Part shown: positions 1-64,000 of the stretch, in pieces | How positions within the stretch are numbered: the stretch's first letter is position 1 | Layout of the letters: each line of letters starts with the position of its first letter | Made by a program: the position numbers and the translations under genes | Assembly (NCBI GenBank): GCA_961205875.1 | Contig: OY540810.1 | Coordinates: 15,562,001 to 15,626,000 of the forward strand | Reading direction: 5' to 3' | Source: Sialis fuliginosa | Taxonomy: Eukaryota > Arthropoda > Insecta > Megaloptera > Sialidae | DNA: 64,000 nt | The notes under the pieces: generated by a model | What the model was told of the DNA's origin: nothing | The model's database searches: none | Seen by the model: only the letters and a program-made list of their open reading frames with translations

Positions 1-739
1 TAAAATCGTATCGAGTTTAAATTTTGTATATAATATATATAATATATCAGGGGTAGTCAGAAAAAAGTTATTTTAGCTGCGGTAAAACGGTTTTAGGGGG
101 TGAAATACCCCTATGGAAATATGTAAAATAATCATTTTTTTCAAATATCTTCGAAACCAATAAAAATATAAAGAAATGTACAACATTTTATGGATTTTTT
201 TATACTCTTTCGAATAGTTATAATAATATAGTCAAAATATAATGGAACATCCGCCCCCAAAAAAATTAGTTATAAAATTAAAGAAAATTAAATTATACAA
301 TAATATCGATTGCAAATATTACTGCACAAAAAAATTATTTTTAATGTCACATTTTATGTGTAGTATATTAATACTCAGAATTCAAAATGTTATTGCTCAA
401 ATACAATATATTTAATGCTCAAAGTATTTAAAATATTGCGCGCTTAAATGAGGAGAAAATGTAAAATAATCTTGGCATTAGTTTTATTATAAAAAAGTTT
501 TGAAAAAAAAAACATATCACACTATAATATAAAAAAAATTAAATATAATATTTCTTAGTGGTAATAAAATATTTACGGTATTGAAATATTACACAGGTCA
601 ACAAAAAAAAAGTTGTCTGTGCTGGGGTACAGACTCATCATTTCTTTTGTATTTTTTTCCGCTGAACACGAATCCGTCGTCATAAATGAGGGTTGATGAA
701 CAAAATCACGAGAAACCTAACCAGACATAACCTAACCGA

Positions 740-768
740 CTCTCGTCTCGCATCATGTGCAACCCTAG
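740..768 (-). mobile_element. hAT-like terminus, single end
   Basis: Read on the minus strand: TAGGGTTGCACATGATGCGAGACGAGAG. This resembles the end TAGGGCTGCACTTCTCGG at about 29000. I do not find the opposite end, so the element to the left is truncated or unrecognised. Confidence 0.4.
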
Positions 769-1155
769 TCAAATGTAACTTAATTCCATAGTTAATTACA
801 TTACCTAGTTACCTGTGTACCCAATCAATAATAACTTTAATCAACAAAATACACAAACTCATATTAAATCATGTTTTTTTACAATAAAATCAATAATCGG
901 CAATTGCGACACCCCTGTTGAAATCCACACATACGTACATTAGTAACGCGAGATTCATATGAATTCATTCACTAATTGGAGTGCCACTTGTTTATATCCG
1001 TTATAGAATCAGAGATTGTCTACTGTAAAGCTTCCTTCTCCCTAAATGTATATATGGGTGCGTTGTAGAGGAGTATAGGGCTAAAAGAAACAAATGTATA
1101 TATTTTAATAGTAATTAATATTATTTAAAATTAAATTAAGACATAGATTAAAAAT

Positions 1156-1528
1156 ACATCTGACAAGTAAATGCACAGTACTTCCTCGTGCTAAATTTCA
1201 GATAAAATAAATATGTTGGGATGTCACCTTTCCCCCTTACACACGATATTAATAATTTTGAAATGGAACTGTCCTCAAGCCAGACTCAACCGATCAACCA
1301 AGTTTCGTTAATATCAGTTTAGTGGTTCTTGAGTTATACGTATGACAAAGATTCAAGGGACAGACAGACAGACACACACTCAACACACAGACAGACACAG
1401 AACGAAAAGTATTTGTCTTGACCTGAACCGGAAAGAGCAAGTTAAAATTTTCAAATCGGAGAAGATTTTTTTTCTCATTTTAAAACGATCACAAAGTTTC
1501 TCGGAACTTCGATATGGCGAGGAAGCAA
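1156..1528 (+). repeat. Dispersed family D1, copy A (internally deleted)
   Basis: The family runs from ACATCTGCCAAGTAAATGCACAG and TGCTTCCTCGTGCTAAATT to GGCGAGGAAGCAA. It includes CCAAGTTTC.TTAATATC.GTT.AGTGGTTC and a GACAGACAGACAGAC run. This copy lacks the middle A/T-rich part. The ORF across it is not a gene. Confidence 0.8.
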
Positions 1529-4419
1529 CAATTCAATTATAAATTATGATGGCTAATTTTGATCAATTTTTCTACTACATATTTCGAATTTTTGTCTTCA
1601 CATAAATGAAAATTAACTAACACTAGACTCGTAGTTTTGGCCCGCATTACATAACCAATTTTAGGTATGTTTACAGATTTTTTGTTATTATTATCAAATT
1701 TTAAGGGTTTTGTAATAATATCAATATGTTTATAAGTAAATATGGCGGTATAAATAAAATTTTATAGTTAAAAAATATAACATCGTCTGTAATGATATAA
1801 GAAAAAGTATCTATAGATTTTTAGGTGTAATTAATATTATCCTGATCTATCAAATTTTGATAGACGTTTTTAATAGCCTATAGTCCAGTAATTTTAGATT
1901 TTAATTACGAAAAAATAGCAGTTAGCTGAATTTTTGTATACACTTTCGTTACGGTGTTTTAAATAACGTGTAGAAATTCCCCATCGCCGGCGTTGCGAGA
2001 TATTGAAGGTCTAAGGTCACGAAAAACTGTTTTTCGCGGTTATCTCGTTTCCTATGGCTCGGGAGTCAATGGAGGTTATTATATAAATGATATATTATTA
2101 AATTCTCAAGAAAAAAAGATATATAAAAAAAAAAATTAAAACAACTGGTGAAGTGCTGAATGGCATTTAATTATTTGCTATGAATATTTGTACGTGAAAA
2201 AATTACAGGACAAAAAGAGTAGAAAATTCTCTATAAGGTGTGTAATCGGATATATTAAAAAATCATTTTCAATCAATTTTAATCACATTTAGTAGAACTA
2301 CAATATAAGTTTTTTTAACAAAAAAGAATAAAACACATGATTGTAGCCTATAAATATTTATAATTTTAGTCTTTAGTCATATTTATAACATAAGTAATAA
2401 GTATACCATAAAACATTAAACAGTTATGAAGGTGTATACAAATATTCAGCTCACTGTAGATTGGTTATTTACATACTCATTATTTTTACATATTTCTCAA
2501 CTTTTCAGTAACCTTATGACATACAGTCTAAGATCTAACCAGATAAATTATCTTTCCATACGTGAAAACCGCATCAAAATCAGTTCAGTAGTTTTCGAGA
2601 TAGAACGCTATTTATATACAAAAGTTTCTTTAAAATGCAAATTTTAAATTAATACTTTCTAATCTTTCGTACTTTTACTTTTAACGTTTAACCACGTCTT
2701 ATAATTTTCAATAAACTTGAAAATAATATAATAAAAATGTAACTGATTGTTACAAATAGCGAAGTATAAAGTTAAAATCTTTTGTGGCTGAAAATAAAAA
2801 ATAAAATTGTTACAAAACATTTCGTTTTCCCCTATCTATGTATGTTCTATACGTGTGTATGCGGTGATGGGTGAGGGAGGGGGAGTGAAAAGTTCTTCAA
2901 GACCCATTCACAAAGAACTATCTTTGCACTTGAAACAAGTTCAAAGCTTCATAGTTATTTGTAAATCTATCGTAGTTTTAAATTGAATGTTTTCTTTTCC
3001 CAACAGAATGATTAAATATATCATCCCCAATAATTATCTGAATGATTTGTCATTTTAATTAATATCTTCGTATTGCAAAAAATTGGTTGGGTCAAAACTG
3101 AATCAAAATCTGTATTAATTATTTAATTTTTATACTAACCAATCCCATAGACAGCATATCACAATTAGGTACTATGGGTTTCAGAAGTTGTCTGCCATCG
3201 TAAAGGTCAGAATCGCTTACAACAGATTCCAAAATATAAAGACAAACATCATTGGTTATCTTTTTCTAAGGTGGAGTTTATTAACTAATTTTATATCAAA
3301 TTTAACACATTTAAATACTAAAATTCGGAATATCAAATATTTATTGCTTTACTTATTCAATTTTCGATAGATTACATAATAATTTAATCGCACAAATATA
3401 TATGTATGAGTACTATAAACGAAATTTACTTAATTATCTAGCAAATGAGTTTCAAAATATCTGTCTTTGTTTAGTGCATGAAGAAATAATTTAAATATTA
3501 TAATAATCAAATGAGAGGAGCCTACTAAGTTTGTATTAAGGAAATTTCAATGAAAACTGGTCCACCACTTCTGCATGCGACTCTACCTATCTTGCATAAA
3601 AGATTTTATTTGGATTGAGAGCAAATTTTATATGGGGTGAGAAATTGCATTACAATAACACAATTTCATAGAGGGGTCGATACAAATGAAGGGGATGTAA
3701 CAGTACCCTTTAATAAAGTAAATGAAAACTTTGACCCCAAAAAAATATGCTCCCTTTTATAATCCAAACAAAATTCATATAAAAAGTTTAAAAAAATATA
3801 CTATTATTTGTGAAAAGAACAAAGAATAATTAAATACTTTCATAGAATTCTATTGGTATATTAAAAACAAATAAATAAAAACATGCATATTTTGTGCATT
3901 TATAAAATTGATGAGAATGCCATTACGGACTGACATTAATTTAAAATTTTAATTAATATAACTTCCACATCAAAACTAAAATAAATAAAGTGGACGTGTA
4001 TTTCAAAATAAATAAATAACAAATGCATGTGAATTTCACAAAATATTAGCTGACGCTGTCTAAAAAGTTTATCAAACTGTAAAACTGTTTAATTTCACTC
4101 ATTCATTGTTGTTATGAATAATAATATGAATGTTCTTTGTACTCAAATGTTTTGTTGGAAATCGATTATAAATATTTATTTGTTTTAAACTAAAATATAA
4201 TGCATATCATTTTATTTTACATAGGTATATGAATACAGAATTAGTAATAACTTTATTCAATAAAACTAACCACTAGACGAGATGAGCGTTAGGTAAGTCT
4301 CGTCTCGTTATCGAATTTTACACCTGATAGTTTCGTTTCAAAAAAATTAAGACTGATTTTTTTTGTTAAAAACATATTTATTCTTTTGTAATAAACAAAG
4401 AACGAATCTATTTTTCGGT
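1529..4419. other. No gene seen
   Basis: A/T-rich. Holds only the RTE-like phrase at 2551 and a CTCGTCTCG word at 4300. Short ORFs at 2426 and 3188 look random. Confidence 0.6.
2551..2610 (+). repeat. RTE-like 3'-end phrase
   Basis: CCATACGTGAAAACCGCATCAAAATCAGTTCAGTAG matches the phrase that commonly sits near the 3' end of RTE-type repeats in invertebrates. Isolated, with no tail. Confidence 0.4.
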
Positions 4420-4990
4420 TTTCGTAGAAAACTAGGAAACCTTATAGTTTCGCCATGTCCGTCCGTCCGTCCTCAAAAATTTTAAGCCGATTAAGATGAA
4501 ATTTGGTATACGGATGAAGACTGATAACCAAAAAACAGAAATGATAATATTTAAAAAAAAAAAATTTTTGGACCCCCTTTCCATAGACTGAAAAATATTT
4601 TCAAAAACAATTTTTCACTTAATCCACTAAGTGGGGTGTCTTTAGATAGGTCTCCTAAAATGCAATATGACATTTTGATTTTAACCCTTCAGTCACGGTA
4701 TATTTGCGTTCAAAGTCGTGATAAAAGCGTCCCCCACCCTAATTTCTAAACTATCTATTCAAAAAATCTTTAAAAAATTCAGAATGTAGCATTGAATTAG
4801 TACTTTCACTGAAAATTATAACGAACACTGTCAAAATTATTTTGGACCCCCTCCCATAGACTGAAAATTGTACTCAAATTTTTTTTCACTTACTCCATTG
4901 AGTGGGGTATCTTTAGATAGGCACTGAAAACAAATTTGACAATAAAAAAATTAGTCAAAAAATTACAAAAATATAAATAAATTTTGAGGG
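4420..4990 (+). repeat. GTTCCGTAG-type repeat with internal tandem segment
   Basis: Starts CGTAGAAAACTAGGAAACC and CGCCATGTCCGTCCGTCCGTCC. A segment of about 280 bp then repeats: GGACCCCCTTTCCATAGACTG near 4571 and GGACCCCCTCCCATAGACTG near 4844, each followed by a TGGGGTRTCTTTAGATAGG block. Confidence 0.55.
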
Positions 4991-5149
4991 TTTCCACGGG
5001 CTGTGATATATGTATACATTTTGTAAATCTGATTTTTACAAGATTTTATTTAACTTCATTTATTAGTTAATTAGTTAATAAGTTAGTATGTTAAAGACAA
5101 ATATTGCGATCAATATTTCGAAATTTTGTACACGTATACAAGTGTGGTG

Positions 5150-5345
5150 ACCATGCAAAAAAATATCTAATATTGTTCGAAATCCAATATAGTGGACGCC
5201 CTAAGATGGCGGATTACCTTTTTCTTCACAACCACCTTGATTATATGTATCAAATAAAAGGGTTTGATGAGTAAAATACGATTCTATAAGACGTCATTCT
5301 AAATTCAACATAGCGAACGCCCCAAGATGGTGGATTACCTTTTTG
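5150..5345 (+). repeat. Short tandem duplication, GCGGATTACC motif
   Basis: CAATATAGTGGACGCCCTAAGATGGCGGATTACC near 5188 recurs as CAACATAGCGAACGCCCCAAGATGGTGGATTACC near 5306, about 118 bp apart. Confidence 0.7.
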
Positions 5346-5581
5346 TAACATCCGCGGTGAGCAGTTTCACATTTAAAAATTACACGCGAGTTAACACGCT
5401 TGGAGCATACAGGCAGCGATAAAATTTTGCAAGAATGTACCTACGGCTCGCACCCTTTAAAGGTTATTGATATTGATTGATAAAATCAAGAAAAACGGCT
5501 ATGAGTGAGAATTGGTTACTACAATCAATTAGAATTTGGGCTGTCAGAACTCTTACTAAAAATATATCTACTAATAACTAA

Positions 5582-5640
5582 TGTACTGGAACCAGTCTTG
5601 GACATGACTCCAGAAATAGCTATTTTTTATTTAAATGTAC
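5582..5640 (+). repeat. Fragment of the CTGGCACCAG TA-element
   Basis: TACTGGAACCAGTCTTGGAC and GACTCCAGAAATAGCTATTTTT match the right end of the 48.8-49.2 kb element. The other end is not found. Confidence 0.5.
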
Positions 5641-5644
5641 TTAC

Positions 5645-7514
5645 TTTTTCATGATTTTCTTCTACATTAACATTTTTTGAGTACCTCGTTGTGATCAAAT
5701 GGGAAAGGCGGAAAAACCCATAACTAAAAATCAAAATTTCTGTTTGAAATATAGTATATTATCGCTGTCACGAATGTCATTTTGACCTGATCAGTTTACA
5801 ATAAACTTTTGATTTATCGTGTATCTCTTATGTGACAACTACCTCGTGTTGAATGCAACCCCCCTCCCCCCTGTCCCAAACTTGTTGAAAACTAAAGCCA
5901 TAAATCGAGCGAAAGCCCGAAGGGAATATGTTAGGCCGAATTCTCCGTCCCGTGCCCTTTTTATAATTCTATTTCTACCTTTTCCGAAAACTTCTTATCT
6001 AAACTTTTTGTACTCGAGAGTTGTCTTTCAAACTCGTCTTTCCATATCTTGACATATTATTTTATCTTGTCTTCAAAACAGGCAAGGATACATTATCTTT
6101 GTTACATTTTTCAACTTGAAATTTTATTCTATTCGTTTTTGTTTTTCTTGCAAAAAATTCAATTAATTTATTTATATTGCTTTCAATTAGCACACCCAAA
6201 GCATGCTATGCTTTGCAGTGTGGTTTTACTCTCGTCCCATTTTTTTTTCGTATGAAATTTGATAAAACGAGCATTATATATTAAATTTCTTCAGTAACCC
6301 CCTTACATGTTTACATTTTATAAATGAGAACATTACAGTCTCCGTATTCACTTAATTTAATATCGATTGGTTTTAATTTTCTGTCATAAAAATATAAACA
6401 AAGTTCAATTTGTCGTTTTTGGCCCGTTTTTACACCTTGTCAACAAACTGCAGCTCGCAATACGTAATAAATTAACACAAAACCTTTTGAAATCGCTTCA
6501 TCTATTTGCAGAATAGAACCCTATTAAAACTCAACCAAATCGGATAACTAGAAGTAAGGAAATTTGCAGTTTATTTACATCATTTTGCTTATTTTAACGA
6601 ATTTCGGAATCGCAAATATATAGGTAGTGATCGAGGTAGTTCGATAAATATCCACAGCGAACGCCACTGAAGTTACTTCATTGTATGTTTTGTGATTACT
6701 TCATGTGTCATATTATACTTATTATTATAATTTATATGTATATAGCTACGTCGATATGTTCTGTATTTTAATTATTTTATTCAAAGTCAATCAATGACTT
6801 TTTAAACAAGATAAAATTAGGTAAGTTCATTTTTAAATCAAAAATATAATATCATATAGTATAACCTATAAATATTATTTTTATTTTAGATCAATGTAAT
6901 TTTTTGTAAACGCCAGACATTAGGTGAATACAGTTGTTATCGTTGTAATTTAAAAATATGCGGATGTATTTATTTTATCTTTTTAATTATTATTAAATTT
7001 TTATACATTGTCATATTAATACAATTTACGAAAAATCATGTTTCCATTTTATATGTCATTAGTTAAAAAATGTTCATTTAAATTTTGTATTGTATTAAAT
7101 TATGTTATTGTCACATTGTTTGATACGTTTGTCTATGAAAATATACGACGAAAATGAACATCTGGATTTGTTCATACTTTTCATTGTTGGTATGGTATGT
7201 TTTTTAAAAATTTTGAATTGTGTTTGTTGAAATTTAATGTTAATTCCGAAAAAATATAGTTGTATGATTAACGTATTATGATAAATTAAAATGTATTAGA
7301 TATTTATTATTTGTGGAAGATGTTTTTCAGGTTCTGTATTGATTTATTCTTTTGTGACAAATTGTTTTAAGAAAATATACTACATGAAAGTGAGGTTATG
7401 TCATTTAACTTATAAAACCACTATTATTACTATTAATATCAATTTAGACAAGAAATGAGAGTAAAAAATTAACATTTTTTAAAAACATTCTTAAAAAAAC
7501 AATAGTTTCAAAAG
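5645..7514. other. No gene seen
   Basis: The ORFs at 5819 and 6049 have no recognisable domain and end in T-rich runs; no repeat boundaries found. Confidence 0.55.
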
Positions 7515-7557
7515 TCTAAAGAGTGTGCTTTTTATGGCCAAGCCATGCTATTTTGTA
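7515..7557 (-). repeat. Fragment shared with 36355-36400
   Basis: The complement reads AAAATAGCATGGCTTGGCC then ATAAAAAGCACACTCTTTAGAC, matching AACATGGCTTGGTCATAAAATGCACACCCCTTAAAC at 36364. Family unknown. Confidence 0.5.
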
Positions 7558-7558
7558 A

Positions 7559-8148
7559 TTGCTTCCACGCCATACAGAAGATACGAGAAGCTTTGCAACC
7601 CCGTTTTAAATTGAGAAAAAAAAGTGTGCTCCAATTTCAAAATTTTAACTTGATATTTCCGTTTCGTGTCAGTCTGTCTGTGTGTGCCTTGAATCCTTGT
7701 CACACGCATAACTCATGAACCACTAAACCGATATTAATGAAACTTGGTTGGTTGGTTGGGTCTGGCTTGAGGACGGTTCCATTTTAAAATTATTAAAATC
7801 GTGTGTAAGCATAAGGGGTGACACCCCAAAATATTTATTTTTGTAGATATCTAAAAAATCATGTTATGTGAAATTTTCATAGAATTTATTTTATAGATAG
7901 CATTAATTTTTTTATAATATAGGTCACCACTCACCACAACGTTTATTGTAAAATATACCCTTACAAAGATCTATCTCAATTTGCTTTAAAAATCATCATT
8001 TGTTTTTTTAACAGTCATTTTAACGTTTTAAATATCATTTAAACATTTAGATTAAGATTGAAATTCTCAAATATTAAAATTGTTAGATAGTTAAATCTCT
8101 TTGATGAATTTATCACGAGGAAGCACTGTACATTTACTTAGCAGATGT
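7559..8148 (-). repeat. Dispersed family D1, copy B (near full length)
   Basis: Minus-strand copy with both ends: TTGCTTCCACGCC at 7559 and GAGGAAGCACTGTACATTTACTTAGCAGATGT ending at 8148. The CAGACTGAC-type run, the GGTGTCACC block and the middle section are present. Confidence 0.8.
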
Positions 8149-8842
8149 CTTTGATTTTTTGTTTCTTTTAAGAACTGACTAAAAATAATAATTTTAGTTT
8201 TTATTTAAAAATAATTTTAATAATATAAATAATCTAATTATTTATGAAAATAAAAACATTTATTATTACAACTGTCAATTAAATAGATGTATAGAAAAAA
8301 TAATATCCGAAACGTGTCAAACTCTTGAAATATTAAATAAGTAAGAAGCCTTTGACAAAACAAAAAAATTAAAGAAATAATAATAATAAAAATAATAAAT
8401 AATAAATAAAATCAAAGAATAGAATTAAAAATATCTTAAATATTAACAAAAACAACAATTAATGTAATGTAGTTTATATTCAATTTTTTAGCAGAAAGTG
8501 TTAATTTATATAATTTCTTCTGTATCATGATGTATACAAAAATTTTGTGCCGACCAGGCAGTTTATTTTCTGATTTTTTACTGTAATTATTTAACTTTAA
8601 ATTTTGTCCTTGATTTTTAACTATTTCAAAGTTTCATGGATGTCAAATATAACTCTGTGGAAATAAAATCGAAGATGAAATCTAAAAAAGCATTCTGGAG
8701 CTGAAACTTCAAGCTTTCGAACTAATTAAAAAAAAATTTTAACCCCATGAACACTAACAAAAATTACAATTTTGTTTTGTTTTCTAACCCATTAACTATA
8801 CAAAAAATTACTGGAAAAACGGAGAAACTGTGGTTTCTAGTC

Positions 8843-9045
8843 ACTTAAACTAAAAATATACACCTTAACCACAATAAAACAATGTCATTCGACACGTGTT
8901 TCGACTTCACAAGAAGTCCTCATCAGGAGCCTAACAGTTCCAGACTAGGTTCCAGTCTGGAACTGTTAGGACTTCTTGTGAAGTCGAAACACGTGTCGAG
9001 TGACATTGTTTTATTGTGGTTATGGTGTATATTTTTAGTTTAAGT
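8843..9045. mobile_element. 203-bp palindrome, retroelement terminal-repeat relic
   Basis: The left half starts ACTTAAACTAAAAATATACACC and the right half ends with its reverse complement. The arms differ mainly by loss of about 10 bp (CTCCTGATGA read on the minus strand) from the right half. The centre is about TAGGTT near 8950. Each half carries TTCGAC.TCAC and ACACGTGT words. Inverted terminal repeats with an embedded hammerhead are characteristic of Penelope-like elements; that assignment is inference. Confidence 0.8.
8881..8940 (-). ncRNA. Hammerhead-ribozyme-like motif
   Basis: On the minus strand the order is core CTGATGA (8920-8926), a six-pair stem II GACTTC/GAAGTC closed by TTGT, core GAAA (8899-8902), a very short stem III from ACACGTGT, then C at the expected cleavage position. 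The bases before CTGATGA (CTC) pair with GA(A/G) after the cleavage site as stem I. The minimal stem III is typical of hammerheads in Penelope-like elements and retrozymes. One G next to the core in stem II appears unpaired, suggesting a 1-nt loss, so activity is uncertain. The other palindrome half lacks the CTGATGA core. Confidence 0.6.
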
Positions 9046-9204
9046 ATACAAAAAATGAATAAAAATTAAAATTGCAAAAATCTACAAAGTAGAGATTCCA
9101 ATTTTTAAAATATATATTTTTGCACCAAAATTCCAGAACTTTGAATATTCTCCATTTTTTTATATATAAGAAATATTTTGATTTCTTTACATTGCATCAT
9201 TTTT

Positions 9205-9640
9205 CCTTCCAGGTTTCGGTTAACGCCCCAAGAGACCTGCTAGTTCCCGCGCGCGCATTTAAAATTAGAAACAGAAGTTGAGATTGCATCCGCAGTACGA
9301 GATATTTCACCAGACCGCACTGTGTTTCAGTTTATAATTGTTATTACAGACGCTCCCTGCGGCTGCTGTTGCATTTATATAATTTTATTGTTTTACGTAT
9401 ATAAGTGTGATATATGGGTTTGAATCTCAAACAAGAATGGAATTAGATACATACACCGTCGAGTGAATTAAATTATTGTTATCGTTTCCCGTTCGTCTTT
9501 GTCTTTACCTCTACCCGTTCGTATTCATTTCGATTATAGTTTTTTTTTTTTTTTAATAAGTTTGGAATGTGTCGACTGAAAATTTAATAAACTGTTGTTT
9601 CATTCCATTTTTACTTTTTTATACATATATGAAATGTACT
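9205..9640 (+). other. GC-richer block, possible solo LTR or promoter
   Basis: Contains TTAACGCCCC, a CCCGCGCGCGCATTTAAAA segment (TATA-like spacing), GACGCTCCCTGCGGCTGCTG and AATTTAATAAACTG (AATAAA-like) about 350 bp later. That order suits an LTR or a promoter plus short transcript. No TG...CA boundaries or duplication were found. Confidence 0.25.
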
Positions 9641-10166
9641 GTAATTTTTTAAGGGGGAACACCAATTTCTCTTTCTTTCATGATTTTTTTTGGTAACAAA
9701 TTTTTTTTTTTTTTTGATTTGGAAAAAGGTATGTTATTAAGCATTATATACATTTAAAAAAAATTAACAAAGTTATTTAATTAATTAAATTCTATATAAT
9801 AATAGTGGTCCAACGGCCGGATCGCTTATGCGAGAATGTTCGATCTGAAAAATATTTAATAATTTTTTTCAATCTATGTATATAAAAGTAGTTTTAGTTA
9901 TTCATAACCTTTTTTTGAAAAAAAAAAATTTTAACAAAATGTTCAATGAAAAAAATCATTTTGGCAAGATTTTTACCTATATTCGGGTGCTCAAAAATAC
10001 AAATTTTCAAAAAAAAAAAAAAAAACGCCTACGTCCAACCATAGTTATTTCGATTATGAAAATTTTCGTATTATAAAATTAAAAATCCAACAGTAGCTGA
10101 AGTTGTTTCCGGCCAGGTTGATAAAAGTCGTTTCAGGAAAAACGCGATTGAAAGTTTAAGTATTTA

Positions 10167-10669
10167 TACAGGCTGTATCAAAACTCTGAACTTAACTTTT
10201 TTCAAAATTTTCAAATGGAACATCCTATATATTTTCACATTTTTGAATTGCCTGTTCAATTCTAAATACATTTTATAAACTATGTTCTATACCTAAATCC
10301 AGCCGTTAAAAAGTTTATTTGAAGATTTTTTAAATCTTAACATGTTTTATAAATAAAATACAACTTTATTATTATCCATAAAACAATTTGCTAGAACTTA
10401 CAAACTTTAACAACATGAAAATCTAGAAATTAAATAAACAAAATGATACACAAAAGTTAATTTTTTTTGTTCAAAATGTCCACCAAGACCTATCATTCAA
10501 ATTCAATTAAATCTTCAAATAACTTTTTAACGGCTGGATTTAGGTATAGAACATAGTTTTTAAAATGTATTTAGAATTGAACAGGCAATTCGAAAATGTG
10601 AAAATATATAGGGTGTTCCATTTGAAAATTTTGAAAAAAGTTAAGTTCAGAGTTTTGATACACCCTGTA
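10167..10669. repeat. Foldback, 160-bp arms
   Basis: Arms 10167-10328 and 10509-10669 are about 95 percent complementary by eye. Shared words include AAACTCTGAACTTAACTTTT, GGAACATCC and CCAGCCGTTAAAAAG. The loop is about 180 bp of A/T-rich sequence. ORFs read through it are chance. Confidence 0.85.
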
Positions 10670-11092
10670 CAAAGAATACAATTTTGTAAATGTTTGATGT
10701 AATATCGCAATAATAGAGCATATGCCAAAATTATTTTTAGCAGAAAACAAAAGTTTTTTTATTGTAATTAGAAAATTACAAGGTGTTGAAAATAACCCAA
10801 TTTTCTTACAAAAATGGTCATCATTTCTAAACCGCTCAGTATAAACCTACACATGCTTATATCAAAATATCCAGAAAAATAAATGCTTTTAGATTATCAA
10901 TCAAAAATATACGCATTGTATTTAAAAAAACATAACTTTGATTTGTAACGCACTTATGGGACACCCTATAAAAATAAAACTATTTTTAAAATATGCGGCT
11001 TGTCTAACCTAACGACTTTTGTATTTAATGTTTTCTTCCATTTGTTATAATAAATGAAATATTGAACTTTGACACAGTCTTGGGACACCCTG
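10169..11092. mobile_element. Nested element(s) with TACAGGGTGT-type ends
   Basis: Sequence left of 10167 (CGATTGAAAGTTTAAGTATTTA) and right of 11094 (TTTATCAAAAATTATG) is continuous in the related copy near 21105-21150, so this block is an insertion. It begins CAGGCTGTATCAAAA and ends GGGACACCCTG, with TA on each side. It includes an inner inverted repeat: 10167-10328 against 10509-10669, whose right end also reads ACACCCTGTA. It is therefore either one element with a duplicated end or two elements side by side. Confidence 0.6.
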
Positions 11093-11261
11093 TATATTCA
11101 ATTTATCAAAAATTATGATTTTTACTTACTGTATCTTCATCAATTTTTAATTCTTTTTTTTTTAATTTTTTGGACATATTTTTGAATGCATATACATATC
11201 TAAGTACCTACTATAAGACATTATTTTTTTTTTATTTATCCATCCACAGTGGTGTTCCCCT

Positions 11262-11301
<40 letters not shown>

Positions 11302-11303
11302 AC
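11262..11303. repeat. (AAAT)n microsatellite
   Basis: About ten TAAA units immediately right of the TTAA element's end. Confidence 0.9.
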
Positions 11304-11584
11304 ATTTTATTCTTTTTCACTACATGGTATAGTATAGAATAGGTCAGTGGAACTCTTTATAAATATTTGTATATAGAATAAAAAATATAAAATTTTTTTT
11401 AATAATAATATAAAAAAAAATAAAATTGAAATTGAAATTAAAAAAAAATATTATCTTGAGGCGAAAAAAATGAAACATATCTACATAAAATACGTCGAAA
11501 AAACTCTTATCTATTTTTCACCACCGATTTCAAAGATTTCACTTTAAATATGTGATTAAATAATATACATATAAATATATTATA

Positions 11585-12538
11585 CTAGCTGCTACCCGCG
11601 ACTTCGCTCGCGTGGATTTCGAAACCCTTCATATGTGACAGGGGGTAAAATATTAAATTTATCTTATTTTTAGTTTTCTTCAATTATACAAAATCGTAAA
11701 TGTGTCGGCTCCTATGCGAGATAGAGGGGTTTTTCCGCCCTAAAACCCCCGCCCCCGTGGTATTTTTCCCGCTGGATCGAATAAAACCACTTACAACCCT
11801 TCATATGTAACGGGTAAAATATTAATTACTAAAAAAAATTAAAAATTTTCCTCCCCCTTTCAATTACTTAGAGGTTGAATTTTCGAGATACGAAATAGCC
11901 TTAATCCGTCCTCGGGATGTAAGCCATCTCACTGCCAAATTTCATCAAAATCGGTAAAGCAGTTTAGTCGTGAACAGGTAACAAATAGACAGACTGAGAG
12001 ATACACTTTCGCATTTATAATATAAGTCGCGACTCCTATGTAAGATAAGGGGTTGTTTTGTCCCCCTAATAATCCCTCTTCCGTAGTATTTTTGCCCGCC
12101 AGATCGAATGTAATCAATTACAACTCTTCATATGTGACAGGGGGTAAAATATTAAATTTTTCTTATTTTTAGTTTTCTTTCATTATACAAAATCGTAAAT
12201 ATCTCGGCTCCTATGCGAGATAGAGGGTTGATTTGCCCCCTAAAACCTACGCCCCCGTGGTATTTTTCCCACCGGATCAAATAAAACCACTTACAACCCT
12301 TCATATGTATCGGGGGGTAAAATAATAATTACTAAAAAAAAATTAAAAATTTTCCACCCCCTTGCAATTTCTTAGGGGTTGAATTTTTAAGATACGAAAT
12401 AGCCTATGTCCGTCCTCGGGATGCAAGCTATCTCACTGCCAAATTTCATCAAAATCGGTAAAGCGGTTTAGCCGTGAAAAGGTAACAAACAGAAAACAGA
12501 CAGACAAACACACTTTCGCATTTATAATATTAGTATGG
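11585..12538 (+). mobile_element. RTE/SINE-like dispersed repeat, tandemly duplicated
   Basis: Starts ACTAGCTGCTACCCGCGACTTCGCTCGCGTGGA and ends CATTTATAATATTAGTATGGAT, after the widespread phrase AAATTTCATCAAAATCGGTAAAGCGG and a CAGACAGAC run. This start/end pair is common to RTE-associated short elements in many arthropods (family knowledge). A block of about 498 bp is repeated: CTTCATATGTGACAGGGGG occurs near 11627 and again near 12127. No coding potential remains. Confidence 0.65.
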
Positions 12539-12594
12539 ATATCGTAAAATGTCCAAATATTACTTTACTTAATATTTTATTAACTAATTAAAAT

Positions 12595-12700
12595 TTGAAC
12601 AATAAAACTTAAATTTTTCGAAAAATTGTTCATTCGAAGAATTTTGATTCAAAAAATTGTGATTCGAAAAATTGTGTTTCGAAAAATTTACACCAAACCT
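12595..12700 (-). repeat. TTCGAAAAATTGT short tandem repeat
   Basis: Several degenerate 18-bp units (ATTCGAAAAATTGTG) in a row; the short ORF across it is chance. Confidence 0.6.
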
Positions 12701-13683
12701 AATAATTAATTTCGATATTTTACCTTTCATAGAAGTGAAATGTTTCTTCATATTTAAATTTTCAATCAATATAGGCATTTCAAAATATTTAATTGTTAAT
12801 ATGTGTCAAAAATCATTTAATTGTTCGACAAAATATTTTAAAGAGACATAATCATAGTAACCTAAATTAATAAAATAAAATATTGAAACCGTAAATTATA
12901 AAATTCCGTATTCCATGGCTAGGTACTATGTTTTTATATACCTAAATTATAACATACCTGGTTAAATTATTTCTATATCGTCCTCTCCAAGGCAAAGTAT
13001 CGTAAGATACACTTTTTGCGAAATTGAGTTATCGATTCTAAAAATCTCATATATAAGCGACAAAATTCTCTTTTCCGCTAAAAAATCTGTTAAAACTTTT
13101 ATCGTATTCCTCCAGACAATGTATTCTAAGCACCGATATCTGTTTTATGAAATATCGTAACCAACAATAATATAGTATCGTAACCAGTGACGTAGCTAGC
13201 CCTGAGTGGATCCTGACTGGCCTATATGGTAGGTACTTTCCCGCGACGGAATAATATAGTGCTGTGACGGAGTGCTTTCTTATTTATTCATTAGAGCTGA
13301 GCTTTTATCAATTTTAATTTTATTAATTTTAAGATATTTTAGAAAAATCGTACCTGTTAAAACTTTATTGCACAAACTAAATATGGTTTCTCTATGAGGT
13401 TTTTTCAATATATTTTTTACCCTCAATAACTCAATTTGGTTGATATTGAAGTATGATGTAGAACAGTGCTTCCTAAACTTTTCCTACGACAGAACACTTC
13501 ACAAATCCTGAAATTTTAATGGAACGTCTTGGTTATTTTGTAAGTAATATATAAAATAAGGAAAAAAGTAAATTTAAATCAGTCAAGCATGTTTGAACTT
13601 CTCGCAGCATTTAAAAACATTGAATATTAACTTTGATATTTTTTACGCTTAAACTGATAAGACATACGTTATATATCGTAGTA
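12701..13683. other. No gene; TE-end-like words
   Basis: CCAGTGACGTAGCTAGCCC at 13191 and CAGTGCTTCCTAAACTTTT at 13464 resemble hAT-type termini, but neither has a partner nearby. Confidence 0.4.
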
Positions 13684-13972
13684 CAGGTATTCCTCGACTT
13701 ACAACCGAGATAGGTTTCTAAACATCGATCGTAAATAGAATAAGTTGTAAGTTAACACGTACAATATGTACATATTTTTGCTTTGGACGTTTTCCTTGAT
13801 GTGAAGCGAATCGCATTTTCTATACATAACAAACAGTTGCGGGTTCCCAAAAATATCTACATAAATAATAATAAATTACATTTTTGGGAAATTCCCGGAA
13901 CTGTTTGTTTCATTTATGTAATATGTGCATGTAAGAAAGAGACAAAGACAATTATAAGTCGAGGATTACCTG
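13684..13972. mobile_element. 289-bp TA-flanked palindromic MITE
   Basis: CAGGTATTCCTCGACTTA at the left end pairs with TAAGTCGAGGATTACCTG at the right. TA flanks both ends (13682-13683, 13973-13974), as for Tc1/mariner/pogo elements. Inside, ACAAACAGTTGCGGGTTCCC near 13827 pairs with GGGAAATTCCCGGAACTGTTTGT near 13885, so most of the element folds back. The 86-codon ORF across it is not a gene. Confidence 0.75.
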
Positions 13973-13974
13973 TA

Positions 13975-14729
13975 TATTTGTTTACGATGCGTTTTCAACT
14001 CTTGTCGTATGAAAATATATTGCATACTAAATACATATTATGACATTTGTTTCTGATATGACAACGACAAAAAATTATTTTATGACTTCTGGTACATGTA
14101 TTGTATTACATCATGTACTTACATGATTTGAACATTTTATGAATATTAAAAATAATTTCATTTTTGGTTTTTCTGCTCGTGTCTTTCAAAAATTCATCAA
14201 TGTGTCTATATAAATACATTATTAGCTCTTGTAGATACTCGTACACCCTTTGTACAATTAATTAATTAATTACAATCAAATATAGGTTTTGTCAATTGAA
14301 TGAAGCTTTCGTAACAATTTGCAATAAATCAACATCTTGTTTTAATTTTGTAAATGTACATTTTAGGTTAGTACATTGGGTAAAGATGACAGATATACAG
14401 TTTCAAACAACAATTAAAATAATATCATTTAAAATTACAATGTTAATTTGAAATTATATAAATTCTTCTGATATTTATGATTACAAATAAATATAATAAA
14501 ATACCTATACCTATGAAAGTAAAAATATTGATAATTCAATGACTTAAGATTAAAAAAATGTCATTATATACTTAATTTTTATTTGTACCGGGAACACATA
14601 TCTATCGCCGAATGTTGGTCGAATTGTGTCCGAATGCTGTAATTGTTTGTCTTCAATTTTTTTGTCAAATTTATTTATGAAAATTTTAATTATATATTAC
14701 ATTAGAGTTGTGCATATTTTTTCATTCGT
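13975..14729. other. No gene seen
   Basis: A/T-rich sequence up to the TATG duplication of the foldback. Confidence 0.6.
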
Positions 14730-15300
14730 TATGGGGTCATTCCATATAAAATCATCAAGGTGCTGAAGTTGCACCATTTTTAATTTTGATGAAAGTTTAA
14801 TCAGTTGTTATTATACTTATTAGATAGCAGAAACTGTACTTAGAAAAATTTTAATGGCCATAGTTCGGGGGTGGTGACCGTTTTACCCTCTTAAGATATG
14901 AAGATTTCGTCGATTTTCAACGTTTTTTCAACTCGCTATAGCACGCGTTCTAATAAAGCAATTAAAACGAGCTTAATGTCATTTGAAAGACTAAAGAATC
15001 TAGTTTCAATTGATCTAGCACAATTTAAAGTTTAAATATATTTTTTTGTAGATAGAGGCTTTTCAAATTTATTAATAAAATTGGCATTTTTTCTATTTTT
15101 CGAAATTTATTGTGGCTCTAAGGTTAAACTGAGAAAGCTATAATTATGTGTAAGTTATGTTCATTTATAGTACTCAGTACCCACAAAAAATCAGCTTGAT
15201 TGATGCACATCTTTTATTAAAAAAATTTAGTTAAATATCGCAAAAATCACGAAAACACCAAAATCAGCTGTTTTCGAAGCAAAAAAAAGTTATGTGGGGG

Positions 15301-15960
15301 ACGAGATAAAATTTTGATTTTTTTTTTACAAATGCTCTAAATAGTTATCTTTGAAGGCCTTATAGATTCGTTTTGTTATTTTCATTTTTATAGCAACCAG
15401 AATTTTTTTTTAAATTTAAAAAAATACGAAAACTTCAAAAACGGTTATTTTTAAACATAATTCAAAAATATGTTGGGCACGAGATAGAATTCTGAATTTT
15501 TTTTTACAAATGCTCTAAATAGTTATCTTTGAAGGCCTTATAGATTCGTTTTGTTATTTTCATTTTTATAGCAACCAGAATTTATTTTAAAATTTAAAAA
15601 AAAATACGCAAACTTCAAAAACGGTTATTTTTTAAACAATACAAAAATATGTTGGGTACGAGATAGAATTCTGAATTTTTTTTTACAAATGCTCTAAATA
15701 GTTATCTTTGAAGGCCTTATAGATTCGTTTTGTTATTTTCATTTTTATAGCAACCAGAATTTTTTATTTAAATTTAAAAAATACGAAAACTTCTAAAACA
15801 GCTATTTTCTAAACAATACAAAAATATGTTGGGCACGAGATAGAATTCTGAATTTTTTTTTACAAATGCTCTAAATAGTTATCTTTGAAGTCATTATAGA
15901 TTCGTTTTGTTATTTGCATTTTTATAGCAACCAGAATTTTTTTTTAAATTTAAATAAATT
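15301..15960 (+). repeat. Tandem array, about 178-bp unit (left arm)
   Basis: Units are anchored by ACGAGAT at 15301, 15479, 15658 and 15835, i.e. spacings of 178, 179 and 177 bp. Each holds ACAAATGCTCTAAATAG, TATAGATTCG and TAGCAACCAGAAT. The first unit differs most (ACGAGATAAAATTTTG) and merges into the unique outer arm. Confidence 0.9.
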
Positions 15961-16239
15961 ATTATTAATAAATTTATAAAATTAAAATAACTTCAAAAAC
16001 CAATTGAACGTTAAAAAAATTAATTAAGGTATCTGTTAAAAACAACTAGATTTTATTTTTTGCTCCACATAATTTTTTTTATTTTATTTTATTTATTTTT
16101 TTTCGAAAATACATGATTTTAGAGTTTTTACTCTTTTAAGGATTTAAAAAAAGTCTGGTGACTAGAAAAATGAAAATAACAAGAAAAAGCCAATTGGCCT
16201 TTAAAGTTAATTACTTAAAGCAATTATAAAAAAAATTCA

Positions 16240-16795
16240 AAATTCTATGTCGTGCCCAACATATTTTTGTATTGTTTAAAAAATAGCCATTTTTGAAGTT
16301 TTCGTATTTTTTTTTAAATTTTAAAATAAATTCTGGTTGCTATAAAAATGAAAATAACAAAACGAATCTATAAGGCCTTCAAAGATAACTATTTAGAGCA
16401 TTTGTAAAAAAAAATTCAGAATTCTATCTCATGCCCAACATATTTTTGAATTATGTTTAAAAATAACCGTTTTTGAAGTTTTCGTATTTTTTAAATTAAA
16501 CAAAAAAATCTGGTTGCTATAAAAATGAAAATAACAAAACGAATCTATAAGACCTTCAAAGATAACTATTTAGAGCATTTGTAAAAAAAAATTCAGAATT
16601 CTATCTCGTGCCCAACATATTTTTGTATTATGTTTAAAAATATCCGTTTTTGAAGTTTTCGTATTTTTTAAATTTAAAAAAAAATTCTGGTTGCTATAAA
16701 AATGAAAATAACAAAACGAATCTATAAGGCCTTCAAAGATAACTATTTAGAGCATTTGTAAAAAAAAATTCAGAATTTTATCTCGTCCCCCACAT
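16240..16795 (-). repeat. Tandem array, about 178-bp unit (right arm, inverted)
   Basis: The same unit in reverse complement, anchored by ATCTCGTGCCCAAC-like words near 16247, 16426, 16604 and 16780. The spacer 15960-16240 between the two arrays is A/T-rich and only partly related to the unit. Confidence 0.88.
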
Positions 16796-17366
16796 AACTT
16801 TTTTTTGCTTCGAAAACAGCTGATTTTGGTGTTTTCGTGATTTTTGTGATATTTAACTAAATTTTTTCAATAAAAGATGTGTATCAATCAAGCTGATTTT
16901 TTGTGGGTACTGAGTACTATAAATGAACATAATTTACACATAATTATAGCTTTCTCAGTTTAACCTTAGAGCCACAATAAATTTCGAAAAATAGAAAAAA
17001 TGACAATTTTATTAATAAATTTGAAAAGCCTCTATCTACAAAAAAAAATATTTAAACTTTAAATTGTGCTAGATCAATTGAAACTAGATTCTTTAGACTT
17101 TCAAATGACATTAAGCTCGTTTTAATTGCTTTATTAGAACGCGTGCTATAGCGAGTTGAAAAAACGTTGAAAATCGACGAAATCTTCATATCTTAAGAGG
17201 GTAAAACGGTCACCACCCCCGAACTATGGCCATTAAAATTTTTCTAAGTACAGTTTCTGCTATCTAATAAGTATAATAACAACTGATTAAACTTTCATCA
17301 AAATTAAAAATGGTGCAACTTCTATATTTTAATAAATTTGATGATTATAAATGGAATGACTCTATG

Positions 17367-18672
17367 TTCTTTATATTTCTTTTTTGTTATATTTTATTGT
17401 TCACTTCAAAATTTTAAATGGCCACTGACATTTAAATTTTTTTTAAATAATCAATAAAATATAATGTATCCATAGTTACGACATTTGCAATTAATTTAGT
17501 AAATGCTTAAAGCGCATTATATGTAAACGTATTTTGTTTATTTTCACACCGTTAACATATCTTTTTCAAAAATCAGACACGGGTTCATGGTTGTCAATTA
17601 ACCAAAGTATTTAAAAAAAATTAAAAAAATCTAATATCGGTTTTCGTTTTGATACTTTTTTACATCAAAACTTTTTTTTTCCTTTTTTTTTCATTTTTTT
17701 TAAATCTGAAATTTGAACCTTACATTATATCACCCAAGGAATATAGAAAAAATTATAAAAAAATTCTAACTTTTTTTTTGAAAAATTGGGGGCCCCTTGT
17801 CACCCCATTTATGAACTTTTTCAAAAAAGGCCCACTAGTTGTTATTTTTTACCCCCAAGGAATATATATACCAAATTTCAAGGTTCTCCGATGAGTGGAA
17901 ATGGTCAAAAAAATGATTATCAGTGAGTCAGGGCACTTCATTATATATAGTAGATAATAATATACATATTATTATGCAAATCAGATTTTCGTACAAATAT
18001 TATTATAACTTGAGAACTACTGAACGTACCTACATACTAAAGAAAATCTCATCAAAATTGAATAATTAGTTCTCTAGTTTTAAGCTGACAAACAGAGAGT
18101 AAGAAAATTTTTTTTTCTATATTTCCTTCTAACAATAATAAATGTTAATAACAATAAGCAGACTCTATTCCCCCTCTTAAAAATTAAGAAAAACGATTTA
18201 TAAATATATAAATAGGTATATAATAAATATGATAATACAATTTCAAAAAGACCTGTGAAAGAAGAAAATGAAGAAAAAACTGTAATATACATGCAATCGA
18301 AATCTTTGTCGTATAGAAATGGATGAATTTCGATGAGGCCCAATATAATGGACACAGTGGTTCATCCATATTTCATTCCAGTGTGAGATTAAAGAGAAAC
18401 ACAATTTCCAATAACAATTGCTGATATTAACTGCAGCAAGACTGGAACATGTTCAAACAAAATTCCAAGTTTTATTTGTCTTCCAATCTATACGAAATTT
18501 ATATTACAATTTCGATTTGTGCTATTTTTACAATTTTATTTAAAAATTTATTTAATAAAAACAAATTTTTCTAGTGCGAGTCGATCCTCACGTATCAGTG
18601 CTCCTAACCGTATAGTTTTACAACATATTCGATTATGTTAGTTTTGTTAAATGTCCAGTGTTGTAAAGAATC
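17367..18672. other. No gene seen
   Basis: T-rich low-complexity ORFs (17649, 18080, 18184) and an RTE-like phrase near 18040 (CTCATCAAAATTGAATAATTAG) only. Confidence 0.55.
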
Positions 18673-18675
18673 TTA

Positions 18676-19950
18676 AGAAGGCTACACACGTAACTGCAAA
18701 CTTGACAAGTATGCATGATCCATCTTTTCGTACAAGCACGCACAATTTCCCTGACACCACCACACGGTACAACTGTTATGCTTAAACAAACGCCAGTTTG
18801 CACTTGGACTATGTTAAGTTCGGACGACGATGCGCTCGTTTTGGCTACTTTTTGCTTTATCCACAAGAGGAAAACTCGAAAGAAGAATCGTGGTATAAAG
18901 AGTGGTTAATGAAAAAAAAACATAATCCCACATTAATTTACTGACTAAATTGATAATATATGAGCATTTCCAGTAGTTTTTTTAAAAAACAGGGCGCACG
19001 TATGTCACCGATTTTGCTCCCATTTTTTTTCTCAAAGTACATATCAAAAAAACACGTTTCCCAAAATCTTTTCTCCCCGCCCCCTTTTTTAGCCGAATTA
19101 CGATTTTTTAAACTTTTGAAATCGAGCGAAATTAGACTTTTTTTTCGATAGTAGGTACCTTATTTTTCAAAATGTCCCTTATTATGCATGTTATAGGGCT
19201 CATTTTCTTCGTTTTTTGTTGATCTTTCATTTGAAATCGGTTTCAGACCCGAATATTCAATTTTGGCCGAATGCGGTACCAAAACATTAAGTTTGATTTT
19301 TTTGTAAAAATAGTCGATTTTGAAATTGCCGACAAATATTTTGGCTTCAACCAAAATACTTCCGGTATAGGTCATTTTATTCTATTTTTTATGTAGTTTC
19401 CAAATATTTATACATTTTTTAATTTGGTCAAAAACTTTTAAAGTTACACTTGTTTTTAGATGTCTTATTTTCCAAAAAACGCTATACTCACATCATTAAA
19501 ACTTTTTTCTCTATACTCCAAATTGCACCAAATTTTGGCAAAAGTTTCCTTGCTTTATCCTTAAAACAACCCTCAAAAAACATTTTTTCATATTGAGCTC
19601 CTAAGTGAGATATAATTTTAATAAAACACCTAATTACTCGTGTATTATTTATTAGTTAAGAATTTACAGGAATTTTCAGTGTTTCTGAAATATCGGGGCT
19701 CCTGATAATCGAATGAAAAATATACCACTTAATTCGTTATTAAATTTCCTACAAATCTACATAACTTTAATTTTTTTAGATTAATTACAAAACCTACAAA
19801 TAAATGCCAAGCTTGCATGATTTAAATTAAATCCATCTTCAGGTGGCTTGTACAATTAAAATGATTGCGCAAAATTATCCTACAGACTGCTTGTACAAAA
19901 AGATGGATCACGCATGCTTGTCAAGTTTGCAGATACGTGTGTAGCCACCT
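18676..19950. mobile_element. Deleted PIF/Harbinger element with TTA duplication
   Basis: Inverted ends of about 60 bp: AGAAGGCTACACACG at the left and the complement of AGGTGGCTACACACG at the right, extending through CTTGACAAG and GATCCATCTTT to TTGTACAAGCA. TTA flanks both ends (18673-18675 and 19951-19953), the usual Harbinger target duplication. The left part carries the N-terminal relic of a Harbinger-type nuclease. The rest (about 18930-19880) is A/T-rich and has no recognisable coding sequence, so the element is non-autonomous. Confidence 0.7.
18811..18930 (+). pseudogene. Harbinger transposase (nuclease) N-terminal relic
   Basis: The frame opens MLSSDDDALVLATFCFIHKR, then KTRKKNR, and stops at 18909. 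In another frame the bases just before and after read WYKEWLM, the Trp-rich block that normally follows the Lys/Arg stretch in HARBI1-like nucleases, implying loss of one base near 18890. The acidic start, basic run and W..EWL block in this order are characteristic of that protein's first 45 or so residues. Nothing of the DDE catalytic domain remains. Supported by the TIR/TTA context. Confidence 0.6.
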
Positions 19951-20814
19951 TTACATTTTTTTTAAACTAACAAGCACTTTCAAATGGGGTATTAAACCTT
20001 TATGAAAGTCAACTTGAAGTTTCATGAAATATTTGACAATGGTATTAAAACAGTGGTGATATTATGAATATTATCTCGTACGATCAGAGACACCAAATGT
20101 GTTAAATTCTAAAACAAATCCATAGATCATATATCACAGAGTTAATACCACGTTGAAAGAGCTTATTAGTTAACAGATTTTGTTAACTCCTTTACAATAC
20201 CGGACTACCGGACATAAAGCTATTATTTTTATGTAATAAATACTTGAATTGCGAGATCGAATCATTTAATTTCTACAATTCAACAATAACAAAATAAAAA
20301 TTATTTCGAATAATTTCAGAACCATTCGTACGTACGAAATTCTATAAAATACTTCCAAATGATTCTACATATTAAAACAAAACAAAATTATCCATATGAT
20401 GAGAGCGAACACACATAGATATATGTATATATATAGATATTTATTAAAGCACTTATCCGTTCTACGCACGATAAATAATAAATAAACGGGAAACAATATC
20501 GTTAAACATAAAAAAACGGATGCATAAAAAAATCGCCGTTGATGATGACGGTGATCAACAACCCGCGTGCTTAAATCTCTCTTTTCAATAAAAATCTGTA
20601 CAACAAGAGGAGCAAGTGGAGTGGATATACATACCCACCTATTGTGTACGATATCCTCACTCCCCCACCCATTCCCCTACATAAATAGGGGTGTCAATTT
20701 TATAGAAATAAAAAAAATTATACATTTTTTTACAATATATTTTTTAGAAAGATGTTCTTCTTGTTCTTCTTCATGATTTTTGTGTAATGGATAGGAGAAC
20801 GTCCATTTATTATA

Positions 20815-21240
20815 TAAGCATCACTTTTGGATTTTTTTTGATATGTAAACATTTATACGCGTGGTAGGGCAAAATCTAGTCGAAAAAGCGATTGATTTAA
20901 GGACGATGGGTTACAAATTTTTTTTTCATATTATAATATTTATTTTAGGATATTTTATCATACATATTTATTTTTATAAATAGATATGTAAGCATTTAAA
21001 TAATTTTTGACAAAATGGCGGGTACTGAAAAAAATAGTCATTTAAAAAATTTCTAAAAAAACGGAAAATTTTCATAAAAAAAAATTAAAAATCGTTTCGA
21101 GAAAAATATGATTGAAAGTTAATGTTTATCTATCAAAAATTAGATTTTTTACTTACTGTATCTTCGTCAATTATTTATATTCTGGCTTGGTATTTATTGG
21201 AGATATTTTCGAATTTATAAACTTTTAGTGGCATTCCCTC
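20815..21240. mobile_element. Second copy of the TTAA element
   Basis: The right end GGCATTCCCTC-TTAA (TTAA at 21241-21244) matches the complement of the TTAA-GRGGGAAYRCCA terminus, and CTTACTGTATCTTCGTCAAT matches 11124-11145. The left end is diverged (GCATCACTTTTGGATTTTTT near 20818 is the nearest match), so the start is approximate. It lacks the 0.9-kb insertion seen in the first copy. Confidence 0.5.
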
Positions 21241-21373
21241 TTAAATGGAGAAAAAAATCAACAAGTAAGATTAAAAGTTTCAAAATTCTTAGTGAACGAA
21301 GATTTTTATCTTCATCCTATAAATAAATTTCATTTTAGAAATAACTGAAAATGTAGGTCCCAACATATAAGTA

Positions 21374-21560
21374 AAGCCTTGGCACTTTACAGAAACGGTC
21401 TCTGTCACCGCTTCGACCTTGCAAATCTATTACATGTTAGCTGCGTCAAAACGCAACGCCGTTTCGACGCAGCTAACATGCCATTTGTATTAAATCACAT
21501 ATAATAGATTTGCAAGGTCGAAGAGGTGGCGGAGATTGTTTCTGTAAAGCGCCAAGGCTT
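21374..21560. mobile_element. 187-bp hairpin MITE
   Basis: AAGCCTTGGCACTTTACAGAAAC at the left pairs with GTTTCTGTAAAGCGCCAAGGCTT at the right; CTTCGACCTTGCAAATCTAT pairs with ATAGATTTGCAAGGTCGAAG; GTTAGCTGCGTC pairs with GACGCAGCTAAC at the centre. The right arm has an extra 25 or so bases. No duplication found. Confidence 0.8.
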
Positions 21561-21874
21561 AAATCTATTGATTTTTAATCGATTTATGATTAAATAATAA
21601 TTCCACATCCCTATTTTCCTCACATATTTATGTACATTCATACAGAAATAACGCATAACCATCAAAGGATATTTATGAACGCACACACGATTTTATTCAC
21701 ATAAAAATATATAAAAACGGTTCACCTTTACAAAGCCAGATTAATATCGCAACCACCTGTCTGTGGACGATCCAAAGATAAACACAGTTTCGGCGAAAGC
21801 GCTACTCGCATTTACTTGAAAAAGAAAAAAATACTCGAAAAATACAGAATGATTACAACGAATGTAATAAAAAA

Positions 21875-22225
21875 AACATCTTCCAAGTAAATGCAGTGTT
21901 TCCTCGTGCTAAATTCACTAAATGTAGTTAATTATTGAACAATTTAAATAAAAACCGATAAAGTGTTGGTTAATTATTTAATTTTTAAATAATTTTACTA
22001 AAAAATATTAGTTAGAAGTTTTTCTTAAGACGCACTTGATTATTTTTTCGTATATTTTTAATTTTTTGACAATTTCAATCTAAATCTAAATTTATGCAAA
22101 CGTCAAAATGACATTTAATATGTCAAAGTAAATAGTAATTTAAAAAAAAAATAACGATTTTTTAAAGCTAATCGAGATAAATCTTTGTAAGGGAATATTT
22201 TACAACAAACATAGGTGATTTGTAT
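21875..22225 (+). repeat. Dispersed family D1, copy C (3' truncated)
   Basis: Carries the start (AACATCTTCCAAGTAAATGC), TTCCTCGTGCTAAATTCAC and the GACATTTAATATGTCAAAGTAAAT section, and stops at TTTTACAACAAACATAGGTG. The CAGACAGAC part is missing. Confidence 0.75.
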
Positions 22226-23457
22226 TATGAGAAAAAAAAATTCAGATAAATTCGCAAAAGAGAAGATGATATAAATTTGTATCTAGATAAAAGGATGCCT
22301 ACTATTCGAAATTAAAGCACCAATGCATTACCATAGTACATATTACATATGATGCATTATCATAAACAATACTGTTAGATAAGTACAGGAAAGGTTTTTC
22401 TCAGAGGCGGGAAATGTTTTTGGAGAAAACAGTTCAATCTCGGTAATATAATGACATTTTTATTAATATATAATTATACAAAAATTTGCTTATTTATTTT
22501 AATATCTCAGCTTGGCGCGATCCTACAGACACAAATTTTTTTTAAATATAAATTACACCATTAGCTTTAAGAGTATCAAGTGCTCTAAGACCGTCGCGAC
22601 CCTTTTCCCCTATCATAAACTAATTAAATTTGATAAATTAACAAATAAGTTGAATAATTAAGGTCAATTTATTAATGTTATAATTACAACCATACTCATG
22701 CTGAAAAAAATGTAAAAATCTGCATTTGTGTTATGAAATGATTGTTCTCATTAAAATTTGTGTTAATGAAATGTTGTTATATCATAATTATTATATTTAT
22801 GTTTGATTTTTTAAACAAAAATAATGTACCTATATTTTTTATGAATTTCTTAGTAGAGCGTAATAAGAAAATTAAAAAATTCCCGCAATATCCGGTTGGA
22901 ACCGGAATAAAATCGTGAATTCCGGTACTCCCTATTTATTATATCCATTATAAAACCATCAAAACACATACAAAACTAACAAAAATTAAGATACAGTAAC
23001 ATTAACACCGAATTTCTCTATATTTTCAAGAATGTCGAACCGACACCAAAGTTGACAGTTGTGCAGACGCGAGCAGGATGGGAATGGGTGGGTGGGGGGT
23101 GTGAATTGAACATAACAGCTTATCGACTCAACGAGCCACCGCTTGGCGGCGCCGCTGTCGATATATCGGTCCATCCATTTGCAATCGAAGGTGTTATAAC
23201 ATAAACTTTTATGTTGCTATTCGAGACCTAACATTAATTATACCAAATTGATACATATATATTGTGAAAAACGATTAGACACGTTATACGTGTTCGTATG
23301 TTGTAATGTAAGGCCAGTTATTTACATGTAGGTGTTAATGAATGTATCATTTTATTAACGTAGTAAATTATAATAATATGTTACAGTTTATATGTAGTGT
23401 TAAATAAATTATAGATTAATATCATTATAGTTCTATACATACATGTGGTGAAGTAGT
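22226..23457. other. No gene recognised
   Basis: A GC-richer patch at 23030-23180 (CTTGGCGGCGCCGCTGTCG) stands out, without a frame I recognise. Confidence 0.5.
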
Positions 23458-23835
23458 GAAAATTAATGATGCAATTTCAAGTGTTATTTTAAAACGATCT
23501 TTAATTAAATTTGCAAATATAATTTTTTAATTGAGTTCTAATTTTGCGATATACTTAGATTAGATTTTATTTAAAACAAAAAACAAAAATAAAAACATAT
23601 TTTTGTCATTTTTGGGGGGTGGGTGAAGATATCCAGGATAAAGCGAAAATTAATTATGCAATTTCAAGTTTTATTTTAAAACGTTCTTTAGTTAAATTTG
23701 CAAATATAATTTTTTAATTGAGTTCTAATTTTGCGATGTACTTAGATTGGATTTTATTTAAAACGAAAAACAAAAATAAAAATACATCTGCAATTTTTTG
23801 GAGGAGTGGAAGGTAGGTGATGATATCCAGGATGG
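23458..23835 (+). repeat. Tandem duplication, about 187 bp
   Basis: GAAAATTAATGATGCAATTTCAAG at 23458 and GAAAATTAATTATGCAATTTCAAG at 23645; both units run through TTTGCAAATATAATTTTTTAATTGAG to a GATATCCAGGAT word. About 93 percent identical by eye. Confidence 0.85.
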
Positions 23836-24480
23836 CTGTGGAGACATTAGGGAGAGGGAGATATTGCAGGGTAATAAGTGAGCGTTAAGGGTCAAAAAGA
23901 ATAATAAAAAGGCAAAAATTTTACAACCGATCGGCATTCAAGAGTTACATTTTGTTCAGAATTTATTAATTTATAGACCAAATACAATTTTTTACATAGA
24001 GTAGATTCCCCCTGACTGGGGAGTTATGACTTAGAACTGAAATTTTTTTACCCATTTAGTTTACAAGATGTCTTTTCAAAATTCTAGAACGATCGGACCC
24101 ACCATTTTATATTGTTGATATCGTTTATTACGAGTTGTAAAAAGGTAAAAAATACTGTTTAAAAAATCATAATGGGATTCTTGTAACATAGTTTATTTAT
24201 GTATATAAAAAAATCATCCATTCAAACTGGAAGTTTTTTTTCACAACAGCATATTATTCAAAATAAACAATTTATTTCGGACATACGGTATACAATTTTT
24301 GGAAATTTTGTAAAATTGTCTATTGCTATAGTATGTTACTTTCAGGTGTTTAATCTCACTCCTCCACCAACACACACATATACAAAACAACTTCTTTTAG
24401 ATTAATCTAAACAAAAAAATTAACGTCAAGAACCAAAGAAAAAGAAGTTAATTAAACAGTCGTTATACACCGAATAACCC

Positions 24481-24680
24481 CATAACCATGTGTGCATACT
24501 GCACATATGCAATTGTTTGCGTGTACTTGTGCACACGCTTTTTATGTAAGTACAATTGGCATGGCTCCAGCGTTAGACAACAAGCGAGGCGGCAGCCATG
24601 CCGTGAGCGCAAGCAGCGCATCTTTCTTGAGACGTGCAGGAGGTGTGCTTTAAAATCATTTCGCAGGTGAACAACAATGC
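24481..24680 (+). other. GC-richer block with splice-like sites
   Basis: Contains a perfect donor word GTAAGT at about 24545 and a TTTCGCAG acceptor-like word at about 24660, with a 60-codon frame across. Codons are Cys/Arg-rich and not family-like. Could be unique non-coding DNA. Confidence 0.15.
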
Positions 24681-25223
24681 ATATTCTATGTACCTAGAAC
24701 ACAATACATACATGCTCATACAACTGTCGGGAACAACCGTGAGTCTCGCTAGAATTATTCAGAACGAATAAAAACTAAACAGCGTTAAAATTTGTGTCGT
24801 CTCAGCACTTTTTTTGTGCAAGTAAAAAAAATATTCAAATGATCACATCTATAGTAATGCTAAAAATTGCCGCAGAAAGATTATTCAATAAACATTTTGA
24901 AGTTTATAATATCGTCTTTTGAATGTTTTTTCCCGATTTAAATTCAATTGCTTTTCCGAAAATATGGATAAAAAGCTCTCTCTTGATTTCATCAAGGTTG
25001 CATTTAAAAGCTTAAAATTTTAGTTTGTTAATACTTGATTTTTTCTTCTCAAAATTTTAAAGCGAAAATTATAAGACCGAATAAAAAACAAATACAACAA
25101 AAAATGGAAAGAACAAACAGTCTCCCAAAGTTCTAAGAAGTGCTTTGAAATAAAAACGTTGCCATAAAAAATATTTTTCAGTTACTTATGACGAAAAAGA
25201 AAAAAATCATTAAAGAGAAAAAA

Positions 25224-25736
25224 AACATCTGCCAAGTGAATGCACAGTGCTTCCTCGTGCTAAATTCATCAAAGAGAGTTAATTATCAAACAATTTTAAT
25301 GTTTGACAATTTTAATCTAAATATAAATTTTTCTGTTATGCAAACGTCAAAATGACATTTAATATGTCCAATTTAAAGAAAATTAAGATTAATTTTTGCA
25401 AGGGAATATTTTACAACAAATGTTGTGGTGACTCCACCTTAAGCGATTTTGATGATTTTGAAATGGGACCATCCTCAAGCCAAACACAACCAACTAACCA
25501 AGTTTCATTAATATCAGTTCAGTGGTTCATGAGTTATGCGTGTGACAAGGATTCAGGGGACAGACAGACAGACACAAACATACACACACACATACAGATA
25601 GACATTGAATGAAAAGTGTTTGTTTTGACCTGAAATGGAAAGATCAAGTTTAAATTTTGAAATCGAAGAACATTTTTTTTTCTCATTTTGGAACGATCAC
25701 AAAGCTTCGCGTATCTTAGATATGGCGAGGAAGCAA
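25224..25736 (+). repeat. Dispersed family D1, copy D (full length, best preserved)
   Basis: Has all sections in order from ACATCTGCCAAGTGAATGC to GGCGAGGAAGCAA, with the TGCTTCCTCG / CGAGGAAGCA inverted words near its two ends. The 86-codon ORF reading the GACAGACAGAC run is not a gene. Confidence 0.82.
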
Positions 25737-26300
25737 AAACTTACTGTAGATATAAGTAATTAGAAAAAATTAACACAGTCATCTACAACGTTCAAGCATC
25801 ATAATATAAAAATACTTTCGAAGAAAACCATTAAAAAAATCTAAATCAATATTTTCCAATGTATTTTAATACAACAAAATTATAATATCATAAAAACATT
25901 GACGTTAAAACAAGGGAATCCATTTCAATGCGATGCAAAACCATAAGGAATCTAAGTTTAGTGGTAACAATAGTTTTCACTAAGAGCAAAAAACTGTTTT
26001 TCATTGCCTGAATTTAACGGTAGCAAAAAAACTTCAATCGTAATTTACATAATTAAAATTACCCACTGTGAATCTTATATTTTATCATTAGTTTCATTAA
26101 TTATACAATTCTATTATTTTATGTTTTTTTTTATATAAATTCAAAATCTTATTTATTTATTTAAATCTATTAAATAGTAATTTATGATAGAATAGAAAAT
26201 TGAGACTAGCTTAAATTTTTACAGGACGAGACTGCAGATGAGTTTTATCTTAAAAAAAAATTAAAGCCAGTCTCGTACGATCTTTTTCTAAATTTATTAC

Positions 26301-26749
26301 TAGAGCTGGGCGCGTGAGTAATTTTTGCTCACGATCACGCACGCTCACGAGAGAAAAAAATTTAGTCACGCCCGCTCACTCACGGTTACAAAAAAAGTAT
26401 TCACGATCACGCCCGCTCACGAACTCTATTTTTTTACTCACGCCCGATCACGCACGGCGGGTCACGCTCGTGACCCGAATAATATATTATAAATAAAATG
26501 TTTAATATAAAAATTCGATTTAACAGATTATCATATATGCATGAGATCAGAAATTAAAGAAATATCAAAATTTACATACATATACTCACGGACTCACGCA
26601 CGACAAAAATGTACTCACGCCCGGTCACGCCCGATTGTTTTATTTTGACTCACGATCACGCCCGCTCACGATCCAATATTTGAAAATCGCTCACGTCACG
26701 TCGGGTCACGGCCGTGACCCGAAAAATTCACGGCCCGCGCCCAGCTCTA
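26301..26749. mobile_element. 449-bp hAT-type MITE with perfect 8-bp duplication
   Basis: Ends TAGAGCTGGGCGCG and its complement CGCGCCCAGCTCTA. TTTATTAC occurs directly outside both ends (26293-26300 and 26750-26757), the 8-bp duplication of hAT elements. The interior is GC-richer than anything around and is built of irregular CACGCCCGCTCACG / CACGATCACG repeats on both sides of an A/T-rich core. This is typical of subterminal transposase-binding arrays. No transposase is present. Confidence 0.88.
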
Positions 26750-27216
26750 TTTATTACCATACTTTGAAAACTTCGTGACGAGTCCAACAACTTTTTTATT
26801 TGCGAAAATTTTAAAAAATGGGGCATTTTCGAACGTACAGCCACGGAATTACCGAGCGGCGGACTGGGAAAACGACCCAAGATATTTGTCGGACAAAATG
26901 ACCAATGGATTGTAAAAATAATTATTTAATAATCTTACAAACAGGTAACTGGTAATAAACTATAATAACCTTGTTATTTTGACATGTTCGAGATAGCAAA
27001 TTAGGTGATACCCCACTATTTTTGTCCGACAATTTATTTTACAATTCATCATTTTGTCCGACAAATATCTTGGGCCGTTTTTCTAGTCCGCCATCCGGAA
27101 AATTCTGCGGCTGCACGTTCGAGAATGCCCCATTTTTAAGAATTTTCTCAAATAAAAAATTTGTTAGACTTGTCAAAAAGAAGCCACACACGAAGTTTCA
27201 GAAGTATGGTAATAAA
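26750..27216. mobile_element. Foldback interrupted at its left end by the hAT MITE
   Basis: Left arm (from TTATTACCATACTTTG) and right arm (ending CAGAAGTATGGTAATAAA) are inverted copies of about 165 bp. They include GAATGCCCCATTTTT, CAAGATATTTGTCGG and AAAATTGTTAGAC-like words. Its own left terminus TTTATTAC is the target of the hAT MITE, which duplicated it. Right-side ORFs are chance. Confidence 0.75.
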
Positions 27217-27389
27217 AGGATCGAGGTACTGAGGACTAATAACTTTTATTAAAATTTTTTTCTATCAATATTTTTTTTAAAACGTTTATTTTCTTAAAAA
27301 AAATTTTTTTGGAAAAAAATGAATAAAACTTGGATTATAGATAATAATAATATTCTTTACAACTTTTACTTAAAACATTGTTTCATAAT

Positions 27390-27560
27390 ACGCCCCGTTT
27401 CATAAATAATTTAAAAAAATATAAAAACTGACATCCGTTTTCCGTTGTAAGACTTTTTCTCCAAACGTATATTGATCCTAAATATAAAATTCCACCCTTC
27501 ATCGTTATTTAGTAACAGCGTCTACAGATCGACCGACAGACACACAGGCGTCATTGGGAT
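27390..27560 (+). repeat. Second copy of the GACAGACCGACA repeat
   Basis: Matches the words listed for 35115-35400 in the same order and spacing. Confidence 0.5.
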
Positions 27561-27589
27561 AATGTTTTTTGTGTGTGTATAATTACTGT

Positions 27590-27752
27590 ACTTAATTATA
27601 CAGTACATTTAATATAAGAATAGAAAAAAAATGAAATTTTTGCTAAATCACGATCCCCTACACCTCCCAACATACCACCGGGGGCTGCGACTGTTGGATA
27701 TATACCGTTAGAATTAGCACGGTCAAATTTACCATCTTTAAATGCAAATTTG
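27590..27752 (-). CDS. Possible exon or coding relic
   Basis: A minus-strand frame of about 50 codons reads FAFKDGKFDRANSNGIYP then TVAAPGGMLGGVGDRDLAKI. It is GC-richer than its surroundings and Gly/Pro/Asp-rich. I see a possible acceptor AG upstream but no convincing donor. I do not recognise the product. Confidence 0.25.
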
Positions 27753-28016
27753 TTTCAAAGTATCGTTGTATTTAAAACTTTGACTACACTATATTCATTA
27801 CTTTTTCAATCGATCCCGCATGCAAAGTAGGTACGTACTTTGCTAGAAATAGAAAAACTACGAGTATATATTTAATTTGTAGTTTGCGATAGTACGCGCG
27901 CTACTGATTAAATATTATGGTACTATCTCTCTCTGTAAAACTTACTTCTGTAAGGAACTATTTTTAATTTATTTTTTTACGAATTAAATGGAAAAATAAT
28001 GCACATCATTTTTGGT

Positions 28017-29011
28017 ACTGTTTAATTCTGGTCTCGATCGCATCTCGTAAAAATTGAAACTATCTCGTCTAGGTTTCATCTCGTACACTAAATACATCTC
28101 GGTCTCGTATGAATTAATATTTATATTTTTCTGTAATTATACCTTAACTATTAAAAATTAACATCAAAAGGTAAATTTCTTCCTCACCATATCGAAGATA
28201 CGAGAAGCTTTGTGATCGTTTTAAAATGAGAAAAAAGTGTTCTCCGATTTCAAAATTTTAACTTCATTATTCCGTTCCAGATCAAGAAAAACACTTTTCG
28301 TTCCGTTACTACCTATTTATATATGTGTCTGTCTGTCTGTCCTCTGAATCCTTGTTACACGCATAACTCATTAACAACTAAACCGATATTATTGAAACAT
28401 GGTTGGACGGTTGACTCTGGCTTGAGGTTGGTTCTATTTTAAGATCATCAAAATCGTGTGTAATGGGGAGAGGTGACATCCCAAAATATTTATTTTTTCA
28501 AGATATCTCAAGAACGACACATGTTACGTGAAAATTTTGTAGCATCTTTTTTGTAGAGCATTCAATTTTTATAATATACATAGGTCATTACAACGTTTGT
28601 TGTAAAATATTCTATTACAAATATTTATCTTAATTTGCTTTAAAAAATCACCATTGTTTTTAATTCGCTATTTACTTTGACATATTAAATAACCATTTGA
28701 CGTCTTGAATATCTTTTTGATATTTTAAATGTCATTTTGATAATTACAAAAAAATTAAAAATATACGAAAAAATAACCAGACATATAAACGAATTAATAT
28801 TTTAAAATAAAATTGTATGAAAATTAAATGTTTAACCAATCTTAAGCAGAATTTTTTTTTACCAAATTGTTGAATTTATTTTAAAACCGAGACATAAATA
28901 ATCATCTCTAACTCGTCTCGTCCGAATTGAAACCAATCTCATCTCGACCGAACTTAAGGCACTCTCGTCTCGATCTAATTTCGTGACCTAGACCGAGAAG
29001 TGCAGCCCTAG
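28017..29011. mobile_element. hAT-like CTCGTCTCG element with nested repeat copy
   Basis: The right end is the complement of TAGGGCTGCACTTCTCGGTC (near 28990-29011). Both flanking segments (28030-28115 and 28890-28990) are packed with CTCGTCTCG-type words. Between them sits a minus-strand copy of the dispersed repeat family (28177-28850). The left terminus is not recognisable. Confidence 0.5.
28177..28850 (-). repeat. Dispersed family D1, copy E (nested)
   Basis: Minus-strand copy starting TTCTTCCTCACCATATCGAAG, with the CTGTCTGTCTGTCC run near 28328 and the GACATATTAAAT section near 28680. It lies between two halves of a CTCGTCTCG hAT-like element, so it inserted after that element. Confidence 0.75.
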
Positions 29012-29699
29012 TTATAAAAATAAAAATAGGAACCAAAAATTAAAAACATTACTAATTTGTATCGTCATCATCGTGCCAATTGTTGAAAAGGGTCATTTAA
29101 ACACATTGATACTCACTTGCGTATAATAAATTACCCAGAAAACACCAAGCGCACTTCGATAAAAATACCATTATATATCTGTTTCACGCAGTTTTAATAA
29201 ATCACAATTTCATATAATATATGGAGACGATATGTGTGTGATGATACGCAATTTATTATTATTAAATTATTTTGTACACATATGATACAAAACGACAATA
29301 AATTATTTATGAATACATATTCAAATAATAATACATGCGACAACGCGACGTGACAAATAAGTTGAAATGTGATAATAGCCAATTTGAATGTGTAAATATA
29401 TTTTATATTATTGTTAATCGACAGGAATGGCGTCGTTAAATGAATATAATGATTGAAATTACATTTTAATGTTCTCGGAATATATTCATTATTTGTATTG
29501 GGTTACACATGATGCACAATTAAACAAAATCGGAACGTATTAAGTTGGTTTTGCAATTAAGACCTAAGAAAAGTTAAAAGTAAGGTAGTAGGTACTAAGG
29601 CTACATGCTAAGATGGACTAAAATTTTCACGTGATCAAGACGAGACGATAATACAATACAAAAATTAAACTAAATGGCAGTTACTTAAGGTAGTTAATA

Positions 29700-30620
29700 T
29701 TAAGGGGGCAGACCTAGTAAGAATTTTGAAAAATCCATTTTTTTGCATTTTCTCAAAGTAGAATATTTCAAAAGTATTCTCTGAAAAATTCAGACAAATG
29801 TCTTGTCCATAGACGATTCAGTGTAAGTTCCAAAATAAATTTTTTATCTGCATGCAATTAGTACTCAAAACTTTAAACGCGTTTTTCTCGAAACCATGTT
29901 TTCGAAGTCGGTGATCACTGTAACTTGAGAACGGCTTCGCCGATTGGTTTGAAATTTTTCTCACTTATTCTATACATAATTGTCTTCAGGATGAACGAAG
30001 GATTTTTTTTTTGACGATTATTATTTTTTTTATAGCCGAAAATGCGAGTGAAATTTTAGTCGAATAAAGAATTTTGGCTTTCAATATCCGCCATTTTGTG
30101 AAAATTCAAAATTTTTCAAATCTTTCGTTCATCCGGAACATTATGTCATTAGCTAATGATCCCTTATGTTTTTTTTTATTTCAGATGATCTAGTAATGAG
30201 CAGCAGTGATCACGGCAAAACACTTTTTTTAGACCCCTCCCAAATTTGCTGTATCCCATTTATTTTTTAATATTTTGCCATCAAAAAATTACAATGTTTT
30301 CTCTAAATACATATCTTTCATGTGGAAAAACATTTGTTATTCATTATTTTAATGCGTGGCCAAAAGAAAATCTTAAAATACATACCGATTAAGGGATAAC
30401 AACACCACTCTAAGATTAAAAAAAATCGATTTTTTTGCCTAAACAATGCTTTAATATCATAAAAAAACAATATGCACTTGGTTCTATAGTATTAAAAAAT
30501 TACAGTGCAGAAGGTGCTTAAGTTTACTCAAAAGGTCACCAGGTTACGCTACGTAAAACTTACTAGTCATAAAACTTACAACGCGTTTTTCTCGAAACCA
30601 CTTTTTTCAATCTTAGCGAA
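29700..30620. repeat. Probable dispersed repeat
   Basis: AACGCGTTTTTCTCGAAACCA occurs near 29877 and again near 30581. The phrase AACGGCTTCGCCGATTGGTTTGAAATTTTT is of the kind shared by many insect repeats. No termini were found. Confidence 0.35.
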
Positions 30621-30819
30621 CACATTATTCAACACGATTGCATGGATCCGTTTGAAATTTTGACAGTATAGCTTCATAATTGGATCCTTTATAGAAGAAC
30701 ATAGGGGTTTTTCGATTCGATGTAAACTTTTTATTTTATAAACAATTTACTACTTATTTTAATCATTACAACATATCATGCTTTTGCTGAGTCAAATATA
30801 TATAAGATACGGTATCTTA

Positions 30820-31345
30820 AGCTAGGGTGGCTCAGTACATATTACAATAATATTAAATCTACAAAAAAATGTCTTAGAATTATATCACGAAAGGGACCTC
30901 TCCTCTTTCGTTAAATTTAAAATAGTCACGGTGCATTATGTTTTTAAAAAAATATCCTGAGCTTTTTCTGAATAGTATTCAGAATCATCAATATCCAACA
31001 AGAAATGAATACTTACTCAAAATTAAATTTACCAATATAAATACAGTATAAAAAGGGCCGTATATATTACTAAATATTAAAATAATAAATATTTACTCAA
31101 AATTAAATTTACCAATATAAATACAGTATAAAGGGCCGTATATATTACTAAATAATAATAAAAATTTTCAATACACTACCTGACAATATTAAAACTATTA
31201 TCCAGTAAAAACTAAAATATACAATTAATAACATTCTTGCCGGAACGCTCTTATTTATTCTATTGACGAATTTTTAAACGAATGAAACTTCTTAAAGTTT
31301 CATTTCAAATGATTGCTCATTTACCATTATTATTATTATTATTTT
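30820..31345 (+). pseudogene. Decayed LINE 3' end (C-terminal ORF2 relic plus tail)
   Basis: Broken plus-strand frames give pieces alignable by eye to the C-terminus of the intact ORF2 at 55.4-58.3 kb: KYPELFLN near 30950, YPTRNEYLLKIKF (like its YNTRNK block), NTLPDNIKTI (like NKLPSYIKIL), and a terminal IYSIDEFLNE just before a stop at 31283-31285, matching its YSLDDFMND end. Stops and frameshifts interrupt the frame. A segment of about 75 bp (31009-31076) is duplicated in tandem (31085-31151). It ends in an (ATT)n run at about 31324-31344, as the intact element does. Related family, old copy. Confidence 0.75.
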
Positions 31346-31817
31346 GTAAAAAAAAATTTACTTAACAAGGAATAAATTATCATAACAATCATAACAATAA
31401 CTAATTAAAAATAAAATTTACCCCCCCCCCCACTTATTCAACTGACACGATACTGTAACTACTCAAATAAAACTAGTTGTTTTAAACATAATTATTCTGC
31501 ATCAAAAAATAAACGAAACAAATGGCTGGCTATAAAACAATGCAATCGCTTCAGGTCTGTAGAATAAGGATAACTTGTAGTGGGAAGGAAGAGAACAGAA
31601 AGGGAGGCACGCCACACACGTAGCGTATAGGTAAATACCGAATTACAAGGCGGCCCATAGTTTTTTTAGCACCTCGACAAAATTTGCGAACGAATCCAAC
31701 AGACACGTCGTCCTTGATGTGTGCTTATCATCAATCTAAGTGACGTCACATGCCTGATTTCCATAACAAATGCCGTGCACAAAAGAAAACTGAAATGAAA
31801 ATCCGGCTGCCTGCTCA

Positions 31818-31833
31818 CACACACACACACACA
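31818..31833. repeat. (AC)n microsatellite
   Basis: About eight AC units, followed by ATACAGGATG, a transposon-end-like word. Confidence 0.8.
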
Positions 31834-31893
31834 CATACAGGATGATAGAAAGTCCTTGAACTATTTTATCTCTCTTCTTATCCGTTTAATTTA

Positions 31894-31975
31894 TTAAAAA
31901 CATCTGCCAAGTAAATGCACAGTGCTTCCTCGTACTAAATTCACCAAAGGTAGTTCATTGTTGAACAATTTAAGG
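31894..31975 (+). repeat. Dispersed family D1, copy F (5' fragment)
   Basis: Only the first 80 or so bases: ACATCTGCCAAGTAAATGC through GTTGAACAATTTAA. Confidence 0.75.
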
Positions 31976-32932
31976 CTATGTTCCGATATACACTGCGAGC
32001 ACTGTGACTTCTGACGTCACTCAACTTTACTGGATTGTTCGTTCCGTTTTAGATTTTGTACTGAAAACGATGGTGAATTTTCTATAACTGAATACTTTGC
32101 AGTTACTGTAGACCGCCATTTTGAAACTAATGTCAAAATAAAGACCAGATATATTTATACCACTGATCTGATATTATTTAACTGGATAGTGGATACCTAT
32201 GGAATTACTATTAAACCGGATGGCTAAATTTCATACATTTTCTAACAGTATCATTTCCATTTGCGCATGCGCGAGACGCAACACTGAACTCAATTTTGAT
32301 ATGATATAGAGGTATGTGACGTGCTTCTATAGTTTCTTTATTCAATTGTTAATCAGATTTGACAGTTAATATGCATCTATGGTTGTTTATTTAGTTATTA
32401 TTTGATAATTAAAATAAATTACAGGTATTCGCGTGTTAAATAAGTGTATTGTAGTTGATATACAATTGAACTTGTATGTATTTATTTATATATTTAACAA
32501 ATCAATTTGAAAAATTTGAATTTCGAACATCCGTTGACGCATGCGCATAATCAGTTTCGGTTGTTAGGAAATATTCAATTTCAGCCATCATGTCTGACTT
32601 ATCATCAGTCCAGCCATGTCAATGATTTATACCGATGAAGTGGCCAGATTCATAGCATTTCTATGCAGGACATCACTTTTTATATCCTCTGATTATATAA
32701 AGTACAATAATAAATAAATAATTCAAATATTATTTTCAATAATGAAAAAAAATAGCAATTCAAAAAATTTATATTGTTGCGTCAATTTGTTTAATTATAT
32801 TAGTGCATTTCAATTAAGGCTAAATTATTTATTCTTATTTATACTTACTCTTGATTATATGTTCCATAAATGTTATTAATTCATCTTCAAATAACCTGAT
32901 AATAAAAAATACATCTAAAGTTAACCTTAAAT

Positions 32933-33358
32933 TAGGGTTGTCAGACGTCCCGATTAATCGGAATTGTCACCGTTTTTTAGTCTCATGTCCCGGTGTCCCG
33001 AACAAACCTTTCGGGACGCCCAAAAGTCCCGTTTTTCAAATTTTGCATCTATGGTTTGTTTATTCAATTGTTGAATTCAAATTTGACAGTTAACATCATT
33101 TTTGACTTACAATCAGTCCATCCATGTCAATAATCGATTCATTGAAATTTTTCTAATAAACACACGCGATTTTCAACGAGTTGGTGAGTTATTGGTTGTT
33201 ATTAAAATTATAATTAATAAATGATTAGTATTAAAATTTATAAATTTTATTTTATTATTTAATAGAAATTAAAAATAAAATGATTGAATATTGTTGATTT
33301 TTTTCGGGGGGGGGGGGGGGGGGTCCCGATTTGAGTCACAAGAAATCTGACAACCCTA
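32933..33358. mobile_element. 426-bp hAT-type MITE
   Basis: TAGGGTTGTCAGACGTCCCG at the left; the right end is the complement TCTGACAACCCTA preceded by GGTCCCGATT. CTTAAAT lies just outside both ends (32926-32932, 33359-33365), 7 bp of a probable 8-bp duplication. The interior has CCCGG-rich words and a poly-G run at 33306-33323. A stretch near 33045-33130 is related to sequence outside the element (32338-32385 and 32583-32627). Confidence 0.75.
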
Positions 33359-34657
33359 CTTAAATGCATCTGCTTCTGTCAGTTGCTTTCAAATTTTGAT
33401 CACGTGATCGGACTACTGTGACTGCCGCGTGTATTTAGCATCAGCACTGGCAGTAGTAAAATGGCGGCGATCAATGACGTCATTAATATTGCTAGGGTAC
33501 TGTAAGAGAGCACTGGAAGCCTTTCATATCGCTTTAAAAATTATCTTAACGAAATTTTTCTCCGACTTGCGTTACATTTTTTTTACTGCAGGAAAAAATT
33601 AGTGTTAAAAAAAGAAAAAAGGAAAAAATGTGAGTTTTTTATATCGCCTGTACTGTAGTACGATATAAAATATTTTATTATCTATTTATTTTAATGTAGC
33701 TGCGTTAATATGGCATTTCAAACAATTTACAAAGATCAAAGGAAAATTACAAGTTAAAATATACGTACAAACATAGATTATTAAAAATTCAATTAGACCG
33801 TTTTTTTATATACATTTTACGGTTTCAAATAACAAAATTTATTCCTGAAAGCAATTAAGTGTAAGTGATATTGAAAAAAAAAAACTCTCTTAAATCTTTT
33901 TATTTATTAATTTATTTTAGGTACCTAGTACCTGCTTTAAACATCCCGTTTTTGTGAAATAGATTATTTATTTTTAATATTTTGATCCTTATTTCTTCGA
34001 TGCTTAGAAATAGTTTTATAGAAAACAAGTCAAATTTTGTAAAATAATCTTCAGATAATGAATTATTTTTACAATACGTGAATGATACAAAAATATTAGG
34101 ATTGGTGTTAACAAAGAATGATACAAAAACTATAGTTGTACATTTATCCTAAAAGCTGTGGGCGTTATATTTGCATACAGGGGCATATCCGGAAAATTTC
34201 CCAAAGAGGGGAGAAACCTTGTAGTTAAATTATCACATTTTTTATAAAAACATTACATTTTATTAAAAATAATTTAATGTTTACAAATTGATTGTGTTGA
34301 ATTGATAAAACATAATCTATGAATGAAGACTTGTTAATCGGCATATTTACGAATCACAGTTGTTTATAAATTACATTTTTGTTAATTAATTATGATTTTT
34401 ATATTTTATTTTATAACGACAAGCGCATTGGACCCGGTGTTACCCAGGGATATTAATTCAATTAAACATAAAGTAATCATACCCACCCGACATTTGAATT
34501 ATTTAATTGCTGATAATTTTCTTGTGATCTCGGCATTATTGATCCACAATTTACTATAATTATGCCAAATCTCAGCTTAATTTCCAGGTCAAAGAGTTAA
34601 TGAGTTAGAAGGTTGATAGATACACTGTGATTTCGATTTCAGTATGGAATACATATA

Positions 34658-35050
34658 AAAAATATCTGCCATGGGAGCCACGGAACTTTCTTAATTCTGA
34701 CAGTGAACAATGCACGTGATTTTTATTTTATTACTGAAAAAAATTAATAAAAGATAGAAAAAAATTAATTCTTTACAACATGTATCAAATTAATTTTTTT
34801 TGTTTTGTTTTTGCTTTTGACAATTTTTTAATTTTCAAATTATTTTTGAAATAAGGAAAATGTTTAATATAAAAAATGTGGAGTATGTTATTAATATTAT
34901 TATCTATAATTTATTCCCCATACATTTTTTCCAACATTTATGATTTAGCTAGAAATATTTTTTTTAAATAATTAATTAGAATCACCCACACTGTTCAATC
35001 TCAATATTACGTATAAGAAAGTCCCATGACACTCATGGCAGATATTTTTT
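34658..35050. mobile_element. Element with AATATCTGCCATG ends
   Basis: AAAATATCTGCCATGGGAGC...GAACTTTCTTA at the left pairs with TAAGAAAGTCCCATGACACTCATGGCAGATATTTT at the right. The interior is A/T-rich. A second, more diverged copy is at about 54200-54540, where AAGAAAGTCTCATGG and TAAGAAAGTCCCATGAC both occur. Confidence 0.6.
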
Positions 35051-35114
35051 CTATGTTATGAACCATATGAAATGTAAAAAATGAATAGAACATAAATTAT
35101 AGATAAAAATATTA

Positions 35115-35400
35115 TCTACGATTTTTAATCTTACCATTTTTCTGTAATTCGCACCGTTTCAAAAATAATAAGAAACATTAAAAAATTGACATTCAGTAAA
35201 CATTCGTTTCCGGTTGAATGATCTTTTTCGAAAATATGAATTTTTCTTCTCAGACAAAAATGAATCTTAAATATAACATTTATCGTATTTGAGTTACAGA
35301 GTTGACAGACCGACATACACACAGACATCATGGCGAAAATAGTCAGAATGGATTCAGGGAAGGTCAAAATGGATAATTCCATCAAAATCCGGATATCGAA
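35115..35400 (+). repeat. Dispersed repeat with GACAGACCGACA run
   Basis: CGCACCGTTTCAAAAATAATAAG, TTCGTTTCCGGTTG and GACAGACCGACATACACAC resemble 27390-27560 (CGCCCCGTTTCATAAATAAT, TCCGTTTTCCGTTG, GACCGACAGACACACAGG). Two copies of one family. ORFs here are not genes. Confidence 0.55.
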
Positions 35401-36689
35401 CAAAATCGGCTTTACTATACTTAATTATACTATATTTCATATAAATATAGTATAAGTAATTAAAAATAAATTTTGTTTTAAAAAAATCTCAATAGAAACC
35501 AAATACGTTTCTGACCCACATGAATAAATTTTGGGAACACTATTAAATCGAAAACATCAAATGTTCCGCAAAAGAGATGATCCAAGAGAAAAAGAATCAA
35601 AACAATCACGTTTTCCTCCCTCCTCCCCCTACACACATACATGTATACATATACAAAACATTTAACGAATTCGCTTAAATTTATATTCATCACAGTGAAA
35701 ATATTTTTCATTCATTTGAATGATATATGCGTTAAATATTTCCACGGTTGATGGTGGAAGGATCCTCGGTGTAAATGGGTCATAGTGACGTGAAAACGCG
35801 TCAAAACAAACGAAGAAAGATGAGCCGCCAGCTCAGGAGAACTTTGCAAAAGGCATCATCAAAAAATAACAAACCCGGCTAGACTTATACTGCAGGATTT
35901 GTGTCAGGAACAAATATTATGTTGTGCTCGAACCAAATGATAAATAAATATATGTAAAATTCTCAACCAACTTCTTTAACTTTTTTACCTCTATATTTCC
36001 GTCATGTTGTTTTAAATAAGTAATGTATTTTTAGTATGTACATACGAGTATGTATGTACCTATTAAAAAAAGGATAATACACTCTCTTAGGCCGCAATAA
36101 CATAAATATGTCAAAGATCTTTTACAAAGATTTGACCATATTTCTTTGGCAATATACGTGATTTTGTGTTATTACGCTACATTAAATATTTGATAATAGG
36201 GACATTTTCTTCTTTCTTTTGATTAATTATCAAAGTGTTTAAATTTTGAATTTGAAACCGCTTATTGCGGTTTTTATAATTAATAAGAAGATTAACATAG
36301 TATATGTAATATTGAATTAGCTTCATATTCAATAATTTATAATTTTGTAGCTGCAAAACAATAACATGGCTTGGTCATAAAATGCACACCCCTTAAACTT
36401 TGTAAGATATTATTAATTAATAAGGTTGTCAACTTTGTCAAATAATTTCTTAAAGAATGTTTTAAAAAATCGGGGTTATTTTCAAATCTTTAAGAGATAT
36501 ATTTTTTGTTAAAAATGAATATTACTAGTAATAATTTTTGATTATGTAAGTACATTTGAAAACATAATAATATTTTTTTACTAAAAGATATAGGGAGAAT
36601 TGGGATAGATGCAAATGTATTCTATATCTTGTTAATTTTTACTACGCAGCTTTATGGCCGGTATTATAAAGGAGCTTGTGAAATTTGCA

Positions 36690-36927
36690 AGCTTGCAAAC
36701 ACTTTCAAACGAGATATCAAACTTATATGGCAGTTCTCTTTGAGTTTTTAATAGATAATTTCATGCGTAGTAAGTTGATTATTACCGTTTTTACTCAAGA
36801 TTAGTAAATACACTTTACTGAATATACTTTACATACCTTTGTTTTTACTTCCTTTGCATGAAATTATCTGCCACAAACTCCAATAGAACTGTCATAAAAG
36901 TTTGATACCCTATTTGAAAGGGTCGAC
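36690..36927. repeat. Inverted repeat, GATATCAAACTT family
   Basis: Arm words CAAACTTATATGGCAGTTCTC and ATAATTTCATGC (36718-36765) pair with GCATGAAATTATCTG and AGAACTGTCATAAAAGTTTG (36858-36905). A poly-C run of about 16 follows at 36928-36943. A similar phrase occurs near 19975-20030. Confidence 0.7.
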
Positions 36928-36999
36928 CCCCCCCCCCCCCCCCGAAATATTTTATGTTTTTAAAATATATGAAATTATTATTACAATTTTTAATTGAAT

Positions 37000-39900
37000 T
37001 ACCTTTTTTGTGATTATAACCCCCTCCGAAATGTTGAATGTTCTTAAAGTATGCGAAATAATTATATTAAAATTTATATATTATATTTAGCTTAAAAATA
37101 AAGGAATTCAGACACATACTTTAAGAAATCACGAATAAAAATGTACAAGAGAATTTGAGAATTATTCAAGAATAAGAATTACATGCTGATAGATGATAAT
37201 GTTCTTCCAACGTATTTTCAAATCCTATTTTATATACAGTTGTGAATGTTCACATAACTTTTGTTTTTTTTAGTCTCGAGTGCATTAAATGTAATCTGCC
37301 TCACTCTTCTGGTATTTTATTTGTACTGTCGGTTATTGTAATCAATGGATAATAGAATCAGGTAAATGTATCAGTTTTTGCTTGGTACGCTGTTGGTTTT
37401 AAATAGTTTTAATATCCGCGAATTATTTTGACCAAATCTATTATATTTCTTTTTTCGATTTTTCTTTTCAATTTACTTTTTTTATAGCTGTAGACCATTT
37501 TTGATCCAGTTATGAAGAAAAAACCTTCAGTTTTCCAAACCTGCCCTTATAGGCGTTCGATTTTTTTTATCTGATCGCAAATAACTGCGATTCAAAATGC
37601 AAATTGAAGAGAAAAGTCTAATCTATAAATATCATTCATTAGATTTGGTTTAAAAAATATGACCCATTGATGCTCTCAAAATTGATATACAGGATGAATC
37701 ATATCAGGTGGAACAAACTTTAACAGTTGATTTAGAAAAATATTTCAAACAAAAAAGTTAATGTGAACATGTTTTCGGAAACTGTCATATTTCTCGTAAA
37801 CAGTTGATCTTATGACAAATTAACAAAATATATTTCTTTGTATTTTGTGTCATATGATCTAATAAAAGTGTAAAACTTAGGAAAACATTAAGAACAAAAA
37901 AATATTAGATAAAAATCAAAGGGCCCACTGGCCCCATACACCTCTGGTCTAAATGATCATTGATTGATACCGAAAATCGATAACACGTATTAATATTAAA
38001 ACGGGTATCAAATTACATCACTGTACCATAATGGGTTCTCCAGATATTAAATAAAATCTAAACCTTGTCCATATATAAACTTTTTTTGCTTGAAATATAT
38101 TTCTCGATCAGCTGTTTAAGTTTGTAAAATTGTTTTAGCTTTTTTATTGTCAAATTCGTTTTCAGTGCTTAAAAATACGTATAAGAAAAACACAAACTTT
38201 TTTATACGGCCATATGTATAAAATACGACAAAAAGCCTTTTTTCGAATTCTCGATTTTGATAGAATTATCTATTTGGACTTTTCCTTAATCCATTATAAC
38301 TATATTTTTTCGATAGTAAAATTAAAACTATTGGTAGCAATCGATAACGTCTACTATCAATACTATCTCATTTCTATTATACAAAAAAATCCCTACCAAC
38401 GAAAATCTAATTTGAATTTCGGAAATAATACTACATAAAAAAAACACTTTGTGAATCAAAATTTTCATCCGCACTAATGAATATAAAATCCATTAAGAAA
38501 TTAAAAGCCTCCTCATCTATTTGACAGAATTTAAAATGAGTCGGCAGATTCTTTTAACGATTACGACGATATCAACTAATATCGCTTAGATCCCTCGCGT
38601 CTTTTTTAACCAACACCATTTCCTTTCTATAATTGCATTGCATTTATTGGTTTCCGGTTTTCAAAAGATGAGAAACAGTTTATGTTCCCGGCTTGCAGTA
38701 TTGATTTTATATTTATTTTCAATTAACGCGTCTGCTTCAAAGAACTAAATCGATGTATTTAGGTATTTACTGATTTGTAGATAATTCATAAAACGATTAC
38801 ATTTACGTTTCAGTGAATTATTAATTTTTGTTTAAAATTTACCAATCTTTTTGTTATTTGGATAATGGGCTTAAGCCAATGTATTTAGGTCGTATATTTT
38901 GTCCCGTGTTGGGTTTGAAACAGTGGTTCCTAACATTTTGAGAAGTCGAAACGACGCGACTAACACTCATAACTAACAGTAAAAATAGATTTTCGAAATA
39001 GAAAAAATCCTTCCTTTACAAAAATTGGCACAAACGTATAAATAATAGTTTTATTCTTACACTTTAAGAAACCGATGAGCGTAATCGATAAAGAAGTATA
39101 GGGGTAGTTTGGCAGGGATGAAAGTGGAAAAACTGTTGTTTTTTTTCGCGCATAACGTCAAAATTTTATTTAAATATGTTTCAAAGAGAGATTTTTGTAG
39201 AGAATGAAATTATCTTTAAAACAAATATTTTTGTTTTATTCTGCGGTTAAAAGATTATGAAAAGTGTAACATGCAAAACAGGCAATAAAATTCAATAAAT
39301 TTTTTTTTAATAAAGCCTCTATAATAACAATTGAAAGTAAAAATAAGTTTTGAACCCGTGAGTAACTTCTCTATAGTATCTATCTAAAACGTGATATTTT
39401 TTTGAAATTTTTATTAATTGTTGAATACCAATATTTTTTTTTAGAATATCGAGGCAAATTGTGACATTTTCAAAAATATGTATATACCGAAGGCCTATCT
39501 TATAGGAAATTTTCTTATTTGTAAAATTGATGATCCTATTCATTTTTGCTCTATTTTACATCGTTTTCTCTGCATCGACAATTTAAGCATAAACTACACC
39601 CAAATTTTTGTTTTATATCTCGGGGGCCTATAGCCTTGAATTTTTTATATTTTACTAAGAGCATAATTTGCCATCGATTGGCGCTAATATAATTCAGGCG
39701 AATTTTAATTCCATTTATCACCTATAGAAAATTTCTTACTTGATTGGACTAAAAAGTCACGGATGAATTTTGAAAATGCAATTTTATAAATTATGTTGGT
39801 AAATGATTTATTATTTTTATTGAAACTGTTAATTTTTTATGATTTTTATCAAGCTAAATAATACGTCAATATTTGATTATAAATCTTAAAATGTGGAAAA

Positions 39901-40564
39901 ATTATTTTCAATATGGTGACTATTAACCTTATTATTACTATAATTGTTTTAATAATATCACGGCGTTTAAAACCATTAATATTCAAAATCTCTTTGCTAA
40001 ATGTTATTCTACAGTACGCCTATGGTTGTTTTCATTTATATATTTTTATTAAGACACTCTTGAGTTTAAAGAACATCCAGCCTCGAACACCAAACTGATC
40101 TATACATTCTTCTACACGCACATAAAATGTGCATATAGCATCATCCCAACAAAAAACTAACACCCGCTGATCTCATACCAAATCTGTTTTAAAGACAATG
40201 TGCCGAACCTATACTAAAGCATCTACTCGATAATCCGACCAAGTCAGCACCGGGCGGTTTATGAAGTGGGGGGGGGGGGGTAACTCAGTGGTGTAGATAG
40301 TTTTTTGAAGATTGAAAATGTTGTGCTATTTATTTTTTTCTCGAACGAGACTGGCATATTTTTCTACGTAACGAGATCGAGCGGAGATTTCAGAAACAAA
40401 AACCGAAACGAGATATACTCTCGTCTCATTATACATAGGTACCAAAAAATGGGTAGGACATTTTTTCTAATGAAAATTATTTAAAAATTTCAATAATATC
40501 CTAGAAATTTAATAATTAAACTTTATATTTGTAAGTTTCATCGTTTTGACTGTAGAACATTCAC
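37000..40564. other. No gene recognised
   Basis: Random short ORFs. A pogo-like end word CTCGATAATCCGACC at 40227 and a poly-G run at 40269-40280. Transposon-end-like ATACAGGATG near 37690. Confidence 0.45.
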
Positions 40565-41029
40565 TGAACCCGAACCCGAAACCCCAAATCAACCACTTTA
40601 TTTCAAAATTAACGAACCTGAATCTGAATCCGAACCTTTTCATATAAATTAATTTTAATATTTTTCTCCAACAATTTTCAAAAGAATTTATAAAATGTAC
40701 TAACTGGAAATCTGTGTTTATTTTATTTTATGATTTACATATTTTTTACTTTCTTTTTTAATTCTATAACTGAATTACATTTCAATTTGCAAAAAAATCT
40801 CTAAAAAGTAATTTTATTTTTTGCCCTTTTTCTAGCCATATTTTAATAAAGGCTATTCATGTTTTTTTCTTATTCAGAAAATGTTTATTTTGTTAATTAT
40901 ATTTTTTTCTCGAACAAAATAATTTTATTTCAATTACAAACTTGAACCTAAATAGTTTGCACCATCCTGAACCCATTTATATTTAAATCCGAACCGAACC
41001 CGAATCATAAATAAATTTCGGTTAAGTCC
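40565..41029. mobile_element. Second copy of the CCCGAACC hAT-type MITE
   Basis: Shares GAACCCGAACCCG near 40567, TTTTTGCCCTTTTT, a TAGCCAT..TTTAA..AAAGGCTATT block, and the right end GTTAAGTCCCTG with the 52-kb element. The left terminus is diverged and I see no duplication, so it is older or truncated. Confidence 0.65.
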
Positions 41030-42249
41030 CTGCCTAAAAACATGTAATTCGGTTGAAACATCGATGTCAAATGTTATGTAATTAATTCTTTGTATAAAAA
41101 ATTAGGCAATCAGCTATAAATTGTCGCCATTTGTGGGGAAGGGGATAATTATATAATTTAACAGAGAGAAGCAAGTAATTCCAATAATTCCAGGTTATAC
41201 TAATACATATATATTATGTAATACTGCAACATCCCCTAGGGGATTTCAATTAAATAATTTATCAGTAGAAAGGGACCAATTTCAATAATTTCAAGTTACA
41301 TTATAATATTATATTGGTTTCGAGAGACGTGGAAAAATTCAACTAAAGCTAGGGAGATCTTCCCAAATCACAACACTGCGAAAAATTTAAATTAAATATT
41401 AAAAAGTATTCTGAATTTTTACAAATTAATCCAGAAATCATTTTGGTCTACGCTAGCTGCTCATTTTTCTCTGATATATAATAGCCGCGCCACTGGATGG
41501 GCTTTATGGAGATAGGGATCCAAGTGGCTATTGGAATAACAGAAGAACGGGTTGGGGTGGGGGGTAAAAATAGACCGAGTTTGAATCATCGGTGCAGCGC
41601 GCCGCCACATTCTGTATATATGCGATGATCAAAAGTTGAAATCGTTTGTGGAATATTAAAACCATAACTCTTGTATTGATATTAAGAGGCGCTAGTAATG
41701 TAGTGCGCACAGTGGCAGGCTGGATTATGGGACAATGAGGAAAAAAATCAATGAATTGCTGGTTGTGATTTTTATTACTCAAATAACTTTTATACAGACT
41801 CCAGTCTGCATCTGTAAAAGAGTTATTAAATTTGAAATTATTTTGTTAGTATATGACTTTCTAAATCTTAATTTGGCATTTGGTAACGTATTTTTATTAA
41901 ATATGTAAAGTTATTATAAACTCTATTTTTTTCAGTAGGTTTTCGTGGTCATTGTCCATAAAAACTAATTTGTCAAGCTGTTGTATTTTCTTGAATAATA
42001 TAATATATAAATATATGTATAGTTCATAATTTAAATAAATATATAAAATATATAAATAGGCGCGTATCACGAAAAATGTCGAAAAAATATTTTTTTTATA
42101 AAGCTGTATAAAAATTAAATGGTTAACCAATGATAGTTCATAAGAATACTTTACCGGTATTTATTAAAACTGTTCAATAATATAATTAATTAACTACATT
42201 TTGTGATTTTTCAATTTATTCCAATTACAAACTGATATTTACGCGCGAA
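41030..42249. other. No gene seen
   Basis: Two minus-strand ORFs (41528, 41897) lack domains. AATTCCA/CAATAATTTCAAGTTA words repeat weakly near 41180-41300. Confidence 0.5.
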
Positions 42250-42805
42250 TATAAATATTATGGTGTTTTTTCAAAAAAAAAATTTCGGTCCCATTGGCCT
42301 ATGTTTTAGCTTTGGATCAAAAGTTAATTGTCCCAAAATTTAAGACTCGTAGATTAAACCTGTGAACGGCGCAAACCAAGTCTTTTTCCATTTGATTAAC
42401 ATGGGAAAAAATTTTTTTTTACTTACGCGTGAATAACTCGTTGAAAATTTTTTTTTTTTTTTAAATTTCTTAGAAGAATATTTTGTAGAGAATTAAGTGC
42501 TCAATTCATAAATCCAGTAATTTTAAAATATGTTTGTTTAAAAATTATCATAAAAACTGGATTTTACTTTTATATTAATGTTTAAACAAATATATCTTTA
42601 AAAATACTGGATCTATGAATTGAGCAGTTGGGATCTTTTTAGTAGGAAATTTAATTCTCTATAATATGCTGCTGTAAGAAATTAAAATAAATGTTAATCA
42701 AATGGAGAAAAAAATTTGGGACAATTAACTTTTGATCCAAAGTTAAAACATAGGCCAATGAGACCGAAAAAATAAAAAATAAAAAAAACACCCATATAAA
42801 TAATA
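42250..42805. mobile_element. About 550-bp palindromic element
   Basis: The two halves are inverted copies: GGCCTATGTTTTAGCTTTGGATC near 42297 pairs with GATCCAAAGTTAAAACATAGGCC near 42735. The inner halves meet near 42550 (AAAATCCAG words). Ends are TATGGTGTTTTTT and AAAAAACACCCATA. I could not define a target duplication. Confidence 0.75.
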
Positions 42806-42808
42806 TAT

Positions 42809-43200
42809 ATGAAACATAAAGCTGCAACGCTTGCACTGTACCAAAACAAAAGGAAGAAACTAGCGCCGACAGTAAAAAGACGCCGTTCACGAATTCACTT
42901 AGACGAAAATCAAACCGAGAGTTTTTCCAACAAAGCCGGCGACTTTAAGAACTTTGTGTTTCATTATTCACAATACAAGAAAAATGTGTAAGGCGTGGAA
43001 GAGGTTGCACGTGATTAAAATTTTTATGAATCGTTTAATTAATTAATTAATTGGCAGAGAGTTGGCTAGCGTTGCCGCAGTCCTGCAAAGTGTCGTGTTG
43101 TGAATGCGAAGTGCGGTCAATTGAAAACTTCGGAAATCACTCATTCAAGATTTGTTTTAACACAAATTGTGTGATACAGGCGATTCATCTGCGTTATATT
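42809..43200 (+). other. Unassigned GC-richer stretch
   Basis: A 60-codon frame (42809-42991) with a basic KRRRSR run, then TTGCCGCAGTCC-type sequence to about 43200. No domain or splice evidence is strong. It sits between a palindrome and the 1.24-kb inverted repeat. Confidence 0.2.
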
Positions 43201-43687
43201 TCTGTTGCATACAATTTATAAAATCTAATTCCATATTAGCGATTCACGTGTATTTTTATTACAATATTTCAAATATTATATACATCTTTCACCCACTTCT
43301 TAGAAATTAAATTTTGAAATTTCCTTCTTAGTGGGTGGTTACGTCATAAAATGAAGGCACTCATAAAATTTCATGTTTCCTGGTCCAAAGCTAGAATAGT
43401 TCAGCTAAGGGTAGATGGACTTACCGTCTAATCCCAAACATTGAAAACTGGGTTAAAAGGAGTAATGGAGAAGTGGGTTTCTATTTAACTCACAAGGGGA
43501 GATCATATCTAGGGAAGTTGGGATTTTAGTCAGCTTTGGAGAGGTGAATCTAGACCAAAAATAAGGAGACACGTGTTCGAGAACTCATCTGGGCAGCCCT
43601 TATTAGTAAAGATATTAAATTTTGAAAATTGGTATATTTCCTTAAGCTCTTATGTACTGTAATAAGCATCTACGTTAACAATCCTTC

Positions 43688-43755
43688 AATGGCTGTGCGT
43701 GTAGAGCGCCGGCTTATGATCCAAAGAACACAGGTTCGAATCCCGTACCCTGTAC
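43688..43755 (+). other. tRNA-like sequence (SINE head or tRNA pseudogene), left arm
   Basis: A perfect Pol III B box GGTTCGAATCC is at 43733-43743, and an A-box-like TGGCTGTGCGTG lies about 42 bases upstream. A T-arm of five pairs (one mismatch) can form, but I cannot pair an acceptor stem and the anticodon stem is poor. It is followed by a T-rich run. This fits a tRNA-derived SINE head or tRNA pseudogene rather than a functional tRNA. Confidence 0.5.
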
Positions 43756-44458
43756 AAAATAATTTTTATTTTTATTTTCAATTGTTTCTTACTTTTTATT
43801 TTTTTTACATATAGATTACCAGTACCTGCTATTTATACATTATGCTTTTTATGTAAACATATCGATAATACATATATGTTTTTTGGGTTGAAATACACAT
43901 GTAAAGTTTTAAATAGTTTATTTATGATGTTATTTTTATTGAAACTACGTATATAATTTACCAATTAAAAATATATTTCAATTAATCAAATTTATTTGAT
44001 ACCTAAATAAATTATTTTTTACTTTTATTTAATTTTTTTCATTCAAATAAATTATCGGTCTTCTATACTATTGAAAATATTATTTCTATTTTTTTTCCTT
44101 TTTGGCCTTATAATTAAATTATTTACAGCTAGTTATTTGTTTATATTTATATTTCTTTAATTAAATAAAAGAAGTAAGATTTTACGATATTATTATTTTT
44201 ATTTTATAATAAATGATGCACATTTTGGAATATTTAAAAGTTTAACAATTGAAATATATTTTTAATTGGTAAATTATATACGTAGTTTCAATAAAAATAA
44301 TCTATTTAAAACTTTACATGTGTATTTCAACCCAAAAAACATATATTATCGATATGTTTACATAAAAAACATAATGTATAAATAGCAGGTGGTGGTAATC
44401 TATATGTAAAAAAAATAAAAAGTAAGAAACAATTGAAAATAAAAATAAAAATTATTTT

Positions 44459-44525
44459 GTACAGGGTACGGGATTCGAACCTGTGTTCTTTGGATCATAA
44501 GCCGGCGCTCTACACGCACAGCCAT
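44459..44525 (-). other. tRNA-like sequence, right arm copy
   Basis: Reverse-complement copy of the tRNA-like segment in the left arm, with the same perfect B box at 44471-44481 read on the minus strand. The two copies are identical over the translated span, so they face each other as convergent candidate Pol III units across the loop. Confidence 0.5.
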
Positions 44526-44639
44526 TGAAGGATTGTTAACGTAGATGCTTATTACAGTACATAAGAGCTTAAGGAAATATACCAATTTTCAAAATTTAAT
44601 ATCTTTACTGATAAGGGCTGCCCAGATGAGTTCTCGAAC

Positions 44640-45100
44640 ACGTGCCTCCTTATTTTTGGTCTAGATTCACCTCTCCAAAGCTGACTAAAATCCCAACTTC
44701 CCTAGATATGATCTCTCCTTGTCAGTTACTATCAGAGCACGGGTGCTTCAGGGCATATCTTTTAAATTAAATAGGGTTGAATCACACGACTATCTACATT
44801 GCCTGAGGATGAGGAGCATGTATTCCTTAGGTGCCCTCACTTTTATGAGCTCCACATAAGGCTTCAGTTAATACTCCGTGAACCCTTAACCCTGAAGAAC
44901 CTAGTACTGGCGTCTGCGGAAAAATGGGATGCATTAATTCGTTTGCAACGATAGTATTATTAGAACTCCGACAAATATAAAGAGGTAGAACTATTCCCTA
45001 ATATAGTGAGGGAAGGGGACACAATCTTTTCTTTTTCCTGAGGAAGAGCAATGGCTACGACCTCACCGCGAAGTAATGCCTAACGGCGGTTTCGTGGAGA
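44640..45100 (+). pseudogene. R1-like LINE C-terminal relic
   Basis: A plus-strand frame reads QLLSEHGCFRAYL near 44722, then, after a frameshift, LPEDEEHVFLRCPHFYEL near 44800 and EKWDALIRLQR up to a stop near 44951. These match the C-terminal CCHC-like region (GHGCFRAYL, then D..EHVLF.CP) of R1/LOA/I-type LINE ORF2 proteins. Downstream sequence to about 45100 resembles their 3' UTR but is not diagnostic. At least one frameshift and one stop (in ..YLLN*IGLN) disable it. Its 5' end lies inside the right arm of the inverted repeat at 43486-44728. Confidence 0.65.
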
Positions 45101-45914
45101 AGGGAGGTCAACAGGAAGGATAGATGATTTTAGCGGATAAAAACTCAACACTACTGTAAAGCAAACTTCTTCGTATCTTTTGAAGGTTTCCACCGTCTTG
45201 AAAAAAAACACACACACCCATACATCTTTTTGATCAGTAAACATACTGTAGTGACCTTGAAACATAAAAAATATGTTCAAATTTTTTATTTCGAATTTCG
45301 GACCCATTACAATAATTTCCTTATGCTGGGAAGTTAAAAATAAAAAATAATTTCTTTAAAAAAAAATTTTTTTCAACATAAATTATGTTTATACTGGAAT
45401 GCCTTATAAAACTACAAATTAAACTAACGCTAATGATAACTAAATACACAGCAAATTTTATAAGAAAAAATTAAAAAAGATGTGACAAACACAAGTATGA
45501 TATATCAAACTCATTGAAAACCGAAAACATGATTTAAATATGTATATGTTTCGTTTTATATTGTCATGGCTAATCTACAAATCAAGCCGATGTTAATTCG
45601 TCCTTTGAGTCACGCACGGTCCATGTTTCTGAAACATCGGCGAAATCTAAATAAACCATAACCTGTCCTCATTAACAATGGAGCTAACATTACAATTAAC
45701 TATAACCGTTTCGAGCGCAAACTTTCAACAATTAAAAATACCGCTTCAACATTTCGTGTTCAGTACCTAATTTTTGTTCAACGCCATTTCATATCACGTT
45801 TTGTACGTCCCGCGCAGCGCTTGTCAAAATGTTTGGATTTTTTCAAATAATGTGGTAGATTTTCCCCTTAACTTTTTAAGGAAATTTTAAACTAAATCTA
45901 AACTATATAACTAT

Positions 45915-46195
45915 ATTATGTCAAAGTAAATAGCGAATGGAAAGAAAAACTATTTTTAAGCAAATGGAGATAATTCTTCGTAACGAAATATTTTACTATA
46001 AAAGTTATTACGACCTTTTTTTATGTAAATTTGAATGCTCTATAAAAAATATTCTATAAAATTTTCACGTAATATATGTCGATATTGAGATATCTTTAAA
46101 AAAAAATTTTTTTGATATCGGAAAACAACTTTTTTTCTCTTTGAAAAATAATCTAATAGCTTCTCAATTTTTTTAGATATTGACGAGGAAGTAAA
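45915..46195 (+). repeat. Dispersed family D1, copy G1 (partial)
   Basis: Begins in the GTCAAAGTAAATAGCG section and ends GACGAGGAAGTAAAAAC. The CCAAGTTTC/CAGACAGAC part is deleted. Confidence 0.65.
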
Positions 46196-46217
46196 AACTA
46201 CACACACATTATAAAAA

Positions 46218-46852
46218 AAATCTGTCATGTGTTATGCTAAATTTACCAAAAGTAGTAGATAAATTGCCTGGCATTTAATTTTTATACAATTTTACTAAAA
46301 AATAAACCTGATTATTTTTTCATATATTTTTAATTTTTTGACAATTTCAATCTAAATCTAAATTTATGCAAACTAAACGACATTTAATATGTCAAAGCAA
46401 ATATCAATTAACAAAAAACAAATGACGATTTTCTAAAGCAAATTGAGATAAATCTTTGTAAGGGAATATGGTGCAACAAACATTATAGACCTATAATTTT
46501 CTACAAAAAAGATTTTATAAAATTTTCACGAAACATGTGTCGTTCTTGAGATATCTTGAAAAAATTAATATTTTGGGATGTCACTCCTCTCTTTTGTACA
46601 CGATTTTGATGATTTAAAATGGGGCCGTCCTCAAGCCAGACCCAACCATCTAACCAAGTTTCATTAATATCAGTTCAATGATTCCTGAGTTATGCATGTG
46701 ACAAGGAGTCGGGGGACAGACAGACAGACAGAGGCAGACACACGGAAACGGAAAGATCAATTTAAAATTTTTAAATCGGAGAACAAAACTTTTTGTCTCA
46801 TTTTAAAACGATCACAAAACTTCTCGTATCTTCGATATTGCGAGGAAGCAAT
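46218..46852 (+). repeat. Dispersed family D1, copy G2
   Basis: Nearly full, from TCTGTCATGTGTTATGC to GCGAGGAAGCAAT, with GACAGACAGACAGAGG near 46715. A 101-codon ORF starts inside it and continues into flanking DNA (to 47098). I do not recognise that tail and treat it as chance. Confidence 0.75.
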
Positions 46853-47816
46853 ACATTTGTGACTGAAAGAATAAGTGGATATAATAAAAGGCATTTGAAG
46901 AATCGCTGGTTGCATGGAAGGCTGGTACTGTCTGACACCTATACCAGGTGTGTCTCACTCCAACTAATGATATCAAGGCAGTATCGTCCCGAGGATTCTT
47001 TTGAAAAGTTCTGTAGAATTAAGCAAGTAGTTTTGACTATAAATAATTTTTCATGTAACTCGGTGATAATTCGTGCCGGCCTCCAAGTCTACGAGTAACT
47101 TTAATGAGAACACCAAAGTCAGGCTCACATTGGGACGCTTGGATTTATTATAGACTTACTTTTGCACGTTATAATGTGGCATCTTTAGACAAAGATACGT
47201 GGTTTTGATTAAACAGAGACAGAGTTATGTGTGATTGTATTTTCTGACTTTTATTGGAAAGAGATGGAGTTCTAGGATGCTTTATGTTTGGTGGATTCTT
47301 TTGTTTATTTCATTTAATAATTCAACAATTTTATAACCCTTTTTATATTTGTTTAACTGGTAGTTACATTTAAATGTATAAGGGTTAAGTTTAATAAGCC
47401 TAGTATAATATAATGGGGTTTGTGGTATTAAGAATATACGTATATAGGTAATACCAAATGAATTTATGTATTGTAGCATTTGGCATATTTACCTTATTAA
47501 ATAATTTTTGATGTTATTATATTATATAATGTATATTTATTATAGAAGTAAATATTAACGGCTTGTATTTAAATGCATTGTTTTTAAATAATTTCACTAA
47601 AAATTTGATAGCATGCATTTTGTACAATCGAACATAAATTTTAATATTTTGCACTGAATTATATTTTAAAGTGATTTTCTGATGATTATCTATTACATAT
47701 TTTTGATATATTATTTATTGTGAATTTTGTGATTTTCCATATTTTAACCTAATCAAAACTAACCAACCTCCCTTCGTCCCAATTATTAGAGCATCAACTT
47801 TATTCTAAATAAGTAC
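46853..47816. other. No gene recognised
   Basis: Unassigned sequence. The tail of an ORF from repeat copy G2 extends to 47098 without recognisable homology. Confidence 0.45.
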
Positions 47817-48090
47817 ACAAATGTGTCGTTCTTGAGATATCTTGAAAAACTAAATATTTTGAGATGTCACCCCTCACCCTTACACAGACCCATTCATCTA
47901 ACCAAGTTTTATTAATATCGGTTCAGTGGTTCATGAGTTATGCGTGTGACAGACAGACAGACACGGAACGGAAAGTGTTTGTCGGAACGGAAAGATCAAT
48001 TTAAAATTTTGAAATCAGTGAACAATTTTTTTACTAATTTTAAAACGATCAGAAAGCTTCCCGTATCTTTGATATTGCGAGGAAACAATT
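47817..48090 (+). repeat. Dispersed family D1, copy H (3' part)
   Basis: Starts AAATGTGTCGTTCTTGAGATATC, has CCAAGTTTTATTAATATCGG and GACAGACAGACAC, and ends GCGAGGAAACAA. Confidence 0.75.
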
Positions 48091-48784
48091 AGTCAAATAC
48101 CCTAATGATATTTGTTGTATTTTTGTCATGTTGTATTAATATCATTTATTTGATTGCATTATTGTCTATTTTACTTAAAATATTACAAAATCGATTATTA
48201 TTTATCTTCTGTACTTCCCCATTCCCTGATCTTTAGGTTTTTTAAACCCCACAAACATGCGGCCATTGTATTGTTTATAATAAACACAACATTTCCATTT
48301 TAAAAACAACACCGCATCAACAATCAATCAATCAAATAATCCTTCCGGTCAATATCAAAAATGATAAATTTTTAATTTACGTCCATAATTGCTGCATCTA
48401 CCCAAACAATCTACTGGAGGTGGTGGTGGTTGTTATCCCCCTCTATCTCTCCTCCTTCTCTCTCATGCTCACTCTCTCTGACTGCTCGTATTTGCAATCA
48501 TATTTGTTCTGTTGATAATCCGGCTAGCGCTAAGCGACTATTATGAAATTTATAGGTGATGTATACAACAGGTTTTACAAATTACAGGCCCACTGTAAAT
48601 AAAGATTTGTAACCAGTTCTCGTTTTGCTGTTGTTGTACGATAATTAATATTTATATTCGTGGATATAAAGGGTTATTAACAGCAAACAAATTTACTCGC
48701 ATCCGTTTTAGAAAACCCATGTGTATATATAATAATATATTATTATAAGTATAATTTTCACATGTTCGTAATCTGAATAAGGTA

Positions 48785-49243
48785 CTGGCACCAGTTATGG
48801 CCACTATTAGAGCAAGGTATTACTAATAAAATAAGTAATTCTTTATTTAATCAATATAATTACCAAAGTCCGCAAATATAGTTGGTTTCTTAAATTATAG
48901 CCTTTTATTTTGTTTATGTTTTTCCTCCAGTAATGGATAAAGTAAAACCAGTAATGGGCACGCAAATGAAGTATTACGACACAAAATATATAAAAGAAAG
49001 AATCGTCAAATTTTAAATAATGTAAAACAGTCACTTTGATAAAATTATACTAATAATTAGTTTAAATGTCTACCATTTTGACACCTATTGGTCGATTGTC
49101 ATCAAATCACGCTGTAAGACAGTTAAATGTATATAGATTAATATTCAGAAATGGTAGTAATCAAATATCAACAAATATTTCTAATTCCATACATTTAATT
49201 TAAAAATAGCCATTACTGGAGTCATATCCAAGACTGGTGCTAG
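48785..49243. mobile_element. 459-bp TA-flanked element
   Basis: CTGGCACCAGTTATGG at the left end and the complement of CTAGCACCAGTCTTGG at the right, with TA directly outside each (48783-48784, 49244-49245). The match, Tc1/mariner-like targets and small size suggest a MITE. Related single end at 5582-5640 (TACTGGAACCAGTCTTGGACATGACTCCAG). The overlapping 63-codon ORF is not a gene. Confidence 0.6.
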
Positions 49244-49249
49244 TACCGT

Positions 49250-51979
49250 ATTTCTTTCATCGATAAAAATTGAATGTTCACTGTATATATTTTCTCTGAT
49301 TTTTAATGCGAGTGTTTAATTTCGTATGTTTCTAGACTTCTGTAAATTTCTATTAATTTTTAATCGATTGCGATTACACATTTATATTTTAAATTAAATA
49401 TAATTTGGAAATACCCCAACAATTGACGTAAATTACTGATTTTTTTTATTTCAGTCATTTATGTCCCATTCTATGATTTCTGATCGATATTTTATAAAAA
49501 AAAAACACCTTTAAAAAAACAATTAAATTGATTTTACTTATTTACTATATATACCTACATCTACATCTATAAAGAGCCAGTTTAAATAATTGGAACTAGA
49601 ACGTAAACATCAACTAAATATCATTTTTCGAAATTCAACTTCTAATTATAACAATCTACGTTCCATCATATTCATAAAGTTAATTTTATTCCAGTAACTT
49701 AGAATCAGGCAGAAAATAATATGATAAGTAGGTACCTACACAGTTACTTCTAATATATTGTGCTATCCATACCACAGTTTTCATTAATCTTTTTTCTATT
49801 ATTACAATGCACGAAGAAGTATAAAATCGGTAAATTCATTTTAAACTTATGTACAGACTGTGCCAGATATTGGATTTTCATGTTTAATATTTTATTTATA
49901 TGGGGGAGTGTTATTTAATTAACCCAGTATGCGGTGTGACTCCTAAAATTTTAAACTTATTTCAGGATTTTTTTTCGTAACAAAATGAAATATAATCTTT
50001 TCAATCTTTTTATATGTTTTTATTTGCATCTTAAATTATACAAAAAAAATGTTTTTTAGTAAATTTTATAATACTTTGTTTGTGTTTTTTAGGGTCAAAC
50101 TGGACTCCTGGAAAAAAGGTTGGTGGGTGGTGGGAAGCACATCTTCACTTGTAGTGATTTGAAACAAATAAATCAAATATATATTTTACTTTAAAAACGT
50201 ATCTTTATCGTATTATCTAAAAGTAGACATTTATATTAATTAAATAATTTAAAAAAAAAACAAAATGGCGGATTATCTGTTGCAATAAAAAAGTTGTCAA
50301 AAATCATGTTTTTTCTTTGAAAATCGAGAGAAAAAAAACAAGAAATTATCAATAAAAATAAATAGTTTTAGGTAATACGATAATCATTAGTGTGTTGAAC
50401 AACTTGTTAAAATTATACCCCGATCAGTTGCTTCTGTTGCTGCTTCCCACCAACTGTACTGCCTTAAGTAAGGCTTTGAGAGGACGGTGGTTGCGTATTT
50501 AGCTTATTCAGTTTTTTTGCCCAATGTTTTGGTATAGATACTTCATTGCATTACTAGTTTACATAAAAAAATAATTACATAAAATAAATATAAAACTGTA
50601 AAATAAAATTCAGTCCTTCTTTGAAGTTAAAATACGCATTTAAACTTTAAAATCACATAAATACTAAAATACAATTAAAAATATCTTATATAAATTTTAA
50701 TAATTTTCTATATTCATACAAAATTTAATTCTTAAAAAACGTTCTCCAAAGAACACATACAGATATCACGTGAACATTTAAATTATTTCCACAGTGACAT
50801 ATATTCCTGCTCAGCCTTTATATTACATTTTAACAAGCCCGGAATTTTAATAAGATTTTTTAAATGAATATACCTGCCTCTATCTGTTGCAATAAATTTT
50901 CCAATTTCACAACGTGGATTCTTGTAGATATACAAAGTTAACAATAAAGTTGAGAACTTTATTAAATTGTCATTTTTGCATACAGTATGTAAAGGGGTTG
51001 GGGAGTTTTTTTACCCATAATCCGTGTTATCGTGTATCCTTACACGGAAAGGGAACTAAAAATAAGTATGTACAATGTACACGTTATAAGTTAACTTCAG
51101 TAAAGTTTAAGTTATATTTTCATTGCATTTGTTCACCGTTTCCGCTATTGCTAGTTCCGGTCTGAGAACGAATCGAAAAGTCTTGGAGGAACTAATCTTC
51201 ATAATAAGTGTTATATATGTACATGGTGCAATTGTGTGGAGTAATTTTATTCTGTATATATACAAGGGTAAGTAGCAGTAACTGTACTTTATAAAAATAT
51301 GGTTAATTTTTTTATTATCTTTTTAGGGAGCATCCATTAAATACGTAATGATAATTTTCGAAATTTGTGACTCCCTCTAGCCTTGTAAGAAAGAGTTCGT
51401 AAGTATGAGGTCAACCCCATATCCTAACGTAAGGTTTTTTAAAATAAATATATAGTTGTAGCAAAGTACATTGATTTTAAAAAATATAATTGACTCAATA
51501 TATATTTAATTAGAAAAAAACCTTAACGCTTTTGACTTCCCCCTCCCCATTGACGCTCCCTTAGAAGATAAAATTGCGAACTCACCATTTTCTAGTTACA
51601 ATATATAGATACAAAATAAATTTCAAAAAGTACTTTTTAATGCCCGGTTTCAATATACCAGTATTTATAATAGAATTATCTCATATCTGTATGCATAAAA
51701 TATAACAATTTCTAAGAACTTTTCTTTTAAGGAAAAGCGGTTAGAGGGGATCGCCTATGCTAAAGTATGCAATTCAGTGACCATATCAACTGTTCAGAAA
51801 CAAAGTTTCTTTGAAGGAAGCATTATTAGTCAATATGTATTAAAATATTATTATCCACTAGATTATCCTTTCCATCATAAATAGCACTTGATAACACCAT
51901 CTCATCGTTAACATTTTTTGTAATATATCTATTAGCATACATAGTAATAGCTCAAACAGCTTGGTTAGTATTATGCGAC
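49250..51979. other. No gene recognised
   Basis: Contains TTGGTGGGTGGTGGGAAGCA near 50125 and CTGCTTCCCACCAACTG near 50440, which may be inverted ends of a small element. The ORF at 50914 is unsupported. Confidence 0.4.
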
Positions 51980-51987
51980 GTTGCTAC

Positions 51988-52382
51988 CAAGGACTTAAAC
52001 CTGAACCCGAACCAGAAACTAAAAAAAACGTATTTTTCATTAACTTGAATTCAAACCGAACCGCTAAATAAGAAAGTCAATGAATTACATTTTAATTTAC
52101 AAAAAAATCTATAAAGTAGATATTTCAATCTTTAAAATGTAATTTTATTTTTTGCCCTTTTTTCTAGCCATTTTTTAAAGGCTATTAATATTTTTTTCTT
52201 CTTCAGAAAATATTTTATTTGTTAATTACAACTTTTTTCGAACAAAATAATTTTCTTTTAATCCGAACCTGAACTCTGAAAAAGAACAGTTTTTGAAACC
52301 AAATACATAGTTTGTATCATGCCGAACCCAAATTTGAACCCGAACCAAAATTTAATTCAATCAATTTCAGTTCAAGTCCCTG
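51988..52382. mobile_element. 395-bp hAT-type MITE with perfect 8-bp duplication
   Basis: Starts CAAGGACTTAAAC and ends GTTCAAGTCCCTG, an imperfect inverted repeat. GTTGCTAC lies outside both ends (51980-51987 and 52383-52390). Subterminal GAACCCGAACC-type repeats occur near both ends. A related copy is at 40565-41029. No coding potential. Confidence 0.88.
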
Positions 52383-52417
52383 GTTGCTACACATTGCTAA
52401 TTATGTCCGGTATTAGA

Positions 52418-52672
52418 AAGAATTTGCTCTGGAGTAAAAGTTAAACTAACGTTTTCTGCGAGATATTAAGAACCTACTGACAGTTCTAATGAATAGAGTA
52501 TTATAATGAAAGACCTTGGCGCATCAGTAATCTAAAAGCAACGGTGACAAGTGCACATCATAGAATGCATTTATACATTTATTACCACTTTTCTAGAATC
52601 CTGCGTAAATTCATGACGATTTGACACCTCGCAAATCGCATTAGTTTAGCTTTTACTCTAGAACAAATTCTT
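52418..52672. repeat. 255-bp imperfect palindrome
   Basis: AGAATTTGCTCTGGAGTAAAAGTTAAACTAACG pairs with the complement of ATTAGTTTAGCTTTTACTCTAGAACAAATTCT. The centre is less conserved. It lies 35 bp from a hAT-type MITE. Confidence 0.65.
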
Positions 52673-52679
52673 TATATTT

Positions 52680-54199
52680 ACATTACATTACTTAATTTAA
52701 AAATAAGTTGCGTTCATTTTGTTTTCTCAATCTTCTATGTTGTTTTTTATAGTCACTGTATAAAAAATTCAAAATGTTTGTTTAACATTTTATTTGAAAA
52801 TTTATATTTGATTTAACAGTAAGTAGACATTTAACATAAACAAAATAAAACGAAATTAGCTGGAGGCGGAAGAAAATCGGAGTGGGAATATTCTGTGTAT
52901 GCCGGAGCCTATCATAAACTTCATGATATTCTTTAAAGTTTTAAGTCAAGTGTTCGTTTGTAAATGTTCTGCAACAAAGAAAATCTTTTTTTGATTTATT
53001 CCCCCCACCCCAACCATCCCGTTCCCCCATAAAAAATAAACATTAGAGTGTAAACAAAATATGTTTCTGCTTTCGTTTTAATGCCTCTCAACTTTTGTTT
53101 TATAAATTGTTGTATATCCATTTATATTTTACTGGAAACTAAAGTAATTTTCTACCCTATTTAACAATTCTGTTTTATAAGAGTTTTTAGCTTTTATATA
53201 AATTGGCATGCGGCTTGTTTTCTCTCTGAATATTTATTTACATGTATTTAAAGGGAAATTTCATGATAGTATTTAACGTGTATACATTTTTTTTAATACA
53301 CCCTACCAGTTAATAGGTAAATGGATGAAACAAATCAGTATCGCATAGGTATGTGTACATAAATTATTGATCACTCGCATACTCTCTATACAGGATGTAT
53401 AAAAAATCATACGTTTCAGATATAGTAGTAAAACGTCAAAAATTAGCTAATTTTAAACGTAATCTGTTAGCAATACAATATATGCAAACTAGTATTTTTA
53501 ATGGCAATATTCAAAGAATTGTGCTGAAATGCCCTATGGCTTAAAATTAATTATTTAATCGATCTACATATAAAAACCGGTTCGAACAGTTAAAAATGCT
53601 TAACCGCAGTAAAAACCAAGCTCTGTGAACTGCGAACCGAAATTTTTAGTGGTTCGAATCTCTGATACATACATATATTAAGTTATAGTGATGTAAAGAT
53701 GAAAAGTTTTCAATAAAAATTTTCATAACTTTTCAATTTCACTGAAAGTTTTCACTCGCCTGTGAAAATTTTCAAAGGCCGTCTCTAGCCCTATAAGTTT
53801 GTCAAAATCCTTCTTTCATGGATTTTGCTGTAATTGAAAAGTTTTGTTCATATGTTTTTTAGTTGGTAGGTAGTACTTACTTTAGGTAAAGTAATACAAA
53901 ACAATACGCATAAAAAGTAACAATTTATTTTTAAATTAGTTTTGGAAATGATTGATTCTTATATTTTCATAGAGAATACACAAGTATACAAAATTTCAAG
54001 ACACTCGGACATCGGGAATAGTGTGAAAAATTGGTTATAAGTTTTGATCGAAACGGACAAACAAGTCAAGTTTTTAAAATTGTAAAAAAATTAATAAATT
54101 GTGTATTACATTATAATTTAACTCATAGCATTACAATTTGAACTTTTCACCGACTTGAAACCTTTCGTGATGTTTTCAAAAAAATATCTTTTCATGAAA
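52680..54199. other. No gene; weak hAT-like fragments
   Basis: AAACCGGTTCGAACAG near 53575 and GTCTCTAGCCCTA near 53781 look like transposon ends; no pairs established. Confidence 0.35.
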
Positions 54200-54540
54200 T
54201 GAAATTTAAAAAAAATATTTCTGATAAACTAATAAAAAGATAAAATAAAAAAAATAGAAAATAAATGATAATAATATTCTTTACAACATGTATAAAATGA
54301 TTTTTTAAACGTAATTACCCGGAAATGGATATTTACTCTTATCAATTTTTGAATATTCGAGTTATTTTTGAAACGTTGCAAATAAAAAAATTGTTTTAAA
54401 TAAAAATTGCCATTTATATTATTATCTATAATTTATGCCCCATTCATTTTTTTAAGAAAGTCTCATGGTATCTATGGCAAAAACGTGCACTGTTCAATCT
54501 CTGTAATACGTATAAGAAAGTCCCATGACTGTTATGAACC
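54200..54540. repeat. Related copy of the AATATCTGCCATG element
   Basis: Shares TTCTTTACAACATGTATAAA, TATTATTATCTATAATTTAT and GTATAAGAAAGTCCCATGAC with 34740-35035. Boundaries are approximate. Confidence 0.5.
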
Positions 54541-55177
54541 ATTTAAATAATACCTAATTTAAAAAAATGTTTTTCTGCACTTTCAATTCACCCGTAAATA
54601 TCTCCACTGCAATCTGCGACGAAACATTGACCGATTGAATGATCAAATCGACGCAGCTTATACCCAGTATATAGATTATATTATATTTTGAAAATCCAGT
54701 ACAAATGTCAATATCTTAATATAAAACAAACAAAAGGATTTCGTTATTACAGTAATAATTGCGGCCATTTCTTTCTAGTTCACATAGAAAAGAATGAAAA
54801 AAGAAGCAACATTGATGATATTGCTAATGTAACTGAATATATATCCACGCTCATGGGAGAGCACAACATCAATACAAATTCCATTTTACAACCTCTCATA
54901 AATCGAAGTGTCTTACGCCAAACACACACACACACAAACACATGAATGTGGGGCCTGTAGGATAGACCATATATCATATAAGCTTTCTGGTACAATAAAC
55001 ATCTCGAAAAGCATATAACACATATTGGTAGATGGCGCGGTGGACTCGTATTGAAGAACTGGGTAGGTATAGATATTATTTGGTAACAATTAAATATTAA
55101 TTATGTATGATTCGTACCATGAAACAAGATCGGGCATAGGAATGTAATCACATGCTGAAGTTTCTTACTCGAAATGT

Positions 55178-55180
<3 letters not shown>

Positions 55181-55216
<36 letters not shown>
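55181..55216. repeat. (AAT)n tail of the LINE
   Basis: Twelve perfect AAT units. Position directly after the 3' UTR marks it as the element's replicated 3' tail rather than an unrelated microsatellite. Confidence 0.9.
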
Positions 55217-55217
<1 letters not shown>

Positions 55218-55406
55218 CATCTTTATTCTTTTAGCAATTTACACTTGCATAGAATGAGTCAAAACGAAAAGCAAAATACAAACAAAAACAAAAATAAAAA
55301 TAAAAAACAAAAATAAAAATAATAAAGCAAAAACAATGCAAAATACATAAAATAAAGCAGAATTTTAGTAATTGTAAGTAGTATTTATACTAATAATAGT
55401 AAAATT

Positions 55407-58340
55407 TTAAATTAAATTATCGTTCATAAAATCGTCTAGCGAGTAGTACGATTTGATTTTGAGAATAGATTTTAATTTATTTTTAAATTGGGTGAAAGGT
55501 AATATTTTTATGTAACTAGGTAATTTATTATATATATTTATTATTGAGTTTAACGGTCCTTTTTGAATTACAGTGAGTGTATGTTGTGTTATAATTAGGT
55601 CGGATTTGTTTCGTGTGTTATAATTGTGTGTTAATTTATTTTCTGTAAAGATTTGAGGATGTTTTTTATAAAAAAGTGCACATTCTAAAATATAAATATC
55701 AATAATAGTTAGGATGTTTAGCTCTTTAAAGAGTGGTCTACAAGATGTTCTTGGTTCAACATTTAAAATTACTCTTATACATTTTTTTTGAAATATTAAA
55801 ATTTTGTTTATATTTATAGAGTTTCCCCATAGGATAATTCCATATCTCATATGTGATTCGATTATACCAAAATAAATGTTTAGTAAAATTGTTAATGGGA
55901 CTAGTTTATATAAGATTCTCAGTGTATAAATATATTTATTTGTTTTGTTAATAATGAAGTCAGTATGTTTTTTCCAATTTAAGGATTTATCTATATTTAT
56001 TCCCAAGAATTTTATTTCATCCTCTAATTTTATATTTCCAATATTTTGGATGTTTATATTATCTAATATATCCCCGTAGTTTCCAAATTTTATAAATTTA
56101 GTTTTTTCAATATTTAGTTTTAAGCTGTTGCTAGAAAACCAGTTTAATATTTTGCTTAATGAATCACTGAAGTTATTTATTAATAATTTACTGGATGGTT
56201 CTGTAAATAAAATTGCAGTGTCGTCCGCAAATAATGTAAATTTGTCGTTTGTTATGTTAGGTAGATCATTTATATACAATAGAAATAGGATCGGGCCCAG
56301 AATTGATCCCTGGGGTACTCCTCTAATTATTTCTTTAGTGTCGGATAGTATATGTAATTGAGTATTATTTTCAGTACTAATCAGTTGAACTTTTTGAGAC
56401 CTATTGGTTAAGTAGGATTTTATTAAATTAAGTGCTGTTCCTCTGAAACCGTATTCGTATAATTTAGAACATAATAAATCGATATGTACACAGTCAAAGG
56501 CCTTTGTGAGATCTAGGAAAACTCCTAAATTTGAGTATTTTTTGTTCCATATTTCCAAAATATAATTTATCATGTTGAAAACAGCAAGGTTAGTGGAGAG
56601 ACCACGTCTAAATCCATATTGACAATCTGTTATAATACAATATTTGAGTAAGTAGTCATTTATTCTATTTACAATAATTTTTTCAAACAATTTGGATATG
56701 TTAGATAACAATGATATGGGACGATAATTTTCGAAGGAATTGATATCTCCTTTTTTGTGTAGTGGTTTAATTATTGCTAACTTTAATTTATCCGGAAAAA
56801 CTCCTTGTAGCATACAATTATTGATGATGAAAGTAAGAGGTTCGGCTATTAAATGAATACAGTTTTTTAAAATGTGAGTGGGTATAGAATCCCATCCTAC
56901 AGATTTTTTATTTTTCATAGAGTAGCATACTTTTATTATTTCGGATTTATCACAGGGGTAAAAAAACATACTATCATAATTTTTTGTAAGATTGAAATTG
57001 TAATCTAGAAGTGGTTGGTCAAGATTTAGATGATTAGAAATATTAATAAAAAAATTGTTAAAATCATTTGCAGTATCGACATTATAGTTTTCAGTTTTTT
57101 TATCTAACGAGTGTCCGACCTTTGAAGTATTATTTAGATTGTTTATTATGTTCCAAACTGATTTCGATTTATTTTCAGAGTTAATGAGAATATTACTGTA
57201 ATAATTGCTCTTTGCAATTTTAACTTTTGTCGATACTTCTTTACATATATTTTTGTATTTTAAAGTAAGATTCTTACAATTTAAACCATTTGTTTTAAAA
57301 TCTCGCAACATAATAAAAAGATCATATTTATATTTACAAAGTGATTTAATTTCTGGTGTAAGCCAAGTTTTATCGGTTTTATTTGATGTATTTTTTATAA
57401 TATTAATTCGTTTAATCGGAAAAATTAAGTTAAAATAGAAAGAAAAAATATCGTAGAAGTGATTATAACATTCGTTAGCGTCTATAGTATTGAAAATTAA
57501 GTCCCAATTTTCATTTGAAAGTAGGTAATTAAAGAGTATAATTTCGTCTTCGTTATATGTTCGTATATATTTAAATAATTTATTGTTTTTAATAGGGTTA
57601 CTTTCGGTGAATACATTTAAACTTATGGCCATATGATCTGATAACGGTGATAAGATATTTATAGTTTCGTGAGAATTGTTAGAATTTGTTATTATATTAT
57701 CAATGCAAGTTGATGACTTGTATGATATTCTAGTCGGTTCTTTGACTAAACATGTTGTGTTATAAGACGATAATAACAAATTAAGTCTAGTGTATTTATC
57801 AGAGTTTACTAAAATGTTCACGTTTAAATCGCAACAAATGTAATAGTTAATTTTGTATTTTGTGATTTTATATAAGAGCTCATCCAATTTATTGATGAAT
57901 AAATTAAAATCCCCCTCTGGTGATCTATATAACGATACTATAATTAATTTTACATGTTTACATAAGATTGCACAACACTCAAAATCTTTATCTATACTCA
58001 GATTTACCAGTTCGATTAGTTCTTTAAATAAAATTTCTCTTTTTGTAAATATAGCTACCCCGCCATGAATGTAATTTTTCCTAGAATAGAAAGATGCTAG
58101 TTTATAATTTTGGAAGAAATTTACACAAATTTCTGATGAATTACACCAATGTTCACAGATGCACACCACTTCAAAATCGTTTTTTTCTATAAATACTTCC
58201 ACTTCTCCAATTTTGTTTTTTAGGCACTGGATGTTGAAGTGCAGTAATTTTAATATTTTATTTTTGTTGGTATCATTTGTATAATTGTTTGATGGCACAT
58301 GTTGCTTATTTTGCTTGGTCGATTCTATATTTAAATTCAT
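55407..58340 (-). CDS. LINE ORF2: endonuclease/reverse transcriptase, intact
   Basis: A 977-residue polyprotein that would nick target DNA and copy the element RNA by target-primed reverse transcription. Residues about 30-245 are an APE-type endonuclease: N36 in FNIQ, E63 in CEHW, YRSP at 138-141, D171 and N173 in CDLNVN, D214-N215, and SDH at 234-236. Residues about 515-800 are the reverse transcriptase: the NYRPISLLS block near 538, FLDLTKAFD near 608, GVPQGSILGP from 674 and the catalytic FADD at 704-707. No RNase H domain is evident. The C-terminal part has YNTRNK, typical of jockey/CR1-like insect LINEs. There is no frameshift or stop, and the length is normal for the class. The start codon overlaps the ORF1 stop (ATGA), so translation probably depends on termination-reinitiation. 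The exact clade (CR1, Daphne or jockey) is inference. That this is an EN-RT protein is near certain. Confidence 0.95.
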   Translation of the reverse strand: MNLNIESTKQNKQHVPSNNYTNDTNKNKILKLLHFNIQCLKNKIGEVEVFIEKNDFEVVCICEHWCNSSEICVNFFQNYKLASFYSRKNYIHGGVAIFTKREILFKELIELVNLSIDKDFECCAILCKHVKLIIVSLYRSPEGDFNLFINKLDELLYKITKYKINYYICCDLNVNILVNSDKYTRLNLLLSSYNTTCLVKEPTRISYKSSTCIDNIITNSNNSHETINILSPLSDHMAISLNVFTESNPIKNNKLFKYIRTYNEDEIILFNYLLSNENWDLIFNTIDANECYNHFYDIFSFYFNLIFPIKRINIIKNTSNKTDKTWLTPEIKSLCKYKYDLFIMLRDFKTNGLNCKNLTLKYKNICKEVSTKVKIAKSNYYSNILINSENKSKSVWNIINNLNNTSKVGHSLDKKTENYNVDTANDFNNFFINISNHLNLDQPLLDYNFNLTKNYDSMFFYPCDKSEIIKVCYSMKNKKSVGWDSIPTHILKNCIHLIAEPLTFIINNCMLQGVFPDKLKLAIIKPLHKKGDINSFENYRPISLLSNISKLFEKIIVNRINDYLLKYCIITDCQYGFRRGLSTNLAVFNMINYILEIWNKKYSNLGVFLDLTKAFDCVHIDLLCSKLYEYGFRGTALNLIKSYLTNRSQKVQLISTENNTQLHILSDTKEIIRGVPQGSILGPILFLLYINDLPNITNDKFTLFADDTAILFTEPSSKLLINNFSDSLSKILNWFSSNSLKLNIEKTKFIKFGNYGDILDNINIQNIGNIKLEDEIKFLGINIDKSLNWKKHTDFIINKTNKYIYTLRILYKLVPLTILLNIYFGIIESHMRYGIILWGNSININKILIFQKKCIRVILNVEPRTSCRPLFKELNILTIIDIYILECALFYKKHPQIFTENKLTHNYNTRNKSDLIITQHTLTVIQKGPLNSIINIYNKLPSYIKILPFTQFKNKLKSILKIKSYYSLDDFMNDNLI

Positions 58341-59116
58341 TTTTCTAAAAAAATATTTTTATTTTCCTTTGGAAAATTAAATCTGTCAATGACGGTACCA
58401 TCTGGCCAGAATTCAGGATCGTATACTTTGTCCTTGAAACTGAAAGGTACACCAATCATAAATGAACTGTAGTATATGCTTCTGGAGTTTATTTTCTTAC
58501 AGATGCATTCTTCGGTTTCTAATTTTCTCTTTATGAAGTTAATTACTGCCTCCTCCTTAGTATCTGTCCCTTGAATACGCCCGACATAGAGCCAAGCTTT
58601 TTTAGGTACCGCTGTAAGGTCGTTGTCAGAATTTTTATTTGTACCAAATATTCTGGGTTTTCTTTGTTGATTGTATCTTGGTAATGTTTGGTCTGAGGTT
58701 GTCGTGTTGTTATTTATTTGATGTTTTTGTTTGGTGACCACTGGAGTATTTTTTGCAATACTTGCGTATGTTATTGTTTCATCCTTTTTCTCTGTATTTG
58801 CTGTTATAATAGGTTTATCTTTTTCTATATTTTTAACTTCATTGTTTGCACTGTATGTGTCGTTTGTTTTCTTGATATTTATCTTTTTTTCAGTGTTTTT
58901 TGGTATTTCAATACTTTTCGATTTTTTTAACTCGTTAACTAGTAACTCGTTTGTATTTTTTAAGTTTATTATTTCGGTTTTTAAGTTCAAAACTTCATTT
59001 TTTAATTCACATATAACTGTGTTTACATTTTCACAAATTATTTTAGTAAATTCACTAGAATTACAAAATTCTTTAACTGCTGCGATAGTGTTTTCTATTG
59101 TTCTGGTAGTACTCAT
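58337..59116 (-). CDS. LINE ORF1: RNA-binding-type protein
   Basis: A 259-residue protein directly upstream of ORF2. Its role by analogy is packaging element RNA into a ribonucleoprotein. Residues about 32-66 are a heptad-like, Leu/Ile/Asn-rich coiled coil. Residues about 70-170 are Lys/Asn/Thr-rich and look disordered. Residues about 173-259 form a compact domain with AWLYVGRIQGT near 174 and FWPDGTVIDRFNF near 237. This layout recurs in ORF1 proteins of CR1/jockey-like arthropod LINEs that lack zinc knuckles; I see no CCHC motif. The ATG at 59116 sits in an AAAATG context and is the first in frame. The stop shares the ATGA overlap with ORF2. The position beside an intact ORF2 makes the call strong; the biochemical role is inferred from family knowledge. 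Confidence 0.85.
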   Translation of the reverse strand: MSTTRTIENTIAAVKEFCNSSEFTKIICENVNTVICELKNEVLNLKTEIINLKNTNELLVNELKKSKSIEIPKNTEKKINIKKTNDTYSANNEVKNIEKDKPIITANTEKKDETITYASIAKNTPVVTKQKHQINNNTTTSDQTLPRYNQQRKPRIFGTNKNSDNDLTAVPKKAWLYVGRIQGTDTKEEAVINFIKRKLETEECICKKINSRSIYYSSFMIGVPFSFKDKVYDPEFWPDGTVIDRFNFPKENKNIFLEK

Positions 59117-59300
59117 TTTAAAATATTAGTGAGAGCCAATATATAACAATATATAACACGACCGTGCGCTTCAAGCGCTGAACATATGATGTATGTATGT
59201 ATAATTTAGGGTGGGGTAATCTTCCAACCGACCTCGGCTACCCTTCTACTTGAGAGTACTCTTAATTCTAAGAAAAAACGCCCATGAAACTATACCTCTA
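59117..59300 (-). promoter_or_regulatory. Probable LINE 5' leader / internal promoter region
   Basis: The region lies between the ORF1 start and the neighbouring TA-flanked element. Read on the minus strand it holds a short direct repeat TTATATATTG and a self-complementary AGCGCTT word. LINEs of this type carry internal promoters in the leader, but I see no clear initiator or downstream element, so promoter function is inference. Confidence 0.35.
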
Positions 59301-60609
59301 CTCTGGGAAAAATTTTGGCCGTTATTTTTATAGTTAAGCAACTTTGCATTTTGGTTAGTGTCCCTTAAGTGAAAATTATCTTTGCGTAACTGAATATCGA
59401 CAGAACTAATTGAAAGAATAGACTAGTATAACTTCAACATCTTTGAAATAGATGGAATAGCTAATTACGATTTTCAGTTACGCGGAATCAAATAGAAATA
59501 TCGCTTAAGAGAGAACTGTGACGTCACGGATAAGCACGGTTGTCACATCTAAAATTACGGATACTCAATCCGTAATCGTAGTTTCAAATTAAATATACCT
59601 ATTTCTGAATTATCAATTCCTGAATTCAGAAATAGGTATGCTTAATCTAAAATCACGGTTACGGATTCAGTAACCGTGATTTCAGATGAAGCATACCGAC
59701 ATATCTATGTATTTTAGATAGGTGTGGCTTGTTAGTTCTTCTTTTGATCTTGTGGAAGCAACATACGCTCAATATTCTTTACTTCCAGTATTATTAATAA
59801 ATGGTTTAGATGAAAGATGCAAGTTTTAAATTTTGATTTCCTGCTACTCGTAAAGGAGGAAAGGTGTTAGGTCTTAAAAAATTTTGCTCGTATATTATGT
59901 GTTGTTTTTATTACATGTATTGTTGCTTTTGGATGTGAGTGGATATTCAATCTAACATTAAAAAAGGAATGGTTTTTGACTGAGATTCGAATTTGTATAA
60001 TTTACATCTTCTGTTTCAGTTCTCACTTTGCTAAATTATCTTAATAGTTCTGAAGCCTATTAATTGGAGTAAAAATATTGTTCTAATCTGGAATTACTTA
60101 GACAATTTCTTTACACCAGTTGATAAGTTTTATAACTATTAAAATGGTTTAGTAAAGTGAGAAATTGAAACAGAAGATGTAAATTATACAAGTTCGAATC
60201 TCAATCAGGCAGGAATTATTTCTCTTTTTGGGTTACATTGGAAACAACTCACGGTTACAGACTACCTACATTTGATTAAGCATAGGACTGATTTTTAGTT
60301 AAGGAAACCGAAAAATGGAAAGAGTAAACTAGAATTACAGTTATTTGTAACTCAAATCTCTGCTAACTGTACTCGACATCTTTACCTAAATATTCTTAAA
60401 ATGAGTTTAGCCGTAACTCAAATTTTTGCTTATATTATTATTTATAGGTTTTTTAACCGATACTATTCTCTGACGTCATCATTTTGATGACGTATTTCTA
60501 GTCTAAATACGAGGTTACGTAAAATTAGAGTTACGAGCAATCCAAATAATTTGATTACTAATCCTGAGCCCCAAAGTGGGCGACTTAACCGTCTTTATTT
60601 TTCCCAGAG
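59301..60609. mobile_element. 1.3-kb TA-flanked element with CTCTGGGAAAAA ends
   Basis: CTCTGGGAAAAAT and its complement TTTTTCCCAGAG form the ends, with TA outside each (59299-59300, 60610-60611). The interior is built of TTACGG / GTAACC words in both orientations (59550-59700), a nested inverted repeat at 59976-60207 and TGACGTCA palindromes at 59519 and 60471. No ORF suggests a transposase. It abuts the 5' side of the intact LINE. Confidence 0.55.
59976..60207. repeat. Inner inverted repeat of the 1.3-kb element
   Basis: TGACTGAGATTCGAA...ACATCTTCTGTTTC near 59976 pairs with GAAACAGAAGATGTAAATT...TTCGAATCTCAATCA ending at 60207. Confidence 0.8.
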
Positions 60610-60611
60610 TA

Positions 60612-61640
60612 CATTCAACTTTAGTTCGGCGCATTTTTGATTGAAAATTTTAAGTTTGAGTTCCTTGAATTCAATATGTATAAAATAATATACATGAAAA
60701 TAACAATTTTGTTTCGGTAAAATAAAAAATAATTGAAGTTTGTTTCCAAAACTGACGTCAGGTGGCGCTCAAGAAAAAATACAGATGTCAAATTCGGAAT
60801 CCTCGTACCCAAAAACCCTTGGGTTCGTGTTTTGCTTAAAAAATCAATGAAAAATTGTAAATTAACATACATAAGTACATACATATATACGATGCGGCTT
60901 TTCAAAATGCACTAATAACATATCGTTATATTTGTACAAAGACTACTTACAACACTTTTAATTCACCCAATGTTAATTTTTTATCCCAGTGTTGTATTTA
61001 CTCCCCTTCACCCTATATACATTATTACAAAATTATAATATTGTATTAATAGGTAAGGTTACAGTTATCACAAGTAGTTAGACGAGGCTATATTCGAGAT
61101 AACATGTAGAAAATCGATTATAAAATAGTTTGAATCAACTGAAACTGGAATTGCCTGAAGCAAACGAAAGTTAAGAGCGACAATAGGTTATACGTACTAC
61201 ATGTATTACTTCATTACGTTCAAATGCTAGGTAATACTTACTTAAGAACTATAATTCTAAAACTGGAAATGAAGTTCATAGTGTCTTAATTCCTAGCCAT
61301 CCATTCAGAATAGAACAGAGTCTGCAGAATGAGTTTGTACCCAAAGACTCTTTGACCTATTACATTTAATTAAGCGACAAAAGCACTATTTCTCTACCAC
61401 ATTGCCGCTTTAGCTTTCATAACACCAAGAGAGAAAGCGAGTAGTGTGCCGTGGGCGCGCCGAAAGAGAGGCAATTATGGCTAAAGTATCCTTACCGCAT
61501 TGTCTGTCTTTTTCGGTAATGACTTTAAATGCACTACTCAAATTATCTCGTACTCTGTTTCATTTTGTTTCACGAATGATTTCAGTGGTTCTGAAACGGT
61601 GGAGTACAGAATTAGTGTGTTTTTTTTAGTAGAAATATAC
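60612..61640. other. No gene recognised
   Basis: A GC-richer patch at 61380-61480 (GTGGGCGCGCCGAAAGAGAGG) without a recognisable frame. Confidence 0.45.
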
Positions 61641-61644
61641 ATAT

Positions 61645-62255
61645 TAGACTTGTGTAGTTCACGAACGAACTAGTTCAAAAGAGCGCTCCCACACGAGAAC
61701 TAGAGGAACTAGTTTGTATGCGCTCCATTCTTTTAGTTCAATAGTTCCCGATACACTTCAAATACACTGTTCTAAAAATGAGATTGTACGATTTTTATGT
61801 CAAATAATGTACGTTTTCAATACTTTATTACCAATTTTGGATTTGTTTTACCAAAGATATATTATATTGAATTTTTTTTAGTTCACATGAATGCAATACG
61901 TCTGTCAAAAGCACGTAATTTTTATATTATTTTATGACAATCAGCAAAAAGGAATAACACAGATTTTAACGAAATTAAAACATATTGCTTAAATTACTAT
62001 ACAATAAATAATGTATCATTGAAAATGAAAAATAGAAGAATATTGCAAATATAACATATACAGTTAAAAATATCGATCTTAACGATAAATTAATAACGAA
62101 TTCAAAATTGCATCAGTTTGCATAGTAGTACAAAATTACTACAATCCAATATATCTAAATCAATAAATTGTCATCATATAGTCCGGAAAAAATTCTATGA
62201 ACTAAAAGAACTAGAAGAACGAACTCTCTGTCATGAACTAAAATGTTCAACTCTC
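61645..62255. mobile_element. Probable hAT-type MITE
   Basis: Left end TAGACTTGTGTAGTTCACGAACGAAC; right end AGTTCAACTCTC-like after a CATGAACTAAAA block. ATACATAT (61637-61644) and ATACATAA (62256-62263) would be a 7-of-8 duplication. The subterminal regions repeat GAACTAGTTC-type and GAACTA words on both sides. Ends are less well matched than in the other hAT copies. Confidence 0.5.
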
Positions 62256-62268
62256 ATACATAAGTGTA

Positions 62269-62565
62269 TTGCTTCCTTGCAATATCAAAGAGCTTTGTGA
62301 TCGTTTTAGAATGAGACAAAAAAAGTGTTCTCTGATTTTAAAATTTTAAATTGATCTTCCCGTTTCAGGTCAATACAAACACTTTTCCTTCCGTGTCTGT
62401 CTGTCTGTATGTGTGTCAATTCCCTGAATCCATACCACACACATGACTCATGAATCACTGAACCGATATTAATGGAACTTGATTGCATGGTTGGGTCTGG
62501 CTTGAGGACAGTCCCATTTCAAAATCATCAAAATCGTGTATAAGGGGGAGGGGGTGACAAGTGCG
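62269..62565 (-). repeat. Dispersed family D1, copy I (3' part)
   Basis: Minus-strand copy from TTGCTTCCTTGCAATATC through CTGTCTGTCTGTATG to CGTGTATAAGGGGGAGG, cut off near the element at 62584. ORFs across it are not genes. Confidence 0.75.
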
Positions 62566-62583
62566 TGTTGCGCACGCACATGA

Positions 62584-63475
62584 TAGGGTTCCGTAGCCAT
62601 TCTTTACTTGGTAAAACGTATCAAGAGCTATTTCATGTTGACGAAAGATGTAATCTCTATAAAAGTGTTCGTATGACGATTTATAAACAAAATTTTGTGC
62701 ACTTTTCAATCTTATGAAGAGGGGTCTAAATAAATTTCTAGTATTTTTTTACTGAAAGTACTTTTAATTAAAAGCTATACTCTGGGATTATTTCACGGAC
62801 CGAAACTATAATGGTTCCTTGTTTTCTACGGAACTTTAAAAACACTAATTATGTACTAATTTCTAATTAATCAGGATATATAATATAGTTTCTATAGTTC
62901 TTTCCATTTTAAAACGAAATTTCATATAAGTAAATAAGTATCCTAATAAATTATTAAATAGGAGCCTACTTACACCTTATATGACCATTATATCATAAAA
63001 CACATAAAGATAAAATATAATTTATTATAAACTCACTGTTAATAATAATAAAAGCAGTGTATATACGGGTGCACTTTTACGACTCGGTGCATGTACGTAA
63101 CTTTCTCTGGGATATAAACCGTTGTAAAGATATTAGAAGAGGATTGGATTTTCAATAACAAAACAAGTTGTTATTTGTACAAGGAATTCTATGAAAGACT
63201 CGAGAAAGGAAAATCCCCTCCTTGGAAAATAGGTGACAAAATAAACAGAGAAGAATTTTAATGTAATTTAAAGATATAGAGAATAGAGAAGGTTAGACAA
63301 AATAATAGAGAGCTTTTGACATTCTAATATAATTATTACAGAATATATTTAACAATATATCGAAAATTTTATGTTAAACAGTTGTTTTTTGTAGCTCAAG
63401 TTCTTAAAATATTTTTGATGGTATTCTTTAGAAATATTTTAAAATGATTCATAAGTATATAAATACGGAACCCTA
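62584..63475. mobile_element. Element with TAGGGTTCCGTA ends
   Basis: TAGGGTTCCGTA at 62584-62595 and TACGGAACCCTA at 63464-63475 are perfect inverted ends. A phrase near 62797-62836 (complement of CCGTAGAAAACAAGGAACC.TTATAGTTTCG) also occurs near 4420. This GGGTTCCGTAG phrase is common in insect repeats. The interior is A/T-rich without coding sequence. Confidence 0.5.
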
Positions 63476-64000
63476 AAAAGGATTAAGCAATATTTTTTTA
63501 TTAACATTCTTGTAAATGCACATTTTTGTTACGACTGGTATAAAGATGGAGCCCCGGGTCACTCCATATGCACTCTGCTAATGTAAATGGAACAACTACC
63601 ACCACTGAACAATTCAAATTGTTATCTTGTTCATTCTTCCTCAACTGATGATGTTATCTGACCTTTTTTCTGTAAAAATAACTCTCTAATTTTTCCGTTG
63701 TTTTGTATAATTGTTTCCTACGATGATTTTGTTTTAATTTTAAATATGTTTTGTAGTTTACTTACATTTAAGTATAAATGATATTTGATTTTTTTATAAC
63801 ATGTTATTTTTTTTAATAACAAATCTATAGATAAAATAGAGTTAATTAAATGTTAATTATTTTGTCCAATGTTTTGGTATAAATAATCAATAAATTACAA
63901 TTAAAATTATTAAGGAAATTGGCTACTAAAACCAAAATATTTAAATCGATTTCAAATTTCTACAGGATATTCACAATTATTATAAGATTGCATGGAATGC
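63476..64000. other. No gene recognised
   Basis: A/T-rich. TTTTGTCCAATGTTTTGGTATAAATA at 63860 also occurs near 50518, so part is repeat. Confidence 0.4.

Follow-up and report, generated by a model that had tools for sequence, protein, structure and literature searches.

The locus at positions 8843-9045 of the window (the whole stretch of Sialis fuliginosa DNA analysed here, 64,000 nucleotides long) raises the question of what kind of element leaves a near-perfect palindrome with the ordered parts of a hammerhead ribozyme in one of its halves. We consider it likely that a Penelope-like retroelement (PLE) gave rise to the locus, as a short insertion without coding sequence that is made of two head-to-head pseudo-LTRs (pLTRs) with a decayed minimal hammerhead.

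Structure of the palindrome

The palindrome reported in the initial annotation is real. It spans 8843-9045 and is imperfect: the outer arms (8843-8920 and 8968-9045) are 78 nt long and 97% complementary, with two base differences, and the inner arms (8930-8946 and 8954-8970) are 17 nt long and 100% complementary. The inner arms form a head-to-head junction (8930-8970), in which a 17-bp palindrome surrounds a 7-nt spacer, and at the centre of the palindrome GTTCCAGACT at 8937-8946 recurs as GTTCCAGTCT at 8949-8958. Alignment of the arms shows that the right arm lacks 12 bp present in the left arm. The loss lies at the 8970/8971 junction, is bounded by AGG microhomology and includes the whole of CTGATGA; the absence of this string from the opposite half had been recognized before, and the size of the loss, given then as about 10 bp, is corrected to 12 bp. 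From the arms 8843-8920 and 8930-8946, we delimited a direct pLTR-like arm with the hammerhead-like motif (8843-8953, minus strand, with an approximate central limit), and from the inverted-repeat alignment an inverted pLTR-like arm that carries the deletion (8954-9045, plus strand). For each of the two strands, the fold of the complete palindrome has an energy of about -148 kcal/mol.

The window is A+T-rich (GC of 26-32% in 4-kb steps) and contains 185 pairs of inverted repeats (at least 25 nt, within 2 kb), of which many are satellite pairs that overlap. Since inverted repeats are common in the window, the palindrome by itself is not special. A large inverted repeat lies at 14748-17339, with 707-nt arms (95%); each half contains a 177-bp unit repeated about four times in tandem (at 15242-15959 and at 16146-16796). 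Another, possibly a transposon, lies at 43486-44728; its arms are 395 nt long (97%), and a further pair is nested inside it at 43930-44300.

A flanking repeat and a one-sided extension

The 12-bp direct repeat TATACAAAAAAT flanks the locus, and we read it as a target-site duplication (TSD). Its left copy (8797-8808) is identical to its right copy (9045-9056), whose first base is the last base of the palindrome, and the repeat is A-rich and AT-rich. Between the left copy and the palindrome lies a 34-nt extension (8809-8842, minus strand), which is outside the palindrome, inside the duplication and without a right-hand counterpart; we read it as a PLE tail. The insert between the duplications measures 236 bp, with one repeat base counted as shared. 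A match of at least 12 bp in the same geometry was found in a fraction of 1.8e-4 of 198,778 random flank pairs from the window (what remained of 200,000 draws once pairs lying too close were removed) and of 5e-4 of local pairs. For comparison, the best equivalent flanking match was 5 bp around seven other inverted repeats of the window, which were hand-picked from 25 listed and include one that lies within another. The extension can form a 6-bp hairpin with the loop CACA (z of -1.69, equally stable in 15 of 200 shuffles). This hairpin was dropped as independent evidence because a perfect hairpin of 6 bp is also present in 7% of random 34-mers from the window (1433 of 20,000).

A minimal type I hammerhead-like motif in the left arm

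From the order of its parts and a match to RF00163 at 8889-8928, we delimited a hammerhead-like motif of minimal type I form at 8887-8930 of the minus strand. In the left arm, CTGATGA (8926-8920) is followed by a stem II of six pairs (8918-8913 with 8908-8903) closed by the loop TTGT (UUGU in RNA), by GAAA (8902-8899), by the self-complementary ACACGUGU / ACACGTGT (8899-8892) and by C17 at 8891 within a GTC triplet, with the predicted cut after 8891. The type I core (CUGANGA, GAAA and NUH with A15.1-U16.1) is thus completely present, together with one extra, unpaired G at 8919 between CTGATGA and stem II. The stem I strands (8927-8930 and 8887-8890) form C-G, U-A and G-U pairs, and their third position is a C-A mismatch (8929/8888). 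The order read in the initial annotation (CTGATGA, six-pair stem II, GAAA, ACACGTGT, GTC) therefore stands, with the extra G and the stem I mismatch as corrections. Because the other arm has a G at 9000, the equivalent of the mismatch position, the third stem I pair may once have been intact, before the arms diverged.

A covariance model had been proposed as a check, and the Rfam Hammerhead_1 model (RF00163) did return the motif, with 14.7 bits over 8889-8928, below its gathering score of 34. The E value was 0.23 for all 4227 Rfam families over 56 bases; rescaled to Hammerhead_1 alone over 64 kb, about 0.06 such matches are expected. No match in the whole window reached an Rfam gathering score. 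The stem III of the RF00163 consensus has four pairs and is loopless, like that of the motif here. Minimal type I hammerheads of PLE pLTRs are reportedly the subject of work by Cervera and de la Pena (2014) and Lunse et al. (2017).

The frequency of such strings was estimated with patterns of different stringency. A loose hammerhead pattern has an expectation of 0.21 per window and was present in 20 of 100 shuffles, and a loose descriptor occurred 0.023 times per window in 300 simulated windows. A strict descriptor (stem II of at least six pairs, stem III of four pairs, stem I of at least two pairs) occurred once in 300 simulated 64-kb first-order Markov windows, or 0.003 times per window, an optimistic figure since the descriptor was devised after the site had been seen. 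A second, looser hammerhead-like string lies at 32608 on the minus strand, with a stem II of five pairs and two extra core bases (0.02 expected per window).

The motif is probably a relic

We next consider whether the motif could cut. The copy at hand is probably a relic that does not cleave, and an active ribozyme at 8887-8930 is unlikely, as judged from the extra G, the stem I mismatch, an unfavoured monomer fold, the fold of the palindrome and an inverted partner without a core. For a 52-nt monomer, the hammerhead fold has -1.7 kcal/mol compared to -10.9 kcal/mol for the best fold, in a model without tertiary or core contacts, and the surrounding palindrome, at the energy given above, would be predicted to engulf the motif. 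PLE-type double hammerheads require a tandem partner, according to the available part of PMC6466107; here the partner arm is inverted and has lost its own core. In the RNAcofold minimum for two copies of the motif, the 8-bp ACACGUGU helix forms, part of the core pairs elsewhere and stem I is absent. The pairing of two copies through this helix is a point in favour of cutting, though stem I does not form. Also on this side, one study is said to have a title that refers to an extra nucleotide in a viroid core. Core changes and insertions are likewise known from natural hammerheads, of which some are active and others have low activity, as far as the accessible text of PMC3088659 goes.

Comparison with Penelope-like elements

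The PLE reading is favoured because the 12-bp flanking repeat and the one-sided 34-nt tail match the published layout of these elements. In the available passages of PMC3846280, PLEs have inverted pLTRs, an optional 31-bp tail at the 3′ end of one pLTR and a TSD of 9 or 10 bp; some copies have no TSD, the inverted pLTR is shortened, and head-to-head is the commonest inverted arrangement. According to the same passages, inverted junctions and the 5′ ends of pLTRs hold palindromes, for which the authors propose an origin by self-priming on antisense templates. In minus-strand order, the locus here consists of a TSD, an inverted pLTR with the 12-bp deletion, a junction palindrome, a direct pLTR with the motif, the 34-nt tail and a TSD. 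The pLTRs of PLEs, which can be direct or inverted, would correspond to the arms 8843-8946 and 8954-9045, the PLE origin of which we infer; the optional tail of 30-40 bp that PLEs have at the 3′ end of one pLTR corresponds to 8809-8842 in length and place only, and the repeat copies at 8797-8808 and 9045-9056 are placed, as a TSD (usual in PLEs, though not constant) should be, outside the tail and the pLTR. The initial annotation had read the locus as perhaps the terminal repeats of a PLE or a retrozyme, collapsed into a pair; the flanking repeat and the one-sided tail, neither of which figures in that annotation, support the PLE, and the head-to-head arrangement and the minimal motif speak against the retrozyme.

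Adineta vaga Pen2a and other inverted-pLTR PLEs, as presented in those parts of PMC3846280, resemble the locus in their head-to-head pLTRs, shorter inverted arm and junction palindrome. Their one-sided tail is 31 bp compared to 34 here, their TSD is 9-10 bp compared to 12, and their pLTR is 193-218 bp compared to about 110-128 bp. No ORF was seen in the insert, and its 236 bp fall far short of the PLE copies in print. The hammerheads of PLEs belong to the minimal type I class and are located in pLTRs, as stated in the available portions of PMC6155905 and PMC7761336. As described there and in the available part of PMC6466107, they share with the motif here the type I order, the minimal palindromic stem III and the position in a pLTR-like repeat, and the motif here differs in the extra G after CTGATGA, the stem I C-A mismatch and the lack of a tandem partner in cis.

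In the available text of PMC11167929, Poseidon of Anolis carolinensis (PAc) is described as an active PLE that cuts the two strands of AT-rich targets and extends both; it has two adjacent reverse-transcription starts, the sequence between which is the tail. Two starts bounding a tail, an AT-rich target and a tail stem-loop are features in common with the reading proposed here. Reverse transcription in PAc begins most often 111-118 nt inside the ORF, and its hammerhead cuts at 26 nt, which by subtraction gives 85-92 nt from ribozyme cut to start. At the locus here, the tail ends lie 82 nt (outer end, 8809) and 48 nt (inner end) from the cut after 8891. By analogy, the 82-nt spacing would be similar to that of PAc, and would favour the PLE reading, only on condition that the start at 111-118 nt in PMC11167929 is the outer of the two. 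In contrast to PAc, whose tail and cut site are inside the ORF, the equivalent stretch here is non-coding.

Other explanations for the locus

A different possibility is that the locus is a foldback or MITE-type DNA transposon, with long terminal inverted repeats that hold a hammerhead-like string by chance and with TTAA as a possible piggyBac-type target site. The abundance of inverted repeats in the window fits with this, and TTAA is found 2 nt inside each palindrome end (8845-8848 and 9040-9043); however, TTAA is self-complementary and so is automatically present at both ends of a palindrome, which led us to reject a piggyBac MITE on the basis of its TTAA ends. A transposon of this type should also have a duplication against both palindrome ends, and none abuts both 8843 and 9045, while the one-sided 34-nt extension inside the 12-bp repeat and the ordered hammerhead would be left unexplained. 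We therefore regard such a transposon as unlikely. A non-LTR retrozyme or hammerhead satellite, mobilised via a small circular RNA and rearranged into an inverted pair, would account for the type I hammerhead order. In the parts of PMC7229834 available, metazoan non-LTR retrozymes carry type I motifs and have RNAs of about 170-400 nt, so that the hammerhead type and the small size are shared with the locus; the animal members described there are arranged in tandem and have canonical type I motifs, whereas the arrangement here is head-to-head and stem III is minimal. Since, in addition, a tail with a flanking duplication is present here and no tandem copy of the unit exists within the window, a retrozyme origin is very unlikely.

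A further possibility is a hairpin-RNA or microRNA-type locus, in which the palindrome would be a source of double-stranded RNA. The stability of the palindrome on either strand is in keeping with such a locus, and in a 301-base search the top-scoring Rfam families were microRNA models, with mir-76 first (37.5 bits, E of 1.2e-06), along with mir-3198 (E of 0.011) and MIR8007 (E of 0.028). These matches are far under the gathering scores (75 for mir-76, 91 for mir-3198 and 195 for MIR8007), and the scores are presumably due to the near-perfect palindrome; a microRNA precursor was rejected since mir-76 is at half its gathering score despite its E value. The flanking repeat, the tail and the hammerhead order would again have no explanation, and we give this possibility very little weight. 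The same applies to a chance hammerhead-like string inside an ordinary palindrome. The sub-threshold Rfam score, the extra core G, the expectation for the loose pattern and the second loose descriptor match at 32608 would be in line with chance, while the rarity of the strict descriptor and the coincidence of the motif with the duplication and the tail make it highly improbable.

Relatives and coding content

The points that count against the PLE reading are the sub-threshold Rfam score, the A-richness of the flanking repeat, the small size of the insert and the following results on relatives and PLE proteins. Within the window, there is no second copy of the unit. Relatives were found neither by pattern scan in genome_contigs and viral_contigs nor by blastn of phages and plasmids, an absence that says little, as these collections consist of bacteria, archaea, viruses and plasmids. 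The minimal-motif scans returned three stretches in genome_contigs and two in viral_contigs. All five were rejected as relatives, since they lie in open frames of 295 to 439 aa and have at most three contiguous stem II pairs; two of these stretches (L004 and L005) are identical over the 450 bases compared. Among the phage blastn matches listed (the best 5 of 10 records), the E value was 3, and among the plasmid matches listed (the best 5 of 7 records), the best E value was 0.8; none of these matches covers 80% of the query.

PLEs have a telomerase-like reverse transcriptase (RT), which in canonical members is accompanied by GIY-YIG. No PLE RT or GIY-YIG was identified among the six reading frames of the window compared with Pfam, out of 226 of at least 45 aa that remained after complexity filtering (347 before the filter). 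A non-autonomous PLE copy need not encode an RT. A reading frame through the minus strand at 8791-8970 was rejected, since all three frames contain stops. Elsewhere in the window, the minus strand at 55410-59125 has two adjacent reading frames of 983 and 262 aa, the larger of which (55410-58358) contains RVT_1 (E of 8e-35); from its upstream region, we take it to be a LINE-type retroelement. The reading-frame pieces at 25316-25609 (plus strand) and 62458-62748 (minus strand), neither with a Pfam match, have in common the peptide DFDDFEMG.SSSQTQP.NQV.LISVQ, which suggests a dispersed repeat.

Proposed insertion route

The arms, the flanking repeat, the extension and the motif can be read directly from the sequence, whereas the PLE identity, the action of enzymes in trans, the double priming and the order of events are inferred. 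If the locus derives from a PLE, this order might be as follows. PLE enzymes acting in trans would have cut both strands of an AT-rich site. One strand would have been extended from the outer start, so that the tail was kept and the end lies at 8809, and the other from the inner start, with no tail and the end at 9045. The two copies, primed in this way from both strands, would then have been linked in head-to-head orientation where their pLTRs begin with a palindrome; the central GTTCCAGACT / GTTCCAGTCT repeat would fit a template switch. Alternatively, a single self-primed snap-back copy could have given the same structure, in which case the stop at the inner site would be by chance. By either route, no protein-coding part would have been retained. 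The 12-bp deletion at the AGG microhomology would have removed the core of one arm, either during insertion or later. In an intact tandem PLE, the ribozyme would be expected to cut transcripts as a double hammerhead.

The locus could also belong to a self-standing family of palindromic miniature PLEs with head-to-head pLTRs and, once, a hammerhead on each strand. Such a family would be mobilised in trans with no need for internal sequence, both outer ends would be reverse-transcription starts, and insertion would be double-primed, with each cut strand extended from its own start. We think this quite unlikely.

Significance

Minimal hammerheads in the pLTRs of PLEs are already known, with thousands dispersed in animal genomes, as reported in the available part of PMC7761336, and inverted-pLTR insertions with a tail and a TSD are already in print, as seen in that of PMC3846280. 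The locus is thus a new copy of an already known pattern and most likely a small, damaged derivative of a PLE, which looks like genomic debris of an ordinary and familiar type. For the role of the PLE hammerhead, intact copies would be needed to tell. Insert ends that match the two start sites would favour priming from both cut strands, a step left open in the accessible text of PMC11167929. If the PLE reading is true, the locus would be a compact example of PLE insertion, with tail, duplication, head-to-head pLTR junction and ribozyme site all contained within 260 bp.
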